Shown piece after piece: positions 1-64,000 of a stretch of 64,000 nucleotides of DNA. This stretch comes from Flavisolibacter nicotianae (GTDB lineage Bacteria > Bacteroidota > Bacteroidia > Chitinophagales > Chitinophagaceae): NCBI RefSeq assembly GCF_003628535.1, contig NZ_RBCI01000001.1, forward strand, positions 868,001 through 932,000, read 5' to 3'. Position 1 is the first letter of the stretch. Each line of letters begins with the position of its first letter. A model generated the notes under the pieces. It searched no databases and was not told the origin of the DNA. It was given only the letters and a program-made list of their open reading frames with translations. Position numbers and translations under genes: made by a program.

Positions 1-1358
1 GCAACAACCAGTTTGTGGCGCTGAATGATGGCTCTACCAATAATAACCTGCAGGTGGTGATGGAACTGGGAAAGTATGACGAGAGTTTTCTGAAACGCAT
101 CACCACGTCGGCTTCGCTGAAAGTGACCGGCACCCTGGTCGAATCATTGGGCAAAGGACAAAAAGTAGAAGTAAAGGCGACCGAGGTCGAGATCCTTGGC
201 GACAGCGACGCAGAGGCGTATCCCCTGCAACCCAAAAAACACAGCCTGGAATTTTTGCGGGAAAAAGCGCACCTGCGCTTTCGCACCAACACCTTCAGCT
301 CCGTGTTTCGCGTTCGCCACTCGCTGGCCTTTGCGGTGCATAAATTCTTTAACGAAAAAGGATTCTTTTACCTCCACACGCCGATCATCACGGCAAGTGA
401 TGCGGAAGGCGCCGGTGAAATGTTCCGCGTCTCGACATTGCCGTTTGACAATCCGCCCCGCAAAGAAGACGGTAGCATTGATTTTGCCGACGACTTTTTT
501 GGCCGTGCTACGAACTTAACCGTGAGCGGACAACTCGAAGGCGAATTGGGTGCCACCGGCCTTGGCGACATTTATACCTTTGGTCCCACGTTCCGTGCGG
601 AAAATTCCAATACGGCCCGTCACCTGGCGGAGTTCTGGATGATTGAACCGGAGATGGCCTTCTGCGATCTGGAAGACAACGCCAACCTGGCCGAGGAATT
701 CATCCAGTACATCATCCGCTACGTAATGGAAAACAATGCGGACGACCTGGAGTTCCTTCGCCAGCGTCTCCTGGAGGAGGAGAAAGCAAAACCGCAAACA
801 GAACGTAGCGAATTGGACCTGATTCAAAAACTGCAGTTTGTGGTTGACAACAAATTCGAACGCATTACCTATACCGAGGCGATCGATATCCTGCTGCAAT
901 CGAATCACTACAAAAAGAAAAAATTCCAGTACGATGTGAAATGGGGCATCGACATGCAGAGCGAACACGAACGCTACCTGGTGGAAAAGCATTTCAAAAA
1001 GCCGGTGATCGTGACCAATTATCCTGCTGCCATCAAGGCGTTTTACATGCGCCAGGATGAGGGCTGCGAACCGGGAAAAGAAACGGTGGCTGCCATGGAT
1101 ATTTTAGCTCCCGGCATTGGAGAAATCGTCGGCGGCTCGCAACGCGAAGAGCGTTACGACAAGCTCACCGAACGCATGAAGGCGATGCACGTACCGGCCG
1201 ATGAATTGTGGTGGTACCTCGATACACGCCGCTTTGGTACCGTGCCGCATGCCGGCTTTGGCCTCGGCTTCGAACGCATGGTGCAGTTTGTGACCGGTAT
1301 GGGCAACATCCGCGATGTGATCCCTTTTCCACGAACACCGAAGAATGCGGAGTTTTAA
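1..1358 (+). CDS. asnS: asparaginyl-tRNA synthetase, 3' part (open at left edge)
   Basis: Class II aminoacyl-tRNA synthetase that charges tRNA-Asn with asparagine in the cytoplasm. The frame is already open at base 3, so the N-terminus, including most of the OB-fold anticodon-binding domain, lies outside the window. The GTG at 15 is internal. Visible signatures are the class II motif 2 region [17 protein letters not shown], the loop [13 protein letters not shown], the [16 protein letters not shown] segment and the motif 3 C-terminus [20 protein letters not shown] followed by [14 protein letters not shown]. This order matches bacterial AsnRS closely and separates it from AspRS. A strong hairpin follows the stop, so the gene probably ends its transcript here. 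Confidence 0.97.
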
Positions 1359-1394
1359 ACTTTTACACGTTTACCGGTTTATTTGTGCACAAGT

Positions 1395-1428
1395 TAAAAG
1401 AGAGGAATGCAATCATTCCTCTCTTTTA
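1395..1428 (+). terminator. rho-independent terminator after asnS
   Basis: A near-perfect 15-bp stem (arms at about 1395-1409 and 1414-1428) with a tiny loop, rich in GA/TC pairs and followed by TTATTTTTAG. It lies 37 bp after the asnS stop and could act in both directions, facing the convergent usp gene. Confidence 0.8.
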
Positions 1429-1447
1429 TTTTTAGTAGCGACAACTT

Positions 1448-1479
1448 GTGAACCAGTGAACGTGTGAACTGGTGAACTT
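1448..1479. repeat. four 8-bp tandem units, GTGAAC core
   Basis: GTGAAC occurs at 1448, 1456, 1464 and 1472, exactly 8 bp apart, each followed by a different dinucleotide (CA, GT, TG, TT). It lies between the asnS terminator and the 3' end of usp. Confidence 0.8.
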
Positions 1480-1484
1480 CCTTC

Positions 1485-2288
1485 CTAATCATTCCGCAAA
1501 CTCATCACCGGCACCGGCATGGCATGCAGAATGCCCTTGGTGTGGCCGCGGAAGAAAAGGCGTTCGTATAAATTGTGTTTGTGCGGCAGTACCAGCACCA
1601 GGTCAATGTTGTTCTGCTCTACATAACGTTTGAGGCCTTCCGTTACATCGTCTTCCCGGATGGGATGGTACGATGCGTTGATCCCCACAAATGCCTTCAT
1701 CAACTCCTCGGGGTAGTGGGTGCTTTCTTTCTGCTCCACGTGCACCACGTGCAGGTTGGCGCCCAGCACAGCGATAATCGCAGCTATGTTGGCGGCCGGA
1801 ATTTCTTCCGCATTCAGCAGGTCTGTGGCCAGTACCACGTTGGTGGGTACGCCAACCCGCGTATTTTCCGGCACGGCAATAACGGGCACCGTGCAGTGCT
1901 TAACGAGAGACAAGGTTGTGTCGCCAAAAAGCATCCGGTCGAAACCGGTCATCTGCTTTACGCCGACAACGACAGCCACCGGGTTTCGCTCCTTGCACAC
2001 ATCGTCAATTTCCGTCACCACATCGCCCAGCCGGCTTTCGGTTTCAAACGGCACATCGGCGGCGGCTTTTTGTCCTTCTTCCTTTGCCCGCTGCAAACTG
2101 TCTTCGGTTACTTTTTTCAGGTCGTCGGCCGTTACCATCAACACCGGGTAATCCGTCATGGGAACCGGCAACTGGTAAGCATGCAGCAGGCGAACCGACG
2201 CGTCGACTTTCTTCGCCAGTTGCGCCGCATAAGCCGTGGCTTTGGCGGCGGCGGGAGAAAAATCCGTGGGAACAAGAATGGTATTCAT
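1485..2288 (-). CDS. tandem universal stress protein (UspA family)
   Basis: A 267-residue cytoplasmic protein made of two UspA-like alpha/beta domains, roughly residues 1-140 and 148-267. Each opens with a beta strand ending in the nucleotide-contacting Asp (ILVPTDFS and VVLATDLL). Domain 1 carries a recognisable G-x-G phosphate-loop region (GVKQMTGFDRMLFGDTT, residues 109-125). The matching loop in domain 2 (LPHKHNLYERLFFRGHTKG) has lost most glycines, so ATP binding by the second half is doubtful. Two-domain Usp proteins of this size are common in Bacteroidota and are linked to stress survival, but the ligand and target here cannot be read from sequence. It is a single gene, convergent with asnS and divergent from exbD. 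Confidence 0.9.
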   Translation of the reverse strand: MNTILVPTDFSPAAAKATAYAAQLAKKVDASVRLLHAYQLPVPMTDYPVLMVTADDLKKVTEDSLQRAKEEGQKAAADVPFETESRLGDVVTEIDDVCKERNPVAVVVGVKQMTGFDRMLFGDTTLSLVKHCTVPVIAVPENTRVGVPTNVVLATDLLNAEEIPAANIAAIIAVLGANLHVVHVEQKESTHYPEELMKAFVGINASYHPIREDDVTEGLKRYVEQNNIDLVLVLPHKHNLYERLFFRGHTKGILHAMPVPVMSLRND

Positions 2289-2365
2289 GTATCAAGTTTA
2301 CAAAGAAAGATCGGGATGTTCTATGGAAACGAAATTGATTTTTCTCATAGAAGAAACACTTTGCA

Positions 2366-2869
2366 ATGACAACACTTGCTCCAACACCAGCCGCTTCCGG
2401 TACGCGAAAATTTCATTCCCTGAAGATCGACATGACACCTATGGTGGATCTCGGCTTTTTGCTGATCACCTTTTTCATTTTCACGGCCACGCTTTCGCAG
2501 CCTGCCGTTACCAAACTAATCATGCCTGCCGACGGTGCTGACATGCCGGTTCCGCAAAGCAAATCCCTCACTGTTTTGCTTGACAGGGACAAGGCTTTTG
2601 CTTATGAAGGTCTTTGGGAAGATGCTCTTCTGCAAAACAAAATCACAAGCACTACCTACCACCAGCTCACCGGTGTGGGAAACCTGATCCGGCAAAAGCA
2701 AAAGAAGATGGAATCAAAGAGTGCATTGGTTGTCCTCATCAAGCCGATGACAACAGCTTCCTATCAAAACGTGGTGGCAGCCCTGGACGAAATGCAGATC
2801 AACAATGTGAAACACTATGCACTGGTTGATGCAACGCCAGGCGAAAAAGTCTACGCCGCTCAGCACTGA
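2366..2869 (+). CDS. exbD: ExbD/TolR-family biopolymer transport protein
   Basis: A 167-residue inner-membrane protein with the ExbD layout: a short cytoplasmic N-terminus, one transmembrane segment (about residues 24-43) and a periplasmic domain. The block IDMTPMVDLGFLLITFFIF contains the conserved membrane-embedded Asp (D28) that takes part in proton-motive-force coupling with ExbB and TonB. No exbB or tonB gene is adjacent, so it must partner with proteins encoded elsewhere. Bacteroidota often encode several ExbD copies, and the substrate receptor cannot be inferred. The gene follows the divergent usp after 77 bp. Confidence 0.9.
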   Translation: MTTLAPTPAASGTRKFHSLKIDMTPMVDLGFLLITFFIFTATLSQPAVTKLIMPADGADMPVPQSKSLTVLLDRDKAFAYEGLWEDALLQNKITSTTYHQLTGVGNLIRQKQKKMESKSALVVLIKPMTTASYQNVVAALDEMQINNVKHYALVDATPGEKVYAAQH

Positions 2870-2871
2870 GT

Positions 2872-3002
2872 TTATCCACATACCGCTTTCGCCACTCTTT
2901 TTCCTGTCGCCGCAAGAATGCCCGTGAACGGCACTTGCCTGCTTTCTTGCGTGTGTAAAACTACAATTGTAATTTTGGCGCTCTTTTACTAAACGATTTG
3001 AT
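2872..3002 (+). promoter_or_regulatory. promoter for the 2OG oxygenase gene: TTG-20-TAnnTTTG
   Basis: TTG at 2947-2949 and TAATTTTG at 2970-2977 are separated by 20 bp, fitting the Bacteroidota housekeeping promoter. The start codon is 25 bp beyond the -7 element. A perfect DnaA-box-like TTATCCACA lies at about 2874-2882, just after exbD. No gene is seen in this gap. Confidence 0.65.
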
Positions 3003-3947
3003 ATGACAATTCCTGTAGTTGACCTGTCCGACTTTTTAAGTGGCGACGAAAACAGAAAGCAAAAATTTGTGCAAGAACTGGGCAAAGCCTATGAAGAAGT
3101 AGGTTTCGTGGCGGTAAAAAATCACGGCATCCCCGACGAGTTGATTGCAGATCTGTACAACTATGTGCAGAAGTTCTTTGCCCTTCCGACAGAAACAAAA
3201 TTGAAATACGAAAAGCCCGAGCTGGCAGGTCAGCGTGGCTATACCTCGTTTGGCCGTGAGCATGCCAAAGGTTTTGATGCGCCGGACCTGAAGGAGTTTT
3301 TCCAGTACGGCCAGACGGTTGAAGACAACGAGCCTGTAGCGGATGACTATCCCGAAAATCTAACGGTTGCCGAAGTGCCGCAGTTTACTCCAACGCTGTA
3401 CAATGCCTACCGCAATTTTGAAAAAAGCGGCAAAGCACTGCTGCAGGCGATTGCCCTGTACCTGGGACTCGATGAACATTATTTCGACCAGTGGGTGCAC
3501 AACGGCAACTCCATTTTGCGGGCCATTCACTACCCGCCCATCAAAAGCGAGCCCAAATCGGCAATCCGTGCCGAGCAGCACGAAGACATCAACCTGATCA
3601 CACTGCTCGTGGGTGCGTCGGCCGACGGCCTGCAAATCCTCACCAAACAGGGCGACTGGATTGGTGTGACGTCCCTGCCCGAGCAGATCGTGGTGAACGT
3701 GGGCGACATGTTGCAGCGCTTGACCAACAACAAGCTTCGCTCGACCACGCACCGGGTGGTCAACCCGCCCCGGGAATTGTGGGGAACGTCCCGTTTTTCC
3801 ATTCCTTTCTTTTTGCACCCGAAGAGCAATATGAGCCTGGCTTCGCTGGAAAGCACCATCGATACGGAACATCCCAAGGTTTATGAAGATGCTACGGCGG
3901 GCGAATACCTGGATGAACGCCTCCGGGAAATTGGGTTGAAGAAATAA
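3003..3947 (+). CDS. 2-oxoglutarate/Fe(II)-dependent dioxygenase, isopenicillin N synthase-like
   Basis: A 314-residue soluble enzyme of the IPNS/plant-type 2OG-Fe(II) oxygenase superfamily. The N-terminal DIOX_N region is clear (IPVVDLSDF, then EVGFVAVKNHGIP). The double-stranded beta-helix core shows the iron ligands H193-x-D195 (in QHEDINLITLLVG) and H250 (in STTHRVVNP), and the 2-oxoglutarate-binding R264-x-S266 (RFS). All catalytic positions are present, so it should be active. The substrate is unknown: the family includes gibberellin, flavonoid and antibiotic oxygenases and many uncharacterised bacterial members. It stands alone between its own promoter and a strong terminator. Confidence 0.92.
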   Translation: MTIPVVDLSDFLSGDENRKQKFVQELGKAYEEVGFVAVKNHGIPDELIADLYNYVQKFFALPTETKLKYEKPELAGQRGYTSFGREHAKGFDAPDLKEFFQYGQTVEDNEPVADDYPENLTVAEVPQFTPTLYNAYRNFEKSGKALLQAIALYLGLDEHYFDQWVHNGNSILRAIHYPPIKSEPKSAIRAEQHEDINLITLLVGASADGLQILTKQGDWIGVTSLPEQIVVNVGDMLQRLTNNKLRSTTHRVVNPPRELWGTSRFSIPFFLHPKSNMSLASLESTIDTEHPKVYEDATAGEYLDERLREIGLKK

Positions 3948-3970
3948 GCCCTGCAGATATCATTTTGCTG

Positions 3971-3998
3971 AAAGCTGTCTTTGCGACAGCTTTTTTTC
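3971..3998 (+). terminator. rho-independent terminator after the 2OG oxygenase gene
   Basis: Stem AAGCTGTC/GACAGCTT (3972-3979 and 3985-3992) with a 5-nt loop, followed by a run of T. Confidence 0.9.
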
Positions 3999-4135
3999 TT
4001 GCCTTCGATCAAACACTTATCCTTAAAACCGACCAGTCATAAAAATCGAAAAAAATTTATGTTTATGCAAACGATTGGTAATCAGAATGTAAGCGTATAA
4101 TTAGGTCCTAAACTTTCTCAGCTTCCTAAAAAAAC
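3999..4135. other. AT-rich intergenic stretch, no gene seen
   Basis: Part of the 308-bp gap between the oxygenase gene and padR. It is AT-rich with no convincing coding frame. The PadR operator and promoter described below occupy the rest of the gap. Confidence 0.5.
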
Positions 4136-4162
4136 TTGGTACTATGTATTGTAAAGTACCAA
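4136..4162. promoter_or_regulatory. palindromic operator, probably PadR-bound
   Basis: Inverted repeat TTGGTACT (4136-4143) and AGTACCAA (4155-4162) around an 11-bp spacer. It overlaps the -33 TTG of the padR promoter. PadR-family repressors typically bind dyads with TACT/AGTA-type arms near their own promoters, so autoregulation is a reasonable inference. Confidence 0.65.
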
Positions 4163-4179
4163 ATGACGTCATATCTTTG
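4149..4179 (+). promoter_or_regulatory. promoter of the padR-pspC operon
   Basis: TTG (4149-4151), a 20-bp spacer, then TATCTTTG (4172-4179), a full match to TTG-N19/20-TAnnTTTG. It gives a leader of about 70 nt to the padR ATG at 4256. Confidence 0.75.
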
Positions 4180-4255
4180 ACTTGTCAAGGTTATTCAACA
4201 GCAACCGCCGCAACCGCCGACACCTGTTGGCGACAGGCAAAAAGAGAGAAACGTC

Positions 4256-4600
4256 ATGAACATCGAAAATACACAGAGCCAGATGAAGAAGGGGATCCTG
4301 GAGTTCTGTATTCTCTCCATCATTCGCCGGGGGGAAGCCTACCCCAGTGATATTGTGGAGGAAATGCGGGCCGCCAACATGAACATCCTGGAAGGCACCC
4401 TTTACCCCTTGCTGACCCGATTGAAAAATGCCGAAATGCTGACTTACCGGTGGGAGGAAAGCAACTCGGGTCCTCCGCGGAAATATTTTTCCCTGACTGA
4501 AAAAGGCGAGGCCTTTTACCGGGAACTGGAAGCCACCTGGATCGAGCTTTCCAATGCCGTGAATGCCCTCACCAAAAAAGAAGAACAACCCAACGTCTAA
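4256..4600 (+). CDS. PadR-family transcriptional regulator
   Basis: A 114-residue small winged-helix regulator of the PadR-s subfamily. The first helices (MKKGILEFCILSIIRRGEAYPSDIVEEM), the recognition segment ILEGTLYPLLTRLKNAEML and the wing (NSGPPRKYFSLTEKGEAF) are diagnostic. The C-terminal helix normally dimerises. It lies 23 bp upstream of a PspC membrane protein, an arrangement seen repeatedly where PadR controls its neighbour. The dyad at 4136-4162 over its promoter suggests negative autoregulation. The inducing signal is not known and could be envelope stress or a small lipophilic ligand. Confidence 0.93.
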   Translation: MNIENTQSQMKKGILEFCILSIIRRGEAYPSDIVEEMRAANMNILEGTLYPLLTRLKNAEMLTYRWEESNSGPPRKYFSLTEKGEAFYRELEATWIELSNAVNALTKKEEQPNV

Positions 4601-4623
4601 CAACTTCAACCAAACTGTAGAAT

Positions 4624-6819
4624 ATGAAAAAGATTATCAACATAAACTTGTCGGGCCGGGTGATCCCCATCGAGGACACGGCTTACGATAGTTTACAACG
4701 TTATATCGAAAGCCTTCGCCGCTATTTTGCCCACGAAGAAGGCCGTGACGAGATCATCAACGACATTGAAAGCCGCATCGCGGAACTGATGAACGACAGG
4801 ATCCGGAAAGGCGCTTCTTCCATCACCGATACCGATATCGAAGAGATCATCACCACCATGGGCCGTGTGGAGGATTTTGAAGAAGTGGGCGGAGAACCCG
4901 CAACAGCCGCCGCAGCAGCGGGAAGCGGCACAACCGACAGTACCGGCGGCGCTTACCAACAGGGTACGCGGCAACGCTTTACCGGCCGCCTGTACAGGGA
5001 CAGCGACGACAAGATCATTGGTGGCGTGTGTTCCGGTCTTGCCAACTACCTGAATGTAGACCCTGCCATCGTGCGACTGGTGTTTGCCGTGATCACCTTT
5101 GGCGGATTTGGTTTTGGCATCCTGCTCTACATCCTTGCCTGGATCATTCTGCCGGCCCGTTCGCTGGATACCTATGTGGGAAAGCGCCTGTTTCGCAACC
5201 CCGATGACCGCATCATTGGTGGTGTGGCCGGTGGTTTGGGCGCCTATTTCAACAAGCCTTCCTGGGCCATCCGCCTGATCTTTGCGGCCCCCCTGCTGTT
5301 GAATATTCTTTTCGGCATCCTCAACGGAATGTTCTTTGCCTTTCACCGCGACGTATTCCCGAACTTCTTTTTCGGTTCGTTTACCGGCACATTCCTGTTA
5401 ACCTATATCATTCTCTGGATCGTGCTCCCCGAAGCGAAGACGCCCTATGATAAAATGGAAATGCGGGGCGAGAAGGTGGACATCAACACCATTCGCCAGA
5501 ATGTAAAGGAAGGCATGGGTACGTTCAAAGACCGTATGCAATCCTGGGGAGAAGAAGTGAAGGAATCAGCCCAAAACCTGGGTGGCCGTGCCCGCGAATT
5601 TGCCGGCACCAGGGGGGCGCAGTTTGCCGCGGAAGTCAGGCAAACCGCAAGGCCGGTACGCAGTGGAATTGCACATGCACTGGGTGTGGTGATCAAGGCA
5701 TTTTTCCTGCTCATTTTCGGCAGCATTGCGTTTGCCCTGTTCGTGGCCCTGATCGTCTTGCTCTTTGGCGGCGGCAGTGCGGTGTGGTCGTCGAAAGACA
5801 ACCTTCTCGATTTTGCCTTGGGCGGTTTTTGGCAGCACTTCTTTTTCTGGGGTACCGTGGTGTTTTTATTCCTTGTTCCCATTGTGGCCTTTATCACCTG
5901 GCTGGTGCGCCGCTTTATGAAGGTGCGTTCCCGCAATCATTACCTCGGTTATATTTTCGGCGGTCTTTGGTTTTTGGGAATCATCTGCGCCGGTTTGCTG
6001 GCCTCTGCCCTTGTGAAAGACACGGTTCGCCGTGGTGAGATCGCACAGCCTGTGACCATCACCCAGCCGGCCGGCGGCCGCTTGCTGGTACGCATAGACG
6101 AACCCCGCGTACGCTATAGCGGCGACCTCCTGTTCATTGAAGACGGTGAAGGCTTTGACCTGACCGGCGACACCATGCGACTGACCGATATCAAGCTGCG
6201 TGTAGTACCCAGCGACGACAGCACCGCCTACGGTGTGATCGTTCGCAAGCAAAGCCGGGGCAGAAGTCGTGCGGCGGCCGAGGACAGGGCAACACAGATT
6301 GTTTACAATACCGGCTTTAAGGATAGCGTACTTTCTCTCGGCAGCGGCTTTGCCATCGACAAATACAACAAGTACCGCGGCCAGCGGGTGATGGTGGAAA
6401 TCAAAGTTCCGGTGGGTAAGAAAATCCGTTTCGACCAGTCGGTGGTAGACAAGCTCGATGCCGTGCACATCCGTTTCAACAACCGCTACGACGACAGGCG
6501 CTGGAGAAGAAATGAAGATTTCGACTGGTACGACGACGATTATTTCAATTACAAGACCGACGTGGATTATGTGATGATGCCGAACGGCCGCCTGGAAGAA
6601 GTTGGTGCAACCTCACCGGTCTACAATGAGAGAACAGATACCGGCACCAGAAGAACCGACACGTCACAACAAGACACTTACAGGATGCAGAACCCGGAAG
6701 AAGAGGTGACAACGTTTGAAACCAGAAACGAGAAACCCGTCCTTCTTCCGGCAAAAAAAGAAATCGGCGGCGATGTGCCCACACCTATGCCAATGCCTTT
6801 TATCCCCACGATATTTTAA
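4624..6819 (+). CDS. membrane protein with two PspC domains
   Basis: A 731-residue membrane protein. Residues 1-90 form a soluble helical domain (YDSLQRYIESLRRYFAHEEG followed by a DIESRIAELM helix) of the kind paired with PadR regulators. Two PspC domains follow, each opening with a basic [RK]LxR-x2-DD-[KR]-IIGGV block (residues 122-178 and 188-270). A cytoplasmic linker with helical character (about 280-345) leads to three further hydrophobic segments near 350-460. The rest is an acidic, probably extracytoplasmic beta-rich domain ending in a Ser/Thr/Asp-rich tail. PspC proteins sense envelope stress in other bacteria. Here the protein is probably the effector or sensor controlled by PadR in a two-gene operon that ends at the terminator at 6861. 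Confidence 0.9.
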   Translation: MKKIININLSGRVIPIEDTAYDSLQRYIESLRRYFAHEEGRDEIINDIESRIAELMNDRIRKGASSITDTDIEEIITTMGRVEDFEEVGGEPATAAAAAGSGTTDSTGGAYQQGTRQRFTGRLYRDSDDKIIGGVCSGLANYLNVDPAIVRLVFAVITFGGFGFGILLYILAWIILPARSLDTYVGKRLFRNPDDRIIGGVAGGLGAYFNKPSWAIRLIFAAPLLLNILFGILNGMFFAFHRDVFPNFFFGSFTGTFLLTYIILWIVLPEAKTPYDKMEMRGEKVDINTIRQNVKEGMGTFKDRMQSWGEEVKESAQNLGGRAREFAGTRGAQFAAEVRQTARPVRSGIAHALGVVIKAFFLLIFGSIAFALFVALIVLLFGGGSAVWSSKDNLLDFALGGFWQHFFFWGTVVFLFLVPIVAFITWLVRRFMKVRSRNHYLGYIFGGLWFLGIICAGLLASALVKDTVRRGEIAQPVTITQPAGGRLLVRIDEPRVRYSGDLLFIEDGEGFDLTGDTMRLTDIKLRVVPSDDSTAYGVIVRKQSRGRSRAAAEDRATQIVYNTGFKDSVLSLGSGFAIDKYNKYRGQRVMVEIKVPVGKKIRFDQSVVDKLDAVHIRFNNRYDDRRWRRNEDFDWYDDDYFNYKTDVDYVMMPNGRLEEVGATSPVYNERTDTGTRRTDTSQQDTYRMQNPEEEVTTFETRNEKPVLLPAKKEIGGDVPTPMPMPFIPTIF

Positions 6820-6860
6820 CCTTGGTTGAAGTTGCGTCCTGTTACAGTCGGGACAAGACG

Positions 6861-6884
6861 AAAGGCCTCCCCGGGAGGCCTTTT
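6861..6884 (+). terminator. terminator of the padR-pspC operon
   Basis: An almost perfect self-complementary stem, AAAGGCCTCCC followed by GGGAGGCCTTTT. It lies inside the upstream extension of the WD40 reading frame, which argues for the later start of that gene at 6975. Confidence 0.9.
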
Positions 6885-6974
6885 CTTGTTCCAACAGGAG
6901 CAAAAACCTCGAAGATTCAAAGCCGGAAATTTTCGGCCTTCGCATCAGATCTTTTTTCATCACATCGTTCATTT

Positions 6975-8048
6975 ATGCAAAGCAAAAAATCCCGCCGCTA
7001 TGGCAAGACTGTTTTCTTGTCTTTTCTTTTTCTCCTGGTTGTCCTGGTCGGGCTGACGCTTTACAGTTCCCTGTTGAAAAAGCCTTCAGTGACCCATCGC
7101 GGCCTGCTTCAACCGGAGATGATCTTCAAGGAACACAAAGCACCGCTTTGGGCCGTGGCCTTTAGTCCCGACGGCAACCTCGTGGCAAGCGGCAGCGTGG
7201 ACAGCACGGTCAAACTCTGGAACAAAAACGACGGTCGTGTTGTACACACCCTGAAACATCCCATGGGCGTTACCACAATCAACTTCAATGCAGACGGTAA
7301 GACCCTTGCCACAGGAAGTTATGATGCCGTCGTCAGGCTTTGGAATGTAAGCAACGGCACGCTGATCAAAGCACTAAAAGGAGCCGGAGGGACTGTTTGG
7401 TCGGTTGCGTTTAGTCCCGGCGGAAAAACAATCGCCGGTTGCGGTGAAGACAGAACGATCAAATTGTGGGATGTTGAAACGGGTGCCCTCCTCAAAACCA
7501 TCAATGCACACAAGCTGAATATCTGGAAGGTTCGCTTTACTCCCGATGGCAGTCAACTTATCAGCAGCAGTTTTGACAATACCATCAGGATCTGGAATGC
7601 GGCCACCGGAGATCTTTTAAAAACGCTGGAAGGACATACGGAAGCCGTTGTTGGTTTAGCGGTCAGTCCGGATGGAAAGATCATCGCCAGCGGCAGCGAC
7701 GACAAAACCATCAAGCTGTGGGACAGCAACAGCGGCAAGCTTCTTCGCACCCTGCAAAACGACGATGGCCACGTATATGCGGTTGCCTTTAGTCCCGACG
7801 GGAAACGGCTGATCAGCGGCAGCAGGGACAAGGACAATCTTGGTGAGATCTTTCAAAACTTTTTTGGCGACGGCGCCACCAGCAAAGGCATCAGCATGCG
7901 GCTGTGGGATGTACAAAGCGGCGAACTTTTGGAATCGCTGGCCGAACATGCCAATGATGTGATGGATGTTTGCTACAGTGCCGATGGTCAATGGATCGCC
8001 AGCGCCAGCGATGATCAAACGGTACGGCTCTGGCGTGTGTTGAAATAA
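6975..8048 (+). CDS. membrane-anchored WD40 repeat protein
   Basis: 357 residues from the ATG at 6975. The frame is open further upstream to 6822, but that extension crosses the operon terminator. A basic N-terminus (QSKKSRRYGK) leads into one transmembrane segment (about residues 12-30), so the propeller is probably periplasmic or otherwise surface-exposed. About seven WD40 repeats follow, each with the pattern AFSPDG-x(n)-SGS-x-D-x-TVKLW and ending in KLW, RLW or RIW. The sixth repeat contains an insertion (DKDNLGEIFQNFFGDGATS). A seven-bladed beta-propeller acts as a protein-binding scaffold, and no catalytic domain is present. The partner is unknown. Confidence 0.88.
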   Translation: MQSKKSRRYGKTVFLSFLFLLVVLVGLTLYSSLLKKPSVTHRGLLQPEMIFKEHKAPLWAVAFSPDGNLVASGSVDSTVKLWNKNDGRVVHTLKHPMGVTTINFNADGKTLATGSYDAVVRLWNVSNGTLIKALKGAGGTVWSVAFSPGGKTIAGCGEDRTIKLWDVETGALLKTINAHKLNIWKVRFTPDGSQLISSSFDNTIRIWNAATGDLLKTLEGHTEAVVGLAVSPDGKIIASGSDDKTIKLWDSNSGKLLRTLQNDDGHVYAVAFSPDGKRLISGSRDKDNLGEIFQNFFGDGATSKGISMRLWDVQSGELLESLAEHANDVMDVCYSADGQWIASASDDQTVRLWRVLK

Positions 8049-8095
8049 ATCGGTGAGGGGGTACTAAAAATCTCCTCAAATCGTGGTGCAGACGT

Positions 8096-8103
8096 TATTT
8101 TTG
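8096..8103 (+). promoter_or_regulatory. -7 promoter element upstream of gcvT
   Basis: TATTTTTG matches TAnnTTTG and lies 17 bp before the gcvT ATG. No clear TTG is seen at the ideal -33 distance. Confidence 0.5.
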
Positions 8104-8120
8104 CCGCCTAAAATTTTTGC

Positions 8121-9224
8121 ATGAAGAACACGCCTTTCACCCAGAAGCACATCGAACTGGGCGCCAAGATGGCCGCCTTTGCCGGATACAACATGCCGAT
8201 CAGTTACAGCGGCATCAACGATGAGCACCAAACCGTTCGTCGCAACGCCGGAGTGTTTGATGTCAGCCACATGGGTGAATTTATGCTGAAAGGAGAGGGC
8301 GCACTTGACCTTATTCAGCGGGTGACTTCCAATGATGCATCGAAACTCACGGCCGGCAAAGCGCAATACAGTTGCCTGCCCAACGAGCAGGGCGGCATTG
8401 TGGATGACCTGCTGGTGTACTGTATCGAAGAGAATAAGGTGTACATGCTGGTGGTCAATGCCAGCAACATTGAAAAAGACTGGAACTGGATTCAACAGCA
8501 CAACCCTTCGACGGGCTCAGGACAGGCTGTGGAAATGCACAACATTTCCGACGACACCTGCCTGCTGGCGGTGCAGGGACCGAATGCCACCAAAATTTTG
8601 CAGTCGCTGACCGAAATGGATATTCTCAACCTGAAATACTACACGTTTGTGAAAGGCGAGTTTGCCGGTGTGAAAAACGTGCTGGTAAGTGCAACGGGTT
8701 ATACCGGTGCCGGCGGAGTGGAAATTTATTTTGAGAACAAGGACGACAACGCCGAAAAAATCTGGAACGCCATTTTTGAAGCCGGCGCCGCCCAGGGCAT
8801 CAAACCCATTGGGCTGGCCGCAAGGGATACGCTTCGCCTGGAAATGGGTTACTGTCTTTACGGCAACGATATCGACGATACCACCTCTCCACTGGAAGCT
8901 GGCCTGGCGTGGATCACCAAGCTTTCGAAAGGTGATTTCACAGCCAGGGAAATTTTGCAAAAACAAAAAGAAGAAGGCGTCAAACGAAAGCTCGTTGGCT
9001 TTGAAATGGTGGACAAAGGAATTCCCCGTCATCATTACGAGATCTGCGATAAAGACGGCAATCCGATCGGCTATGTAACCTCGGGCACGCAATCGCCCAG
9101 CCTGGGTAAAGCCATTGGTATGGGTTATGTGGACATTGCCCACTCTTCCCTCGACAGCATCGTCTACATCAAAGTGCGGGAGAAACTGTTGCAGGCGAAA
9201 GTGGTGAAAATCCCGTTTGCCTGA
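8121..9224 (+). CDS. gcvT: aminomethyltransferase, glycine cleavage T protein
   Basis: A 367-residue tetrahydrofolate-dependent aminomethyltransferase. It transfers the methylene group from the aminomethyl-lipoyl H protein to THF, releasing ammonia. Typical blocks are [74 protein letters not shown] and the C-terminal barrel with [18 protein letters not shown]. No gcvH or gcvP is adjacent. Residues about 128-136 (PSTGSGQA) come from a short dispersed-repeat-like sequence inserted in frame at a surface loop, where other GcvT proteins have a few unrelated residues. The stop overlaps the next start (TGATG), indicating translational coupling. Confidence 0.96.
8504..8528. repeat. dispersed-repeat-like insertion inside gcvT
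   Basis: The run starting CCCTTCGACGGGCTCAGG and continuing ACAGGCT resembles the short CTTCGAC...GCTCAGG-type interspersed repeats found in many bacterial genomes. It is read in frame as PSTGSGQA within gcvT. No second copy was noticed in this window. Confidence 0.55.
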
Positions 9225-9700
9225 TGCCGCTGATCGTTATTGAAACCTTTATCAACGCTTCTCCGCAGGTTGTCTATGACTTAAGCAGAAGCGTTGATCT
9301 GCACAAAGCCTCTATGATACATTGCCAGGAAGAGATTATTGATGGCGTAAGAAATGGTTTGATGCAGAAAGGCGATACAGTGACATGGAGAGCCTTCCAT
9401 TTTTTGAAAAGCAGGACACTGAAAGTAAAACTGACAGAAGAAGAACCACCAAGGTTCTTTGCCGATGAAATGATAGAAGGTGACTTTAAAAAGATGCGGC
9501 ACGAACATGCGTTCACACTGGAAAAAAACGGGACACTCATGACTGACCGTTTTTTATTTGAATCGCCTTTTGGTATAATTGGACAACTAGCCAACTACCT
9601 GTTTTTGAAAAATTACATGACCCGGTTGCTGAAGAAAAGAAATGCAGTCATCAAAAGAATAGCAGAAAGCAACGGGGCAAAACAATATTTACACAGCTGA
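9224..9700 (+). CDS. SRPBCC (START-like) family protein
   Basis: A 158-residue soluble protein with the SRPBCC ligand-binding fold layout. An N-terminal strand with the motif IETFINASPQVVYDLSRSVDLH is followed by a beta-rich middle (GDTVTWRAFHFLKSRTLKVKL, then DGDFKKMRHEHAF-like strands) and a long C-terminal helix (YMTRLLKKRNAVIKRIAES). The fold makes a hydrophobic cavity for lipids or other small ligands. No catalytic residues can be named. Its ATG overlaps the gcvT stop by one base, so the two are co-translated, although no functional link to glycine cleavage is known to me. Confidence 0.85.
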   Translation: MPLIVIETFINASPQVVYDLSRSVDLHKASMIHCQEEIIDGVRNGLMQKGDTVTWRAFHFLKSRTLKVKLTEEEPPRFFADEMIEGDFKKMRHEHAFTLEKNGTLMTDRFLFESPFGIIGQLANYLFLKNYMTRLLKKRNAVIKRIAESNGAKQYLHS

Positions 9701-9803
9701 ACAAACTATCCTCTATTCCCGTTTCTGCCCGGCTCATCCAATCGAGCGATTGACCAATCGTCTACCTTTGCTTTCCTGATTTTTCACCTTAAATCAACAA
9801 ACG

Positions 9804-11639
9804 ATGCAAAGCTCTACTCTTCAAAAAAGAGCAGGCATCATTCTCACCGGCGCTTTTTGCCTGCTCCACTTCGTTGTGTTTTCGCAAGACCTTTCTCCTC
9901 TCACGCTGAAAGAAAAAATTAAAGGTTCCCGGTCCATTGTGCTCGCAAGGTTTGTCGACTACCAGTCGTACCTGGCGATCGGCGACAACATCTACACCCT
10001 GCACAAAGTGACGGTCATTGCCCACCTGCGCAAAAAGAAACCGCCCAATGAATTTTACATTATTGCCCCCGGCGGCTGGATGGAAAACCGGGCTACCGTT
10101 GTGTATCCTTCGATTCACCTGGCCGATGGCGCCGAGGCAGTGCTGTTCATCGAGGACGAGGACTTTGTCTTCGACAACAAGGCCGTCAGGGCCCAGCAGC
10201 CAAAGATGCCCCAATACAAATTGTACGGGTATCCGCAAGGGGCCATGCTCAATGTCAACAACTGGTACGACGATGTAGGAGGACGTAAACCGGAGACGCA
10301 ACTGCTTTCCGACATTGCGAGCCTTGCAGGCGACCAGTGGGTAACGGCGAAGGGCGATGTTTTTGCTGCCCGGAAGCCGGCTCCCCAGCCACCGCCCTCA
10401 CCGAGTCCCGGCGGCATCAGTTCCTTTGCGCCCAACCCCACCAGGTCCGGCACCATTAACCCTTCGGACTACCTCACCATCACGGGCTCGGGCTTTGGCT
10501 CGGCGCCAGGCACCGTGGCCTTTGCCAACGCAGATGACGGCGGTGCTTCCCGCATCACGCCGCCCGCCACCAGCGATTATGTTTCGTGGGCCGACAACCA
10601 GATCGTGGTAAAAGTGCCCACCCGGGCCGGCACCGGCAGCTTTGTAGTGAACAGCACCTTTACGTCGCCCTCGGCACTCACGGTTTCGTATGCGCTGATC
10701 GACATCTACAGCAGTTTTCTCAATTTTCCTGTCACCACCCGCCAACTGCCGCACCTGGTGAATAAAAATGGCCTGGGCGGCTACACATTTTTGTACAACA
10801 GCACGTCCGGCTTTTCGGGCAACGCGGCGGCCGTGGCGGCCTATGAGCGGGCCCTTACTACCTGGCGCGGCGCCACCGGCGTCAACTTCCGCACAGGCGG
10901 CACCACCACTGCAACGAATACCAATGACGGCATCAACACGGTGCTTTTCGGCACCCTGCCCGCCGGCACGTTGGCCCAAACCCTGACCAACTATTCCGGC
11001 ACCGGCTCGACAGGCAGCTGCGAGCGGCAAAACACGGTTTGGTACATCAACGACATTGACATGGTTTTTTCCACGGTGCCCACCAGCAATACCACCTGGC
11101 AGTTCGGTCCCTCGCTTCCCGGATTTTACCAGTACGATTTTGAATCGGTGGCCCTGCACGAGCTGGGGCATGCCCATAACCTGGGCCACGTGATTGCACC
11201 GGGGCAGGTGATGCACTATGCCATCTCCAATGGGCAGACGGCAAGAACGCTCAGCGCCAACGACATTGCCGCCGGTAAAGAAATGATGGCCTGGTCCTCG
11301 AGCCTTTGCCTGATACCGGCTGGCGTGTTTGGCCCGATGACACCAACAACAGCCACCCTTACGCAGGCCGTCACTCTTGGCAAAAGGGAGCAGAACGCCG
11401 CTGCAACAACGACCGTCAAAGCGTGGATCGACAAAAGCTTGCTGCGGGTGAATTTCTCCACGGAATCTGCTGCACAGCACATGCTTTACCTCTATAATGC
11501 CGAGGGCCGGCTGCTGTTGCAACAAAAGCTGCCAACGCAACAAAACCTGATTTCCCTGCCGCCGGCTGCGAGAGGCGCCTTGCTCTACCGTATACGCACA
11601 AACGAAAACTGGCAAACGGGCAAGCTGTTCGCTCAATAG
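9804..11639 (+). CDS. secreted matrixin-like zinc metalloprotease with IPT/TIG domain
   Basis: A 611-residue secreted protein with a signal peptide (about 1-28, ending FVVFSQ). After an N-terminal domain of unknown type comes a proline-rich linker and an IPT/TIG immunoglobulin-like domain (about 205-300). The protease domain has the metzincin motif HELGHAHNLGH (H452, E453, H456, H462) and a Met-turn (VMHYA), which assigns it to the matrixin-like group. The C-terminal ~70 residues (LLRVNFSTES, LYLYNAEGRLLL, GALLYRIRTNENWQTGKLFA) resemble a type IX secretion sorting domain. Export across the outer membrane followed by proteolysis outside the cell is therefore likely. The substrate is unknown. 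The gene stands alone. Confidence 0.88.
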   Translation: MQSSTLQKRAGIILTGAFCLLHFVVFSQDLSPLTLKEKIKGSRSIVLARFVDYQSYLAIGDNIYTLHKVTVIAHLRKKKPPNEFYIIAPGGWMENRATVVYPSIHLADGAEAVLFIEDEDFVFDNKAVRAQQPKMPQYKLYGYPQGAMLNVNNWYDDVGGRKPETQLLSDIASLAGDQWVTAKGDVFAARKPAPQPPPSPSPGGISSFAPNPTRSGTINPSDYLTITGSGFGSAPGTVAFANADDGGASRITPPATSDYVSWADNQIVVKVPTRAGTGSFVVNSTFTSPSALTVSYALIDIYSSFLNFPVTTRQLPHLVNKNGLGGYTFLYNSTSGFSGNAAAVAAYERALTTWRGATGVNFRTGGTTTATNTNDGINTVLFGTLPAGTLAQTLTNYSGTGSTGSCERQNTVWYINDIDMVFSTVPTSNTTWQFGPSLPGFYQYDFESVALHELGHAHNLGHVIAPGQVMHYAISNGQTARTLSANDIAAGKEMMAWSSSLCLIPAGVFGPMTPTTATLTQAVTLGKREQNAAATTTVKAWIDKSLLRVNFSTESAAQHMLYLYNAEGRLLLQQKLPTQQNLISLPPAARGALLYRIRTNENWQTGKLFAQ

Positions 11640-11719
11640 CAGCAAAGACTGAAGCCGTTTAACGGACCTTCTGCGAAGCGCCTGTGATGACGGGGATCAC
11701 AACAACCGGATTGTGTCCA

Positions 11720-11747
11720 GGAAGGCAGGTGCTGCCTTCCTTTTTTT
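11720..11747 (+). terminator. terminator after the metalloprotease gene
   Basis: Stem GGAAGGCAG/CTGCCTTCC with a 3-nt loop, followed by seven T. Confidence 0.92.
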
Positions 11748-11752
11748 GCCCC

Positions 11753-11760
11753 TACATTTG
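11753..11760 (+). promoter_or_regulatory. -7 promoter element upstream of comB
   Basis: TACATTTG matches TAnnTTTG immediately after the terminator and 69 bp before the comB ATG. The -33 region is not clearly conserved. Confidence 0.5.
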
Positions 11761-11829
11761 CAGCTGCTTTTGCCGGATTTCCGTTGTTCAACGGCCCGTC
11801 CGGCGAAAGCAGCACCAATTTTTGAACAC

Positions 11830-12558
11830 ATGACAAAACCCACTTTATATACCTGTCTTTCCCCGGCACTCCTGCACCTCTATGATGTGAAGAACACGAT
11901 TGTTGTAGTGATCGATGTGCTGCGGGCCACGTCCACCATTGCCACAGCCCTGCACAACGGCGCCAGGGAAATCATTCCTGTCGACAGCGTGGAACGGTGC
12001 ATTCAGCTCGGAACACAGATTGAATGCGTGACGGCCGGTGAACGTGACGGGCAGGTGGCGCCGGGTCTTCAATACGGTAACTCGTCGTTTGAATACCCGG
12101 AAGAATTCATTAAAGGAAAAATCCTGGTGCTCACCACCACCAATGGCACCAAGCTGCTGCACATGGCGCTGGCCAAGGGCGCCACGGAAATCATCACCGG
12201 TTCGTTTCTGAACCTTTCTGCTGTTTGTGAGCATTTGATCGGGATGAAGAAAAATGTCATTCTTGGCTGCGCTGCGTGGAAGGACAAACCAAACATTGAA
12301 GACACCCTCTTCGCCGGTGCTGTTGTAGCAAGGGTGAAAGAGCATTTTACCATCAACTGCGATGCGTCGCACATGGCTGAAAATCTTTACTCTTTTGCAA
12401 AAGAGGATCTCTATGAATTCATGAAAAAGAACGATGCATCACACTACCATCGCCTTACCAACTTTGGCCTGGAAAGAGACATCCGGCATTGCCTCACGGA
12501 AGACCTGGCGAACATCCTGCCGGAGTATGTGGATGGGAAATTGGTGGTGCAGAAATAA
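11830..12558 (+). CDS. comB: ComB-like 2-phosphosulfolactate phosphatase
   Basis: 242 residues from the ATG at 11830. An upstream GTG at 11713 is in frame but lies in the preceding terminator. The ComB family is Mg-dependent and dephosphorylates 2-phosphosulfolactate in coenzyme M synthesis. Characteristic blocks are VVVIDVLRATSTIATALHNG near the start, LTTTNGTKLLHMA, GSFLNLSAVCEHL and the cluster CAAWKDKPNIEDTLFAGAVV. Coenzyme M itself is not expected in this lineage, and no comA or comC is nearby. The enzyme may instead feed sulfolactate or sulfonolipid metabolism, or act on another phosphoester. That role is inference. Confidence 0.87.
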   Translation: MTKPTLYTCLSPALLHLYDVKNTIVVVIDVLRATSTIATALHNGAREIIPVDSVERCIQLGTQIECVTAGERDGQVAPGLQYGNSSFEYPEEFIKGKILVLTTTNGTKLLHMALAKGATEIITGSFLNLSAVCEHLIGMKKNVILGCAAWKDKPNIEDTLFAGAVVARVKEHFTINCDASHMAENLYSFAKEDLYEFMKKNDASHYHRLTNFGLERDIRHCLTEDLANILPEYVDGKLVVQK

Positions 12559-12740
12559 GCCAGCCAGCAACGTTGATTTTAACGGTAAAATAGCCCCATT
12601 TGTCAGGTTATATGAAAATGTTTCGTTTACTTTTGCCGATTGGCCTCTTTCAAAGAGAGTAGGCAGTAAGCAGTAGGCAGTAAGCAGTATTCCACGCCGC
12701 AGCCTGCCGGCTGCATGCTGCCAACTGCCAACTTTCATCT
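12559..12740. other. 182-bp intergenic region with -7 element
   Basis: Contains TACTTTTG (12628-12635), a TAnnTTTG match with a TTG 25 bp upstream, as a possible promoter for the SNF2 gene. The rest is the repeat described next. Confidence 0.45.
12658..12735. repeat. 14-bp tandem repeat with imperfect inverted partner
   Basis: AGTAGGCAGTAAGC is present twice in tandem from 12658 and a third unit begins at 12686. About 30 bp later, CTGCCAACTGCCAACT runs in the opposite sense and could pair with it, forming a long imperfect hairpin just before the SNF2 start codon. Confidence 0.7.
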
Positions 12741-15700
12741 ATGGCTTTACCGCATTTAATTAAATACGTTTACACACACGGTTCTGATGAAGTGATTCGC
12801 CGGGGAAAAAAGATCCATGCCATTGGCTTTGTGGAACTGGTAGAGCACGACGACCTCTTTGGCTCTGCCGTTTTCCGGGTGAAGGACGATAATTATTCCA
12901 CTTTCTATAAAGTTTACATCCAGCACTACAAGGATCCCAAGACGGTGTCGCTGCGTTGTGCCTGCCCTTACAACCTGGGTGATATTTGCCGGCACGAAGC
13001 GGCGGCTCTGCTGCGCCTGCAGGAAATGATGGATAAGGGACAGCTGGTCGCAGATGACGTGGCCTACGATCAGCGCCACACGGTGGCCAAGATGAAGACC
13101 ATCGACCTGAAAACCATCCAGCTTCTGTCCAGCCATGCCATCATTGCCGAAGCGGAAGCCTGGCTGCAGAAACACAAGCCGACGATTGAAAGTGCAAAAG
13201 AAGAAACCGTACGGGCAAAGGTGACCCTGGATGGCACGGAATACGACGTGATCATCCGCCGCAATGAAGAGCGCAATTTCGATACCAGCTCCGATTACGA
13301 CGACCCGGCGCATCTTCTCTGCCTGCCGAAAGTGATCGTGTTCCTGCACCTGCTGCGCACCAAAGGACAACACTATTTCGAGACCATCCGCAACTGGGAC
13401 AAGGAAAAAAACAAGCTGCTCGAAGCCTATGGTTATTCGCTGAACGACGACCTGAAAGGCAAGTTCGAATTCAGTTACAAAGACGGTAAGCCTTTTTTGC
13501 GGGTGCTGGACCGCAACATCAAACGCATTGCCACCCCAACACCGCTCACTGCGCCACGCTTTGAAAAAGTAGAAGTGGCCGAAGAAGATGTCAAACCCAA
13601 ACAGCATGTCATTTCCAAAAAGCTGGGTGTTGTTTTCAACTTCAACAAAGACCTTTATCCCTTCTTCTCGCTGGACCTGATTGAAGGCGAGATGGATGAA
13701 GAAGGCAGCTTTGCCGGCAACGTGCTAAAGCTGGAATTATCCCGCTACGTGGAAACCGAATCGTACAGCGAAGAAGACAAAGCTTTACTACAGCTGGTGC
13801 GCAAACTGCAGGACGCAGAGATCAATAAATACGTGAGCCGCAATTCGCCTTTCGCCGGCTTTTGGGAAAACATTATTCACCACGAAGACGACGATCTGCC
13901 GGCGGAAACAAAAAGCCTCATTGCCGAATACCTTCTTCCCAAATTGAAAAAATTATTCGCCGAGTTTGAAGGTGCACCCACCTTTGTCCTCACGAAAGGG
14001 AAGCTCTTTAAAACCGCGTCGCTGCAAAAAGTGGAACTGAGCAACGATTATTTATCGCCGCATTTCAGTGTCAGCAACGACGACGACAGCTACGAAATTG
14101 AATGCTATGTAAAGCCCGATGGCGTGGCGCATTCACTGGAAGAGAACGAGGAACGGTCGCCGCTGGTGTATCTCTACAATCACCAGCTCTCCATCTGGGA
14201 AAACAAGGAAGCCGCGGAAACGGCCGAAAGCTTTGGTGAAAAAGGCGCTGAAAAAGTGGCCGGTGATGACTGGCCGCAAACACTGCTGCGAAAGGTGATG
14301 CCACTGACAAAAGAGTACAAAGTTGACTTCGACCGCAGCCTCGTGGAAGAAGTAAAAGACGGCGAGCCCGAAACCAAACTGACCCTGATTGAAAAAGGCG
14401 AGTACCTTGTTTTTCAACCAATCTACAGCTACAAAGGTTTTGATACAAAAGGGGCGGACAAAGGGGAACTGATCATCCCGCACGGCAACAAGGTCGTAGT
14501 GGTGCACCGCAACCGCGAAGCGGAAAAAGCCTTTCTGCACAAGCTGTCCATGCTGCACTCCAACTTCGTTCCTTTTGATGACGGCGCCTCGCTGGCCCTG
14601 AAAGGTGCAGAGGTGCTGAAGAATAACTGGTTCTTTCTTTTCGTGGATGCCATGAACGAATCCAAGGTGCCCGTGTTTGGTTTTGAATCGCTGAAGAACT
14701 TTCGTTTCAACACGGCCAAGCCGCAAACACACATTTACATTTCGTCGCACACCGACTGGTTCGATGCCAAGGTGGACATCCTGTTTGGTGACCAGAAGGT
14801 CAGTGTGGCCGAAGTGAAAAAAGCCCTTGCCAACAAACAACAGTTCGTCCAACTCAACGACGGCACACTGGGCATCCTGCCCGAAGAGTGGCTCAAAAAA
14901 TATTCGCTTCTTTTCCGTGTCGGCGAAGGCCGCACCGACAAGCTGAAGCTGTCGCGTTATCACCTCAGCGTGATTGATGAACTCTACGAAAACCGCAACG
15001 CGGAAGAGCTCACCATCCAACTGGAAGAAAAGTACGAACGTATCAAAGAGTTTGATACCATCAAGGAAGTGCCGCCGCCGGAGAACCTGGCGCCGATCCT
15101 GCGCCCTTACCAGGTGTCGGGTTTTCAATGGCTCAATTACCTCAAAGACGTGTCGTGGGGCGGCATTCTGGCCGACGACATGGGTTTGGGTAAAACCGTG
15201 CAGGCGCTTTCGTTTCTGCAGCATTACTACGACAACAACGACGGCGAGATGAAAGCCCTCGTCGTTTGTCCCACCACGCTGATCTACAACTGGGAGAACG
15301 AGATCAAAAAATTTACGCCGTCGCTGGAATACTATATTCATCACGGCCCCCTGCGCAGCCGCGACCTGAACGAATTGCTGCAGCACCATATCATCATTAC
15401 CACCTATGGTACGCTCCGCAGCGACATCAAGCTCTTTACGCAGATGAAGTTTGACTGCGTGATCCTCGATGAGTCGCAGGCCATCAAAAACCCAACGAGC
15501 AAGGTGACGAAAGCGGCTTCGCTGCTGCATGCCAAAAACCGGTTGTGCATGAGCGGTACACCGCTTCAGAACAATACGTTTGACATTTATGCGCAGATGA
15601 ATTTTCTCAATCCCGGCATGCTGGGTTCCGTGGAATTCTTCCGCCAGGAGTTTGCCATTCCCATCGACAAGTTTGGCGAGCAGGAACAGAAAGAACACCT

Positions 15701-16490
15701 CAAAAAAATACTGTACCCCTTCATTCTTCGCCGCACCAAAGAGCAGGTGGCCAAAGACCTGCCGGATAAAACCGAGATGGTGCTCTTCTGCGAAATGGAA
15801 GATGAGCAGCGCCGGATCTACGATGCCTACCGCAACGACTTCCGGGCAAAGATCATGGGAACGATCGAAGAGCAGGGCATCCAGCGTTCGCAGCTCACCA
15901 TCCTGCAGGGTTTGATGAAGCTGCGGCAGATCTGCGACTCACCGGCCATTTTGAACGAGGAGGAAAAATTCCCGAATCATTCCATCAAGCTCGACGAACT
16001 GGCCCGGGAAATCACCGAGAACATCGGCGACCACAAGGCGCTGATCTTTTCGCAGTTTCTCGGCATGCTGGCCCTCATCAAAGCAAAGCTGGACGAGCTG
16101 GGTGTGAAGTACGAATACTTTGACGGCAGCACATCCGCACCCGACAGGGAAAAGGCCATCCAGGCTTTCCAGAACGATGAAGAGACAAGGGTGTTTTTGA
16201 TTTCGCTGAAAGCCGGTGGTGTGGGTTTGAACTTAACGGCAGCGGACTATGTGTACATCGTCGACCCCTGGTGGAACCCCGCCGTGGAGCAACAGGCCAT
16301 CGACCGTACGCACCGCATCGGGCAAACCAAGAACATCTTTGCCTACCGCATGATCTGTAAAGACACGATCGAAGACAAGATCATGCAACTGCAGGAAAAA
16401 AAGCGGGCCCTGGCCAAAGACCTTATCGCTGACGATACTTCGTTTGTAAAAGCGCTGTCGAAGGAAGACGTGGAATACCTGTTCAGTTAA
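12741..16490 (+). CDS. SNF2-family DNA-dependent ATPase with SWIM zinc finger
   Basis: A 1249-residue Swi2/Snf2 ATPase of the bacterial SWIM-containing type. Near the N-terminus is a SWIM zinc-binding motif, CxC then CxH in CACPYNLGDICRH (about residues 74-86), followed by a long variable region to about 790. The N-terminal helicase lobe has LRPYQVSGFQWLNYL, Walker A DDMGLGKT (about 813-820), motif II DESQ (about 909) and motif III MSGTPLQNN. The C-terminal lobe shows FSQFLGMLALI, FDGSTSAPDREKAI, SLKAGGVGLNLT and WWNPAVEQQAIDRTHRIGQ. All ATPase motifs look intact. Such proteins move along dsDNA and remodel protein-DNA complexes. The bacterial role, perhaps recycling of RNA polymerase or DNA repair, is not established here. 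Confidence 0.95.
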   Translation: MALPHLIKYVYTHGSDEVIRRGKKIHAIGFVELVEHDDLFGSAVFRVKDDNYSTFYKVYIQHYKDPKTVSLRCACPYNLGDICRHEAAALLRLQEMMDKGQLVADDVAYDQRHTVAKMKTIDLKTIQLLSSHAIIAEAEAWLQKHKPTIESAKEETVRAKVTLDGTEYDVIIRRNEERNFDTSSDYDDPAHLLCLPKVIVFLHLLRTKGQHYFETIRNWDKEKNKLLEAYGYSLNDDLKGKFEFSYKDGKPFLRVLDRNIKRIATPTPLTAPRFEKVEVAEEDVKPKQHVISKKLGVVFNFNKDLYPFFSLDLIEGEMDEEGSFAGNVLKLELSRYVETESYSEEDKALLQLVRKLQDAEINKYVSRNSPFAGFWENIIHHEDDDLPAETKSLIAEYLLPKLKKLFAEFEGAPTFVLTKGKLFKTASLQKVELSNDYLSPHFSVSNDDDSYEIECYVKPDGVAHSLEENEERSPLVYLYNHQLSIWENKEAAETAESFGEKGAEKVAGDDWPQTLLRKVMPLTKEYKVDFDRSLVEEVKDGEPETKLTLIEKGEYLVFQPIYSYKGFDTKGADKGELIIPHGNKVVVVHRNREAEKAFLHKLSMLHSNFVPFDDGASLALKGAEVLKNNWFFLFVDAMNESKVPVFGFESLKNFRFNTAKPQTHIYISSHTDWFDAKVDILFGDQKVSVAEVKKALANKQQFVQLNDGTLGILPEEWLKKYSLLFRVGEGRTDKLKLSRYHLSVIDELYENRNAEELTIQLEEKYERIKEFDTIKEVPPPENLAPILRPYQVSGFQWLNYLKDVSWGGILADDMGLGKTVQALSFLQHYYDNNDGEMKALVVCPTTLIYNWENEIKKFTPSLEYYIHHGPLRSRDLNELLQHHIIITTYGTLRSDIKLFTQMKFDCVILDESQAIKNPTSKVTKAASLLHAKNRLCMSGTPLQNNTFDIYAQMNFLNPGMLGSVEFFRQEFAIPIDKFGEQEQKEHLKKILYPFILRRTKEQVAKDLPDKTEMVLFCEMEDEQRRIYDAYRNDFRAKIMGTIEEQGIQRSQLTILQGLMKLRQICDSPAILNEEEKFPNHSIKLDELAREITENIGDHKALIFSQFLGMLALIKAKLDELGVKYEYFDGSTSAPDREKAIQAFQNDEETRVFLISLKAGGVGLNLTAADYVYIVDPWWNPAVEQQAIDRTHRIGQTKNIFAYRMICKDTIEDKIMQLQEKKRALAKDLIADDTSFVKALSKEDVEYLFS

Positions 16491-16512
16491 TACACGGACG
16501 CTATTATCTTGT

Positions 16513-16546
16513 AAAACAGCCCGCAAAAGCGGGCTGTTTTGTTTTC
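16513..16546 (+). terminator. terminator after the SNF2 gene
   Basis: 12-bp stem AAAACAGCCCGC/GCGGGCTGTTTT with loop AAAA, followed by GTTTTC. Confidence 0.93.
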
Positions 16547-16674
16547 GCACAAGTTTTTGCCTGGTTCCGGTTGAGGGACATCAATATTTTATAAGGAATT
16601 TTTTATACATAACGATTCCGCGGAAATACGCACGGTTCTTGCCTTCCGGAGGTTTCATCCTTAAAATTTAATCT

Positions 16675-17070
16675 ATGAAGAAGCTATTGTTTTCTTTCTT
16701 CCTTCTTGGCATTGTGGGTGTTGCATCGGCCCAAACCACGCCGCCGGATACGACAAAAAACAAACCGGTGGTTCCGGGCAGTTTGCCTGCCGACACAACC
16801 GTTCCGAAAGCAATGAAACCAGTGACAGACACATCGGCAACGAAAGTTGGTTCCATGACCAGTACTTCCAACAACAATGCAGCCGACAGCACGGCGACTG
16901 CAGCACCTGTCGCCGACAGCACAGCCAAACCGGCAACCGGCGTACCGGCCCCGAATCCCACCGACGCCAAAATAAAATCGAAAACCAAAATGGCAGACGG
17001 TAATGTGATCAAGGTTAAAACAAAAGACGGTAGAACAAAAGTGAAAGGCGATCAGAAAGAGAACCAGTAA
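16675..17070 (+). CDS. small secreted low-complexity protein
   Basis: A 131-residue protein with a clear signal peptide (KKLLFSFFLLGIVGVASAQ). The mature part is low-complexity and rich in Thr, Ala, Pro, Asp, Ser and Lys (repeated ADST and DTT units). It ends in a basic Lys-rich segment (IKSKTKMADGNVIKVKTKDG). No domain is recognised. The composition suggests an extended, disordered periplasmic or surface protein. A second secreted low-complexity protein of similar flavour is encoded at 50067. The gene is framed by terminators on both sides, so it is its own transcription unit. Confidence 0.75.
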   Translation: MKKLLFSFFLLGIVGVASAQTTPPDTTKNKPVVPGSLPADTTVPKAMKPVTDTSATKVGSMTSTSNNNAADSTATAAPVADSTAKPATGVPAPNPTDAKIKSKTKMADGNVIKVKTKDGRTKVKGDQKENQ

Positions 17071-17083
17071 TGTAATAAAGAAG

Positions 17084-17109
17084 AGCCCCGGTAAAGCGGG
17101 GCTTTTTTG
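17084..17109 (+). terminator. terminator after the small secreted protein gene
   Basis: Stem AGCCCCG/CGGGGCT with a 6-nt loop, followed by six T. Confidence 0.93.
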
Positions 17110-17160
17110 TGTCGCACCTGTACCTGTCAACTTTTGCCTGGCCGCTGTTGTTACCCATTC

Positions 17161-17676
17161 ATGAAGGACGAATCTCCGCTGGTGATAACGCTGCAGCTGG
17201 ACCAAAACGCCTCTGCGTTTTTCAACGACCTGCGCAAGCGCTTTTATCCGCCATCCCGCAATTTTCTCGAAGCCCACCTGGCTCTTTTTCACCGGTTGCC
17301 GGCCGGTGAGGGCTCGATCAGCGAAGACCTGCACCGGTGGTGTTTGAAACACGGTCCTTTTGCACTGCAGTTTACAGGGCTCAAACACCTGGGAAAGGGA
17401 GTCGCTTACAGGGCCGAGTGTCCGGCATTGCTGGCAATGCACCGGCAAATGCAGCAGCAGTGGCAGGCGTGGCTCATTCCACAGGACAAACAAAAACTTT
17501 GGCCGCACGTCACTATCCAAAACAAAGTAGCGGAGGAAGAAGCACGGCAAACGCTAACGCAATTGCAGGCCAGCTTTCAACCCTTTATGGCTTGCGGAAT
17601 CGGGTTTCGTGTCTGGCTGTATAAAGGCGGCCCGTGGAGATGGGTTTCGGATCACCCGTTCGAGGGAAAAGCGTGA
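17161..17676 (+). CDS. 2'-5' RNA ligase/2H phosphoesterase family protein
   Basis: 171 residues from the ATG at 17161, chosen because earlier in-frame codons lie in the terminator region. The 2H superfamily has two H-x-[ST]-x motifs facing one active site. The second is intact (HVTI at residues 116-119, in WPHVTIQNK). The first reads HLAL (39-42), with Thr replaced by Ala, so one half of the site is degenerate. The segment LFHRLPAGE after motif 1 is typical of the bacterial LigT-like group. Members hydrolyse cyclic phosphates or ligate RNA. With one imperfect motif, activity is uncertain. Confidence 0.82.
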   Translation: MKDESPLVITLQLDQNASAFFNDLRKRFYPPSRNFLEAHLALFHRLPAGEGSISEDLHRWCLKHGPFALQFTGLKHLGKGVAYRAECPALLAMHRQMQQQWQAWLIPQDKQKLWPHVTIQNKVAEEEARQTLTQLQASFQPFMACGIGFRVWLYKGGPWRWVSDHPFEGKA

Positions 17677-17789
17677 CCTTATTCTTTCTGCCTTTTATCG
17701 TTTTTCTCTTCCGCTTATCCGGCACTTAACCTAATTTAACGGGAGTTCACATTGGTTGCGAATAACTTCGTAGTTCTCAACCACCGCTT

Positions 17790-20627
17790 ATGAAGAATGT
17801 TTACCTCCTTGCTTTGGGACTTTTTTGTCTGCCCTTTTTAGCCGTGGCGCAAAAAGTAGCCGGTACGGTCAAGGGTTCGCTGCAGGACTCTGTTTCGGCC
17901 ACGCCGCTTGAGGATGCGACCGTCTCCGTTATTCGTCTTCCCGATTCAACGCTTATTTCGTTTACCCTTACCCGCAGCAACGGCGCCTTTGAAATCAGGA
18001 ACCTGGAGGCCGGCGATTACCAGGTAGTGGCTACGTTTGTGGGCTTGCGCACATTCAAAAAGAAATTCTCCATCGGCCCTGCTCATACAGAAGAAGACCT
18101 GGGATCCGTTCGACTGCAACGGGCCGATAAGGCGCTCGATGAAGTGGTGATCGTGGATGCTCCAGTGAAAGTCAATGGCGATACGGTTTCGTTCAAAGCC
18201 GATGCCTTTAAAACCAAACCCAATGCCACCGTGGAAGACCTGCTGAAGAAACTGCCAGGTGTGCAGGTGGACAGGGACGGCACCGTGAAAGCGCAGGGCG
18301 AAAACGTGCAAAAAGTCTATGTGGATGGAAAGGAGTTTTTCAACAACGATCCCAAGCTGGCCACGAAGAATTTGACGGCCGAAATGGTCGACCGCGTGGA
18401 AGTATTCGACGACATGAGCGAACAGGCAAAGTTCAACGGCATCGACGACGGCAGCCGCAGCAAAGCCATCAACCTGAAACTGAAAAAGGACAAAAAGAAA
18501 GGCCTGTTTGGCAAAGCCTATGCCGGCTATGGTTCCGATGAGCGTTATGATGCCGGGCTGAACGCGAACTACTTCAAGGGAGCGACGCAGGCCAACGTGA
18601 TTGCCAAAAGCAACAATACCAACAACATTGGTTTTACGGTTTCGGACATGATGGGCATGTTTGGCGGCGGCGGAATGATGGGTGGTGGAAACGCCGGCGG
18701 TGGCATAGGCGGTAGTGGTTTCGGCGGCGGGGCCATGAATTTCGTCAATTTCGGCGGCCGTGGTGGCGGCAGTACCAGCGGCTTTAACCTGGGTTCAACA
18801 ACAGGCGGCGGCATTACAACGTCTTCGCAGGCAGGACTGAATTACCGTGATACCTGGAGCAGGCATTTCGATGTAAACGGCAGCTATTTTTACAATTTTG
18901 CACAGAAAGAAAATCAAAACACCAGCCTGCGGCAGAATTTTCTCAAGGACTCCACCATTTCCACGGCAGAAAATACCTACTCCAGGAGCACTAATTACAA
19001 TCACCGTTTCAATCTGAACATGGTGGCCTCCATCGACTCTTTTAACTCGCTCATTTACCAGCCCAATCTTAGTTTTCAAAAAGCAGAGACCTTCAGCAAC
19101 GACACGCTGCTGAGCAACAGTTCGTCCGGCAAAATCCTGAACCAGGGGCGCACGGTGAACAGCAACACGGGTGACGGCTATAACTGGAGCAACAACCTTT
19201 TGTGGCGCAGAAAATTCCGCAAGGCCGGCCGAACGTTTTCGGTTGCCCTCACCAATACCTGGAGCAACAACGACCGGGAGGGCTTTACGCTGTACAACCT
19301 TTCCGTAAGGCAATCGGACCAGATGAACCGCACCGAAAGCAGCACCGGCAATTATGCCGTGTCGCTGTCGTACACCGAAGCCATTGCACGGGACAAGATC
19401 CTGGAGTTTAACTATAACCACACCGACAACCGCAGTACATCGGACAGGAAGACCTTTTTGAAAAACACCGCCAATGGTTCTTATGAGATACCGGTTGACC
19501 TGCAGACCAACCATTTTGAAAATGCCAACCGGTTCGACCGCTACGGCACCAACCTGCGTATCGTGAAAAAGAAATACAACTACCAGTTGGGTTTTGCCGT
19601 GCAGCAAACCGACCTGGAAAGCAACAACCTGTCGAAAGGCACGAACCTGGTGCAAAAGTCGACCAACCTTTTCCCGACGGCTTCGTTCAATTACCAGTTC
19701 CAGCGCAGCCGCAGCCTGCGCTTCAGTTACCGCGGCCGCACCAACCAGCCCACGGTCAGCCAACTGCAGGACGTGGTGAACCTTGACAATTATCCGTACA
19801 TCTCGAAAGGCAATCCCCTGTTGCGCCAGGAGTTTTCGCACAATATCATGCTGAGTTATAACTTTTTCGACATTGTGAAGTTCCGCAACCTGTTTGCCTT
19901 CCTTACCTATAGTGCCACGCAAAACAAAATCGCCAATGCCATTGATTACCTGCCCGGCGGCGTACAGGTAACGCAGCCGCAGAACATTTCCGGCGTTTAT
20001 AACATAAGTGGAAATTTCAACTTTGGCCTGCCCATCAAACACCTGCAGGGCGGGAACTTCAATACCAACACCCGCATTGGCTACAACCAGGACGCCAATA
20101 TCGTGGACAACGTGAAAAATTACAGCCGCAACCTGTCGGTAACGGAAGACCTGCGCCTGAGTTACAACTATAAAGAAAAGCTGGATATGGGCCTTTCGGC
20201 CAGCGTGACCTACAACCAGGTACGCAACACGGTACAGAAAACCAACAATTCCAATTATTACACACATGTGTATTCGGCCGACATTACCTACACTCTGCCA
20301 AAAGATTTTATCCTGTCAACCGATGTGGATTACACGTTCAATACCGGTCTTGCCAGCGGGTACAACCAGAATTACGCCATCTGGAACGCCGGTTTTGCCA
20401 AACAGTTTTTGAAAAGCAAGAGGGGGGAAATTAAAGCGTCGGTGTTCGATATCTTAAACCAAAACACCAGTGTGTACCGAAATGTAAGCGACAACTATAT
20501 ACAGGATGTGCGAAACAGTACGCTGAAGCGTTTTTTTATGCTCAGCTTTACCTACCGGATCAACCGGATGGGTGGCAGGGCGATGCCGGCAATGCTGGAG
20601 CGGGCTACCAAAGGGCTGCGGTTTTAA
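17790..20627 (+). CDS. TonB-dependent receptor/outer-membrane beta-barrel protein
   Basis: A 945-residue outer-membrane protein. A signal peptide (about 1-20) is followed by a carboxypeptidase-regulatory-like domain (about 24-110, with GAFEIRNLEAGDYQVVATFVG). Next is a plug-like domain (about 120-235; NATVEDLLKKLPGVQVDRDG, YVDGKEFFNNDPK, MVDRVEVFDDMSEQAKFNG). A glycine- and methionine-rich tract (about 290-345) precedes a long beta-barrel with many N/T/Y-rich strands, ending in FFMLSFTYRINRM and a short tail. The architecture is that of the 'outer membrane beta-barrel family' receptors common in Bacteroidota, which lack an adjacent SusD. The substrate is unknown. Energy would come from a TonB-ExbBD complex. 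Confidence 0.92.
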   Translation: MKNVYLLALGLFCLPFLAVAQKVAGTVKGSLQDSVSATPLEDATVSVIRLPDSTLISFTLTRSNGAFEIRNLEAGDYQVVATFVGLRTFKKKFSIGPAHTEEDLGSVRLQRADKALDEVVIVDAPVKVNGDTVSFKADAFKTKPNATVEDLLKKLPGVQVDRDGTVKAQGENVQKVYVDGKEFFNNDPKLATKNLTAEMVDRVEVFDDMSEQAKFNGIDDGSRSKAINLKLKKDKKKGLFGKAYAGYGSDERYDAGLNANYFKGATQANVIAKSNNTNNIGFTVSDMMGMFGGGGMMGGGNAGGGIGGSGFGGGAMNFVNFGGRGGGSTSGFNLGSTTGGGITTSSQAGLNYRDTWSRHFDVNGSYFYNFAQKENQNTSLRQNFLKDSTISTAENTYSRSTNYNHRFNLNMVASIDSFNSLIYQPNLSFQKAETFSNDTLLSNSSSGKILNQGRTVNSNTGDGYNWSNNLLWRRKFRKAGRTFSVALTNTWSNNDREGFTLYNLSVRQSDQMNRTESSTGNYAVSLSYTEAIARDKILEFNYNHTDNRSTSDRKTFLKNTANGSYEIPVDLQTNHFENANRFDRYGTNLRIVKKKYNYQLGFAVQQTDLESNNLSKGTNLVQKSTNLFPTASFNYQFQRSRSLRFSYRGRTNQPTVSQLQDVVNLDNYPYISKGNPLLRQEFSHNIMLSYNFFDIVKFRNLFAFLTYSATQNKIANAIDYLPGGVQVTQPQNISGVYNISGNFNFGLPIKHLQGGNFNTNTRIGYNQDANIVDNVKNYSRNLSVTEDLRLSYNYKEKLDMGLSASVTYNQVRNTVQKTNNSNYYTHVYSADITYTLPKDFILSTDVDYTFNTGLASGYNQNYAIWNAGFAKQFLKSKRGEIKASVFDILNQNTSVYRNVSDNYIQDVRNSTLKRFFMLSFTYRINRMGGRAMPAMLERATKGLRF

Positions 20628-20650
20628 CCGGACAGCCGGTGTCATAAAAA

Positions 20651-20682
20651 AAACCTCCCGTTGGGGAGGTTTCTTTTATTTT
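20651..20682 (+). terminator. terminator after the TonB-dependent receptor gene
   Basis: Stem AAACCTCCC/GGGAGGTTT followed by TTTTATTTT. It lies at the 3' edge of the convergent small gene and may serve both. Confidence 0.85.
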
Positions 20683-20843
20683 GACAATCGCTTGTATGGC
20701 GCATAATCGTGGGGGGTGGAAGAACCATAAAACCAGGCGCCCAGGATCGACTTCATAAACCGCCACACGTTGGTGGAGGGTTTGTAGGCATGGCTGTATA
20801 TTTTTGCCGCCTGCTTTGCGTGAACAATTTCTCTGTTTTTCAT
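20676..20843 (-). CDS. small 55-residue basic protein, unknown
   Basis: From the ATG at 20843 the frame encodes 55 residues, rich in Lys, Tyr and His (KNREIVHAKQAAKIYSHAYK at the start, HDYAPYKRLSK at the end). A longer in-frame extension reaches 21083 but runs across the divergent gene's start, so the short form is preferred. No domain, signal peptide or membrane segment is recognised. Coding status rests on position between two terminator-bounded genes and on a plausible start, so it is only moderately supported. Confidence 0.4.
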   Translation of the reverse strand: MKNREIVHAKQAAKIYSHAYKPSTNVWRFMKSILGAWFYGSSTPHDYAPYKRLSK

Positions 20844-20955
20844 GTGTTTTGTGTTTTTATAGTTTGTGGATAATGGGTGAATAAACTTACGCATTTCTAT
20901 TGGTAAAACGAAGCTTTTGGCTATTTTGTATGCGAATTCTGAAAAAATCCCTTCT

Positions 20956-21552
20956 ATGAAAATGAATGCTACCCGTGTATCGGCTGTCTTCTTCTCCCTT
21001 TTTGTTTTCGTGTCTGCAAATGCCCAGCTCCGGTTGCCCAGCCGCTCGGGCAGCGATATGCGCCAGGCGCTGGAAAAAGTCATTACAGATTATACAAAAG
21101 GCTTTTCGAACCTGAAAGGTGACCTGCTGAACGACAGCGATCCGCAGCGCATTGAGTACGCTTCGCTTTTGACCTTTAAATCGGCCGAGTCCAATACAAT
21201 TATCCAGTATTCCGGTGCATCGCCGATTTACAGTTGGCAGGCGCAGTTGCTGGCGACGGATGATTTTGCGGTTGCCGAAAAAAAATACAATTCGCTCTAC
21301 AAGGATCTGAAAGGAATGAGCCTCACCCTCAATCGCGACTATACTTATGGCCTGGAAGGAACCTACGATGCGCCGAACGAAAGCCTTGGCTTTGCCTCAA
21401 CGGAGTTTCATTTAACGCCCAGTGCCAGCAGCCTGCCCAAGGTAAAAGTGGAGCTTTCCCTGCAATACGAAATGCCGGAGTGGAAGATCCGGATCGCCGT
21501 CTACCAAAAAGAACGAGAAGACAATGAAAGAGGAAAGGTGAGGGAGGACTAA
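20956..21552 (+). CDS. secreted protein of unknown function
   Basis: 198 residues from the ATG at 20956, which places a good signal peptide at the N-terminus (RVSAVFFSLFVFVSANAQ). The mature domain (about 175 residues) starts with a helix (MRQALEKVITDYTKGFSNL) and is otherwise alpha/beta-like, with conserved-looking segments NTIIQYSGASPIYSWQAQLL and YEMPEWKIRIAVYQK. I do not recognise the family. It is probably periplasmic. It is monocistronic, ending at the hairpin at 21611. Confidence 0.75.
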   Translation: MKMNATRVSAVFFSLFVFVSANAQLRLPSRSGSDMRQALEKVITDYTKGFSNLKGDLLNDSDPQRIEYASLLTFKSAESNTIIQYSGASPIYSWQAQLLATDDFAVAEKKYNSLYKDLKGMSLTLNRDYTYGLEGTYDAPNESLGFASTEFHLTPSASSLPKVKVELSLQYEMPEWKIRIAVYQKEREDNERGKVRED

Positions 21553-21610
21553 GCGGCCTCCCGGTGAAGGGGTAGGCTATGCACAGAGCCTGCTTGAGCA
21601 CGATACAACA

Positions 21611-21650
21611 AAGGCTCCATCATGTAAAATGATGGAGCCTTTTTCTTTTA
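21611..21650 (+). terminator. terminator after the secreted protein gene
   Basis: 12-bp stem AAGGCTCCATCA/TGATGGAGCCTT with a 7-nt loop, followed by TTTCTTTTA. Confidence 0.93.
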
Positions 21651-21733
21651 TGTGACCGGCAGCAGATGATCGATTGCGCTGCCGTTGCGTCGCACACGTC
21701 AGGGTTCAGAGCAATACTGAGCAAGGAATGTGT

Positions 21734-22282
21734 CTAAGCTGGCCTTTGCGTGCCAGCCAATCCCTCCTTGGGAGGCAGGGAGGCTTTGTACACCGGTACG
21801 GTGCTGCATGGCTCGCCGTACATGATGCTTTTAACCTCCGGCAGCAAACGTTTTGTTAGTTCGGCATAGGCAAAGGCACCAACGGGCACGTCACCGCAGC
21901 CCTTTACCACGATGCGCTGGCCAGCGTATTGCGCAGCATCGATGGCCTGGATATTTTTTACGAACAGGTGCTTCTGCATTTCCTCGATTGTTCCCACGTA
22001 CACGTCCCTGGCAACTGGCTGCAGGTAGGTCGTTACCAGCATGTAAGCCCACAACGGAATAATGGCATCGGCCGTGCAGGTGACAGCGACATTTTTATCC
22101 TGGTAAGCTGACCAGTCCAGCGCCTTCAGCGCTTCCCTGAAATCTTTTTCTTTCAGGATCAAACCCATAAAAAGATAATCCTTCAGGTCGAAGACGACGA
22201 ACCCGCCTTGCGGCAGGTAATCTTCCAGGTTCAGGGTCAGCAGGCCGCTTTGGGCGACTTTGTTCACAATGGCATCACTCAT
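21734..22282 (-). CDS. DUF2480 family protein
   Basis: A 182-residue cytoplasmic protein matching the DUF2480 family found in Bacteroidota. Typical segments are IVNKVAQSGLLTLNLEDYLP at the start, DLKDYLFMGLILKEKDFREA, VAVTCTADAIIPLWAYML, VVKGCGDVPVGAFAYAELT and SIMYGEPCSTVPVYK near the end. Two conserved Cys (in KGCGDVP and GEPCSTVP) could bind metal. Its biochemical role is unknown to me. The last ~15 residues (SLPPKEGLAGTQRPA) exceed the usual family end and are encoded by a repeat-like hairpin sequence, so the C-terminal tail is probably a recent addition. Confidence 0.88.
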   Translation of the reverse strand: MSDAIVNKVAQSGLLTLNLEDYLPQGGFVVFDLKDYLFMGLILKEKDFREALKALDWSAYQDKNVAVTCTADAIIPLWAYMLVTTYLQPVARDVYVGTIEEMQKHLFVKNIQAIDAAQYAGQRIVVKGCGDVPVGAFAYAELTKRLLPEVKSIMYGEPCSTVPVYKASLPPKEGLAGTQRPA

Positions 22283-22346
22283 GGTGCAAAGGTAGTCCGA
22301 ACCGGGATTTGCGGGACGGATGGTATGCGCGGGACGAAATCACCAC

Positions 22347-22391
22347 AAAAGCAAAGGGCCGTCTCTTTCGAAACAGCCCTTTGCTTTTTAT
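22347..22391 (-). terminator. hairpin between ppiD-like gene and DUF2480 gene
   Basis: Arms AAAGCAAAGGGC (from about 22348) and GCCCTTTGCTTT (to about 22387) enclose a loop of about 16 nt that contains a second small pairing. It probably ends the ppiD transcript (minus strand). Confidence 0.75.
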
Positions 22392-22405
22392 AAACCGGTG
22401 AGCAA

Positions 22406-24538
22406 TTAATAGAAATTGCTGCGGTAATCTTTGATGTCGGCTTTTTTCTGCAGTACTTCCACCGGTGAGCGGAACATCTGGCGACTTTGCATTTCCAGCA
22501 TCTGGCGCTGTTGTGCAATGCCGGCGTTGTCAACAGCAGCCGTGAAGACGGCATCCGTGCGGATGGCGTAGACACCTGCCTGGCCGGCAATTCCTTCAGC
22601 ACAAACCTTGCCTTTGTTGGCCGGGTTAAAAATGGCACCCAGCACTTTGTTTTCGTATCCCAGGGCACCACCGCCGGTGAAATGAAGACTGTCGGCACGC
22701 TGCACCTGTTGGTTGAACTTCGTCGCCACCACATTCAGGTCGGTAACAGTCCCCATTTGCTGTTTGATCATGTCGGCTTTCTTCTTGTTGCGCAGCACCG
22801 GCTCAAGCATTTGGCGAACCGAAGAAGCAGAAGGCAGGCCGGCCTTGTTTACGTCGGTTACCACGGCCACGATATAGCTGTTGTTGATCGGCTGGCTGGG
22901 GCTTACCACGTCGCCTTTGTCGGCTTTGAACACATCTTTCACCAGTTCACGGGCCGAACCGTTGACACCTGTAACAAAAAAGTCCATCGGGTGCAGGTTG
23001 CTGGCCACCTGCTTCTGGTAACCTTTTGCCTTCAGGTTCTTTTCAAAATAGTCGTTGAAGCTCTTTTCGTCTTTTACGTTTCCGGCAAACATGTTGGCTT
23101 CATTGCTGGCCTGGCTTTGCGTTTCGGAGCTCGCCTCGATCGGCAGGGCAAACAAAGCCAGTTTATACACAGGGGATGAACCTTTTTGCGAAAGCACTTC
23201 TATATAATGGTAACCAAACTGGGTTTTTACCACACCTTTTGCGCCAACAGGGTTGTTGAAGGCAAAATCCTTGAACTCCGGAACAAACTGTGTTTGACGG
23301 GTAATGCTGTCGTACACACCGCCGCGGAATTTGCTGCCTGCATCATCGGAGAGTTTTACAGCGATGCTGTCGAAGCTGGCGCCGGCGGCAATGATCCGCT
23401 GCACGCTATCGGCGATGCGCTTGGCCGTTACCGAGTCACGGGCGGCGCCTGGCTGCCCAGCAGCATCCTGCGGGTTCAGGGCAATCAGGATGTGCCGCAC
23501 TTTTACCGTATCCGGCTGTGTTTTCTTGTCCATGATTCGTGTGAGCAACATTGCATCCTGCTCGACCAGCGGCCCGGTAACCACGCCAACGGGTGCTTTA
23601 AAGATCGAGTCCTTGCCTTGGATGTTCAGGTCTTTATCCGAAACATAGGTCTCGTTGTATTGCGCCAGGCTGCGGTTGGCCACCAGGAACTGCTGCACAT
23701 TGCCGGTGCGCTGGAACGAGTCTTTCAGGGAAAGAAGCTGGTTGCGAACGGCAGCGCTGTCGGCGGCAGAAGGAGCGGCGCTGAACGATACATAATTAAA
23801 GGAACGGCTTTCTTCTTTTTGGTCGAAGTCTTTTTGGTGGGCCTTGATGTAGTCGGTGATATCCGCATCCGTCACTTTTACAGCACTGTCGGAAATGGTG
23901 GTGTAGGGCACAGAAACGTACGCTGCATTTGCCACCTGGCTGTTATCCACATTACGTTTTTCCAGGAACCATTTTGGAATATAAACAGAGTTTGTCAGCA
24001 ACGCATTGTATTTATTGAGCAGGGTTTGCTTTTCGATATAGTCGATCAGTTCGGCCAATTGAGCCTTTTGCTCAGGCGTACCACTTTTTTTGATTTGGTT
24101 GTATTGCTGGCGCACCTGGCCCGGGTCCCATGCCTGCGGATCTTGCGGGTTACCAAAAGCCTGGCGAAACTCCTGCGGGGGATTCGGTCCAAACAGCAAC
24201 TGGTCCAATTCCTTGTCGCTGATAGAAATGCCCAACTCATCATATTGATCGCCCATGATCTTGTCGGTCAACTCCTGTTGCCACAATCCGTTAACGGCTT
24301 GTGCGGTTCCGTTTTCGCCTTCAAAACCCTGGCGCTTGGTGATCTCCGACACACGGCGCATAAACGCTTCGGCATCGACCTTTTTCCCATTAATCTTTCC
24401 CATGGTGGTTTCCCTGCCGCCGAACATGCGGCCGCGACCTGCGAAGGCGTCCATTAAGATGAACCCTAGCAAGGCCAGCGCAATGGCGATTACCGCAATG
24501 CGGGCATACTTGTCTCTGATTTGCTGAATAACTGACAT
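22406..24538 (-). CDS. PpiD-like periplasmic peptidyl-prolyl isomerase/foldase
   Basis: A 710-residue membrane-anchored chaperone of the SurA/PpiD type. A short cytoplasmic start (SVIQQIRDKYARI) is followed by one transmembrane helix (about 12-32), a SurA-N-like helical region, a parvulin-type rotamase domain (about 340-450: VKVRHILIAL, ASFDSIAVKLSDDAGSKFRG, FGYHYIEVLS) and a long C-terminal helical part with a partial second parvulin-like section. It should help fold exported outer-membrane proteins at the periplasmic face. In Bacteroidota this protein is usually encoded alone, as here. A promoter with DnaA-box-like sequences lies just upstream (24567-24596). Confidence 0.93.
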   Translation of the reverse strand: MSVIQQIRDKYARIAVIAIALALLGFILMDAFAGRGRMFGGRETTMGKINGKKVDAEAFMRRVSEITKRQGFEGENGTAQAVNGLWQQELTDKIMGDQYDELGISISDKELDQLLFGPNPPQEFRQAFGNPQDPQAWDPGQVRQQYNQIKKSGTPEQKAQLAELIDYIEKQTLLNKYNALLTNSVYIPKWFLEKRNVDNSQVANAAYVSVPYTTISDSAVKVTDADITDYIKAHQKDFDQKEESRSFNYVSFSAAPSAADSAAVRNQLLSLKDSFQRTGNVQQFLVANRSLAQYNETYVSDKDLNIQGKDSIFKAPVGVVTGPLVEQDAMLLTRIMDKKTQPDTVKVRHILIALNPQDAAGQPGAARDSVTAKRIADSVQRIIAAGASFDSIAVKLSDDAGSKFRGGVYDSITRQTQFVPEFKDFAFNNPVGAKGVVKTQFGYHYIEVLSQKGSSPVYKLALFALPIEASSETQSQASNEANMFAGNVKDEKSFNDYFEKNLKAKGYQKQVASNLHPMDFFVTGVNGSARELVKDVFKADKGDVVSPSQPINNSYIVAVVTDVNKAGLPSASSVRQMLEPVLRNKKKADMIKQQMGTVTDLNVVATKFNQQVQRADSLHFTGGGALGYENKVLGAIFNPANKGKVCAEGIAGQAGVYAIRTDAVFTAAVDNAGIAQQRQMLEMQSRQMFRSPVEVLQKKADIKDYRSNFY

Positions 24539-24566
24539 AAATGGTGGTGTTCTTATTTAAGGATGG

Positions 24567-24596
24567 CGAAAATAGGGTAAAAGGAATTATACACAA
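24567..24596 (-). promoter_or_regulatory. promoter of the ppiD-like gene
   Basis: On the minus strand TTG (24596-24594), a 19-bp spacer, then TATTTTCG (24574-24567), one base off TAnnTTTG. A TTATACACA box overlaps its -33 end. Confidence 0.55.
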
Positions 24597-25107
24597 AATG
24601 TGGAAAACCGCTCTGAAGCAGAGTTTTCGACGGATCCGGCAAAGAAAAAGCTAATGCGTGTTTATGGCTTGCCGGCTGCCTGGAAAGATGTGCATGTACT
24701 GGTGGAATTTTTCGTGAACAGTAGCAACCGGATATCAATTCCGAAATTTCAAAAACGCATTTTGCAAATTCTTCCATCCGGTATCTATATATAGTAACAG
24801 GTCATTCGTACAGCTTTTCCGGCTCCGGCGTTCTCCGACTCAGGATTGCCATACGGGGTCACACAAACGGCATTTTTGGTGTGTATATCCCCCATTTGAT
24901 GTGAATAACTGTGGCTTTACCGTGAAAGGACTGGTGTACTCTTGGCTCACAAGTTTGTCTGGCGACGGAGGGTTTCCGGTTTTTGTTCATTAACCCTGTT
25001 TTATCCCACGCCTATTCACATCACCGAAAAAACGAATAGAGCGGAAATCTTTTCAATTTGAGTAATCCACATTTTTGTGAATATCCCCTGTAATCCGCAA
25101 GTGGTCC

Positions 25108-25115
25108 TACCTTTG
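25108..25115 (+). promoter_or_regulatory. -7 promoter element for nadA
   Basis: TACCTTTG matches TAnnTTTG. It would give nadA a leader of about 135 nt. No ideal -33 TTG is seen. Confidence 0.45.
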
Positions 25116-25256
25116 TTGTGCGTGGAACAGGAAAAGCTGTGGATAACTGTATATTAAGTGCAGCGGCTACAAAGTGAACCAGGCTCTTTCCCCAAATTCA
25201 CACCCATAATAATAGTAGCTTCTCTTTATAAAAATAAAAAGATTATTAATTATTAC

Positions 25257-26264
25257 ATGAGCGAAGAAATGTTGATAGCGAAAAAAGAAATAGAGGAAAA
25301 AGGGTTTTTGGACGTGGACATAGACCCGACGCTGGACCTCTTTGCCGAGATCGAACGGCTCAAGAAAGAAAAGAACGCCATCATCCTGGCGCACCTGTAC
25401 CAGGAACCCGATATACAGGACATAGCCGACTATGTTGGCGACAGCCTGGGACTTGCCCAACAGGCGGCAAAGACCAATGCCGATATGATCGTATTTGCCG
25501 GCGTGCACTTCATGGCCGAAACAGCCAAGATCCTTAACCCAACCAAAAAAGTGGTGATCCCCGACCTGAAGGCCGGCTGTTCCCTGAGCGAGAGTTGTCC
25601 GCCACCCCTCTTTAAACGCTTTAAAGAGCAGCATCCTGACCACGTCGTGATTTCCTATATCAATTGCAGCGCCGGGATCAAAGCCCTCACAGATGTCATC
25701 TGTACGTCCTCTAATGCGAAAGCAATTGTGGAGAGCTTCCCCCCGGAGCAGCCGATCATCTTTGCACCCGATAAAAACCTGGGTGGTTGGATCAACCGCA
25801 CCACCGGCCGGAACATGCTCCTGTGGAATGGTGCCTGCATGGTGCACGAGATTTTCAGCCTGGAGAAACTGACAAAGTTGAAAGTGCGTCACCCGCAGGC
25901 AAAAGTGATTGCCCATCCCGAATGTGAAGAACCGGTGTTGCGGATAGCCGATTTCATTGGGTCTACCACGCAGTTGTTAAGCTATACCCGGAACAGTCCC
26001 GACAAAGAATTCATCGTGGTCACCGAAGCCGGCATTCTCCACCAGATGGTCAAACAGTCGCCGGACAAAACCTTTATCCCGGCACCACCCGATAATGCCT
26101 GCGCCTGCAACGATTGCCCGCATATGAAGCGGAACACCCTGGAAAAGGTTTACCTGTGCATGGAATATGAGCAGCCGGAGGTGGTCATGGAGGAAGAATT
26201 GCGGGTGCAGGCGAAAAAGAGTCTGGATCGCATGCTGGAGATCAGCGCAAGGATTGGCTTGTAA
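25257..26264 (+). CDS. nadA: quinolinate synthase
   Basis: 335 residues from the ATG at 25257; in-frame codons further up lie in the AT-rich leader. NadA condenses iminoaspartate with dihydroxyacetone phosphate to quinolinate in de novo NAD synthesis and uses one oxygen-sensitive 4Fe-4S cluster. The three cluster cysteines are visible in KAGCSLSE (C108), NGACMVHE (C194) and NDCPHMK (about C287). Other signatures are [60 protein letters not shown] and [10 protein letters not shown]. The gene is complete and probably functional. nadB and nadC are not in the window; nadD is about 6 kb downstream. Confidence 0.97.
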
Positions 26265-26277
26265 GCTTGTTCACAAA

Positions 26278-27093
26278 TCAATGTGGAAAAGACCCTGCAG
26301 AAAATTGCAGGGTCTTTTCATTTGTCTTCAGCAATTCATCAATTCGTTTGATGTGAAACCCGTGTTGGTTCAGCACGTGAATAATTCCGGCAAGCCTTTC
26401 GTACAACTTGTCTTTTCTTCGCTGATCAGTTCCGGCGTGGATCAGCACAATCGCACCATTCAGTTTTTCGGGTGTTGTTGCAACGACTGTTTGCAGCCAG
26501 TTCACAATCCATTCGCTGCTTTTATAGGCTGCGCCAAGCTCTGGCCATGTGTAATCGGCATTGGTACGGATGCCGGGTGTGAAATTGAAAAGTGACATTT
26601 TTTTTTCCCGGCTCCAGGCGGCAATGGAATCGTTCCACCATTCAAACGGCGGAATAAATAACTGTGGTGTGTGAACTGGCAGATGCAGATTCTGCATTGC
26701 CTTAAGGTTCGCTGCCATGTCGTTAACAAAACTGTCACTGCTCACCAAAAGACTGTCACGTTTGTTCCAGTCGCAATAAAGCAGGTGCTGGTCGGAGTGG
26801 GGACCCAGATAATGTCCGTCTTTTACCAGTTGCCTGACCTGTTGCCGGAAGGCCGGATTCCGGTAAAAACGACCGGTGAAAAAGAAGGCAGCCTTTACGC
26901 CTTCGGCTTTGAGTGTTTTGCGGATCTGTGGCAGTCCTTCTCCGGTTTCATCGGCGGTAAACACCAGTGCCAGTTCTTTTTTTGTACTGTCTCCCCGGGT
27001 CATAGCGCCTTGTTGATACGTGAAGTTTTTCTGCTGCGCATCCAAAGGCTGCAGGGCAAAAAGTAAAAGCAAAATGAAAACGAAGAGACGCAT
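26278..27093 (-). CDS. polysaccharide deacetylase family protein (NodB-like)
   Basis: 271 residues from the ATG at 27093, with a signal peptide (LFVFILLLLFALQPLDAQ), so exported. The NodB-type carbohydrate esterase 4 layout is visible: motif 1 reads FTADETG where the family usually has TFDDGP; motif 2 is HSDQHLL (H-S-x2-H, metal ligands); motif 3 is LFIPPFEWWND; and LVLIHAG-like motif 5 appears as IVLIHAGTDQ. In motif 1 the first Asp of the usual DD pair is Ala and the second is followed by Glu, so metal binding may be altered. The likely substrate is cell-envelope glycan, but the altered motif makes activity uncertain. Confidence 0.85.
   Translation of the reverse strand: MRLFVFILLLLFALQPLDAQQKNFTYQQGAMTRGDSTKKELALVFTADETGEGLPQIRKTLKAEGVKAAFFFTGRFYRNPAFRQQVRQLVKDGHYLGPHSDQHLLYCDWNKRDSLLVSSDSFVNDMAANLKAMQNLHLPVHTPQLFIPPFEWWNDSIAAWSREKKMSLFNFTPGIRTNADYTWPELGAAYKSSEWIVNWLQTVVATTPEKLNGAIVLIHAGTDQRRKDKLYERLAGIIHVLNQHGFHIKRIDELLKTNEKTLQFSAGSFPH
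26287..26324. terminator. bidirectional terminator inside the 3' end of the deacetylase gene
   Basis: 13-bp stem AAAAGACCCTGCA/TGCAGGGTCTTTT. It ends the nadA transcript and at the same time encodes the last residues of the convergent deacetylase (KTLQFSAGSF). Confidence 0.88.
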
Positions 27094-27196
27094 GGCAGTC
27101 AAAAATAGACGTTCCGTTGCAGGTTCGTTTTCCCATGCGTTTTTGTAGGGGCTGTTTTTTCATCGAAGCCTTATCTTCACCCGGATAGATTTGATC

Positions 27197-28042
27197 ATGT
27201 TCACGCATCAAGACATTGCCCGTTATTACGACCTGAGCGAGGTGCATTACCGTCTTTTCTGGAAGCTCGACACGTCGCGTTCGTTGCACTATGGTTACTG
27301 GGATTCGTCAACAAAGGATTTTCACGAGGCGCTGCTCAATATCAATCGTGTGCTGGCCGATAAAGTATCCATCACGAAAGACGACAACGTGTTGGATGCC
27401 GGCTGCGGCGTGGGTGGCTCTTCTCTTTGGCTGGCTGGTTTCCGGGGTTGCCAGGTTACTGGTATTAGCCTGAACGAAAAACAGGTGCAAAAAGCAAATG
27501 CGGCAGCGCAGCAAGCCGGGCTGCAAAACCGGGTGACCTTTGCTCAAAAAGATTATTTGAATACCGGCTATCCTTCAGAGTCGTTCGACGTAGTATGGGG
27601 CATTGAAAGTGTTTGTTATGCCGATGACAAAAGCGCTTTTTTAAACGAAGCATCCCGTTTGCTGCGAAAGGGGGGACGTCTTGTGATTGCTGACTTTTTC
27701 CAGGCCGAAAACCTTCCGCAGCGTGCAGCAGCTGCGGTGAAAAAATTTGCCAATAGCTGGGCCATCAATGAATTTGCCCTGGAAAGTGAATTCTGCCGGG
27801 ACGCTGCTGCTGCCGGCTTTTGCAGGATTGTGTCGGAAGACATCAGCCAGGCGATTTTGCCTTCTGCCAAACGTCTCTACAAGGCTTATTGGCTGGGAAA
27901 ACCGGCCGCTATTCTCTACCGCCTGTTCCGTGGCAAGCCAACAAGTCTGGCTGCCAACAATGTTGAGTCGGCATTGCTTCAGTACACCACACTGAAAAAA
28001 GGATGGTGGAAATACCGAGTCATTTCCGCTGTAAAAGCATAG
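27197..28042 (+). CDS. class I SAM-dependent methyltransferase
   Basis: 281 residues from the ATG at 27197. Motif I, DAGCGVGGSSLWLA (about 68-81), binds S-adenosylmethionine. The acidic ribose-binding position, DVVWGIESVCYADDK (motif II/III) and LRKGGRLVIADFF are standard. The N-terminal block HQDIARYYDLSEVHYRLFW and the HYGYW motif resemble sterol/gamma-tocopherol C-methyltransferases and related small-molecule methyltransferases. The substrate is not determined. The gene is divergent from the deacetylase and has no obvious operon partner. Confidence 0.88.
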   Translation: MFTHQDIARYYDLSEVHYRLFWKLDTSRSLHYGYWDSSTKDFHEALLNINRVLADKVSITKDDNVLDAGCGVGGSSLWLAGFRGCQVTGISLNEKQVQKANAAAQQAGLQNRVTFAQKDYLNTGYPSESFDVVWGIESVCYADDKSAFLNEASRLLRKGGRLVIADFFQAENLPQRAAAAVKKFANSWAINEFALESEFCRDAAAAGFCRIVSEDISQAILPSAKRLYKAYWLGKPAAILYRLFRGKPTSLAANNVESALLQYTTLKKGWWKYRVISAVKA

Positions 28043-28076
28043 AAATCTTGAACGACGAATTGTTTGAGCAAATAAA

Positions 28077-28097
28077 AAGAACCGGTAGCGGTTCTTA
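28077..28097. terminator. weak hairpin between methyltransferase and KTSC genes
   Basis: Stem AGAACCG/CGGTTCT with a 4-nt loop, without a long T run. Confidence 0.5.
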
Positions 28098-28117
28098 TCG
28101 AGGGATAAAATTATGCG

Positions 28118-28378
28118 TTATTCACCGTGATCTTCTTCAGCACTGACATCCTTGATCTTTTCACTGGTATACTGGCTTTTGATGTACTCGTTGAAAAATG
28201 ATCCGGGTGAACCTTCGCATTCAATGTAGAGCTGAAACACTTTCCATAACCGCTGCGGCACATTGTAATAGCGGTACACGTTGCCGCTGCGAAATTCAAT
28301 ATCCAGTGCGCTTTCGGCCTCATTGTAATCAACCCTGTGGATCGTAGAGGAGCGGGATGTGAATATCGGTTTTGACAT
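28118..28378 (-). CDS. KTSC domain-containing protein
   Basis: An 86-residue protein with the KTSC domain, a short beta-rich module (about residues 8-65). Diagnostic blocks are SSTIHRVDYNEAESALDIEF and GNVYRYYNVPQRLWKVF, followed by SPGSFFNEYIKSQY. KTSC domains occur alone or fused to lysyl-tRNA synthetases and are thought to bind nucleic acid. No function is established for stand-alone copies. A longer frame exists upstream to 28554, but it overlaps the divergent PAP2 gene, so this start is used. Confidence 0.85.
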   Translation of the reverse strand: MSKPIFTSRSSTIHRVDYNEAESALDIEFRSGNVYRYYNVPQRLWKVFQLYIECEGSPGSFFNEYIKSQYTSEKIKDVSAEEDHGE

Positions 28379-28459
28379 GCTATATAAGCCAAAAAAATTA
28401 TACCATTTAAGCCTTCTCTTCTGTTAATTCCTTCGCACGGCGTTTGCAGCACGGACATT

Positions 28460-29203
28460 ATGTTCAAGCACATTTCAAAACGGGTAAAAAAGACCTGGGC
28501 GGCGGTGGCGCTGTTTTCTGCAGAAATGATTTTGGTGTTGCTGGTTTTTGTCATTGCGCTGTTGTCGCTGGCTTACCTGATCCGGAAGGTGATTGTTTTA
28601 CAGGACACCGGTTTTGACCAAAACGTGTTTACGCTCTTACAGCAACACGTCAGCAAGGAGAACAGCGATATCATGTTGTTCTTTACATTTTTGGGAACGC
28701 ATAAGTTTCTGATCCCGGCCAATCTTTTACTGATCGCCTATTTTCTCTTTGTGCAGAAACACAAGTGGTATGCAATCAAGATCCCCGCTATTGCATTAAG
28801 CAGCCTTGCGCTCATGTTTGGGTTAAAGCATTTTTTCAACCGGCCACGGCCTGGCGTACCGCTACTTTTTCATGCAGAGGGGTTAAGTTTTCCGAGTGGT
28901 CATGCCCTGTTCAGTGTGACGTTTTATGGTCTTCTGGTTTACATCATTTACAAGGGAATAAAGAACAAAAACATCAAGTGGAGCCTGATCTTGTTTCTCC
29001 TGGTTCTCATGTTGGTCATCGGTTTCAGCCGGGTTTATTTGCGGGTACATTACGCAACGGATGTGATTGCGGGTTTTTGTGTAGGGATTATCTGGCTTGT
29101 ACTCACTATCTGGTTACTGAACCAAATAGAATCCTATAGCAAGCGCCAATTAAATCCGATCATTGAGCAACCGGGCCGGACTCAGGTAGCAAAAGGCGGG
29201 TGA
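28460..29203 (+). CDS. PAP2-family membrane phosphatase
   Basis: A 247-residue integral membrane protein with about five to six hydrophobic segments and the complete lipid-phosphate phosphatase signature: motif 1 K-x6-RP (LKHFFNRPRPG, about 121-132), motif 2 PSGH (FPSGHALFS, about 146) and motif 3 SR-x5-H-x3-D (SRVYLRVHYATD, about 189-200). The His residues form and resolve a phospho-enzyme. Substrates of the family include phosphatidate, phosphatidylglycerophosphate and undecaprenyl pyrophosphate. Which one applies here is unknown. Confidence 0.9.
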   Translation: MFKHISKRVKKTWAAVALFSAEMILVLLVFVIALLSLAYLIRKVIVLQDTGFDQNVFTLLQQHVSKENSDIMLFFTFLGTHKFLIPANLLLIAYFLFVQKHKWYAIKIPAIALSSLALMFGLKHFFNRPRPGVPLLFHAEGLSFPSGHALFSVTFYGLLVYIIYKGIKNKNIKWSLILFLLVLMLVIGFSRVYLRVHYATDVIAGFCVGIIWLVLTIWLLNQIESYSKRQLNPIIEQPGRTQVAKGG

Positions 29204-29356
29204 AGTGCCACCGGTTCAAACCTTGTCTTGCCTTCTATCGATGCGTTATTTCAAATGCTGGTTGGAATTGGATCAAAGAGTCCTAAAGCAGATTATACAG
29301 GCAAGGCGCTGCCATACTTTAACGAAAAGCCATTCGGATAAGCAGGTGCAAAAACC

Positions 29357-29364
29357 TACCTTTG
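29357..29364 (+). promoter_or_regulatory. -7 promoter element of the ABC-F gene
   Basis: TACCTTTG (TAnnTTTG), 20 bp before the start codon. The preceding ~150 bp after the PAP2 gene holds no gene. Confidence 0.5.
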
Positions 29365-29378
29365 CGCCTCAATTTTGA

Positions 29379-31025
<1,647 letters not shown>

Positions 31026-31051
31026 AGAGGAATCAACCCAAAAGATAATAG

Positions 31052-31089
31052 AAAAGAGCTGTTCGTGAAGAACGGCTCTTTTTGTTTTG
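31052..31089 (+). terminator. terminator after the ABC-F gene
   Basis: Interrupted stem AAAGAGC-TGTTC/AGAAC-GGCTCTTT followed by TTGTTTTG. Confidence 0.8.
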
Positions 31090-31137
31090 TGGAGTGATAT
31101 CCATTCGATTCGGCCAGAATCTTTAACTTGAGGCGTC

Positions 31138-32388
31138 ATGATGTTGCGCCACATACGTTTTCTAAAAAATGTTTTTCTCTACAGCATTACAGCGTTCGGA
31201 GGACCGCAGGCGCACGTTGCGATGATGATGAAATTCTTTGTCGACAAAACGCCGTATGTCACCAAAGAAGAATTACTGGAGTACAACGCCTTTTGCAATC
31301 TTTTGCCCGGTGCTTCTTCTACGCAAACCGTTACATTGATTGGATATAAAAGGGGAGGGTTGTCGTTGGCAATTGCCACGCTGTTTGTATGGATTTTTCC
31401 AGCCTGTCTGCTAATGGGTATTTTTTCCTTTGTTCTCAACCGGGTTGACAGCCATTCATTACATAAAGATATTTTTAAATATATTCCAGCGATGGCTGTC
31501 GGGTTTTTGACCTATGCTGCGGTAAAGGCTTTCAAAATTTCGATACACAATTTGATTACCTGGATCATCATGCTGGTTTGCGTGGCGGCCACGTATATCT
31601 TTTTCAAATCGCCATGGGTGTTCCCCGCACTGATCATTTTCAGTGGTGCAGCAACAAATGTGAGCAAGAAAAGAATTCCGGAAACCGAAGTGTCGAAAAA
31701 GAAAGTTGCCTGGGGAAATATCTGGCTCTTTGCATTGATCTTCCTGTTAGCAGGCGCATTTAGTGAAACCGCACGGAAAGAAAACTGGTCTACACGAAAG
31801 CCCATTAATTTGTTCGAGAATACCTATCGAATGGGAAGCCTTGTTTTTGGTGGTGGGCACGTCCTGATGCCAATGATGTATGAGCAATATTCTGTTCGTC
31901 CCGAGGCAAGAACTGCCACCGATTCCACTACTGCAAAAAACCAGATCTATATCAAAAAGGAAGACATGGTCACAGGTATGGGAATCGTCAGGGCCATGCC
32001 GGGTCCAGTCTTTTCGATTGCTTCATTCGCCGGCGGTATGGCGTTGAAAGATAAGGGTGCGCTTTGGCAGATCATAGGTTGCGTTATCGGCATGGTTGCC
32101 ATCTTTTTGCCCAGCGCCCTGCTGGTTTTATTTTTTTTCCCGGTTTGGAATTATCTGAAAAAATATGCGGTCGTATACCGCTCGCTTGAAGGGATCAATG
32201 CCGCGGTAGTTGGGATCATGATTGCTTCTACACTTTACATCATGAAGGACATTTCTTTTCTCCAGGGAAATTTTACCAGCCTGGTTAATTTGGTCATTGT
32301 TGGGGTCACATTCCTTTTGCTGAAATTTACCCGCATTCATTCTCCCTTTATCGTTGCCTGCTGTTTGTTGGTTGGTTATTTCTTGTGA
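31138..32388 (+). CDS. chrA: chromate transporter family protein ChrA
   Basis: A 416-residue inner-membrane protein of the CHR family with the long two-domain form. The N-terminal half carries the signature region AFGGPQAHVAMM and YNAFCNLLPGASSTQTVTLIG. The second half repeats the pattern, with FGGGHVLMPMM and GIVRAMPGPVFSIASFAGGM. About ten hydrophobic segments are visible. ChrA exports chromate using the membrane potential, but many homologues have other or unknown anion substrates. Its 3' end overlaps the convergent nadD gene by 13 bp. Confidence 0.93.
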   Translation: MMLRHIRFLKNVFLYSITAFGGPQAHVAMMMKFFVDKTPYVTKEELLEYNAFCNLLPGASSTQTVTLIGYKRGGLSLAIATLFVWIFPACLLMGIFSFVLNRVDSHSLHKDIFKYIPAMAVGFLTYAAVKAFKISIHNLITWIIMLVCVAATYIFFKSPWVFPALIIFSGAATNVSKKRIPETEVSKKKVAWGNIWLFALIFLLAGAFSETARKENWSTRKPINLFENTYRMGSLVFGGGHVLMPMMYEQYSVRPEARTATDSTTAKNQIYIKKEDMVTGMGIVRAMPGPVFSIASFAGGMALKDKGALWQIIGCVIGMVAIFLPSALLVLFFFPVWNYLKKYAVVYRSLEGINAAVVGIMIASTLYIMKDISFLQGNFTSLVNLVIVGVTFLLLKFTRIHSPFIVACCLLVGYFL

Positions 32389-32960
32389 GCCTTTTTGTAA
32401 AACCCGCTTTTTTCAATTTCTTCTTCCACGGCAGTAGGCACCAGGTATTTGATGGATTTCTGGTTTTGAATACACTCCCTTATGTAGGTGGCGGAAATTT
32501 CAAGCAGGGGCGCATTTAAAACAGTGGCCTTCGCTCCATGTGTGTTTGTTATGTCAAACCCCGGCCTGCGGTAAATTAAAATCGGGTAATTGGCCAGGAT
32601 GGTTTCCGCATTTTTCCATTTACCGAGGTTCTGAAAACTGTCGCTACCCATGATAATGGTGAATTCGTGTGAAGGATATTTTTCTGTCAGGTAGGCAAGT
32701 GTATGTACCGTATAGGAAGGTTTCGGCAGCGAGAATTCGATATCCGAGGCTCGCAAACGATCGTCGTGTTCAACTGCTTTTTGTACCAGGTGCAACCGGT
32801 CGTATTCGTTCAACAGTGTCGGCGACTGTTTGAAGGGGTTTTGCGGCGACACAACAAACCAGAGTTTTTGAAGCGTTGTTTCGTTCAGTACGTGATTGGC
32901 GATGATAAGGTGACCAATGTGAATAGGGTTGAAGGATCCGAAATAGAGTCCGATTTTCAT
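32376..32960 (-). CDS. nadD: nicotinate-nucleotide adenylyltransferase
   Basis: A 194-residue enzyme that adenylates nicotinate mononucleotide (NaMN) to NaAD in NAD synthesis. The nucleotidyltransferase start GLYFGSFNPIHIGHLIIAN (residues 4-22) has the GxFxPxHxGH motif. FVVSPQNPFKQ, IIMGSDSFQNLGKWKN and the C-terminal ISATYIRECI (equivalent to ISSTxIR) complete the signature. It follows feoA on the minus strand after 14 bp, so the two are probably co-transcribed. With nadA about 6 kb away and the pnuC-NRK pair at 55.3 kb, several NAD genes share this window. Confidence 0.96.
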   Translation of the reverse strand: MKIGLYFGSFNPIHIGHLIIANHVLNETTLQKLWFVVSPQNPFKQSPTLLNEYDRLHLVQKAVEHDDRLRASDIEFSLPKPSYTVHTLAYLTEKYPSHEFTIIMGSDSFQNLGKWKNAETILANYPILIYRRPGFDITNTHGAKATVLNAPLLEISATYIRECIQNQKSIKYLVPTAVEEEIEKSGFYKKAHKK

Positions 32961-32974
32961 TGGAGAAGTTCAGG

Positions 32975-33193
32975 TTATTCTTCGAGGAGAATTTGATTTG
33001 CTTCATTCTTTCGAAGGCTCAGCGAGTAGCCGGCAATACGGATCGAAATCGGATCACCCAAAGGAGCCACTTTTTCGACAATCACGGTTTCTCCGGGTAT
33101 GCAGCCCATTTCCATCAACTTGAGTTCCAGATCGGACGTTTCAAATCCTTTGATAATGCCCCTGTCCCCGGCTTTCAATTCTGATAATTTCAT
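32975..33193 (-). CDS. feoA: FeoA domain protein
   Basis: 72 residues from the ATG at 33193; the in-frame extension upstream to 33373 overlaps ybeY and is not used. It is an SH3-like FeoA domain: MKLSELKAGDRGIIKGFE, then LKLMEMGCIPGETVIVEKVA and DPISIRIAGYSLSLRKNEA. FeoA assists the ferrous iron transporter FeoB, but no feoB is next to it here. It sits 14 bp upstream of nadD, which suggests either co-transcription only or a different role for this copy. Confidence 0.93.
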   Translation of the reverse strand: MKLSELKAGDRGIIKGFETSDLELKLMEMGCIPGETVIVEKVAPLGDPISIRIAGYSLSLRKNEANQILLEE

Positions 33194-33246
33194 AACTAGT
33201 TTCAAAGCTACTTCAATCAATAAAAACGCTTGCCGAATTTTGCAGG

Positions 33247-33711
33247 ATGAAAAAGGCAGGCGATAAAATAAAGTTCCATTTCCTGGTCGATAAGTTCTAT
33301 TTCCCGGACAGAGGCCTGTTGAAGGCATATCTTGAAAAGCAGCTAAAAGGGGAGGGGAAAAAAATAGACGCAATCAATTATGTCTTTTGTGATGATGCGT
33401 ACTTGCTGCAGATGAACCAGCAATATTTGCTGCATGATACCTTAACCGACATTATCACCTTTGAACTTTCTCCCAAAGGACAGGCATTGGTTTCTGATAT
33501 CTATATCAGTATAGAAAGGGTAAGAGAAAACGCCACGAATTTCGCCACGCCTTTTGCTGCCGAGTTATTACGCGTTGTATTTCATGGTATTCTGCATCTG
33601 GCAGGGTATAAAGACAAGAAGCCGGAGGACAGCCGGAAAATGCGGGAAATGGAGGATGTTTATTTAAGAAAGTTTCACGTGGAACGTGAAACGAAAAAAC
33701 GGAAAGATTAA
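33247..33711 (+). CDS. ybeY: endoribonuclease YbeY (rRNA maturation factor)
   Basis: A 154-residue zinc-dependent RNase needed for 16S rRNA 3' maturation and ribosome quality control. It has INYVFCDDAYLLQMNQQYL, HDTLTDIITF and the metal motif HGILHLAGYKDK. H113 and H117 match the first two zinc ligands. The third ligand, His in E. coli YbeY, is D123 here, a substitution common in Bacteroidota homologues as far as I recall. The last 13 codons contain a parS-like palindrome (33671-33686), which is read as KFHVERET. The gene lies 38 bp upstream of mnmG on the same strand. Confidence 0.95.
   Translation: MKKAGDKIKFHFLVDKFYFPDRGLLKAYLEKQLKGEGKKIDAINYVFCDDAYLLQMNQQYLLHDTLTDIITFELSPKGQALVSDIYISIERVRENATNFATPFAAELLRVVFHGILHLAGYKDKKPEDSRKMREMEDVYLRKFHVERETKKRKD
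33671..33686. other. parS-like palindrome 1, within the end of ybeY
   Basis: AGTTTCACGTGGAACG shares 14 of 16 positions with the bacterial parS family (TGTTTCACGTGGAACA-type); only the two end bases differ. ParB binds such sites near replication origins. Confidence 0.55.
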
Positions 33712-33713
33712 CA

Positions 33714-33729
33714 TGTTCCCCGTGGAACA
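33714..33729. other. parS-like palindrome 2, ybeY-mnmG gap
   Basis: TGTTCCCCGTGGAACA matches TGTTCCACGTGGAACA at 15 of 16 positions. It lies 27 bp after palindrome 1 and just upstream of the mnmG promoter element, so ParB binding could also affect mnmG. Confidence 0.55.
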
Positions 33730-33735
33730 CTAAAA

Positions 33736-33743
33736 TACCTTTG
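33736..33743 (+). promoter_or_regulatory. -7 element of mnmG, close enough for a leaderless transcript
   Basis: TACCTTTG ends 6 nt before the mnmG ATG at 33750, so transcription would begin at or next to the start codon. Confidence 0.5.
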
Positions 33744-33749
33744 CTACTT

Positions 33750-35612
33750 ATGTTTCAGAAATATGACGTTATCGTGGTTGGGGCTGGTCATGCAGGTGGT
33801 GAAGCGGCAGCCGCAGCAGCAAATATGGGGTCGAAGGTTCTTTTGATCACCATGAACATGCAAACGATTGCCCAAATGAGCTGCAACCCAGCGATGGGCG
33901 GTATTGCAAAAGGCCAGATCGTCCGTGAAATTGATGCCCTTGGCGGCTATTCGGGTGTTGTTTCGGACGCTTCCATGATACAGTTCAGGATGTTAAACCG
34001 TTCAAAAGGCCCTGCAATGTGGAGTCCGCGGTCACAAAACGACCGTATGCTATTCGCTTTAAAGTGGCGTGAAATGCTGGAAAACACGGCAAATGTTTCT
34101 TTTTACCAGGATATGGTAAGGGGGCTTTTGATCGAAAATGGAAAGGTGGCCGGTGTGATAACTGGTTTGGGTCACCAGATTAAGGCAAAAGCAGTCGTTC
34201 TTACAAACGGAACCTTTCTAAATGGGGTTATCCATATTGGTGAAAAGCGCTTGGGAGGTGGACGGGTTGCCGAGAAGGCGGCAGAAGGGTTGACCGAACA
34301 ACTCGTAAGCCTTGGTTTTGAAAGCGACCGGTTAAAAACCGGTACACCGCCTCGGGTCGACGGTCGTTCGCTGGACTATTCCAAGATGGAAGAGCAAAAA
34401 GGCGATGAGGACGTGGTAGGCTTTTCCTTTCTCGACACGCCAAAACCTGCTACGCAAAGAAGTTGTTGGATAACATATACCTCTACAGAGGTTCATGATA
34501 TTCTAAAGACCGGTTTCGACCGTAGCCCAATGTATACCGGGAGAATCGAAGGAATTGGCCCCCGTTACTGCCCTAGTATTGAAGATAAAATCAACCGTTT
34601 TGCCGAAAGAGAGCGTCACCAATTGTTCGTTGAGCCCGAAGGATGGAATACGGTTGAGGTTTATGTCAATGGTTTTTCGACTTCCCTCCCCGAAGAAGTG
34701 CAGTTTGAAGCGTTGCGAAAGGTGCCTGGTTTTGAAAACGTACAATTTTTCCGCCCGGGCTATGCCATTGAATACGATTATTTCCCACCGACACAACTGT
34801 CTTATAGCCTTGAGACCAAGCACGTCGAGAACCTGTTCTTTGCCGGCCAGATCAATGGAACAACCGGGTATGAAGAGGCGGCTTGCCAGGGCCTGATGGC
34901 AGGAATTAATGCGCATTTAAAAGTCAGGGGCGAAAAACCCTTTATTCTGAAGCGGAGTGAAGCCTATATCGGCGTTCTGGTAGATGATCTCATCAGTAAA
35001 GGAACCCAGGAACCTTACCGGATGTTTACGTCGAGAGCCGAGTTTCGAACACTGCTTCGCCAGGATAATGCTGATCTGCGCTTAACAGAAACCAGTTATC
35101 GTATGGGATTGGCCTCACAGGAAAGGATGGATAAGGTGCTGCAAAAGAAAAAGGAAGTGGGAGAGATTAAAGAAGCACTTAAAATAACGGCACTTGAGCC
35201 TGCTGAAATCAATGGGTTTTTCGAAAGCATTGATAGTTCTGCTATAACAGAAAAGCAACGCCTTGAAAAGATCGTTCTGCGTCCCAACCTCGGCCTTGAT
35301 GATCTGGTAAATTATGTACCCAAGCTTCAGGAAGTTTTCACCGGTTACTCAAGGGAAGCAATGGAACAAGCAGAGATTCAAACCAAGTATCAGGTTTATA
35401 TCGACAAGGAAAAAGAATTGGTAGACCGAATGCGTCAACTGGAAGACCTGGAAATACCTGAAAAGTTTGACTACCAGAGGATTGTAGCTCTTGGGGCAGA
35501 AGCTAAGGAAAAGCTGATCCGGGTAAAACCAAAAACGCTTGGCCAGGCCAGCCGGATCTCCGGTATTAACCCCGCAGACGTACAGATCCTCATGGTATAC
35601 ATGGGTCGATAG
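33750..35612 (+). CDS. mnmG: tRNA uridine-5-carboxymethylaminomethyl modification enzyme MnmG
   Basis: 620 residues from the ATG at 33750. This FAD-dependent enzyme works with MnmE (GTPase) to place the cmnm5 group on the wobble uridine of several tRNAs. Visible features are the FAD-binding start YDVIVVGAGHAGGEAAAAAA, QMSCNPAMGGIAKGQIVREI, RMLNRSKGPAMWSPRSQNDR, TGTPPRVDGRS, RPGYAIEYDYFPPTQL, GTTGYEEAACQGLMAGINA and TSRAEFRTLLRQDNADLRLT. The C-terminal helical domain ends with LGQASRISGINPADVQIL. The gene is complete. In many bacteria mnmG lies near the replication origin, which agrees with the parS-like sites upstream. Confidence 0.98.
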   Translation: MFQKYDVIVVGAGHAGGEAAAAAANMGSKVLLITMNMQTIAQMSCNPAMGGIAKGQIVREIDALGGYSGVVSDASMIQFRMLNRSKGPAMWSPRSQNDRMLFALKWREMLENTANVSFYQDMVRGLLIENGKVAGVITGLGHQIKAKAVVLTNGTFLNGVIHIGEKRLGGGRVAEKAAEGLTEQLVSLGFESDRLKTGTPPRVDGRSLDYSKMEEQKGDEDVVGFSFLDTPKPATQRSCWITYTSTEVHDILKTGFDRSPMYTGRIEGIGPRYCPSIEDKINRFAERERHQLFVEPEGWNTVEVYVNGFSTSLPEEVQFEALRKVPGFENVQFFRPGYAIEYDYFPPTQLSYSLETKHVENLFFAGQINGTTGYEEAACQGLMAGINAHLKVRGEKPFILKRSEAYIGVLVDDLISKGTQEPYRMFTSRAEFRTLLRQDNADLRLTETSYRMGLASQERMDKVLQKKKEVGEIKEALKITALEPAEINGFFESIDSSAITEKQRLEKIVLRPNLGLDDLVNYVPKLQEVFTGYSREAMEQAEIQTKYQVYIDKEKELVDRMRQLEDLEIPEKFDYQRIVALGAEAKEKLIRVKPKTLGQASRISGINPADVQILMVYMGR

Positions 35613-35628
35613 AGACCGAACAGAATAG

Positions 35629-35657
35629 AAAATGCCGGCTATATGCCGGCATTTTTA
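35629..35657. terminator. terminator between mnmG and the helicase gene
   Basis: Stem AAAATGCCGGC/GCCGGCATTTT with a 5-nt loop. It is usable in both directions between the convergent genes. Confidence 0.9.
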
Positions 35658-37853
35658 TGTGAGGTTTTCTGTCGCCTGCTTCTTTTGTTCCTCCTGTCGG
35701 CGGTAGTCATTCATAACCGCCCTGATTTCTCCATAGGAAAAATCTTCCGGCAACTGTTGTTTAATGGCCGTGGCTGTCAGTCCGGCTGTGTCAATAGCTG
35801 CCAGAATTGTCTTGCTTCGGTTTGGAGGAACCAGCTCTTCCAGGGCAAGTTCGCCGGTATAAATAAACGAGGAGAGGTGGCTTTCAATCGTAGTCGCTGC
35901 GAGGTTTCGCAACTGTGCGATTTCCTCTACCGATTTTCCCTCCCGGTATAAGGCCAACGTATCGCGGTTGCTGGCACCCTTTACAGGCTTTTCTTTTTTG
36001 CCTTTAAGAACAGCAGCTTGTGGCTTTACGGCCGGCGCTTCGAATTGAACAAAAACGAGCTCGCCATACACTAACTGATTTAATCTTTGCAATTGCTGCA
36101 GTACAACAGTTTCTGTTCCCCGAAGCTCCTTTACATATTTGGTCACTTTGCTTGCAAAACGCAAAGAAGAGAGGTGTTCCTGCAGGGGGTGAATGACTTC
36201 GTCAGCCAGCGCCTTGGCAAAATAGATGATGGCCTTGTTAACCCGTTGCTGCAACAGATCACGGTCGCCGGTTTGAATTACCTGCCGGAGCTGCGCCTGA
36301 AACTTTTCAGCAATCCCTGCCTGTTCTCTTACCTTGCTCAGGATTGAGTTACAGAGAGAGAAAGCTGTGTCCGGATCGGGAAGTTTTTTTCCTTGGATAT
36401 TTTCTTTCCATTCCTGCAAGGCCGCAACCACCTTGCTCCAGTTGAATGTTTTTACCAGCAATTCCGCCTGGAATTTTTCTTTTTCCTCTCTCAGCAGCGC
36501 CTGGAGGTGTTCATCGCTTTGTTCCCGCTGGGCAAAGGCAAGTACACGCCGGTCGGTGGCAATGGCATTGGAATAAATCCTGGAATGCAGAACAAGGCCG
36601 TCCAGCGAAGTACAGCGGCTAAGCGCCACATAAACCTGTCCTGCTGCAAACGAAGCACCGGCATCAATCACTGCTTTTTCGAACGTAAGGCCCTGGCTTT
36701 TATGAATGGTTATCGCCCAGGCCAGTCGAACCGGAAATTGCTTGAAATTGCCGAGCTCTTCTTCTTCTACCTCATTCTTCTCCTTGTTATAATTGTAGCG
36801 GATATTTTTCCATGTTTCCTTTTCCAACACAAGCTCTTCGTCATCATCAAACGTAACGGTGATTTCTTCGCCTCTTATTTTTTTGACGATCGCCAGGCGG
36901 CCGTTGTAATAGCGGCGCTCTGTACCCGAATCGTTTTTAATGAACATCACTTGTGCCCCTTGCTTAAGCTGGAGGTTCATTTCGGTAGGCAATGCTTTCT
37001 CCGAAAACTCGCCACTGACTTCAGCTGTAAATGTGTGCGTCGGGCCGCTCAGCTTTTTCAGCTCCGCTTCGTTAATAACGTCTGCCTTCCGGTTATGCGT
37101 TGTCAGCGTGATATAATTTTCGCCGGCCGGTGGATTAAAGGCAGGCTGGTACCGGTCGTTTAGTTCTTCCAGGTCTTCGCGTTGCGGAACATTGTTTCGG
37201 ACCCGGTTGAGGATGTCGATAAAATGCTGTTCGCTTTGCCGGTAAATTTTCTTGAGTTCAATGTAAAGCGGCGGTGCTTCCTTCACGACCTGGGCATCGA
37301 AAAAAAACGGGCTGTTGTAATGGTCTCCCAGAATGCTCCACTCTTGTTGGGCGATCACCGGCGGCAGTTGAAAAAGGTCGCCAATATAAAGCACCTGCAC
37401 ACCGCCGAAAGGCACATCGTAGCGCTTGCGAAAATGCCGTAGGATTGTGTCCATGGCATCCAGCATGTCACACCGCACCATGCTGACTTCATCGATGATC
37501 AGCAGTTCCAGTTCTTGCAAGAGTTCCCGCTTGCTGGTTGTAAAAAATATATTCCGGAACAAACTGTGCTTGTCCGTTGCAGGCCCGTTGCCATTGTAGT
37601 TGTTCAGCGAGTCGGGGACAAAAGGCCCAAACGGCAATTGAAAAAACGAGTGCATGGTTACACCGCCGGCATTGATGGCTGCTACTCCTGTCGGAGCAAC
37701 GATCACCGCATTCTTCTTCGTGTTTTCCCTGATGTATTTTAAAAATGTGGTCTTCCCCGTACCGGCCTTGCCGGTCAGGAAAAGATGTCGCGACGTATAA
37801 TTCACCAGATCAGCGGCCAGGGCAAAAAGTGTATTTGTGCTGTCGTGTTGCAT
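35655..37853 (-). CDS. PIF1-like superfamily 1B helicase
   Basis: A 732-residue SF1B helicase. Walker A is LTGKAGTGKTTFLKYI (about 26-41), with VIVAPTGVAAINAGGVTMHS (motif Ia), LLIIDEVSMVRCDMLDAM (motif II), YIGDLFQLPPV (motif III) and the C-terminal RecA lobe ending AITIHKSQGLTFEKAVID and QVYVALSRCTSLDGLVL (motifs V and VI). The middle and C-terminal parts are helical. The last ~110 residues contain an HTH-type module (LALYREGKSVEEIAQLRNLA, ATTIESHLSSFIYTGEL) also found at the C-terminus of some RecQ helicases. A role in replication or repair is likely. It is a single gene on the minus strand. Confidence 0.92.
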   Translation of the reverse strand: MQHDSTNTLFALAADLVNYTSRHLFLTGKAGTGKTTFLKYIRENTKKNAVIVAPTGVAAINAGGVTMHSFFQLPFGPFVPDSLNNYNGNGPATDKHSLFRNIFFTTSKRELLQELELLIIDEVSMVRCDMLDAMDTILRHFRKRYDVPFGGVQVLYIGDLFQLPPVIAQQEWSILGDHYNSPFFFDAQVVKEAPPLYIELKKIYRQSEQHFIDILNRVRNNVPQREDLEELNDRYQPAFNPPAGENYITLTTHNRKADVINEAELKKLSGPTHTFTAEVSGEFSEKALPTEMNLQLKQGAQVMFIKNDSGTERRYYNGRLAIVKKIRGEEITVTFDDDEELVLEKETWKNIRYNYNKEKNEVEEEELGNFKQFPVRLAWAITIHKSQGLTFEKAVIDAGASFAAGQVYVALSRCTSLDGLVLHSRIYSNAIATDRRVLAFAQREQSDEHLQALLREEKEKFQAELLVKTFNWSKVVAALQEWKENIQGKKLPDPDTAFSLCNSILSKVREQAGIAEKFQAQLRQVIQTGDRDLLQQRVNKAIIYFAKALADEVIHPLQEHLSSLRFASKVTKYVKELRGTETVVLQQLQRLNQLVYGELVFVQFEAPAVKPQAAVLKGKKEKPVKGASNRDTLALYREGKSVEEIAQLRNLAATTIESHLSSFIYTGELALEELVPPNRSKTILAAIDTAGLTATAIKQQLPEDFSYGEIRAVMNDYRRQEEQKKQATENLT

Positions 37854-37960
37854 TCAGAAAGGGCCTCTAAAATATGTTGATTTTTTTTAAACCGTATCGA
37901 TAAGCCTGTCTAAATTACACCAGATCAATGGCAAAAAACCTTTCAGTTTTGGTAAAAAAA

Positions 37961-37985
37961 AGAAAAGGGATATTCTCCCTTTTCT
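37961..37985. terminator. hairpin downstream of ssb
   Basis: Stem AGAAAAGGGA/TCCCTTTTCT with a 5-nt loop. Read on the minus strand the stem is followed by TTTTTTTACC, a good T run, so it ends the ssb transcript. Confidence 0.88.
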
Positions 37986-37994
37986 ATCTGATAA

Positions 37995-38354
37995 TCAATC
38001 TTCTATAACAGGTTTAGCCGCCGGAGTGCCGAGCAGGAGCAGTTCGGCAACATGGATTTCCGTAACGTACCGTTTTACCCCTTCCTTATCCGTATAATTG
38101 CGATTGACCAGTTTCCCTTCCAGTGCGACTTCCGTGCCCTTGTCGAGATATTTTTGGGCAATGTCGGCCACCCTGCCAAAAGCCACCAGGTTATGCCATT
38201 GGGTGTCGGTTACTTTTACACCCTGGGCATTGCGGTACACTTCATTGGTTGCCACAGAAAAGCGAACCAGTTTTTTGTCGTTTTCAAAGGTGTGGGTTTG
38301 GGGTTTGCCTCCTACGTGGCCGATCAACTGCACTCTGTTTTTAAGAGCATACAT
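37995..38354 (-). CDS. ssb: single-stranded DNA-binding protein
   Basis: 119 residues from the ATG at 38354; a 26-residue extension upstream is not needed. The OB fold is clear: NRVQLIGHVGGKPQTHTFEN, KLVRFSVATNEVYRN, TQWHNLVAFGRVADIAQKYL and KGTEVALEGKLVNRNYTDKEG. The protein is short, and its acidic C-terminal tail (KPVIED) lacks the usual DDDIPF tip that recruits partner proteins. It may therefore be a secondary SSB or use another contact mode. It is divergent from the small interrupted gene described next. Confidence 0.93.
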   Translation of the reverse strand: MYALKNRVQLIGHVGGKPQTHTFENDKKLVRFSVATNEVYRNAQGVKVTDTQWHNLVAFGRVADIAQKYLDKGTEVALEGKLVNRNYTDKEGVKRYVTEIHVAELLLLGTPAAKPVIED

Positions 38355-38370
38355 AACGTTTGATTTAAGC

Positions 38371-38526
38371 ATGAAAAAATTTGTTATCCCAGTTGTTAGC
38401 GGCGCCTTGCAACAACACCACAAAAATGACATGGCCAGGAAGCCGCACTCGGTATTTAGTCGTTTGCTTTCGAATGAAAGCGTTTATAAGCGTTTGTACA
38501 CGGATAAGGAATTGAGTACCTGGTAG
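38371..38526 (+). pseudogene. small gene interrupted at its 3' end by the transposon
   Basis: From the ATG at 38371 (or 38431, MARKPHSVFSRLL) a frame runs to the transposon edge and ends TW-stop within the terminal repeat. If the element and one target copy are removed, the frame continues from 42777 as LLER and stops at TGA 42788-42790. That stop overlaps the ATG of the zinc-ribbon gene (42787) in the classic ATGA form. The original product would be 54 (or 34) residues, with a basic, helix-like end VYKRLYTDKELSTLLER. The overlap strongly suggests a real translationally coupled pair before insertion. The function is unknown. Confidence 0.6.
38514..38521. repeat. left 8-bp target site duplication
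   Basis: GAGTACCT immediately precedes the left terminal repeat. The identical octamer follows the right repeat at 42769-42776. Confidence 0.93.
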
Positions 38527-38537
38527 TGTCTCAGTTT
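38522..38537 (+). repeat. left terminal inverted repeat
   Basis: GGTAGTGTCTCAGTTT, identical to the inverted right end. After one mismatch, AAA also matches. Confidence 0.92.
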
Positions 38538-38826
38538 GAAATGTTAAAAACCCGGAGGGTTGGCAAAATGGTGAGGACATTTAAAAACCAACCCTCAGAT
38601 AGCGGAATACCTGAACCCTTACCGGGAGACCTGGATGCCTCAGAGTTAGTCTTTAGAATGTGAAGAACTCGTTGTAAATCAGCTATTGTGTACGGTAGCA
38701 CCATAGCAATACGGCCGAAAACGGATCTACAGCAGCGAATAATATAGCAATTATTTTTTCACAAAAAAAATGATATGTGGATAAGTCTTTACACTGGAAT
38801 TGCATTATTATTGCATTGAAATTACT
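38538..38826. other. left subterminal region of the transposon, no confident gene
   Basis: Contains a 9-bp inverted repeat GAGGGTTGG (38555-38563) and CCAACCCTC (38588-38596). One frame in this part (about 38575-38648) reads NPQIAEYLNPYRETWMPQS before a stop and could be the tail of an older gene. A TGTGGATAA DnaA-box-like site lies at about 38775-38783. No complete gene is seen. Confidence 0.5.
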
Positions 38827-39294
38827 ATGATCCCCGTAAACTCTCCAGCCAAATCCCGAAAAGATACTACTCAGAAATGGGAAACGCAAGAGAATGCTGT
38901 AACCCATAATGATGTAATTGATGCGTTTTTGACAGGTAAGGAAGTCGGACGCTCTGAACAGCTTTCTGTAAATCTTCGTCTATTTGGAGAGAATTATGAA
39001 AAGGCAAAAAGCCTTTCCGAAACTTTGCATAAGCAACTCGAAAGTATGGGCTTTAAGGTAGTGGGGCTTCATCTTCGTGCAGATTCTATTACTTCCTTCA
39101 ATACGCTCCTTATTGTTGATAAGATGGATTATCTCAATGAAAGTTTTTTGAAATCTTTTAGCATTGCCCGTGCATTTAAAAATGATGCCGATAGCGATAC
39201 CTTCAATATTGCATTTACTTTTACTCCTGACTCCGATACCTTGGATGAAAATTGTTTAGAACACGATGGGTTCTTCGCAAAATACAAGAAATAG
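38827..39294 (+). CDS. first gene of a two-gene module, unknown (possible antitoxin)
   Basis: 155 residues from the ATG at 38827. It is soluble and acidic, with no signal peptide. The N-terminal part contains THNDVIDAFLTGKEVGRSEQ and a helix FGENYEKAKSLSETLHKQLE. The middle is alpha/beta (MGFKVVGLHLRADSITSFNT, LLIVDKMDYLNESF) and the end reads FNIAFTFTPDS and HDGFFAKYKK. I do not recognise a named family. Its last 29 bp overlap the next gene, so the two are translationally coupled. Because the partner looks like a HEPN protein, an antitoxin or regulatory role is plausible, but this is inference. Confidence 0.7.
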   Translation: MIPVNSPAKSRKDTTQKWETQENAVTHNDVIDAFLTGKEVGRSEQLSVNLRLFGENYEKAKSLSETLHKQLESMGFKVVGLHLRADSITSFNTLLIVDKMDYLNESFLKSFSIARAFKNDADSDTFNIAFTFTPDSDTLDENCLEHDGFFAKYKK

Positions 39295-39709
39295 TATTGA
39301 GGTTTTTCAGCATGGCGAACACAATGAAGAGGTCTGTGACCTCTTAAACGTTGAGAAGAAGTACCGAGATTGGATTATTACTACGGCTTTTTATGCTTCG
39401 CTACATTTTGTTTCCTGCAAAATATTTCCATTCAAACATCCAATTAAGGCGTCTGATCCCATTGAGATAAAATCAATCGAAGAGTGGCAGAGGTTTAAAA
39501 ATTATGCATCAAACAAGCGCCACGATTTGTTAGCTGAACTTGTGTCAAGGTTTTGCACTGACATATCTGAAAAATATGATTGGCTATTGAGTACTGCAAA
39601 AACAAGTAGATACCATCAGTTTCAATATGGAGATGTGCAAATTTCTGACCTTGCAGTAAGCTATATGAAAGCAATAAAGAAAAGCTGTCAGCCAAAAGTG
39701 AAGAAATAA
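39266..39709 (+). CDS. HEPN-like domain protein, second gene of the module
   Basis: A 147-residue all-helical protein. The helix YRDWIITTAFYASLHFVSCKI is typical of HEPN proteins (W-x5-A-x-Y-A-x2-H pattern). A later basic stretch, NYASNKRHDLLAELVSRF, contains an R-H pair that could form the RNase-type motif, and YDWLLSTAKTSRYHQFQ matches the usual closing helix. HEPN proteins often act as RNase toxins in two-gene modules. The gene overlaps the preceding one by 29 bp and ends directly (0 bp) at the 3' end of the convergent transposase gene. The toxin role is inferred, and the catalytic spacing is not a perfect match to R-x4-6-H. Confidence 0.7.
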   Translation: MGSSQNTRNSIEVFQHGEHNEEVCDLLNVEKKYRDWIITTAFYASLHFVSCKIFPFKHPIKASDPIEIKSIEEWQRFKNYASNKRHDLLAELVSRFCTDISEKYDWLLSTAKTSRYHQFQYGDVQISDLAVSYMKAIKKSCQPKVKK

Positions 39710-40537
39710 TCAGTCTGCCAACTTCACAATATCCTCAATACTCATCAGCCGCTTAATTAATCCTGCCTGCATTGCTGGCGGCACTCTCAAAGACTTATGT
39801 ATTTTGACAAAATTGTAATACACAAAATGCAGGGCAATGGCGTGACAATGGTTATCGACCTTCTTTGAAAAAGCATTGGTCAGTCTGGTAAACCTTCTCA
39901 TGTGCATACGCATAGTGAGGTTTTGTCTTTCCACATACGAGGTACTGATGTGCTTTTCGTCAGGCTGGCCGGAAACAATGGTTTTCTTTGCACCAATGTA
40001 TTCAGTCGGACTATACTTTCTTTCCTGTTTACTGTTGCCGCTTTCGCCACCGTATAGTTTCACCAATTGGGCGAAATCTATATCCGCTCCAAAGTGACTG
40101 CCAATGGCATCCAAGTACGCTCTCAAGCCATCGGTCGTTAACTGCACCTTATTAGCTAATCTTGCCTTTACATCCTGCATAAATTCATGGGCTGCATACG
40201 CATCCCGCTGGCCTACGTGCCATGAAACAACCAGTTTTGTATCGGCGTCTATGCCTACCCATGTCCATACATCACCGGCATAATCTTCCATGCCTTCCGG
40301 TACATTCTTCTGCTTAGAGTAAACAAACGACCAGATTTCATCGCATTGCACCCGCTTTGCTGTAATGCCTTTTACCGTTTCATCATGGAATTTCTCACAA
40401 GCCCTGCCTACGTCCACTAACAGTTTAGTAACTGTGTTGATAGACACATCGGCAATGCGGGAGGTAGAGCGCAAGGAATTACCCTCAACAAGCAGATTAA
40501 TAATCTGAACTCTTTTCTGTAAAGGCAACTTATTCAT
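39710..40537 (-). CDS. IS1-family transposase
   Basis: 275 residues with the single-frame IS1-type layout found in Bacteroidota and Cyanobacteria. The N-terminal HTH region reads KRVQIINLLVEGNSLRSTSR and ADVSINTVTKLLVDVG. The catalytic domain contains RVQCDEIWSFVYSKQKN (first Asp), VWTWVGIDADTKLVVSW, QLTTDGLRAYLDAIGSHFG (second Asp) and HISTSYVERQNLTMRMHMRR (Glu). All DDE positions look intact, so the enzyme may be active. Its own promoter with a palindrome lies immediately upstream (40542-40576). Confidence 0.95.
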   Translation of the reverse strand: MNKLPLQKRVQIINLLVEGNSLRSTSRIADVSINTVTKLLVDVGRACEKFHDETVKGITAKRVQCDEIWSFVYSKQKNVPEGMEDYAGDVWTWVGIDADTKLVVSWHVGQRDAYAAHEFMQDVKARLANKVQLTTDGLRAYLDAIGSHFGADIDFAQLVKLYGGESGNSKQERKYSPTEYIGAKKTIVSGQPDEKHISTSYVERQNLTMRMHMRRFTRLTNAFSKKVDNHCHAIALHFVYYNFVKIHKSLRVPPAMQAGLIKRLMSIEDIVKLAD

Positions 40538-40541
40538 AAAA

Positions 40542-40571
40542 CAAAGGTATGCTTTATGCTTAAACGCTCAA
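40542..40571 (-). promoter_or_regulatory. transposase promoter
   Basis: On the minus strand TTG (40571-40569), a 19-bp spacer and TACCTTTG (40549-40542), ending 4 nt before the transposase ATG. This is a full consensus and a likely leaderless transcript. Confidence 0.75.
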
Positions 40572-40576
40572 GCATA
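40555..40576. promoter_or_regulatory. palindrome over the transposase promoter
   Basis: TATGCTT (40555-40561) and AAGCATA (40570-40576) flank 8 bp and span the -33 region. A related dyad (GATGCTTA/TAAGCATC) lies near the right end of the element at 42713-42734, so a shared binding protein, perhaps the transposase, is possible. Confidence 0.5.
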
Positions 40577-40625
40577 AATTTTATTTCATTGCTCTCAAAC
40601 TTTCTCTATTTTTGAAATGAAAATG

Positions 40626-40699
40626 TAGTGCCGGTGGGGGACGATCCCACAACTTCCGACTTAGCAGGTCGGTACTCTGTCCGGTTGAGTTACGGCACT
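40626..40699 (-). tRNA. tRNA with GCU (Ser) anticodon but class I structure
   Basis: On the minus strand a complete cloverleaf can be drawn: 7-bp acceptor AGTGCCG/CGGCACT, U8-A9, 4-bp D stem ACTC/GAGT with GG in the loop, 5-bp anticodon stem CCGAC/GTCGG with loop CTGCTAA (anticodon GCT), a 5-nt variable region AAGTT, 5-bp T stem GTGGG/CCCAC and discriminator A. Bacterial tRNA-Ser has a long variable arm, and this one does not. The T loop reads ATCGTCC, so the usual T54-A58 pair is replaced by A-T. No CCA is encoded. It lies inside the transposon, between the transposase and the 330-residue gene. Confidence 0.8.
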
Positions 40700-40715
40700 T
40701 TCCTTTAGCAATAAT

Positions 40716-40752
40716 CAAGCTCCTGAGGCGGTCAAACTTCGAGGGGCTTTTT
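40716..40752 (+). terminator. terminator-like hairpin on the plus strand
   Basis: AAGCTCC pairs with GGGGCTT across a loop of about 18 nt and is followed by TTTTTA. No plus-strand gene ends here, so it may be a relic or block read-through. The remaining ~110 bp to 40860 hold nothing recognisable. Confidence 0.45.
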
Positions 40753-40860
40753 TATTTGCCTAAGCTGAAACAAACCTATGACATGGTGGCACGAAAATGG
40801 GGTGAAACGGGGTGAAGAAGGGGTGAATTTACCCATTCAAAAAGGCTGATAACTAAGAAG

Positions 40861-41853
40861 TTATTTTATATTATTTGGATTATCTTTCTTTGCCCTGTTG
40901 TGCAGTTCAATGAATTTTCCTGTCCAGAATTTAGCATCCTCAACATCAAAATTGCTCCACAGACGACCTAATTTACCTACGCTCAATTGTTCGTTTTCCT
41001 TCTTGCTTTTTACCTGAAAACTGTCGGCAATGAACTGATGAAGTTCTTTGTAAGTAGTAGTTTCTATAATTTTTAATTCGTATAGCATTTTAAACAGAAA
41101 TAAAAGTCGAGAGGCTGTTAGATTGACCTTAATCTTGGTTTGTTTATAAAGTGTTTCCGGCAAAGGTTGCAGAGTGGCTGGTTTTATTGCTTGTAAATGC
41201 CCTATCGCTATTGTTCCAGGCTTTATTTTTCCGGCCTCGTATCTTTCTATGTGCTTTTGGATTGCACTTTTAAAATTCTCAATGATCCCTTTAAGGAAGT
41301 CAATGTATTGCGGCAGATAGCTTTTGTCAATTAACTCAGGGGTTTCAGTATTGCAGTAAAACCATGAATTTGTAATAGTTCTCTTTTTAGGATAGCGGCC
41401 AACTGTATAGCCGCCAGCCATAAAAGCTGCCGGTATTAATGTATTTTCTACCTCATACTTTTCGCCATGAGGCCTGTTGAAATCAACTGTCAATCTGAAT
41501 TTCAGCTCATCCTCTTTTATTTTCTGCTCGTATTTGACATAAGCCTTATCATTATAGTCGTCAACCAACTTTGAAAGGTATTGTATGTTAATGCCTGTAA
41601 TTCTCCAATCATTAAGCCATAGTTTCAAATCCTCAAACATTACCATCTGGGCATTTTCATTGGCGGTTAAAATTGTCTGGATGATTTCATCTTCCATTAA
41701 CCTATGTGTCCGCAGAGTATTTTCGTAGTAGGTGTCCAAATAACCATAATGATGCGCACCTGAGAATCTCGATATGTGATCTGCTATCCGGCCAATTTCA
41801 TAATATTCTAAGGTGAACTTGATTGCAAGGTTTATTCTTGGAAAAACAAGCAT
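40861..41853 (-). CDS. transposon passenger protein of unknown function, 330 aa
   Basis: A soluble 330-residue protein, mostly helical and charged. The N-terminal half includes HHYGYLDTYYENTLRTHRLM and EDLKLWLNDWRITGINIQYL; the middle has TLIPAAFMAGGYTVGRYPKK. The C-terminal ~90 residues (VNLTASRLLFLFKMLYELKI, KELHQFIADSFQVKSKKENEQ, AKFWTGKFIELHNRA) faintly resemble the C-terminal part of Bacteroidota mobile-element regulators such as RteC. That resemblance is weak and no function is assigned. It is upstream of the tRNA and transposase on the same strand. Confidence 0.75.
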   Translation of the reverse strand: MLVFPRINLAIKFTLEYYEIGRIADHISRFSGAHHYGYLDTYYENTLRTHRLMEDEIIQTILTANENAQMVMFEDLKLWLNDWRITGINIQYLSKLVDDYNDKAYVKYEQKIKEDELKFRLTVDFNRPHGEKYEVENTLIPAAFMAGGYTVGRYPKKRTITNSWFYCNTETPELIDKSYLPQYIDFLKGIIENFKSAIQKHIERYEAGKIKPGTIAIGHLQAIKPATLQPLPETLYKQTKIKVNLTASRLLFLFKMLYELKIIETTTYKELHQFIADSFQVKSKKENEQLSVGKLGRLWSNFDVEDAKFWTGKFIELHNRAKKDNPNNIK

Positions 41854-41969
41854 TAGAAGCAGTTGGAATGGTGGCTTAATTGCTTCTAAAATAAGAATAT
41901 TGCAGCAAGCTATTCCATGAAGTACAATTAATTGCTACATTTAAAATAACCAAACAAGTAGAGCTGTTT

Positions 41970-42452
41970 ATGAGAAAAATCCTTTTCCCCCTCCTGCTTT
42001 TAATTACCACAAATGCGTTTTCGCAAATAGACCACATCAAGGTACTAATAGGAAGACCTGAAAGTGCTATCAGAGAGTATTTTGATTCCCTCAATCATTT
42101 GAAGAGCAACCCTGCTTACCGGATTGATCGGGACGTTGCGGAAAATGGGGATTTGATGCTGTCTGTTAGTTTTTCGCTTAAAGACGAAGATTTCTATACC
42201 TGTATAGGTATTGCTGTCGTGTTTATTAGGATTTCAGGTGGCGAAGAAATTTGCAGAACGCAGGTGGTGCATGGTAGTTCCAAAAATGCACAGCCCAATC
42301 TAGCCTACATAAAAGACAACTATAAGTATATAAAAGAGAATTATTGGGAGCGGGCAATTGCCCCCGGCGCTAAAATAGGCGCAGAGTTCAAGTCCGAGAT
42401 GGTAAATAACCATTCCTCCTATACAATTGCTTATTGGGCAATAATGGAATAA
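41970..42452 (+). CDS. secreted transposon passenger protein, unknown
   Basis: 160 residues with a good signal peptide (RKILFPLLLLITTNAFSQ), so exported. The mature part is alpha/beta-like (IGRPESAIREYFDSLNHLKS, GDLMLSVSFSLKDEDFYTCI, YIKDNYKYIKENYWERAIAP, SYTIAYWAIME). Two Cys are present. No family is recognised. It is convergent with the adjacent KGG-motif gene with no gap: the stop ends at 42452 and the other gene's 3' end is at 42453. Confidence 0.75.
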   Translation: MRKILFPLLLLITTNAFSQIDHIKVLIGRPESAIREYFDSLNHLKSNPAYRIDRDVAENGDLMLSVSFSLKDEDFYTCIGIAVVFIRISGGEEICRTQVVHGSSKNAQPNLAYIKDNYKYIKENYWERAIAPGAKIGAEFKSEMVNNHSSYTIAYWAIME

Positions 42453-42692
42453 TTATTCTTTGTTCTGTCCCCACCGCTTTTGGGCTGCCTTGATCGCAAT
42501 TTCTTTTCGGCGCTCCGGTGTCAGGGCTTCTTTCCTGGCTTTTCCGCCTTTCAAGCCTCCTTTTCGGCCAAGTATAGCGGCTGCGCTCTTGATTTCATTC
42601 TCGTTGATTGGGTCGGTAGTTTCGCCCGTCGCTATATCGACTACCTGTTTCGCTCTTTGGTTTGTGTCACTTGGACGTTTTGCTTTTGCCAT
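42453..42692 (-). CDS. small basic KGG-motif protein
   Basis: A 79-residue, strongly basic protein. The C-terminal half carries the repeated pattern AAAILGRKGGLKGGKARKEA followed by LTPERRKEIAIKAAQKRWG, which is typical of small 'KGG'-type, presumably nucleic-acid-binding proteins often linked to mobile DNA. The N-terminal half is Lys/Thr-rich and probably flexible. Role unknown. It is the right-most gene of the transposon. Confidence 0.75.
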   Translation of the reverse strand: MAKAKRPSDTNQRAKQVVDIATGETTDPINENEIKSAAAILGRKGGLKGGKARKEALTPERRKEIAIKAAQKRWGQNKE

Positions 42693-42703
42693 GACACAAA
42701 TCT

Positions 42704-42735
42704 AATAAAAAAGATGCTTATTCGGTTAAGCATCT
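42704..42735 (-). terminator. inward-facing terminator at the transposon's right end
   Basis: Stem AGATGCTTA/TAAGCATCT (42712-42720 and 42727-42735); on the minus strand it is followed by TTTTTTA. It would stop transcription entering the element from the right. Confidence 0.75.
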
Positions 42736-42752
42736 GAAAACCACTAACTTTG

Positions 42753-42768
42753 AAACTGAGACACTACC
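42753..42768 (-). repeat. right terminal inverted repeat
   Basis: AAACTGAGACACTACC, the exact reverse complement of the left end. Confidence 0.92.
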
Positions 42769-42776
42769 GAGTACCT
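42769..42776. repeat. right 8-bp target site duplication
   Basis: GAGTACCT, identical to 38514-38521. Confidence 0.93.
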
Positions 42777-42786
42777 TACTGGAACG

Positions 42787-43161
42787 ATGATCGAAAACCC
42801 TGTTACCAAGCGTGAATGTCTTGCCTGCGGCAAAACCCTGCAGGGGCGTGCAGATAAAAAATTCTGCAATGACTACTGTCGCAATGCGTATAACAACAAC
42901 CTGAAATCGGCCAGCAGCCCGGTGGTGCGCAACATCAACAACGCCCTGCAGAAAAACCGCCGGATCCTGGAAGCCGTACTCGACACGGAAGAAATGCAAA
43001 AAGTGCAGAAAGAAAAACTGTTGCAGCAGGGATTCCGGTTTCAGTTCATGACCCATACCTATACCAACAAAAAAGGAAACACGTATTTTTTTTGTTACGA
43101 ATACGGTTATCTGCCACTGGACCACGACTGGTATTTAGTGGTAAAAGAAAAAGAGGTTTAA
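42787..43161 (+). CDS. zinc-ribbon protein of unknown function
   Basis: A 124-residue cytoplasmic protein with an N-terminal four-Cys zinc site, C11-x2-C14 and C27-x3-C31 (RECLACGKTLQG, KKFCNDYCRNAYNN). The rest is a helix (VVRNINNALQKNRRILEAVL) and a beta-rich end (FRFQFMTHTYTNKKGNTYFF, YEYGYLPLDHDWYLVVKEK). Its ATG overlapped the stop of the small upstream gene before the transposon inserted 18 bp upstream, so it has lost its native transcription and may depend on read-through or outward transcription from the element. Confidence 0.82.
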   Translation: MIENPVTKRECLACGKTLQGRADKKFCNDYCRNAYNNNLKSASSPVVRNINNALQKNRRILEAVLDTEEMQKVQKEKLLQQGFRFQFMTHTYTNKKGNTYFFCYEYGYLPLDHDWYLVVKEKEV

Positions 43162-43182
43162 TTTTATCTTTTATACAACCCT

Positions 43183-43815
43183 GTGTTACAACTCATCATC
43201 GGTATTTCGCTGGGCATCATCCTGCTTTTTGTAATCGTACTCTTGGTTACAGAGATGATGGCGACTTACCCGGTGTGGAAACAGTTTCACCGCCCTGCAG
43301 ATTTGCATGAATCGTCTTCGGGCAGCGGCAAATCGGCCAGTTCAACCTTTCTTTTGCTACTTCTTGCCTGCCTGGTTGTTTTGGCCATCGTGGCCTTGCT
43401 TATCACTAACAAAATGCCGGGAAAGCAGGTCGATGAAAACAGTCTCGTACACAGTGCCAGCAAACAGGAAAGTATAAAAACCGAAAAGTTAGTTGTAGAC
43501 AGCATGTCGCAGCCCGGGATCTTTTTTCGATCAGAGTCCAAATGGGAAGACGGGAAAATGTACTGCAACAACCGGGTGTTTTTCGAAAACCCGCTGCCAC
43601 CGACCTTCACCGAAATGCGGTTTTCATTTCAGGATAAAGACCATTTTCAGATTAGCGAGTTACAACTCACTCCCGGTGATTTTGTGACGGAGACAAATGG
43701 TTACGGTGGTGTTTCTGCCCTGCTAAACCACAGCACTGTCGAAATGAGCGTAAAAGAATACGGCCGCATTGAAATACTGCAGGTAGTGCTGGACAAAAAA
43801 TTCCAAAAGCACTAA
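43183..43815 (+). CDS. two-pass membrane protein, unknown
   Basis: 210 residues from a GTG at 43183, 21 bp after the zinc-ribbon gene. This start is preferred over the ATG at 43255 because it includes a full first transmembrane segment (LIIGISLGIILLFVIVLLVT). A Ser/Gly-rich loop (SSSGSGKSASS) precedes a second segment (STFLLLLLACLVVLAIVALL). The remaining ~130 residues form an exported or cytoplasmic beta-rich domain (RSESKWEDGKMYCNNRVFFE, ELQLTPGDFV). No family is recognised. It is probably co-transcribed with the zinc-ribbon gene. Confidence 0.7.
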   Translation: MLQLIIGISLGIILLFVIVLLVTEMMATYPVWKQFHRPADLHESSSGSGKSASSTFLLLLLACLVVLAIVALLITNKMPGKQVDENSLVHSASKQESIKTEKLVVDSMSQPGIFFRSESKWEDGKMYCNNRVFFENPLPPTFTEMRFSFQDKDHFQISELQLTPGDFVTETNGYGGVSALLNHSTVEMSVKEYGRIEILQVVLDKKFQKH

Positions 43816-43917
43816 ACCAATCGAGACGACAATCAAGCCAGGCGTTTGTCTGTTGTTCCCACCCGCTTGTTTTTTCGGGTCACCGTTTCTATCTTGTAAA
43901 GAACAAAAGCTTACTGT

Positions 43918-44694
43918 ATGAAAAAACATCTACTCCTTTTTTTTCTTGCAGCTTTTTTCTTTTCCTGCAATAAGAATTCTTCACCGACAGAAACCGCAGA
44001 GCAATTCATAACAGCCCTGGCATCGGCTGACCTGACGACGGCAACCGCACTGGCAAGCAGCGATACAAAAACCGTATTGGAAAAGGCCCAAAAAGAAACA
44101 AAGAACACACAGAAGCCAGCGGACAGTTTTCAGTTTGCATCGCTGGCCGAATCCGTTTCGGGTAACAAAGCCGACGTGCACAACGACATCATTTCTCTTC
44201 CGCTGGTAAAAGAAAGCGACGGATGGAAAGTTGTGCTTACAGAAACACTGCTCAACGAAATCCAGAAACGTGACGAGATGCAGGCAACGGTGAAAGCAAA
44301 ATGGGCTGCCTTGCTGAAAGAATACGAAGCCCGTCTCCAGGTTGCAAAAGAGTACATCAACTACAAAAAAGGAATGGGCACATTGTCACCCAAGGCTGCC
44401 CTGCTGAACGAAACCCTCAACAGCATTTCGGCACCCGGGGAATGGACACGTGAAACCACTGCCGGTTATCTACAAAAACAGCAGGCATTGAGCAAAGTCA
44501 TCGACCAGGCCCTGGAACCATCGAAGGCGGCCAATGCAGATCTTTCGCTTAGCTATTTCCTGCGCATCAGTAATGCCGGCGACAGGATCAAAGCCGCAGA
44601 AACAGATTACCAGGTCTCAGCGGAAAAAGCCCATTCGCTGGTTTATGTTCCACTGTTTGCCAAAGCCGATACAGTCAATGTGGTCAGCAAGTAA
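43918..44694 (+). CDS. putative lipoprotein
   Basis: 258 residues. The N-terminus is a lipoprotein signal (KKHLLLFFLAAFFFSC, lipidation Cys at 17). Residues 25-105 resemble the DUF4878/NTF2-like lipoprotein class (TAEQFITALASADLTTATAL, DGWKVVL). The rest is helical, including a coiled-coil-like stretch (NEIQKRDEMQATVKAKWAAL) and ISNAGDRIKAAETDYQVSAE. It is probably anchored in a membrane facing the periplasm. The function is unknown. Confidence 0.75.
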   Translation: MKKHLLLFFLAAFFFSCNKNSSPTETAEQFITALASADLTTATALASSDTKTVLEKAQKETKNTQKPADSFQFASLAESVSGNKADVHNDIISLPLVKESDGWKVVLTETLLNEIQKRDEMQATVKAKWAALLKEYEARLQVAKEYINYKKGMGTLSPKAALLNETLNSISAPGEWTRETTAGYLQKQQALSKVIDQALEPSKAANADLSLSYFLRISNAGDRIKAAETDYQVSAEKAHSLVYVPLFAKADTVNVVSK

Positions 44695-44870
44695 AGGCCC
44701 AGGAAACATTCCTGCATCATGCTGTGAAAAGAAACACAGCACGAACAACCCCTCAGGTAAATCGAAAAAAAGAAAAGGACGCGGTCAATGCGGCAATTGT
44801 ATCGGTGACCCGGTTTTGCTTTTTTGCGGAAAGAATTTTCTTTGCAGCCAGCAAGTTTAAACCGTCTGCT

Positions 44871-45788
44871 ATGAAAATCGTTTTTTGCCTGGCTGCTTCT
44901 TTTTTTTGTTTGCAAAGCCTGTTTGCGCAACAAGACAGCGCAGAAAAAAAAGTTCCCGTTTTAGAACTGGGGGTGCGTTACCAAAGCAACAGTGTATACC
45001 TGGGACGTAAAGACTCCCTGCCATTGCCTTACGTCATTCCGAACATTCGATTCACGTCGCCTTCGGGTTTTTATGCTTCGGCCGAAACGTACCTGCTTAC
45101 CAGCGAAAGCAGGGCCGATGCGTTTTCACTGGATGCGGGGTGGGAGTTTTCCAAAGGAAACCTGTATGGCGGTATCGGGGCCTCTGCCTACATGTTCAAT
45201 TCGCAAAGCGTGAATGTACTGGCCGAAGCGTCTACCAGCATCAACAGCTATCTTGGTTTTAGCCTGCCCTTTATCCAACCGGGTATCAACGGTGCGCTGA
45301 TTTTTGGAAAGGGTTCGCTGGATTATATTACGGGCTTTAGCCTGGAACATAATTTTACCACCGCAAACGAAGCCTTTTCGTTGACACCAGGCATTTACCT
45401 GAATGCCGGCACACAGAATTATTACAACGAATATTACCAGGAGCGCAAGTACAATACCGGCAGCGGCAAAGGACGTGGAAAAAAGAGCAGCAACAGCGGT
45501 AACGGAAGCAGCAGCGCACCGGTGATTGAAAATGTAGAAACCCTTCAATCGTCGCAGTTCCGGGTGCTGGATTATGAATTTGCCGCCCCTGTTGAATACA
45601 AACACAAACAGCTTGCTTTTTCCTTTTTACCCCGGTATGCAATTGCACAAAGTCCCAGCACGGTTGTGATGACGACCAAAGCGGCAAGCGGCGCGGTATC
45701 CACGCAAACATTTACCGAAAAAATCAGCAATAGCTTTTATTGGACCCTGGGTGTCAGCTACCACTTCAATCTGAAAAAACACGCCTGA
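44871..45788 (+). CDS. outer-membrane beta-barrel-like protein, paralogue of 50799
   Basis: 305 residues from the ATG at 44871; an in-frame extension upstream lacks a signal peptide. The signal peptide is KIVFCLAASFFCLQSLFAQ. Alternating hydrophobic strands (LELGVRYQSNSVYLGRKDSL, IRFTSPSGFYASAETYLL) and a C-terminal FYWTLGVSYHFNL indicate a small outer-membrane barrel. A Gly/Ser/Lys-rich loop (GSGKGRGKKSSNSGNGSSS) lies near residue 205. It aligns by eye with the protein at 50799 along its whole length (GRxDSL; P.Y.AGTQN; the YEF/YEA segment). Confidence 0.75.
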   Translation: MKIVFCLAASFFCLQSLFAQQDSAEKKVPVLELGVRYQSNSVYLGRKDSLPLPYVIPNIRFTSPSGFYASAETYLLTSESRADAFSLDAGWEFSKGNLYGGIGASAYMFNSQSVNVLAEASTSINSYLGFSLPFIQPGINGALIFGKGSLDYITGFSLEHNFTTANEAFSLTPGIYLNAGTQNYYNEYYQERKYNTGSGKGRGKKSSNSGNGSSSAPVIENVETLQSSQFRVLDYEFAAPVEYKHKQLAFSFLPRYAIAQSPSTVVMTTKAASGAVSTQTFTEKISNSFYWTLGVSYHFNLKKHA

Positions 45789-45852
45789 AAACAGGGGAAA
45801 AAACAGCCATTTTAAGATGGCGATAGCAGGGCCAGAACGTACCTTCGCAGCT

Positions 45853-48171
45853 ATGCAAGATTACCTGAAGGGATTGAATGACCGGCAGCGGGATGCCGTC
45901 GAAACCACCGAGGGTCCGCTGATGATTGTGGCCGGCGCCGGCAGCGGAAAAACCAAGGTGTTAACCACACGAATTGCCCACCTGATGAACAAAGGCGTGG
46001 ATGCCTTTAACATTTTGGCGCTGACCTTTACCAACAAGGCTGCCGCCGAGATGAAAGAAAGGGTAGAGCACATTTTAAAAAACCGCGAAGCCCGCAATTT
46101 ATATATCGGCACCTTCCACTCCGTGTTTGCACGGATCATGCGGGCCGAGGCCCACCGTATCGGTTACCCCAACTCGTTTACCATCTACGATACCGACGAC
46201 GCCAAAAGTGTTGTAAAAGCGGTAACGGCTGAACTCAACCTCGACGTTCAGCACTACAAACCCAATGCTGTTTACAACCGCATTTCGGCGGCAAAGAATG
46301 CCCTCGTCGGACCCAAAGAATACATGGCCGATTACGCCCTGCAACAGGAAGACATGCGGGCCAACCGTCCCATGATCGGGCATATTTATGATGCGTATTC
46401 CAAGCGTTGTTTCAAGAACGGCGCCATGGATTTTGATGACCTGCTGTTTAAAATGTACGAGCTGCTGAAATACTTCCCGGAAGTGCTGCACAAGTACCAG
46501 CACAAGTTCAAGTACATTCTCATCGATGAGTACCAGGATACCAACCCGGCACAGTACGAGATCATCAAGCTGCTGGGAGCTGTGCACGAAAATGTGTGCG
46601 TGGTGGGCGACGATGCGCAGAGCATTTACTCGTTCCGCGGCGCCACCATTCAAAACATTTTACAGTTCCAGAAAGATTACGACGATGTGAAAGTGATCAA
46701 GCTGGAACAGAACTACCGCAGCACGCAAACGATCCTGAACATTGCCAACGAAGTCATTAAAAACAACAAAGGCCAAATTCCGAAAACGCTTTTTACCGAA
46801 AACACCGCCGGTGAAAAAATCAAGCTGGTGCGGACGATGACCGACAACGACGAAGGTAAATTCGTGGCCGACCAGATACAGGAAAACCGCCTGCGCAACC
46901 ATTACAAGAACAAGGAGTTTGCGATCCTTTACCGCACCAATGCGCAAAGCCGTTCCTACGAGGAAAGCCTGCGTCGTGCCAACATACCCTACACCATCTA
47001 TGGCGGCATTTCGTTCTACCAGCGCAAAGAAGTAAAAGATTACATTGCCTACCTGCGAATCATCGTCAATCCAAAGGACGAAGAAGCGCTGAAGCGCATC
47101 ATCAATTTCCCGGTAAGAGGAATTGGAAAAACCTCGGTGGACAGGGCCATCCTGGCAGCCAACGAACGCAACATCTCCATGTGGGAAGTACTGGAAGATG
47201 CCGGTGCTTCCGGGTACAGGGCCGGCACCTTGCAGGCGATCGAAGAGTTTGTGCTGATGATCAAAAGTTTTCACAGCATGCTGCAAACGAAAAACGCCTA
47301 CGACATTGCGTTCCACGTGGGCAAGCAAACGGGCTTCGTGAAAGAACTGTTCAACGACAAAAGCACCGAAGGCGTGCAGCGTTACGAGAACGTGCAGGAA
47401 TTGCTCAACTCCATTAAAGAGTTTACCGAAACGCCTTCGAACGAAGAAAGCGGTGAAGTTGGTGACAAAGGACTGGGTACCTACCTGCAGCAAATCACCT
47501 TGCTTACCGACGCCGATCAAAAAGATCCGGATGCCGATACCGTAAAGCTGATGACCATTCACGCCGCCAAGGGATTGGAGTTTCCCGTGGTGTTTGTCGG
47601 TGGGTTGGAAGAAGGATTATTTCCCAATGCCATGAGCATTAACACCCGGGAAGAACTGGAAGAGGAACGCCGTCTTTTTTACGTGGCCATCACCCGTGCA
47701 AAAGGACGCCTGTATCTCACGTATGCCAATACACGGTATAAATTCGGGCAACTGCAGCAGGCCGATCAAAGCCGCTTCCTCGATGAAATTCCGCAGCAAT
47801 ACATCGATAAAACATTTGCCGGCGGCGGTGTCAAAAACCAGGGCTCATCGGGTTTGATGGGCAGTGCATTTGAGCGCATGCAGCGTGGTTTTGGCAGCAC
47901 CGATAAGCCGGAAAAAAGTTTTGTATCCACTCTGGTAAGCGGCAACGCCAAACCCAAAGAAGTGGCGCATGTGCCTTCCACCAATTTTGTCCCGAGCGAT
48001 GTTTCCAAGCTGGAGATGGGCATGCGGGTGGAGCACCAGAAGTTTGGTTTCGGAAGTGTTGTAAAGCTGGAAGGGTCCAGCCACAATCCCGTCGCCACGA
48101 TTAAGTTCGACCAGAACGGAGAGAAGAAGATCATGCTCAATTATGCAAAGCTGATGATCGTGAATGCGTAA
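45853..48171 (+). CDS. UvrD/PcrA-type 3'-5' DNA helicase
   Basis: 772 residues from the ATG at 45853. This start is preferred because the -7-like TACCTTCG (45840-45847) lies 5 nt before it. SF1A helicase motifs are complete: Q motif LNDRQRDAV, Walker A AGAGSGKTKVLTTRI (about 28-41), LALTFTNKAAAEMKERV, YILIDEYQDTNPAQYEIIKL, VVGDDAQSIYSFRGA, LEQNYRSTQTILNIAN, MTIHAAKGLEFPVVFVGGLE and ERRLFYVAITRAK. The C-terminus carries a PcrA-type Tudor-like domain (GMRVEHQKFGFGSVVKLEG). It works in excision repair and replication restart. Complete and probably essential or semi-essential. Confidence 0.96.
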   Translation: MQDYLKGLNDRQRDAVETTEGPLMIVAGAGSGKTKVLTTRIAHLMNKGVDAFNILALTFTNKAAAEMKERVEHILKNREARNLYIGTFHSVFARIMRAEAHRIGYPNSFTIYDTDDAKSVVKAVTAELNLDVQHYKPNAVYNRISAAKNALVGPKEYMADYALQQEDMRANRPMIGHIYDAYSKRCFKNGAMDFDDLLFKMYELLKYFPEVLHKYQHKFKYILIDEYQDTNPAQYEIIKLLGAVHENVCVVGDDAQSIYSFRGATIQNILQFQKDYDDVKVIKLEQNYRSTQTILNIANEVIKNNKGQIPKTLFTENTAGEKIKLVRTMTDNDEGKFVADQIQENRLRNHYKNKEFAILYRTNAQSRSYEESLRRANIPYTIYGGISFYQRKEVKDYIAYLRIIVNPKDEEALKRIINFPVRGIGKTSVDRAILAANERNISMWEVLEDAGASGYRAGTLQAIEEFVLMIKSFHSMLQTKNAYDIAFHVGKQTGFVKELFNDKSTEGVQRYENVQELLNSIKEFTETPSNEESGEVGDKGLGTYLQQITLLTDADQKDPDADTVKLMTIHAAKGLEFPVVFVGGLEEGLFPNAMSINTREELEEERRLFYVAITRAKGRLYLTYANTRYKFGQLQQADQSRFLDEIPQQYIDKTFAGGGVKNQGSSGLMGSAFERMQRGFGSTDKPEKSFVSTLVSGNAKPKEVAHVPSTNFVPSDVSKLEMGMRVEHQKFGFGSVVKLEGSSHNPVATIKFDQNGEKKIMLNYAKLMIVNA

Positions 48172-48194
48172 ATCCGATCGTCTCTGTAGATCGC

Positions 48195-48236
48195 AAAAGA
48201 GAAAGCCGCAACGAATTGCGGCTTTCTCTTTTTTAG
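48195..48236. terminator. bidirectional terminator between uvrD-like and TIR genes
   Basis: 16-bp stem AAAAGAGAAAGCCGCA/TGCGGCTTTCTCTTTT with a 6-nt loop. Confidence 0.94.
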
Positions 48237-49264
48237 AGTCGGCGCTTCAACTGCACCGGCTGTGCCTCACCGGTTGTTTGGATGGTATAGGTTCCGTTTA
48301 ATTTTTTGCCGTCCTCGGAAAGGGTGGCTTTCAGCACCGTTGGCATGCCAAGAAGTGTAAAATTCAATTCTACATGATTGTGATCGACCACGCCTGTTCC
48401 CGTGCTGATCACCTGTCCGGACATTTCAACCTGCAGGTTGATCTGGTTTCCGGCCTGTCGCAAAACAAAGGTGGAGGTAACCCCTTCGTCCACTTCATCC
48501 CAGGTGCCGGCAAGGTTCGCGTTGCTAGTCGTTTCACTTTCCGTATTGGATGTTGCCGGGTCATTCGACTGGTTTGTAGCCGGCGCCTCATCGACGGTTT
48601 TGGAAACACCTTTTTGGAAACCCGACTGTGTTTGTTCCGCTGCTTTCTCCGGTCCTTTGTCTTTCTCCATGTAATAGCCGATGATGGCCAGCGACACAAT
48701 AGCGAGAATAAACCCCGCGCCGATATACATCCACGTTTTTCGTTTTTTGAACTCCTGGATGGAAGAGGGTGTATGCTGGGCTTTCAGCGGCGGAATGCCC
48801 ATAGATTTAATCAGGAAGTCGATCAGTTGGTCGGTGTCGTAGCGCCAGCGCCTGTTGCTGATTTCAAAGGTTTGCCTGCGCAACAGCGATTGCAGGTCGG
48901 GTGGAAGTTGTTCGGGTTTGGGCAGTGTTCCACCGTCCACCAATACGGGTACTACGCGGATGTTGCGGCGCAGGGCCGTGCTTACTTCCATGCGCACCCA
49001 GTCGTTGGCTTCATTGATTCGAAGGGGTTGACCATCACGGTCGCCAACCCAGTGCGGACCAATAATGGCGAGAAACACATCACAGGTGTCCAATGAGTTC
49101 TCAATAGCGACGGTAAAATCGGCACCGGGCTCCAGGTTTTCAATGTCCATGAAAATCTGGTCGTCGGTAAAGTGCTGCTTCAGCGCATCCACGAGGCGGC
49201 CCGTTTCGCCGGCAGTGTCCTGAACGCGGTAAGAGATGAAGATTTTCTTGCTTGCATTTTTCAT
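48233..49264 (-). CDS. TIR domain-transmembrane-extracytoplasmic domain protein
   Basis: 343 residues from the ATG at 49264. Residues 6-150 form a TIR domain: KKIFISYRVQDTAGETGRLV, DDQIFMDIENLEPGADF (box 1/BB-loop region), CDVFLAIIGPHWV, DWVRMEVSTALRRNIRVVPV. E93 sits where NAD-cleaving TIR domains have their catalytic Glu. One transmembrane helix follows (about 178-197), then a Ser/Thr/Asn-rich linker and a C-terminal beta-rich domain (about 265-343; AGTWDEVDEGVTSTFVLRQA, KLNGTYTIQTTGEAQPVQL). The order implies a cytoplasmic TIR linked to an outside sensor. A defence or signalling role is inference; no partner gene is adjacent. Confidence 0.85.
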   Translation of the reverse strand: MKNASKKIFISYRVQDTAGETGRLVDALKQHFTDDQIFMDIENLEPGADFTVAIENSLDTCDVFLAIIGPHWVGDRDGQPLRINEANDWVRMEVSTALRRNIRVVPVLVDGGTLPKPEQLPPDLQSLLRRQTFEISNRRWRYDTDQLIDFLIKSMGIPPLKAQHTPSSIQEFKKRKTWMYIGAGFILAIVSLAIIGYYMEKDKGPEKAAEQTQSGFQKGVSKTVDEAPATNQSNDPATSNTESETTSNANLAGTWDEVDEGVTSTFVLRQAGNQINLQVEMSGQVISTGTGVVDHNHVELNFTLLGMPTVLKATLSEDGKKLNGTYTIQTTGEAQPVQLKRRL

Positions 49265-49507
49265 ACGTCCTGTTGTGTATAAACCTGCGAAATGAAAACG
49301 TGCATTCGGCTCTCTGAAATTAAAACAAATAGCGATACGACGATGGCAACCCGGAAAGGATATGGCTGTTTGGCTTCTGTGCATTTCCCCGCGGTGTGTT
49401 GACGGTAAACCAACAACAGGGGACTATTTTTATGGCATGGCCAATGAAACCATTTTTTACCCTTACGAAATTTTACAGCAAAGTACCGGCAGTTCCTGGA
49501 ACTGCAA

Positions 49508-49954
49508 ATGAAAAAAGGTCGCCGCCGGTTCACCGGTTGGGTGCTGCGGTTTGCTCCTTTGTTTTCCCTGGTGATGGGTGTCGCTGCCTATATTGCTTCC
49601 GACGAGCTGTTCGTCCTTTTTTCATTCACCGGTCTTTCCCTGGTCGACCTGATTGTTCTTTGGTTTGTGAACTTTCCTGTAGGATTAAAAATGGATTCGA
49701 TGGGCCTGACGGTGCAAGCCGTTTCACTGAAAGGAGAGCAGGAAACGTTTTACCTGTGGCAGGACATTGATCATTTTCGGCAAAAGATTGTAAGAACAAA
49801 ACAAGGTCCGCAACTGGTTTACCAGGCCGTCCTGAAAAATAGAAAACGTGTAACCATCTTATCATTTTCATCCCGCCGGGCGACGCAAAAAAATGAGCCC
49901 GCTATCAACAGTACGTTGCAAGGGATCAGTAAAAAACCCGTGCTGAAAACGTAG
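49508..49954 (+). CDS. membrane protein with bacterial-PH-like soluble part
   Basis: A 148-residue protein with two closely spaced transmembrane segments near the N-terminus (about 13-30 and 35-58) and a C-terminal soluble part (MDSMGLTVQAVSLKGEQETF, YLWQDIDHFRQKIVRT). The pattern 'two TM helices, then G-[IL]-x-[VI]... FxW-x-DI' is typical of bacterial PH domain membrane proteins. The exact function is unknown. It is a monocistronic small gene. Confidence 0.65.
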   Translation: MKKGRRRFTGWVLRFAPLFSLVMGVAAYIASDELFVLFSFTGLSLVDLIVLWFVNFPVGLKMDSMGLTVQAVSLKGEQETFYLWQDIDHFRQKIVRTKQGPQLVYQAVLKNRKRVTILSFSSRRATQKNEPAINSTLQGISKKPVLKT

Positions 49955-50066
49955 AGAAACGGCCATGCGTAAAACTCCGCGTTTTCACTTTCTTAACAAA
50001 ATCCCTTAACAAACTTTAAACCTTGGCACAAATTTCCAATCTACTTCTGCACAAAACTCTTAAACG

Positions 50067-50732
50067 ATGAAATCTATGAAACAAGCACTTTTTCTCGTAG
50101 CCGGAACATGTATCGGTACCCTGTCATTTGCACAAGTTAACCTCGGCGTAACCAATTCAACGCATGCTGCTGTGCAAAAATCCGTCAACGTAGGGGGTGC
50201 AACCAATGCTGCAACCAATGCCGCTACACGTGCGACAACAACAGTGACAACCGCAACGAAAAACACCGTGTCCGCCACAGCATCGAAGGGCGCTGAAGTG
50301 AAAGCAACAACGTCGGCTGCCGGACAGTCGGCGACCGATAAAGTAAAAAGCAGCAGTGATGTAAATGCCGGTGCCCGTGTGAATGCGCAGGCGGAGACAC
50401 ATGCCAGCGAACAGGCAAAAGCACATGCCAATGACAACTCCGCTGTCTTTGGATCGAAGGTTGATGGTACCACACAGGTTGATGCCGGCGCAAATGCCCA
50501 CGTTAAGGGAAGCGATGCCATAAACGGCGCAGAAGAAAAAAGCGGTAAAGTGAAAACCAAAGTGGAAACAACCGCCGATGGTACTGTAACAAAAGCGAAG
50601 GAGACCTCTTCTGAAACAAAAACAAAACTGAAGACGACCGCCCACGGTGCCAAACAAAAAGCAGAAAGCACAAATGTGAACGGTAGTGTGGATGTGAAAT
50701 CAGAAACCAGCGTGAAAGCAACAAAGCACTAA
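50067..50732 (+). CDS. secreted Ala/Thr/Lys-rich low-complexity protein
   Basis: 221 residues (start 50067; the second Met at codon 4 is also possible) with a signal peptide (QALFLVAGTCIGTLSFAQ). The mature protein is almost entirely Ala, Thr, Lys, Ser, Asn, Gly, Val and Glu in loose repeats (GATNAATNAATRATTTVT; ETTADGTVTKAKETSSETK), resembling hydrophilic LEA-like or histone H1-like sequences. Amphipathic helix or disorder is expected. It lies 66 bp upstream of a beta-barrel gene, with a hairpin between them, and recalls the small secreted protein at 16675. Confidence 0.75.
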   Translation: MKSMKQALFLVAGTCIGTLSFAQVNLGVTNSTHAAVQKSVNVGGATNAATNAATRATTTVTTATKNTVSATASKGAEVKATTSAAGQSATDKVKSSSDVNAGARVNAQAETHASEQAKAHANDNSAVFGSKVDGTTQVDAGANAHVKGSDAINGAEEKSGKVKTKVETTADGTVTKAKETSSETKTKLKTTAHGAKQKAESTNVNGSVDVKSETSVKATKH

Positions 50733-50752
50733 TTTTTTTTCTCGTGTGTAAT

Positions 50753-50781
50753 AGCCACTCTTCACAGGGTGGCTTCTTTTT
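50753..50781 (+). terminator. hairpin after the low-complexity secreted protein gene
   Basis: Stem AGCCAC/GTGGCT with a 10-nt loop, followed by TCTTTTT. Confidence 0.75.
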
Positions 50782-50798
50782 AGAATCTTTCCGAACAT

Positions 50799-51638
50799 AT
50801 GAAACAAGCAAAGAAATTTTTACCTGCACTTTCTTTCCTGCTGTTGTTACACGCAGCGCATGCGCAAAGCGATACCGCGCAAGCAAAACCACAGTTTAAA
50901 CTAAGTGTCAACTACAATACGCGGTTAAACTATTACGGCCGCACCGACAGCCTGAAAAGCAGCGGTATTTTCCCGCTGGCGGAATTGTGGTTCACACCGA
51001 AATTTTATGTCAATGCGGCGCCGATTTTTGTAAACAATTCCATGCAGCATTTCGACTATGCCGGTACCGTTGCCACAATCGGATATCAAAATGTAGGCAC
51101 CAAATGGATCAGCGGCGTTTATGTAACAAAGCCTTTTTACAAAGAGAGCAGCGCCCTGGTGCAATCGGCGCTGAAAGCGCAAAGTGGTGTGAGTCTTGCC
51201 TATCAAACAACGATCGTCAACATCAACGCCGGTGGTGATGTCAAGTTCAGCGACAAAGTCGATTACGGTGCTACCGCTGGCCTGGATCACATCATCCGCA
51301 TCGAAAACAGCGACAAAAGTGTGATCGTTTTGGATCCTGCGGTATATGCCTATGCGGGAACGCAAAACTTCCAGCGTACCTATTACAAGAAAAACAATTC
51401 CGGCTTCCTGTTGTTTCCCGGTAACAACCAGCAGGTGACCGAAGAAGTGAGCCGGTTCAATGTGCTGGCCTACGAAGCCACCATGCCGCTGATTTACGCC
51501 AAGGGCAAGGTGATGCTGATCGCCACGCCGGCGTATATTATTCCGCAAAACCTGGTTACCGTTGCCAACAGGCCCGACCTGTCGGAACGCGGTCAAAATA
51601 CCTTCTATGCAACGCTGACGGCGAAGTATACATTTTAA
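50799..51638 (+). CDS. outer-membrane beta-barrel-like protein, paralogue of 44871
   Basis: 279 residues with a signal peptide (LPALSFLLLLHAAHAQ). Strand-like segments (FKLSVNYNTRLNYYGRTDSL, AELWFTPKFYVNAAPIFV, ISGVYVTKPFYKESSALVQS) and a C-terminal aromatic end (FYATLTAKYTF) mark a small outer-membrane barrel. It shares with the 44871 protein the early [RN]..YYGRTDSL-type motif, the YAYAGTQNFQRTYYKKN segment and the LAYEATMPL region. The two genes frame a 5-kb block, which suggests an old duplication. The function is unknown. Confidence 0.75.
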   Translation: MKQAKKFLPALSFLLLLHAAHAQSDTAQAKPQFKLSVNYNTRLNYYGRTDSLKSSGIFPLAELWFTPKFYVNAAPIFVNNSMQHFDYAGTVATIGYQNVGTKWISGVYVTKPFYKESSALVQSALKAQSGVSLAYQTTIVNINAGGDVKFSDKVDYGATAGLDHIIRIENSDKSVIVLDPAVYAYAGTQNFQRTYYKKNNSGFLLFPGNNQQVTEEVSRFNVLAYEATMPLIYAKGKVMLIATPAYIIPQNLVTVANRPDLSERGQNTFYATLTAKYTF

Positions 51639-51709
51639 GGCAGGGAGACAAAGGGGTGGGAAGGAGAGAAAGAGTAAAAGCACTTTTTCTTTTTAGCCAG
51701 GTGTACAAC

Positions 51710-51749
51710 AAAGAGAGAAAGAGGAACATGGATTCCTCTTTCTCTCTTT
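51710..51749 (+). terminator. long perfect hairpin terminator before the MOSC gene
   Basis: 16-bp stem AAAGAGAGAAAGAGGA/TCCTCTTTCTCTCTTT with an 8-nt loop and a T end. Confidence 0.9.
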
Positions 51750-51765
51750 TCAGCCATTCTTCTCT

Positions 51766-51773
51766 TAGCTTTG
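51766..51773 (+). promoter_or_regulatory. -7 element of the MOSC gene, likely leaderless
   Basis: TAGCTTTG (TAnnTTTG) ends 5 nt before the ATG at 51779. Confidence 0.5.
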
Positions 51774-51778
51774 AAAAC

Positions 51779-52411
51779 ATGAAAGTTGTTTCGCTCAACG
51801 TGGGAACACCGCAGCAAAAAGAGTGGATGGGAAAAACGGTGCGAACGGGCATTTTTAAATCGCCGGTAACCGGCAAACGGAACGTTTCGTTTGTCAACAT
51901 CGAAGGCGACGAGCAGGCTGACCTGCGGGTGCATGGCGGTGCCAACAAGGCGGTGTATGCATACGATCTTTCGCACTATGAACATTGGAAAACTGTTTTG
52001 CAGCGGGAGCAGTGGGAATATGGCCTGTTTGGTGAAAACCTGACAACGGAAGGGTTGCCGGACGACGAAGCGCGGATTGGCGATATCTATCAAATCGGCA
52101 CAGCAAGGTTTCAAATTGTGCAGCCCCGTTTTCCCTGTACTAAACTCAACGTTCGTTTTGCGCTTCCCGACATGATGGAAAAATTCAGGGAAGAAAAGCG
52201 AAACGGGATTTACCTGCGGGTACTGGAAGAAGGCGTAATAGAGGCGGGTGATAAAATTGTCCTGGTCCAACCATCTTTTTACAATCTTACGGTCCAGGAT
52301 TACGTGAACAGTTATTATTCCAAAGGCAAAGACCGCGATCTTTTACAAATCATTCTTTCCATTCCTTTTTTGCCCGAAGGGCAGCGCAAAGCCTTTGAAG
52401 CCTTTCTTTGA
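51779..52411 (+). CDS. MOSC domain protein, YiiM-like
   Basis: 210 residues from the ATG at 51779; the frame upstream runs through the terminator. The MOSC domain is defined by KVVSLNVGTPQQKEW, DEQADLRVHGGANKAVYAYD, GLFGENLTTEGLPDDEARIG and the conserved Cys in VQPRFPCTKLNVRF. A C-terminal 3-alpha-type tail follows (LTVQDYVNSYYSKG). MOSC proteins handle molybdenum cofactor or sulfur-bearing ligands. YiiM relatives reduce N-hydroxylated purines using Moco. No molybdopterin biosynthesis genes are nearby. Confidence 0.9.
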   Translation: MKVVSLNVGTPQQKEWMGKTVRTGIFKSPVTGKRNVSFVNIEGDEQADLRVHGGANKAVYAYDLSHYEHWKTVLQREQWEYGLFGENLTTEGLPDDEARIGDIYQIGTARFQIVQPRFPCTKLNVRFALPDMMEKFREEKRNGIYLRVLEEGVIEAGDKIVLVQPSFYNLTVQDYVNSYYSKGKDRDLLQIILSIPFLPEGQRKAFEAFL

Positions 52412-52655
52412 AAAAAACGGATGAGAAGATGGTTTGCTGGCCGCAGTTGTTTTTCTCGACGATCAACCATGTTTCTTGCTGTTCATCCAAATAGCAGGGA
52501 GTTTGACAGAGGCAGCGGGAGACTGCAGGCGAGACTGTGCCGTAGCATTCCCACTCCTGAAGCAAAAGACGATGGTGAAGTTTTGCGGCAGCTTTTGTAA
52601 ACGATTTTTTAACGCCCTTGTGCCTTCTGCGGACGGAATTTGGGGCAGTATTCAA

Positions 52656-52663
52656 TAAATTTG
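52656..52663 (+). promoter_or_regulatory. -7 element of the nfu gene
   Basis: TAAATTTG (TAnnTTTG), 19 bp before the start codon. The rest of the 271-bp gap after the MOSC gene holds nothing recognisable. Confidence 0.5.
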
Positions 52664-52682
52664 CAAAATAAATACTATAGAT

Positions 52683-53279
52683 ATGATCAAGACAGGTAAC
52701 CCCATCATCAGCATATATACCGAAATGACTCCCAACCCGGAGACCATGAAATTTGTCGCCAACAAACTCCTGTTTCCCGGCAAGAGCGCCGACTTCCAGG
52801 ACGTGGAAAGCGCAAAGCCGTCGCCGTTGGCCACCGAGTTGTTTGGTTTTCCTTTTCTGAAGGCCGTTTTTGTCGCTTCCAACTTTGTGACGCTGACCAA
52901 AACACCGGAAACCGATTGGAATGATGTCATCCCCACCATCCGCCAGTTTTTAAAAGAATACCTTGAAGAAAACAAGCCCGTGATCAACGAGGAAGAACTG
53001 GCCACCGTGAAGCAGGAAAGCAGCAACACCGTTGCCGCCGACGATGACGATGTGGTGGTGCGCATTAAAGAGCTGTTGGAAAATTATGTAAAGCCTGCCG
53101 TGGAAATGGATGGCGGCGCTATCCAGTTCAAAAGCTACAACGATGGTGTTGTGAACCTGATGCTGCAGGGAAGCTGTTCGGGTTGTCCTTCGTCGATGAT
53201 CACGCTGAAAGCCGGCATCGAAGGCATGATGAAGCGCATGATCCCCGAAGTAAAAGAAGTGGTAGCCGAGGCCGAGTAA
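52683..53279 (+). CDS. Nfu-type Fe-S cluster scaffold/carrier
   Basis: 198 residues: an Nfu N-terminal domain (about 8-95; IYTEMTPNPETMKFVANKLL, FGFPFLKAVFVASNFVTLTK, WNDVIPTIRQFLKEYL) and a C-terminal NifU-like domain (about 120-195; RIKELLENYVKPAVEMDGGA, LMLQGSCSGCPSSMITLKAG). The CxxC at about residues 165-168 binds a cluster at a dimer interface and hands it to client enzymes. Clients in this very window include the 4Fe-4S enzyme NadA. Single gene with its own promoter. Confidence 0.95.
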   Translation: MIKTGNPIISIYTEMTPNPETMKFVANKLLFPGKSADFQDVESAKPSPLATELFGFPFLKAVFVASNFVTLTKTPETDWNDVIPTIRQFLKEYLEENKPVINEEELATVKQESSNTVAADDDDVVVRIKELLENYVKPAVEMDGGAIQFKSYNDGVVNLMLQGSCSGCPSSMITLKAGIEGMMKRMIPEVKEVVAEAE

Positions 53280-53337
53280 GAAAGAAGATATTGGATGTTG
53301 AGGTATTCGATATTGTAAAAACTTCCTTTAAAAAATT

Positions 53338-53363
53338 GAAAGCACCGTTAGGGTGCTTTTTTT
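53338..53363. terminator. terminator after nfu, shared with the convergent permease gene
   Basis: Stem AAAGCACC/GGTGCTTT followed by a T run. It overlaps the end of the AI-2E-family gene. Confidence 0.9.
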
Positions 53364-54487
53364 CGTTGTTTGGCGGCCGCTACTTTTTTGGCGAGTTTTT
53401 GCAGCACGGGCTTTTTGGTGGGGATGGTGTGATGGTCGTCATCCATCAGAACGGCAAAGGGAAGAAAGGCCGGAATGTCTTCAAAAATCACCTTCAGGAT
53501 GGCGAGGCCCGGCACCGCCAGGAACATGCCCGGGATGCCCCAGATGGCTTCGCCGATGATTACCCCCATGATGGTGGTCATTGCATTGATCTTGATCTTG
53601 GAGCCCACGATCTTGGGCAGCAGGATATTGGCATCAGTGAGATGAATAACCAAAATTGCCACGACCGACCACAGCACCGCAGAAGGTGTGTTGGTACTGA
53701 ACGTGATGAGGGCTGTGAACAAACAGGCCACAAAAATTCCAAGATAGGGGATAAGGTTCAGGATGGCGCCGATCACGCCCAGCAGGATGGCATATTTGAC
53801 ACCGATGATGAAAAGGGCGCTGCAATAGGCAAAGGCCACCGCCAGCATCTCGATGAACAGCCCAATGATATAGCCGTGGATCACAAACCGGATGCGGTTC
53901 ATAATTTTGTAGATATGCGAGGAAAATTCCTCGGCAAACAGCGACACGAAAAACTTGACGATCTGGCTGCGGTACAAGAGCAGCAGGAAGGTTTGCAGGA
54001 AAACCACCACACCCGTGAGGAAGGCACCCGATACTGCAGACAGCGCTGCGTTGACGATCACCGATGTTTTGGGCAGCACGTTCGACGTTGATGAATTCAT
54101 GAACTCACGGGCCTTTTCCGTACTCAGGTTAAGGTGCCTGTGCAGCCATACCTGGATATCGGTGATGGCTTGCTGAATGTTCTGCACCATCAGCGGAAAG
54201 TCGTTGCGGAACGACACAATGGAGCTGGAGATAAAATAAAAAACAAACGAAAAAAGAATCATGGCCAGCAGCAGGCAAATCAGGGCGGCAAACCCCCTCG
54301 ATACGCCCCATTTTTCCAGGCGGCGGCTTGGGGCGGCCAGTAAAATAGCCAGCAGGCAGGAAAACGAAAACGGGATCAACACGTGCTGGCCGATATGAAG
54401 GATCAGAAGAATCAATACAAAAGAAAGAAGCGGGTGAGCCATCTTGGCAAGAATGGCCGAGGTGCTCGCATTGCGAAAAATACCCAT
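53348..54487 (-). CDS. AI-2E family transporter (PerM/TqsA type)
   Basis: A 379-residue integral membrane protein with about seven to eight hydrophobic helices. Typical features are the N-terminal helices (LLSFVLILLILHIGQHVLIP), a charged cytoplasmic middle with NDFPLMVQNIQQAITDIQVW, and the conserved C-terminal block GAILNLIPYLGIFVACL, then ANILLPKIVGSKIKINAMTT and GEAIWGIPGMFLAVPGLAIL. The family includes quorum-signal exporters and sodium/proton antiporters, so the substrate is not assigned. The gene is divergent from the M23 peptidase. Confidence 0.93.
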   Translation of the reverse strand: MGIFRNASTSAILAKMAHPLLSFVLILLILHIGQHVLIPFSFSCLLAILLAAPSRRLEKWGVSRGFAALICLLLAMILFSFVFYFISSSIVSFRNDFPLMVQNIQQAITDIQVWLHRHLNLSTEKAREFMNSSTSNVLPKTSVIVNAALSAVSGAFLTGVVVFLQTFLLLLYRSQIVKFFVSLFAEEFSSHIYKIMNRIRFVIHGYIIGLFIEMLAVAFAYCSALFIIGVKYAILLGVIGAILNLIPYLGIFVACLFTALITFSTNTPSAVLWSVVAILVIHLTDANILLPKIVGSKIKINAMTTIMGVIIGEAIWGIPGMFLAVPGLAILKVIFEDIPAFLPFAVLMDDDHHTIPTKKPVLQKLAKKVAAAKQRKKAP

Positions 54488-54534
54488 GGTATAAATTTAG
54501 CCATCTATTAAAAGAACTCCTATTTCATTTTCGC

Positions 54535-55113
54535 ATGAAGATCTGGTGGTTTTCCGGCGCTTTTTTCTTTTTGTCCTGCACAGTGTTGCAGAACAACCAG
54601 GCCGTTTATCAAAAAAGCAAAACAATTCCGGCAACCGCTTTTGTTTACCCGTTGCCATTTGCCAAAGGCACGTCGCACCGGGTTGTGCAGGGATACGAGT
54701 CGCTGCTTTCGCACCACCGCAATTTCGCCATCGATTTTAAAATGAAAGAAGGCACGGCCGTGCATGCGGCACGGGAGGGACGGGTGGTCTTTGTCGAGCA
54801 GGGCAATTGGAGGGGGGGCGTCGGCCGGCGCTTTGTGGGCAAGGAGAATGCCATTGTTGTGCAGCACAGCGACGGCAGCTACGGTCATTACCTTCATCTG
54901 CGTTACCATGGCGCCTTGGTGGCACCCGGCGATTCGGTGCAACAGGGCCAGCAGATCGGTTGGAGCGGCAGCACGGGATTCAGTGCTTTTCCGCACCTGC
55001 ATTTCGAAGTGACCGAAGGCCTGCAAAAAGCAAAAAAAGAAATACCGGTTCGCTTTTGGACAGAAAAAGGCGCCGTCTTTGTTCAGCCCCTTCGCCGCTA
55101 CAAATCCATTTAA
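54535..55113 (+). CDS. M23-family peptidase, putative lipoprotein
   Basis: 192 residues. The N-terminus is a likely lipoprotein signal (WWFSGAFFFLSC, Cys 15). The LytM-type domain spans about residues 45-165. Zinc ligands are visible as H61-x5-D67 (HRNFAIDF) and the HxH pair H154/H156 (FPHLHFEV); GTAVHAAREGRVVFVEQGNW and SYGHYLHLRYHG complete the core. The residues needed for zinc binding are present, so it may cut peptide cross-links in peptidoglycan. Single domain, with no LysM or coiled coil. Confidence 0.92.
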   Translation: MKIWWFSGAFFFLSCTVLQNNQAVYQKSKTIPATAFVYPLPFAKGTSHRVVQGYESLLSHHRNFAIDFKMKEGTAVHAAREGRVVFVEQGNWRGGVGRRFVGKENAIVVQHSDGSYGHYLHLRYHGALVAPGDSVQQGQQIGWSGSTGFSAFPHLHFEVTEGLQKAKKEIPVRFWTEKGAVFVQPLRRYKSI

Positions 55114-55297
55114 GGCAGATACGAAACCGCAACGTACAAACGGACTTCAGAGGTTCTGAACAGCTTTCGGTGAGGTTCCTGTTCATGGCAGATGGCGGAT
55201 GATAGCGGGAAGCAAGGCGTACTTTTTTTCTTCAGACAATCGGTTCATTCTGAAGGCAGGGTGGTTTCGGATGTGAGGAACTGCTTAATTTTTCCTT

Positions 55298-55331
55298 TTG
55301 ACGTTTGGATTTCGACTTCGCCTTAGGTTTG
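55298..55331 (+). promoter_or_regulatory. promoter of the pnuC operon
   Basis: TTG at 55298-55300 (another at 55305-55307) and TAGGTTTG at 55324-55331, ending 7 nt before the pnuC ATG. The 225-bp gap upstream contains no gene. Confidence 0.6.
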
Positions 55332-55338
55332 CGCTGCC

Positions 55339-55986
55339 ATGCAGGAAATCATTCAGCACTTTATTGCCGAAATTCAAAAAACCACACTGCTCGAATACAT
55401 TGCCGTTTTTACCGGCATCATCAGTGTCGTGTATTCCCGCATCGAGAACGTGTGGGTTTATCCCACGGGGCTGATCAATACCATCATTTACATTTATCTC
55501 AGTTTTCAGTACCATCTCATCGGCGAAGCCAGTGTCAATTTTTATTATACCGTGATGAGTATTTACGGCTGGTGGCTGTGGACACGCAAAGACCGGAAAG
55601 AACAGCCGCTGGTGAAAGTGACCTCTTCCAGCACCAACGAATGGATGCAACAGATTGTTTTTTTCCTGGCGTTTTATGCAGTCATCTTTTTTGCACTCAC
55701 GTACCTGAAAAAGTATTTCTCCGGCGCCATTCCATGGGCCGATGCCTTTGCCTCCGCAACGGCCTACACAGGCATGTGGCTGATGGCCAAAAAGAAAGTG
55801 GAAAGCTGGTGGTGGTGGATTGCCACAAATATGGCTTCCATTCCGCTGTATTATGTGAAAGGCCTGGTATTTACCAGTGTGTATTACGTGGTGTTGCTGG
55901 TGCTTGCCATCTTTGGCTTGCTTGAGTGGCAGCGCCGCGGAAGAGCAACTGCGAATGCCGCTACTTTTGCCATGGAGAATACATGA
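55339..55986 (+). CDS. pnuC: nicotinamide riboside transporter PnuC
   Basis: A 215-residue inner-membrane protein with about seven hydrophobic helices. The family's aromatic signature is visible: ENVWVYPTGLINTIIYIYLS, NFYYTVMSIYGWWLWTRKD (substrate-binding W/Y/N cluster) and WWWWIATNMASIPLYYVKGL. PnuC facilitates entry of nicotinamide riboside, which is then trapped by phosphorylation. The next gene encodes exactly that kinase and overlaps by 4 bp (ATGA), so import and trapping are made together. Confidence 0.95.
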   Translation: MQEIIQHFIAEIQKTTLLEYIAVFTGIISVVYSRIENVWVYPTGLINTIIYIYLSFQYHLIGEASVNFYYTVMSIYGWWLWTRKDRKEQPLVKVTSSSTNEWMQQIVFFLAFYAVIFFALTYLKKYFSGAIPWADAFASATAYTGMWLMAKKKVESWWWWIATNMASIPLYYVKGLVFTSVYYVVLLVLAIFGLLEWQRRGRATANAATFAMENT

Positions 55987-56510
55987 AAAAAATTGTCGTC
56001 ATAGGACCCGAGTCGACAGGCAAAAGCACCTTGTGCGAAGAGCTGGCTGAACACTACGGAACCGTGTGGTGCCCGGAGTATGCAAGAGAATACCTGCTGC
56101 GGCAGGGAACCGATTACACCTACCACGACCTGGCGGCCATTGCCAGGGGGCAACTGGCACTGGAGACAGAGACCCACGCAAACGCAAACGGGAGCCTGTA
56201 TTTTGTCGACACGGATCTGTATGTGATGAAGGTCTGGTACGAAGTTGCTTTTGGACACTGTCCCTCCTGGATACTCAAAGAGATCACCCGTTCTTCCTGC
56301 GACCTTTATCTGCTGTGCAACATCGACCTGCCCTGGGCCCACGACAGCCTGCGGGAATACCCCGACCTGAAAATGCGGCAACGTCTTTTCAACATGTACA
56401 AAGACATCATGGTCAACAGTGGCCGTCCCTGGGTGGAGATTGGTGGAACAGAACGGCAACGCCTTCACAACGCCATCGGATCGATTGATACCTTCCTTCA
56501 AACTAAATAA
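55983..56510 (+). CDS. nicotinamide riboside kinase domain protein (NadR C-terminal type)
   Basis: 175 residues from the ATG at 55983, which overlaps the pnuC stop. The P-loop is VVIGPESTGKSTLCEELAEH (about 4-23). Further segments match the kinase half of NadR: EYAREYLLRQG, FVDTDLYVMKVWYEVAFG and DLYLLCNIDLPWAHDSLREY. The NMN adenylyltransferase and HTH domains of full-length NadR are absent. The protein converts nicotinamide riboside to NMN with ATP and locks the PnuC substrate in the cell. Confidence 0.94.
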   Translation: MKKIVVIGPESTGKSTLCEELAEHYGTVWCPEYAREYLLRQGTDYTYHDLAAIARGQLALETETHANANGSLYFVDTDLYVMKVWYEVAFGHCPSWILKEITRSSCDLYLLCNIDLPWAHDSLREYPDLKMRQRLFNMYKDIMVNSGRPWVEIGGTERQRLHNAIGSIDTFLQTK

Positions 56511-56516
56511 GCGCAC

Positions 56517-58178
56517 TTGACGACGTTTGTTCAAAAGCACCACCGGAAAATTTTTTACACTGCCTGGTTTTTATTGAACCTGTTTCAGGCTGTCTTTACA
56601 GAGCTGCAGGACGATGAAGCGTACTACTGGGTGTTTTCCCGTTACCTCGATTGGGGCTATTTCGACCACCCGCCGATGGTGGCCCTGCTGATCAGGATCG
56701 GGACCTTATTTTTTGGCGGAGAGCTGGGTGTGCGGCTGTTGCCGGTGATCCTGAACACGGCCACCATCTACCTTACCGAAAGGCTTACCGACAGGAAAAG
56801 TCCGTTTTTGTTTTACGCCATTGTGCTGTCGGTTGCGGTTTTGCAGATCAGCGGTTTTGTGGCCGTGCCCGACATTCCGCTCCTGTTTTTTACGGCGTTG
56901 TTTTTTTTGTTGTACAGAAAGTTTTTGGCGAACACTTCGTGGCTCAATATCCTGTGGCTGGGGCTTTCGGCTGCCGCACTGCTGTACAGCAAGTATCACG
57001 GCGTGCTGGTGCTTTTATTTGTCGTGCTGTCGAACCTGAAACTGCTGCGCCATCCAAAGATTTATGCGGCCGGATGCATTGCCTTCCTTCTTTTTGTGCC
57101 GCACCTTTACTGGCAGTACCAGCACGACTGGATCAGCTTTCGCTATCATTTATTCGAGAGCAATGTCAACCCCTACAAGTTTTCTTATACGACCGATTAC
57201 ATCCTGGGGCAGTTACTTCTTGCCGGTCCCATTGCTGGTTTTTTCCTCTGGCCCGCGAGTTTTCTTTACCGCACCAAAAACAGTTTTGAAAAAGCGCTGA
57301 AGTTCACGGCCGTTGGCTTTTTTCTTTTCTTTTTACTGAGTACCATAAAAGGAAAAGTAGAACCCAACTGGACCGCCCCGGCGATCATTCCTGTCATGGT
57401 GTTGGCGCACCAATTTCTCCTGCAAATGCAAGGCTGGCGAAAATGGCTGCTGCGCCTTTTACCGGTGACGGTCCTGCTGGTGCTGGCGTTTCGTGTGATC
57501 ATGGTTGTTGACCTTGTGCCGGCCGAAGCCATCGTGGAACGCTACCATGCCTGGAAGGGCTGGCCACAGGCGCTGAAACAAAAAACAAAAGGCTACCCCG
57601 TTGTGTTCAACAACAGCTACCAGCGGGCATCCAAGTACTGGTTTTACACCGGGCAGATGACGTATTCGCTCAACAAATTCGATGACCGCCGCAACAACTA
57701 CAACTTCTGGCCGGTGGAAGATTCGCTGCTGGGCAAACCTGTTTACATCCTCGATATCTTTAACCTTCCCAACTTTCCCGACTCTGTGAAAGCACCGCTG
57801 TTTACGGTAGGTTACCGGTTCGACAGCAGCCTGCATTCGTTTGCAAAAGTGCAGTTCCGGAGCAACGATTATCGTGTACGTCCCACCGATACCTTGCGCC
57901 TTCGCTTTACGGTAGACCTGCCGGAACAATACCGTCATTACTTACAAAATCATCCCGGTACGGATGAAAAGGTTGCGATCGTCATATTCAAAGACCGGGA
58001 CCGCGTTGCGGTGACGGAAGCACCGTTTACCCTTCAGCAGGCCGTGCGGGGCCAGGTATCCGGATGGTCTCTTTTCCCGGCCCTGCCCAGGGGACATTAT
58101 TTCTTCCGCTTTGGAGTTATGTCGGACAGTGAATTGTATACGCATAATAGCGAGAAGATCGGGCTAACGGTTGACTGA
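56517..58178 (+). CDS. ArnT/PMT-like membrane glycosyltransferase
   Basis: 553 residues from a TTG at 56517; no ATG fits before the first conserved helix, and it starts 6 bp after the kinase gene. About ten to twelve transmembrane helices occupy the first 370 residues. The first periplasmic loop has the GT39/83-type acidic motif (FTELQDDEAYYWVFSRYLDW, with DHPPMVALLIRIG). The C-terminal ~190 residues are a soluble periplasmic domain. Enzymes of this class transfer a sugar from a polyprenyl-phosphate carrier to lipid or protein. The acceptor is unknown. Coupling to the NAD salvage pair seems incidental. Confidence 0.88.
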   Translation: MTTFVQKHHRKIFYTAWFLLNLFQAVFTELQDDEAYYWVFSRYLDWGYFDHPPMVALLIRIGTLFFGGELGVRLLPVILNTATIYLTERLTDRKSPFLFYAIVLSVAVLQISGFVAVPDIPLLFFTALFFLLYRKFLANTSWLNILWLGLSAAALLYSKYHGVLVLLFVVLSNLKLLRHPKIYAAGCIAFLLFVPHLYWQYQHDWISFRYHLFESNVNPYKFSYTTDYILGQLLLAGPIAGFFLWPASFLYRTKNSFEKALKFTAVGFFLFFLLSTIKGKVEPNWTAPAIIPVMVLAHQFLLQMQGWRKWLLRLLPVTVLLVLAFRVIMVVDLVPAEAIVERYHAWKGWPQALKQKTKGYPVVFNNSYQRASKYWFYTGQMTYSLNKFDDRRNNYNFWPVEDSLLGKPVYILDIFNLPNFPDSVKAPLFTVGYRFDSSLHSFAKVQFRSNDYRVRPTDTLRLRFTVDLPEQYRHYLQNHPGTDEKVAIVIFKDRDRVAVTEAPFTLQQAVRGQVSGWSLFPALPRGHYFFRFGVMSDSELYTHNSEKIGLTVD

Positions 58179-58271
58179 CCTGCGTTTCAGGGGAAGAAGC
58201 CGCAACCGGAATGCGGTTGGCCATCCCATTTCGCAACAAATCCGTTCAGCAGTCGTTCCGCTGTTTTGCCC

Positions 58272-58279
58272 TACTTTTG
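58272..58279 (+). promoter_or_regulatory. -7 element of the aminotransferase gene
   Basis: TACTTTTG (TAnnTTTG), 17 bp before the ATG at 58297. Confidence 0.5.
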
Positions 58280-58296
58280 CCGCGCAATTCTGGATT

Positions 58297-59550
58297 ATGA
58301 AGCTGTCACATTTATCCGAAACATTGATCGGCTCAGAGATCGTAAAACTGGGTGGAGAGATCAGGGAACGTATCCGCAAAGGCGAACGCATTTACAACTT
58401 TACCGTTGGCGATTTTGACCCGAAGATTTTTCCCATTCCAAAAGATTTGGAAGACAACATTGTGGATGCTTACCGCAATCACTTTACCAATTACCCTCCC
58501 GGCGAAGGCAGCCTTGAGCTGCGGGAAGCGCTCAGCCGTTTCAGCAAGCAATACCAGGGCCTGGACTATGGTGTGGACGAGATCCTCGTCGCGTCGGGTG
58601 GCCGTCCCCTGATCTATGCCTTGTTCAGGGCTGTGGTGGACAAAGGAGAAAAAGTGGTGTATGCCGTTCCCTCCTGGAACAACAACCACTACACCCATTT
58701 TGTCGAAGCCGAACACGTTGTGGTGGAGGCCAAAGCGGAAAACGCATTCATGCCAACGGCGGATGACCTTCGTCCGTATATCGGTGAGGCTTCCTTCCTG
58801 GCGCTTTGCTCGCCGCAAAACCCTACCGGCACCACCTTCCGGAAAGAGGAACTCGCTGCGATCTGTGAAATGGTAGTGGAAGAAAACAAACGCCGCGGCG
58901 AAAAGAAAAAACTGTACGTGATGTACGACCAGATGTACTGGCACCTCACCTACAATGGCATTGAGCACTGCGACCCGGTTTCCCTGAATCCGGACATGCG
59001 GCCCTACACGATTTTTATCGATGCGATCAGCAAGTGCTTTGCGGCTACCGGTGTACGTGTCGGTTGGAGCATGGGCCCTGCCAGTGTGCTCAATAAAATG
59101 AAGGCGATCCTTTCGCATGTCGGTGCCTGGGCGCCGATGCCGGAGCAAAAAGGCCTGACCAAATTCCTCGGACAAACAGATTCGATCAATACCTACTTCA
59201 CCCATTTCAAATCGGAGATTGAAGAAAGACTTCGCCGGATCTACGATGGGCTGATCTGCCTGAAGAAAGAAGGCTTTGCCGTGGACGCAGTAGCGCCGGA
59301 GGCAGCCATTTACCTGACTATCAAAATTGACCTGGCGGGAAAGAAAACGGCAGAAGGGAAAACGCTTGCCACGCAGGCTGATGTAACCGCGTATTTGTTG
59401 CAAAACGCAAGTCTTGCAGTGGTGCCGTTCTATGCCTTTGGAGCATCCAGCTCATCGCCCTGGTACAGGCTGAGCGTGGGAACATGTAAGAAGGAGGAGA
59501 TTGATGAAATGCTGCAAAAATTAAAAAGCGCCTTGCAAGAGCTTTCTTAA
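58297..59550 (+). CDS. PLP-dependent class I/II aminotransferase
   Basis: 417 residues from the ATG at 58297; a promoter element just upstream excludes the longer frame. Fold type I features: YNFTVGDFDPKIFPIPKDLE, YPPGEGSLELREALSRF, LVASGGRPLIYALFRAV, SPQNPTGTTF, VMYDQMYWHLTYNG, the PLP-binding Lys in FIDAISKCFAATGVRVGW, and the C-terminal Arg in SPWYRLSVGTC. This is an aspartate-aminotransferase-like group, and the amino donor and acceptor cannot be fixed. It ends 4 bp inside the convergent small gene. Confidence 0.92.
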   Translation: MKLSHLSETLIGSEIVKLGGEIRERIRKGERIYNFTVGDFDPKIFPIPKDLEDNIVDAYRNHFTNYPPGEGSLELREALSRFSKQYQGLDYGVDEILVASGGRPLIYALFRAVVDKGEKVVYAVPSWNNNHYTHFVEAEHVVVEAKAENAFMPTADDLRPYIGEASFLALCSPQNPTGTTFRKEELAAICEMVVEENKRRGEKKKLYVMYDQMYWHLTYNGIEHCDPVSLNPDMRPYTIFIDAISKCFAATGVRVGWSMGPASVLNKMKAILSHVGAWAPMPEQKGLTKFLGQTDSINTYFTHFKSEIEERLRRIYDGLICLKKEGFAVDAVAPEAAIYLTIKIDLAGKKTAEGKTLATQADVTAYLLQNASLAVVPFYAFGASSSSPWYRLSVGTCKKEEIDEMLQKLKSALQELS

Positions 59551-59789
59551 TTTTTGTTGATCAGAAAATGAAACGGTTTTAGTTCAGGCCATTCTACAGC
59601 TTTTAGAATGGCCTTTGCTTTTCTGGTGATCTTATAGCGGGTTACCAGTTCATGCGCCTGACAAAACACGTCATTCCGTTCCACTGTCATGAGGATACGG
59701 TGCAGACCTTCTACTTCGTTTTGAATTAAGTCGTCGTTATACACTTCTTCTTTGTACAACAGTAACAAATCTCGGTTATAGTTTTTCAT
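59547..59789 (-). CDS. small 80-residue protein, unknown
   Basis: 80 residues from the ATG at 59789. Charged and mostly helical (NYNRDLLLLYKEEVYNDDLI, EGLHRILMTVERNDVFCQAH, LVTRYKITRKAKAILKAVEW), with no signal peptide or membrane segment. It lies 15 bp downstream of the small lipoprotein gene on the same strand and is probably co-transcribed. No family recognised. Its coding nature is supported by composition and tight spacing. Confidence 0.6.
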   Translation of the reverse strand: MKNYNRDLLLLYKEEVYNDDLIQNEVEGLHRILMTVERNDVFCQAHELVTRYKITRKAKAILKAVEWPELKPFHFLINKN

Positions 59790-59804
59790 GGCTCATCTTT
59801 TTTC

Positions 59805-59924
59805 CTAAACCTTGCCGGGACATCCGCAACTGCTTCCTTTACCCGTACCGGAGTAATAATTACGGGAGCAACCGGTCATACCAAGGATAGTCAAGAACAA
59901 TGCCACATAGATAATCTTCTTCAT
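59805..59924 (-). CDS. very small Cys-rich lipoprotein
   Basis: 39 residues from the ATG at 59924. The N-terminal two-thirds is a lipoprotein signal (KKIIYVALFLTILGMTGC, lipidation Cys 19). The mature peptide of about 20 residues is SRNYYSGTGKGSSCGCPGKV. The CGCP end is reminiscent of tiny lipoproteins seen in other Bacteroidota. Function unknown. It is divergent from the glycosyltransferase gene. Confidence 0.65.
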   Translation of the reverse strand: MKKIIYVALFLTILGMTGCSRNYYSGTGKGSSCGCPGKV

Positions 59925-59996
59925 ACTGGGATTTTGAAAATAACTATTTTGCCTACGGGTTTCGTATGCACTTCGGTCAAACATAAAAAATTTAAC

Positions 59997-61112
59997 GTGG
60001 ATCAAGACGATCTTTCGCCTAAGATTCTGTTGGCCCCGCTGGACTGGGGACTCGGCCATGCCACACGCTGCATCCCGCTGATCCGTGAATTGCTTCGGCA
60101 ACAGTGTGCCGTTACACTTGCCGCCGATGGCAAAAGCAAACGCCTTCTGCAACAGGAATTTCCACAACTGCCCTTTCTCGATCTGCCGGGTTATGACATT
60201 GAATATGCAGCAACCGCCTGGGGACTGGCCCTGAAAATTGTGGCGCAAATTCCCAAGCTGCTCGCCGCGGTCAAACAGGAGCAGGCCTGGCTGGAAAGCC
60301 TTGTCGCGGCGCAGCCGTTCGATGCCGTGATCTCCGACAATCGCTATGGCCTGAATCACGCCTCCATCCGGTCTGTTCTGATCACGCATCAGCTACGGAT
60401 CAAAGCGCCGCTGACCCTTGCCGAAGACCTGTTGCAGGAGACCGCCTATCAATACATCAATCGCTTCAGTGAGTGCTGGGTGCCCGATGCGGAAGGAGAA
60501 AATAATTTAGCCGGCGAACTCTCGCACCCGCTTACCAAACCTTCCATTCCCCTGTACTATACCGGGCCGCTTTCGCGGTTCGGACAAAACAAGGCGGAGG
60601 AAAAGCCCGGGCAACTCCTCGTGCTTCTCTCGGGCCCCGAACCACAGCGCACCTTGCTGGAAGAAAGCCTGCTCAACGATTTACAGGAATACACCCGGCC
60701 GGTCGTCCTGGTACGGGGGCTGCCCGGCGAAACGGCACCGGTTGCCGTGCCCGAAAATATCACCGTTTACAATCATTTGCCCGCAGCAGAACTGGAGCAA
60801 ACAATCAGGGAAGCCTCCTTGGTGATCGGCCGCTGCGGCTATAGCACCGTGATGGACCTGGCAGCCCTGCAAAAACGAAGCATCCTGATTCCCACGCCGG
60901 GACAAACAGAGCAGGAGTACCTGGCCAGGCACCTGATGCAGAAAAATTTCGCCTTCTGCGTGGAGCAAAAAAAATTCAGGCTAAAGCATGCACTGGAGCT
61001 GGTTGAACGCTTTCCGTTCAAACCTTTTGAAACAACCAACAACGAATCCTTGCAGCGTATTGTTGGCCGCTTTGTGTCTTCATTGAAAAAAACGGAAACA
61101 CCGCGTGAATGA
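59997..61112 (+). CDS. GT28/MurG-like glycosyltransferase
   Basis: 371 residues from the GTG at 59997. An in-frame TTG at 59934 would add 21 residues, but these lack homology-like features, so the later start is preferred. The N-terminal Rossmann motif is KILLAPLDWGLGHATRCIPL. The C-terminal donor-binding domain shows QLLVLLSGPEPQRTLLEESL, NITVYNHLPAAELEQTIREA, LVIGRCGYSTVMDLAALQK and ILIPTPGQTEQEYLARHL. The layout is that of undecaprenyl or UDP-sugar:acceptor transferases and the MJ1255-type 'glycosyltransferase' family. The substrate is not known. The next gene's ATG overlaps its stop by 4 bp. Confidence 0.87.
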   Translation: MDQDDLSPKILLAPLDWGLGHATRCIPLIRELLRQQCAVTLAADGKSKRLLQQEFPQLPFLDLPGYDIEYAATAWGLALKIVAQIPKLLAAVKQEQAWLESLVAAQPFDAVISDNRYGLNHASIRSVLITHQLRIKAPLTLAEDLLQETAYQYINRFSECWVPDAEGENNLAGELSHPLTKPSIPLYYTGPLSRFGQNKAEEKPGQLLVLLSGPEPQRTLLEESLLNDLQEYTRPVVLVRGLPGETAPVAVPENITVYNHLPAAELEQTIREASLVIGRCGYSTVMDLAALQKRSILIPTPGQTEQEYLARHLMQKNFAFCVEQKKFRLKHALELVERFPFKPFETTNNESLQRIVGRFVSSLKKTETPRE

Positions 61113-61519
61113 AACTCCTTTTTCCTTTACTCCTGTTCGTTGCAATGGCCGGTTGCTGTAAAGAGTTCTGCTCCGGCAACGAGATCATCCTAAGCTTTGA
61201 GAAGTTCAGGGCCGTCGATACAGACACGGTTTACGTGGTCCGGTATCAACCCGGTACGCAGTGGACAAAAATCATCGACACGGCCAGGCTGTATAGCAAT
61301 GTGGCTGCAACGGATACAAGCCGTTCCCGGTTATTTCACACCATCACCGGCGATTTCGACTGGAAAATTCACCTTCCTTCCCTGAATAAATCATACACCA
61401 TTGCCGACTTCAGCGTGACCAAAAAACGGTGTCCCTGCGGCGGCGATACCTACCGCTCCATCGAAGCATACAAAGTGAACAATGTTTCCAGGGAAGGCTT
61501 TTACCTCGCACTGGACTAG
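61109..61519 (+). CDS. putative lipoprotein, unknown
   Basis: 136 residues. A short lipoprotein signal (KLLFPLLLFVAMAGC, Cys 16) leads to a beta-rich domain with five further Cys, two as CPCGG near the end (TKKRCPCGGDTYRSIEAYK). Segments such as EIILSFEKFRAVDTDTVYVV look like an immunoglobulin-type strand pattern. It is translationally coupled (ATGA) to the glycosyltransferase gene, so a common envelope function is likely but undefined. Confidence 0.7.
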   Translation: MKLLFPLLLFVAMAGCCKEFCSGNEIILSFEKFRAVDTDTVYVVRYQPGTQWTKIIDTARLYSNVAATDTSRSRLFHTITGDFDWKIHLPSLNKSYTIADFSVTKKRCPCGGDTYRSIEAYKVNNVSREGFYLALD

Positions 61520-61561
61520 CCGCAGCCATACCGCAAAGCGAGGGACTTGCGCCAACAAAAA

Positions 61562-61579
61562 CGCCCCAGTAAGGGGCGC
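61562..61579 (+). terminator. short hairpin after the glycosyltransferase-lipoprotein pair
   Basis: Stem CGCCCC/GGGGCG with a 5-nt loop, followed by CTCTTGTT; a weak T run. Confidence 0.6.
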
Positions 61580-61701
61580 TCTTGTTAACCTTCAACCATT
61601 TTTACGGCAGAACATTCAGTTATGCAGTATTCAGTAGACAACCAATAGACAGTAAAACGCTGCATAGGTTTAATAAGGCCTGTACACTGATCCCGGAAAA
61701 A

Positions 61702-62352
61702 TTAAATTGTTTCGGCCGATAGCGAACCGGCTTCAGGCGCCGTATCGGTCTTGGTGGTAAAAAGGGCCGGTTGGCTGTAATCGAGCCGGAAGGATTGCCG
61801 GTGAAAACGGCAGGGGCCAAATTTCTCCAGGGCTTGCTGGTGTTCCCTGGTGGCATAGCCCTTGTTTTTTGCCCAGTTGTAGTGTGGATATTTTTCGTGC
61901 AGCGCCAGCATGTAATCGTCGCGGTAGGTTTTGGCCAGGATGCTGGCGGCGGCAATTGATGCATAGAGGGCATCGCCGCCAACGATGCATTTGTGCGGAA
62001 TTCGTTTGTATGGGATAAACCGGTTCCCGTCAATGAGAAGCAATTGTGGCTGTACCGGGAGCGATTTCACGGCAAGATGCATGCTTTTGAAGGAAGCCTT
62101 TAAGATATTCAGTTTGTCGATTTGCCTGTTGTCGAGTTGGGCCACCGCATGGGCAATGGCATGACGTTCGATGAAAGGACGCAATTCGTACCGCTGCTCC
62201 TCGGTAATCAGTTTTGAGTCGTTCAGCAAGGGGTGCGAAAAATCCCTGGGCAAAATAACCGCAGCGGCAAACACAGGACCGGCCAGGCACCCGCGGCCTG
62301 CCTCGTCGCAACCGGCTTCCATCAGTTCTTCCTGGAAATAAGCGTGCAGCAT
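61702..62352 (-). CDS. rnhB: ribonuclease HII
   Basis: 216 residues from the ATG at 62352; the frame extends further upstream but the conserved domain begins here. RNase HII removes ribonucleotides misincorporated in DNA. The catalytic DE pair is in EAGCDEAGRGCLAGPVFAAA (D16, E17); further acidic residues lie in LLIDGNRFIPY and GDALYASIAAASILAKTYRD. The block YNWAKNKGYATREHQQAL (usual G-Y-x-T-x2-H) is complete. The C-terminal tail of about 25 residues is variable. It is divergent from the cytochrome gene. Confidence 0.96.
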   Translation of the reverse strand: MLHAYFQEELMEAGCDEAGRGCLAGPVFAAAVILPRDFSHPLLNDSKLITEEQRYELRPFIERHAIAHAVAQLDNRQIDKLNILKASFKSMHLAVKSLPVQPQLLLIDGNRFIPYKRIPHKCIVGGDALYASIAAASILAKTYRDDYMLALHEKYPHYNWAKNKGYATREHQQALEKFGPCRFHRQSFRLDYSQPALFTTKTDTAPEAGSLSAETI

Positions 62353-62449
62353 GGATTCAAAAATACAGCAGCACCAACAAAATCGGGGACGGCTGCCTGA
62401 TTTTATCATCCATTTAATTCTTTGTAACTTGACGAAGCAGCTTCCAACT

Positions 62450-63418
62450 ATGCGCTCCCGCCGATCAACCTGGTTTCCTTTCTGGATCATCCTTTTGGTA
62501 TGCATCCTTATCCTGGCCGACCTGTTTTATCCCCGCTTCAAATCCAGGCAATTTAAAACGCCTGCGCCAGCGGCCGCCGGTGAATGGAAGGCGCCCTCCG
62601 AAAGCGACCTGGCGTCGGAACCCAACAGCGCATTGATTCGTTATGGCAAGGATCTGGTGGAAAGCACCGCCCATTACCTGGGCCCGAAAGGAACAGTGGC
62701 ACAACTCACCAATGGCATGAACTGCCAGAACTGTCACCTGCAGGGAGGCACACAAAATTTTGCCAACCCGTTTAGCGCTGCTGCCTCAACCTATCCCAAG
62801 TACCGCGACCGGAGTGGACAAGTTGAATCGATCCTGTTTCGCGTTAACGACTGCATGCAGCGAAGCCTTGACGGAAAAGTATTGGACAGTGCAAGTAAAG
62901 AAATGCAGGCCATGATCGCCTACATCCGGTGGGTGGGTAAAAGCGTACCAAAAGGAGAGACACCAAAGGGAGCCGGCACGGAAAAACTTAGCTATTTGCC
63001 GCGGGCTGCCAGCCTGGAAAAAGGAAAACAAATTTTTGTGTTGAACTGCACCCGTTGCCATGGTGCGAATGGGGAGGGAGTATACCTGCCGGATTCATCG
63101 GGTTATGTTTTTCCGCCCCTGTGGGGTAGCCATAGTTTCAACGTGGGCGCAGGCTTGTACCGGCTTTCGCTGCTGGCTGCTTTTATTAAGAACAACATGC
63201 CTTTAGGCGTCACGTGGAAAGCGCCGCAACTCAGCGCCGAGCAGGCCTGGGATGTTGCCGCTTACATTGCCTCTCAGCCGCGGCCGGTAAAACCGTTTCC
63301 AAACGACTGGCCCAATATCGCCAAAAAGCCCCTCGATTATCCTTTCGGTCCCTTTGCCGATACGTTCCCCGAAGTGGTGCACAAGTATGGCCCGTTTAGC
63401 GGGATAAAGAAAAAATGA
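62450..63418 (+). CDS. membrane-anchored diheme cytochrome c
   Basis: 322 residues from the ATG at 62450. One N-terminal transmembrane segment (about 11-28) anchors it with the rest in the periplasm. Two c-type heme sites are present: CQNCH (about 92-96, in GMNCQNCHLQGGTQN) and CTRCH (about 200-204, in FVLNCTRCHGANGEG). The arrangement, with a SoxA/TsdA-like first domain (LFRVNDCMQRSLDGK) and a second domain ending in AAYIASQPRP, resembles thiosulfate dehydrogenase TsdA and related cytochromes. It may oxidise or reduce a sulfur compound or pass electrons to an oxidase. The substrate is inference. Confidence 0.88.
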   Translation: MRSRRSTWFPFWIILLVCILILADLFYPRFKSRQFKTPAPAAAGEWKAPSESDLASEPNSALIRYGKDLVESTAHYLGPKGTVAQLTNGMNCQNCHLQGGTQNFANPFSAAASTYPKYRDRSGQVESILFRVNDCMQRSLDGKVLDSASKEMQAMIAYIRWVGKSVPKGETPKGAGTEKLSYLPRAASLEKGKQIFVLNCTRCHGANGEGVYLPDSSGYVFPPLWGSHSFNVGAGLYRLSLLAAFIKNNMPLGVTWKAPQLSAEQAWDVAAYIASQPRPVKPFPNDWPNIAKKPLDYPFGPFADTFPEVVHKYGPFSGIKKK

Positions 63419-63425
63419 ACCAACA

Positions 63426-63480
63426 CATAAAAAAAGGCAGTCTTCCCTTCGCAACAAGCAATGGCAAAGTGAAGACTGCC
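63426..63480 (-). terminator. terminator of the gene at the right edge
   Basis: Stem GGCAGTCTTC/GAAGACTGCC (63436-63445, 63471-63480) with a 25-nt loop; on the minus strand it is followed by TTTTTTTATG. Confidence 0.8.
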
Positions 63481-63493
63481 GGGTTTTCTGATT

Positions 63494-64000
63494 TTACACG
63501 CGGCAATACGCACACTTGTGTTCCTGTGCACGAGCTACGGCCCAAACACCCGAGGGAACAATCTGAATACCGGGGAGGATTGCTGCTTTAAAATCGTTGT
63601 ACACTTCTTTCGGATCCATGTTCATCGACTGGCCTATCGCGGCGCTGTACACCGTCATGGCCATGTTACAAACACAAAACATAACACCGCTTTCCTGCAG
63701 CTCGTTAATGCCAATGGCCACAGGCCCGATGCCGGGCACCTGGAAATCACCGGAAGCCGGTTTGTAAAACGCATTGCGCATTGCCGATTCTTTTGTTCTG
63801 TCATCGGTAATCTTGAAGACTTTTCCGAAGTTATACTTCGTCCAGGCAGAATTGTTCATGGCATATGGAATGGCTTCGTGGCGCAGGATCACCACGACGC
63901 TGCTTTCTGCTTCGGGTGTTCCGGTTGCCGCATTGGTCAGCAAAAACACCCGTGGCCAGGCAAACGGAAAGATCCCGCTGGGCTCCACTACATCAAAGAC
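63494..64000 (-). CDS. DsrE-like protein, 5' end beyond the window
   Basis: At least 169 residues; the frame is open at base 64000, so the N-terminus, possibly with an export signal, is missing. Segments seen are FPFAWPRVFLLTNAATGTPE, SSVVVILRHEAIPYAMNNSA and KYNFGKVFKITDDRTKESA, then a Cys-bearing region GVMFCVCNMAMTVYSAAIG and a final HKCAYCRV. The order 'VILRHEAIP ... LxxxGVxFxxCxxA' recalls the DsrE/DsrF-like fold with a reactive Cys. Sitting next to a TsdA-like cytochrome, a sulfur-related role is possible. This family call is tentative. Confidence 0.6.
   Translation of the reverse strand, partial: VFDVVEPSGIFPFAWPRVFLLTNAATGTPEAESSVVVILRHEAIPYAMNNSAWTKYNFGKVFKITDDRTKESAMRNAFYKPASGDFQVPGIGPVAIGINELQESGVMFCVCNMAMTVYSAAIGQSMNMDPKEVYNDFKAAILPGIQIVPSGVWAVARAQEHKCAYCRV

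Follow-up and report, generated by a model that had tools for sequence, protein, structure and literature searches.

A predicted chromosomal replication origin with a BUS-like module beside nadA in a Chitinophagaceae bacterium near Flavisolibacter

In the oriC (incC)/BUS of Bacillus subtilis, tandem DnaA boxes face a short spacer that is followed by opposite-strand triplets with a central A and then by AT-rich DNA, and further boxes lie upstream in either direction, as described in the available text of two reports (PMC8287927, PMC6669920). The accessible part of the latter states that the upstream boxes functioned in either orientation and hundreds of bp off, and that the box pair adjacent to the trios had to retain its orientation (PMC6669920). 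The oriC of Escherichia coli lies apart from dnaA, according to the excerpted text of PMC8287927. The origins in Ori-Finder and DoriC are assigned from skew, box clusters and neighbouring genes, judging from the available sections of PMC10225481 and PMC6323995. The locus analysed here shares the box, triplet and AT-rich layout and the upstream boxes in either direction with the origin of Bacillus subtilis, and the separation from dnaA with that of Escherichia coli; the types of evidence are the same as for the catalogued origins.

The window, the whole stretch of DNA that was analysed, comprises 64 kb (C1:868001-932000) of the genome G000 (6.09 Mb, 70 contigs), and the studied spacer is its positions 24539-25256 (718 bp). 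Among named proteins, the NadA encoded in the window was closest to the one of Flavisolibacter longurius, at 93% identity. A first-pass annotation had proposed the spacer as a candidate oriC between divergent genes; the divergence was confirmed, and the origin reading was supported by skew, box conservation, complete relatives, rRNA direction and parS. Neither of the two outcomes that it had named as refuting the origin, a distant skew minimum or a lack of box conservation, was observed. Judging from sequence, the ppi-nadA spacer is very likely the chromosomal oriC of this Chitinophagaceae bacterium near Flavisolibacter. The spacer, its flanking genes and its boxes are as follows.

24539-25256, no strand: candidate oriC spacer between divergent ppi and nadA, from the box cluster, conservation and gene calls
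22406-24538, minus strand: ppi, SurA/PpiC-type peptidyl-prolyl isomerase, left flank of the spacer
25257-26264, plus strand: nadA, quinolinate synthase, right flank of the spacer
24587-24595, plus strand: DnaA box TTATACACA, paired with and facing the box at 24599; conserved in several congeners
24599-24607, minus strand: DnaA box TTTTCCACA, facing partner of the box at 24587; shared by most congeners and by some other genera of the family
24900-24908, minus strand: DnaA box TTATTCACA; many congeners have a box about 350-380 bp ahead of nadA
25063-25071, plus strand: one-mismatch DnaA box TAATCCACA, from the mismatch scan
25138-25146, minus strand: DnaA box TTATCCACA, perfect consensus; many congeners have a box about 113-119 bp ahead of nadA

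The four exact matches to TTWTNCACA previously reported in the spacer were found at 24587(+), 24599(-), 24900(-) and 25138(-), and a recount of the one-mismatch boxes gave five (24760, 24880, 25012, 25063 and 25076) instead of the four claimed. A first-order Markov model of the spacer predicted a mean of 0.126 exact matches and none of 20,000 simulations reached four, in agreement with the earlier expectation of far fewer than one; the reversed control motif did not occur in the spacer. The spacer was the top 718-bp cluster of exact boxes within the window, the runner-up having two. When one-mismatch boxes were included, the spacer had nine against up to eight in other 718-bp stretches of the window, so that the one-mismatch counts are weak evidence. 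Among the matches listed for G000 (first 100 places), a rival cluster of three TTATCCACA at C6:107382-107790 was rejected, as the boxes are spaced by multiples of 102 bp in repeated coding-like sequence and look like protein repeats; this locus (L046, C6:107382-107798) is a decoy cluster for box-counting programs. The genome-wide matches listed also included two adjacent boxes at C13:427598 and 427608 (L047).

The first-pass annotation had suggested conservation of the boxes in relatives as a check. nadA was detected in 44 of the 58 genomes searched, and 30 of those loci were used as the relative-spacer set, in which 84 exact matches were found against four for the reversed motif. At least one exact box was present upstream of nadA in 28 of these 30 spacers, and G018 and G036 had none in the examined stretch upstream of nadA. 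A set of 80 named loci, three of them too short, left 77 upstream regions of up to 1 kb, in which the boxes numbered 173 and the reversed motif 15. The box cluster is thus conserved beyond chance. A divergent isomerase gene was found within 4 kb of nadA in 70 of the 77 named loci, the gap being 1.9-3.2 kb in 15 of these 70. The plasmid collection gave 11 records, in which every match was annotated as nadA.

Downstream of the exact boxes, positions 25186-25256 contain a tandem pair of weak DnaA boxes and, beyond a short spacer, four triplets resembling DnaA-trios, followed by an AT-rich tract. The AT-rich tract adjoining the boxes had already been noted and is indeed present, while the triplet module at 25186-25218 had been overlooked.

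25186-25194, plus strand: upstream box CTTTCCCCA of the BUS-like module, weak (three mismatches); TTATCCAC or TTATCCCC in many relatives
25194-25202, plus strand: downstream box AAATTCACA of the BUS-like module, weak (three mismatches)
25206-25217, minus strand: four DnaA-trio-like triplets, 3'-TAT TAT TAT CAT-5', after a 3-bp CCC spacer; geometry compared with that in the available text of PMC8287927
25217-25256, no strand: AT-rich tract, proposed unwinding element, 34 of 40 bases A/T

Only 25 of the 63,961 40-bp segments reached 34/40 A/T, and at the level of composition the tract has the character of an AT-rich predicted unwinding element adjoining the boxes. In the oriC of Escherichia coli the box adjoining the unwinding element points towards it, as in the window. 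Plus-strand triplets (TAA/TAG), an alternative reading in the opposite direction, were discarded: the trios described in the literature extend from the box in the 3' to 5' sense, which the minus-strand triplets fit. The published BUS rules, in the accessible part of PMC8287927, call for a DnaA box with three or more 3'-NAN-5' triplets no further than 16 bp away and for at most two mismatches to TTATCCACA in the better box of the pair. The window has four triplets located 3 bp after AAATTCACA, if AAATTCACA is taken as a box, and its box pair shows three and three mismatches to TTATCCACA. Since the window boxes miss the strict rule, the module is described as one that would work like a BUS and is not filed as a BUS. 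Among relatives, 28 named loci carried the module in its strict form, and 27 of these had at least one box with no more than two mismatches.

Conservation within the spacer was strongest in this BUS-like module, rather than in any box of the first-pass annotation. The module consensus, TTATCCnC-nAATYCACA-nCCn-TAATARTARTAG, lies about 65-215 bp before nadA, and the triplets read 3'-GAT TAT CAT TAT-5' in many relatives and 3'-TAT TAT TAT CAT-5' in the window. A simple trio pattern matched 25 of the 30 relative spacers, and the module is also present in L067, lost through the pattern length. Scoring of the 77 named upstream regions gave seven or fewer mismatches in 75 and three or fewer in 42, the best reversed control having eight; this score is partly circular, because the set that gave the pattern shares at least one genome with the named loci (G014 = L188, by coordinates). 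No module was found in L247 in the named-locus scoring, and in L259 it fits only with one extra base. The strict form (CACA-N3-four triplets) was found in 28 of the 48 named loci with flanks of about 10 kb, a full-flank subset also used for parS and flank skew. The isomerase-nadA gap, usually 0.5-0.8 kb, was about 2.7-3.2 kb in L192-L194, L196-L201, L203, L209, L214, L219 and L220. At such wide-gap loci there is an insertion between the isomerase gene and nadA, and the BUS-like module is still near nadA.

In the own genome of the window, the module pattern gave one match and the control none. A search of 395 genomes of the phylum with the pattern only gave 10 matching genomes, all of the family, and the match was beside nadA in 10/10. 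As nadA was not used to find these matches, their neighbours form an independent test, with the reservation that three of the 10 genomes (G000, G003 and G024) were also in the set that gave the pattern; the association with nadA in the 77 named loci is not independent because those loci were selected via nadA. The 395 genomes included 14 of the family, four of which showed no module match at the strict stringency; outside Chitinophagaceae the strict pattern had no match in this set. A relaxed module core was found in three of 119 genomes of the class, two of them of the window's genus. The third was a single match in another family of the class (L274, G479 C86:4539-4560).

The cumulative GC-skew minimum had been named as a further check. 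The contig C1 was sampled as twenty 20-kb stretches, after which its last 391 kb (715-1106 kb) were read continuously. The minimum of this gap-free reading was at 888,381, approximately 4 kb from the boxes at 892,587-893,146, within a basin spanning 884-896 kb. Skew was negative in 15 of the 17 stretches sampled to the left of the window, those at 330 and 440 kb being the exceptions, and positive in all three to its right. The local bias of the left flank is uninformative, in agreement with the earlier remark that it gave no clear support. Three complete relative genomes (G003, G015 and G034) were used for skew, dnaA and rRNA, with 20 sampled stretches each, a coarse sampling in G003. The skew sign switches at or near nadA and switches back about half a genome away in all three; the stretches with the wrong sign were at +710 kb (clear) and -190 kb (barely) in G003, at -10 kb (barely) in G015, and at +1.55 and +2.35 Mb in G034, where the skew is less clean far from nadA. 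By a finer reading, the local minimum was 10 kb from nadA in G034 and 78 kb from it in G015 (C1:3728453, L163), an offset for which a local rearrangement or local gene bias may account. The skew amplitude was low in G000 and G003, not exceeding a few per cent. In the full-flank subset, the nadA side had the more positive skew in 45 of the 48 loci.

The absence of dnaA from the window, noted earlier, was confirmed, the gene being 0.83 Mb away on the same contig. In the three complete relatives dnaA is 1.78, 1.87 and 1.94 Mb from nadA, near which the skew switches. The 16S rRNA genes of these relatives point away from nadA in 5/5 cases; that of G000 is located on another contig and is uninformative for direction. 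The DnaA protein has the stretch GGRDHTTV, which presumably contacts the DnaA box.

The two parS-like sites previously noticed in the window were present, at a distance of 8.4 kb from the spacer and not 8.6 kb.

33671-33686, no strand: parS-like site, two mismatches
33714-33729, no strand: parS-like site just upstream of mnmG, one mismatch

Both sites (33671-33729) are at the ybeY-mnmG junction, and mnmG is a classic neighbour of the origin in other bacteria. Of the 48 full-flank loci, 35 had parS-like sites with at most one mismatch in their flanks of about 10 kb, as compared with 0, 0, 0 and 1 for four control palindromes; the sites were often grouped, two to six together, some 3-8 kb downstream of the nadA start. 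At two mismatches genome-wide, neither G000 nor G003 was enriched in the parS pattern over its reversed control, and it is therefore only the clustering that counts. A ParB gene was present in each of the four genomes searched, and in the three complete genomes it lies far from the origin. The clustering of parS near the predicted origin and the presence of ParB agree with a ParABS centromere, the sites in the window carrying one or two mismatches.

These findings suggest the following course of initiation. DnaA, encoded 0.83 Mb off, would bind the scattered boxes at 24587-25146 and the weak tandem pair at 25186-25202, from which a DnaA filament would form along the minus-strand triplets (25206-25217), opening the AT-rich tract (25217-25256). 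Helicases would then load at the opened tract in both directions, and the new origins would be separated by ParB loaded on the parS sites, which lie about 8.4 kb off.

A promoter-like element directed at nadA would read through the module.

25108-25115, plus strand: TAnnTTTG (TACCTTTG), Bacteroidota-type promoter element, directed at nadA through the BUS-like module

We take TAnnTTTG, which appears in the literature in connection with promoters and Bacteroidetes, to be the -7 promoter element of Bacteroidota. Of 28 module-bearing spacers 22 had it in the 130 bp preceding the module, as did 27 of 44 named loci (reversed element: 0 and 3), its distance from the module being mostly 92-93 bp in the window's genus and 42-43 bp in many others. 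From this position and direction, a nadA transcript would cross the triplets and the AT-rich tract. The origin of Chitinophagaceae might be fixed beside nadA through such coupling, nadA transcription, and NAD status along with it, helping or hindering the opening, a proposal we regard as rather unlikely.

The conserved promoter-like element before nadA also suits a different explanation, in which the boxes form a DnaA-regulated promoter region of nadA/ppi and the true origin lies within tens of kb, for example near mnmG and the parS-like sites that adjoin it; the skew, which locates the origin only to about 10 kb here and to 78 kb in G015, is consistent with this. Against it, no other 718-bp stretch of the 64-kb window exceeds two exact boxes, and the spacer holds a trio-like module, unique in the genome and conserved, together with the AT tract. 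We therefore consider this explanation improbable, at a small chance.

An origin at dnaA, the spacer boxes being a chance or regulatory cluster, might find a hint in the one TTATACACA near dnaA at C1:63426. It was rejected on the distance of dnaA from the skew switch at nadA (1.8-1.9 Mb in the three complete relatives) and from the C1 skew minimum (about 830 kb), and is extremely improbable. Equally improbable is that the cluster is not the origin but a datA-like, DnaA-titrating site close to it; the many spread boxes speak for this, and the trio-like module with the AT tract and a skew minimum within about 4 kb speak against it. The ppi-nadA spacer as the origin itself is the preferred reading.

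An origin on the nadA side in Chitinophagaceae was not named in the titles and abstract openings of the open-licence PMC papers listed by the searches, and DoriC may already list it. The oriC type itself is known; what is unusual in this very probable oriC is its family-wide fixed address beside nadA, far from dnaA. This address would serve as an oriC landmark across the family where dnaA is unusable, and would permit correct genome start points, growth rates from metagenome read depth and replicating vectors for Chitinophagaceae. A compact conserved module with a promoter reading through it would also be suited to testing the BUS mechanism in Bacteroidota.

When compared with the BUS of Bacillus subtilis, the spacer is not beside dnaA, its predicted box pair is weak, and its triplets are mostly TAT/CAT rather than GAT, with which many relatives start. 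By analogy, its arrangement fits the orientation rules given in the available text of PMC6669920. In contrast to Escherichia coli oriC, the gene context is ppi-nadA, and the boxes are followed by a clear triplet run, while the BUS score of Escherichia coli is relatively weak according to the accessible part of PMC8287927.

Follow-up and report, generated by a model that had tools for sequence, protein, structure and literature searches.

A tRNA gene within an intact IS1/IS1595-type transposon

The window analyzed here, a stretch of 64,000 nucleotides from Flavisolibacter nicotianae, contains an intact IS1/IS1595-type transposon of 4247 bp with passenger genes (positions 38522 to 42768), which is present as a single copy in the host genome. 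Its 20-nt terminal inverted repeats, GGTAGTGTCTCAGTTTGAAA (left, 38522-38541; right, 42749-42768), differ by one mismatch and are flanked by a perfect 8-bp target-site duplication, GAGTACCT (38514-38521 and 42769-42776). Between these ends, the minus strand encodes a DDE transposase of 275 amino acids (39710-40537), matching PF03400 (E 3e-7) and NF033558 (E 3e-19). A family transposase enclosed by terminal inverted repeats and an 8-bp target duplication identifies the element as IS1/IS1595 type, the subgroup not being fixed by the transposase scores, which lie below the NCBIfam equivalog cut-offs (NF033558). Within the element, a tRNA gene occupies positions 40626 to 40699 on the minus strand, and the ATG of the transposase gene follows 88 nt downstream on the same strand. 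A preliminary description of this DNA had placed the tRNA inside a transposon; the 20-nt repeats and the perfect duplication bear this out more strongly than that description could show.

Directly upstream of the tRNA gene, a passenger gene on the minus strand (40861-41853) encodes a protein of 330 amino acids that belongs to no family in Pfam, NCBIfam, or PHROGs and whose predicted structure was unusable (pLDDT 35). It occupies the place that a winged-helix gene holds in several related transposons. On the plus strand, a weakly HEPN-like passenger of 147 amino acids (39266-39709) matches RiboL-PSP-HEPN (PF18735) with an E value of 0.0057, below the cut-off, and the other transposon loci fetched yielded no homologue of it. 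Two further plus-strand passengers were recognized as open reading frames only, one of 164 amino acids overlapping the start of the HEPN-like gene (38800-39294) and one of 160 amino acids with a signal peptide that appears likely by eye (41970-42452). The minus strand also encodes a small basic 'KGG..ARA..LTxExRxEIAxKAAxKRW' protein of 79 amino acids (42453-42692), detected by tblastn with its homologues from loci L096 and L101, which is common to many transposons of this IS1-type family, whether or not a tRNA is present. A scan of the passenger genes gave no match to a synthetase. Cargo of the same family elsewhere includes a RES-Xre toxin-antitoxin system (L147, 4383-5221) and a gene for an Abi_2/HEPN-like protein (L141, 4968-5591).

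A genuine tRNA with a serine anticodon and arginine identity elements

ARAGORN detected a single tRNA gene in the window (minus strand, 40625-40699, anticodon GCU). It matches RF00005 over its full length with 59.1 bits (E 3e-10; gathering score, 29), compared with 46 to 74 bits for the full-length tRNAs of the host genome. Folding at minimum energy (-26.9 kcal/mol) reproduces the cloverleaf exactly, and all 21 stem pairs are standard (acceptor, 7/7; D, 4/4; anticodon, 5/5; T, 5/5). The anticodon (40663-40665) reads the serine codons AGC and AGU. The structural parse further revealed a variable region of 5 nt (AAGTT), an A at position 73, and the T loop ATCGTCC with A54/U58 in place of T54/A58, a swap also present in L153, a Burkholderiaceae transposase locus in which the tRNA is oppositely oriented. 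CCA is not encoded by the gene. The window tRNA is a genuine tRNA; its cloverleaf, anticodon, short variable region, discriminator A, and 54/58 swap are all as initially described, and the low covariance score that had been named as refuting was not observed. In neither the window nor 28 related loci did any Rfam family other than RF00005 reach the gathering score, and assignment to bacterial Y RNA (YrlA) or to another Rfam family was rejected.

SerRS requires a long variable arm and G73. Judged by its sequence, the window tRNA cannot be a normal tRNA-Ser because its variable loop comprises 5 nt and its discriminator is A73 instead of G73. The host possesses a separate, ordinary long-arm tRNA-Ser(GCU) (G000:C1:61707-61797), with which the preliminary description had proposed a comparison; the window tRNA is the sole short-arm GCU tRNA among the tRNAs of the host genome, to which its similarity is at most 0.56. 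No counterpart was matched in 97 relatives and no pattern match was obtained in 394 other genomes of the phylum, which led us to reject a host-wide or genus-wide tRNA.

The bacterial arginine determinants comprise A20, the main element, together with C35, U/G36, and A/G73 (PMC9976931). According to the structural parse, the window tRNA carries the full set, namely A20 (position 40680, minus strand), C35, U36, and A73, and among the tRNAs of the host genome A20 is restricted to tRNA-Arg. Arginine elements and a serine anticodon, the hallmarks of dual identity, are thus combined in one molecule. Our best prediction from these elements is that ArgRS charges the window tRNA and that arginine would be inserted at the serine codons AGU and AGC. 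The preliminary description had considered charging with another amino acid, absence of charging, and a role as decoy or cleavage target; the first is the best supported of the three, given the arginine identity set and the host-wide restriction of A20 to tRNA-Arg. AGY codons occur about 2.3 times per 100 codons in the long open reading frames of the window, so that misreading would affect most proteins.

Recurrence at the same site in related transposons

Related elements were collected by two routes. The tRNA-first route, using a class I pattern with A20 and anticodon GCU, yielded 12 viral and 50 genome loci, while an ACU version, serving as a control pattern, matched 14 times in viral contigs. 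Searching the pattern loci with the window transposase uncovered homologous transposases just downstream of the tRNA in nine of them (L098, L081, L104, L085, L096, L052, L101, L117, and L056). The transposase-first route relied on transposase-only searches, blind to the tRNA, and provided 93 loci with a readable start. In five of these 93 unselected loci, a tRNA was located 111 to 181 nt upstream of the transposase (L141, ACU; L190, CGU; L164, ACC; L199, GCU; L224, GCU), against about 0.12 expected by chance if one tRNA per 80 kb is assumed (P ~1e-7). The anticodon was foreign to the body in all five, and four of the five bodies had A20; since most relatives were found by a pattern requiring A20 and GCU, it is these five loci alone that test the claim about the anticodon. 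The fifth body, in L164 (1266-1342), is Glu-like with the anticodon ACC (Gly GGU) and lies upstream of a distant IS1-type transposase, and adds another type of mismatch between body and anticodon to this niche.

In nearly all cases the tRNA lies 88 to 181 nt upstream of the transposase ATG on the same strand. Exact transposon ends and 8-bp duplications with the tRNA inside were identified for L098, L104, L096, L101, and L141, the duplication of L141 having one mismatch, and the tRNAs of L098 and L081 differ by one base. The search of other mobile elements proposed in the preliminary description has thus located the same kind of tRNA in related transposons, and the absence of conservation, there named as refuting, does not apply. 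Mapped onto the transposase tree, presence of the tRNA required 12 label changes, compared with 13.0 for shuffled labels (10 on a larger quick tree). A single origin of the tRNA within the transposon family was rejected on this basis, and repeated gain of the tRNA cargo, or its exchange between transposons, therefore appears likelier.

Across 14 transposon tRNAs, of which nine had been selected for A20 by the search pattern and five had not (the window tRNA and those of L141, L190, L199, and L224), A20 was present in 14/14, C35/U36 in 13/14, and A/G73 in 12/14; L141 and L190 have U73, and L190 lacks C35. Compensatory changes were found in the acceptor, anticodon, and T stems, and the tertiary pair 15-48 was A-U or G-C in all 14 tRNAs. 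The pairing cells of the alignment contained 12 G.U and no A.C combinations, which indicates that the tRNA strand is the folded strand.

We also considered missense suppression of the transposase itself. Conserved arginine positions of the transposase are not systematically AGY serines in the tRNA-bearing copies, on which ground this idea was rejected, and the transposase genes of tRNA-bearing elements show no avoidance of AGY (0.36 of serine codons versus 0.37). The transposase therefore does not seem to be specifically served or threatened by the tRNA.

A winged-helix gene as a frequent neighbor

A winged-helix gene was found beside the tRNA in 9 of 15 tRNA-bearing elements (L098, L081, L101, L117, L104, L096, L052, L199, and L224). 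The 88 tRNA-less loci contained none, although some of them comprise 1.5 kb of flank only, so that absence there is unproven locus by locus. The window element, L085, L056, L141, and L190 showed no such gene either. The p value of the link between tRNA and winged-helix gene is inflated by the relatedness of the loci, and an independent-pairs test on the tree had too few pairs for significance. The C-terminal winged-helix domain was modelled with a pLDDT of about 90 for residues 120 to 180; its nearest folds in Foldseek were generic winged helices, including Z-alpha domains, none of them below E 0.001. The winged-helix genes of L096, L052, and L224 are only distantly similar to the others.

Signs of antisense transcription across the tRNA

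The strand opposite to the tRNA carries a promoter-like sequence, TTTC-N19-TATTTTTG (40584-40614, plus strand), from which transcription may be inferred. The host's own tRNA genes often use TATTTTTG as a -7 element; here it is found exactly at 40607-40614, with TTTC 19 nt upstream, and an antisense transcript would be expected to start within a few nucleotides of the 3' end of the window tRNA. Just past the tRNA 5' end, the same strand is predicted to fold into an intrinsic terminator (40717-40755, plus strand): the segment 40712-40756 folds with -15 kcal/mol (z -3.15) and has a U-run, and a simple consensus terminator scan reported none at 40717-40755. Together, promoter and terminator would delimit a transcript of some 130 nt that spans the entire window tRNA. 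No complement of at least 10 nt was found elsewhere in the window transposon within 4 kb, and an antisense RNA of this element would therefore have to overlap the tRNA itself.

Among the proteobacterial and viral relatives, which have TTGACA-type promoters, an antisense TTGAC is located 33 to 39 nt before the tRNA 3' end in L104, L096, L052, L101, L117, and L224. A sigma70-like antisense promoter at the tRNA 3' end was detected for 5 of 13 transposon tRNAs compared with 5 of 126 other tRNAs (p 6e-4). Overall, an antisense promoter is visible in only about half of 14 elements, the window element and six others, and in L104 and L056 the antisense strand likewise seems to form a hairpin terminator beyond the tRNA 5' end. 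A sigma70 scan disclosed no strong sense promoter for any transposon tRNA, the best candidate for the window tRNA being TTTG-N19-TATTGCTA; sense transcription of the window tRNA may therefore rely on read-through from the upstream gene.

Outside transposons, a complement of at least 11 nt to the anticodon arm was present within 120 nt in 7 of 62 class I tRNAs with anticodon GCU or ACU, compared with 0 of 77 others (p 0.003). At L097 (tRNA at 678-750, minus strand), L048, L055, L079, L105, and L114, an RNA complementary to the anticodon arm adjoins the tRNA, with a promoter-like sequence and the complementary RNA following within about 40 to 60 nt, an arrangement resembling a tRNA/antisense-RNA pair outside transposons. 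L097 is the clearest case, with a TTGACA-TATAAT-like promoter, a 14-nt complement, a hairpin, a 12-nt complement, and a terminator. Scans of viral sequences for a tRNA with a downstream complement returned mostly chance matches in coding DNA.

Relation to known systems

To our knowledge, encoded bacterial mistranslation is mainly represented by one actinobacterial tRNA family, the purpose of which is unknown. This family, tRNA-ProX of Streptomyces, is the closest known kind to the window tRNA. It comprises tRNA-ProA, -ProN, and -ProT, which occur in Streptomyces and Kitasatospora together with ProRSx and are natural dual-identity, mistranslating tRNAs (PMC11415595, PMC10365949); tRNA-ProX proved toxic to E. 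coli, and carbenicillin resistance is conferred by some of its members (PMC10365949). Both have the body identity of one amino acid and the anticodon of another in bacteria, a feature known here from sequence. However, tRNA-ProX is defined by a tRNA-Pro body, A33, A34, and a linked ProRSx, whereas the window tRNA is Arg-type with U33 and G34 and without a synthetase match. The tRNAs described here further differ in joining an arginine body to a serine (GCU/ACU) anticodon, in being cargo of IS1-type transposons with no dedicated synthetase seen, in having an antisense promoter and a winged-helix partner, and in keeping U33 in most transposon copies.

In type I and type VIII toxin-antitoxin systems, an RNA antitoxin acts against an mRNA or sRNA toxin. 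The arrangement proposed below would share with them the silencing of a toxin through a complementary RNA, but the proposed toxin would be a tRNA acting in decoding, and its toxicity as well as the antitoxin action are putative. As in IS1/IS1595 transposons with passengers, an IS1-type DDE transposase, inverted repeats starting with GG, an 8-bp duplication, and genes between the ends are present; unlike in those known, a tRNA gene is a recurrent cargo, of which we found no report in the open-access papers searched. Phage- and plasmid-borne tRNA genes usually match host isotypes. The window tRNA is likewise located on mobile DNA but has a body-anticodon mismatch.

A putative missense toxin and its alternatives

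It is tempting to speculate that this missense tRNA, with an arginine body and the serine anticodon GCU, is a cargo of the IS1-type transposon that acts as an antisense-silenced RNA toxin, a reading that we hold tentatively and rate at a little under even. It builds on the tRNA, the transposon, the recurrence of this type of tRNA at a matching position in relatives, the arginine identity elements, and the constrained L-shaped fold, all of which were observed. Host ArgRS, reading A20, C35, U/G36, and A/G73 and ignoring position 34, would charge the tRNA with arginine, and G34 would direct it to AGU and AGC, placing arginine at serine codons. By this reasoning, a change of base 34 alone to A or G in an NCU tRNA-Arg would produce an arginine tRNA that reads serine codons with its ArgRS contacts intact, which would explain why the anticodons GCU and ACU recur. 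The tRNA would be the stable RNA toxin, and the antisense RNA, running across it from the promoter at its 3' end, would silence it, possibly with help from the neighboring winged-helix protein in many relatives. Upon loss of the transposon, the unstable antisense RNA would decay first and the tRNA would then mistranslate AGY codons, resulting in toxin-antitoxin-like maintenance or an inducible growth block. The toxin and silencing part of this scheme ranks below the charging and decoding part. Several observations speak against the scheme, namely the unusual T loop of the window tRNA, the lack of a strong sense promoter in the sigma70 scan, the undiminished AGY usage of the transposase genes, the viral matches to the ACU control pattern (14) being as many as those to GCU (12), the departures from the identity set in L141 and L190, and the elements in which the winged-helix gene or the antisense promoter was not seen. 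More broadly, these elements might represent a new kind of toxin-antitoxin system, in which an antisense RNA, either overlapping or adjacent, silences an ArgRS-charged, AGY-reading tRNA, often with a winged-helix protein, and which occurs in phages and, carried by IS1-type transposons, in several phyla; this generalization is a more doubtful proposition, for which we see roughly one chance in three.

The same identity logic is compatible with a cargo that benefits its host, whereby conditional expression would bring a stress or phage-defense gain through Ser-to-Arg replacement and the antisense RNA would be a mere dimmer. The carbenicillin resistance conferred by tRNA-ProX members besides their toxicity in E. 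coli (PMC10365949), and the varied accessory genes of this transposon family, such as RES-Xre and Abi-like HEPN, are in line with such a benefit, but neither a synthetase nor a stress-regulon signal was seen in association with it, and the cargo spectrum also fits toxin-antitoxin or defense cargo; we regard it as unlikely. Since tRNA-ProX is toxic and some of its members also confer resistance, both addiction and benefit would agree with this precedent. The nearly invariant site upstream of the transposase ATG could instead point to a control element, in which antisense transcription and a folded RNA cleavable by RNase P/Z insulate the transposase gene or limit its expression. Such a role is quite improbable, considering that the tRNA is present in only 5/93 unselected family members, that a separate promoter region for the transposase, with the conserved palindrome TATGCTTGAC/AAGCATA, lies downstream of the tRNA, and that the conserved A20 and GCU/ACU anticodon would be needless.

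The weakly HEPN-like passenger of the window and the Abi_2/HEPN-like protein of L141 raise the question of a decoy or target that absorbs an anticodon nuclease, either such a passenger or a phage or host tRNase. The initial suggestion that the HEPN-like protein might cleave the tRNA or be decoyed by it has little support, given the PF18735 match below the cut-off and the lack of a homologue in the other loci fetched. Inspection by eye of the open reading frames of L098, L104, L096, and L101 provided no HEPN candidate, and a decoy would retain its target's loop, whereas no host tRNA joins such a body to this anticodon; we consider this role very improbable. A hitch-hiking pseudogene, that is, a captured tRNA-Arg with a drifted anticodon, would account for the foreign anticodon, the low similarity to host tRNAs, and the ACU control pattern being as common as GCU in viruses. 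It is harder to reconcile with the intact stems of the window tRNA, with the compensatory changes and 15-48 covariation across 14 elements, with its recurrence at one site in elements whose transposase tree requires 10 to 12 label changes, and with the near identity of the L098 and L081 tRNAs, and appears still less probable. That SerRS charges it as an ordinary serine tRNA in spite of the short arm is hardly credible: the anticodon GCU would fit, but the 5-nt variable region and A73 do not, and a normal tRNA-Ser(GCU) is already present in the host.

Compared with the known family, the tRNAs described here show a different identity swap, an arginine body with a serine anticodon, which is carried by mobile DNA across several phyla and accompanied by hints of antisense control. 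If the missense toxin proposed here is real, tRNAs themselves can serve as selfish weapons. Annotation pipelines that assign names by anticodon would then conceal them under the label tRNA-Ser, and a small genetic module would allow a direct test of what natural missense tRNAs are for.

Other tRNA-like genes

Several further tRNA-like genes were noticed during the searches. Those of L049, L050, L061, L068, L078, L083, L084, L089, and L091 have GCU, A20, and good D, anticodon, and T arms, with the acceptor stem little paired or unpaired; several have promoter-like and terminator-like flanks, and a 3' motif like CCTTGAAAATTA is common to L049, L078, L083, and L084. As drawn, these acceptor-less genes are not chargeable, and their products are possible mimics of the tRNA elbow. 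In the ACU tRNAs of L110, L111, L116, L117, L119, L120, and L141, mismatches recur in the anticodon stem that surrounds a conserved CTACTAAG core, where sequence seems to be more conserved than pairing. An ACU tRNA-like gene shares sequence of its T stem and 3' end with a long hairpin in both L109 and L121, and hairpin and tRNA fold would exclude each other in a switch-like manner. Finally, a partial copy of the adjacent tRNA-Phe without the 5' part of the acceptor stem (G000:C1:1018675-1018734) resembles the duplicated attachment site that an integrated element leaves behind.
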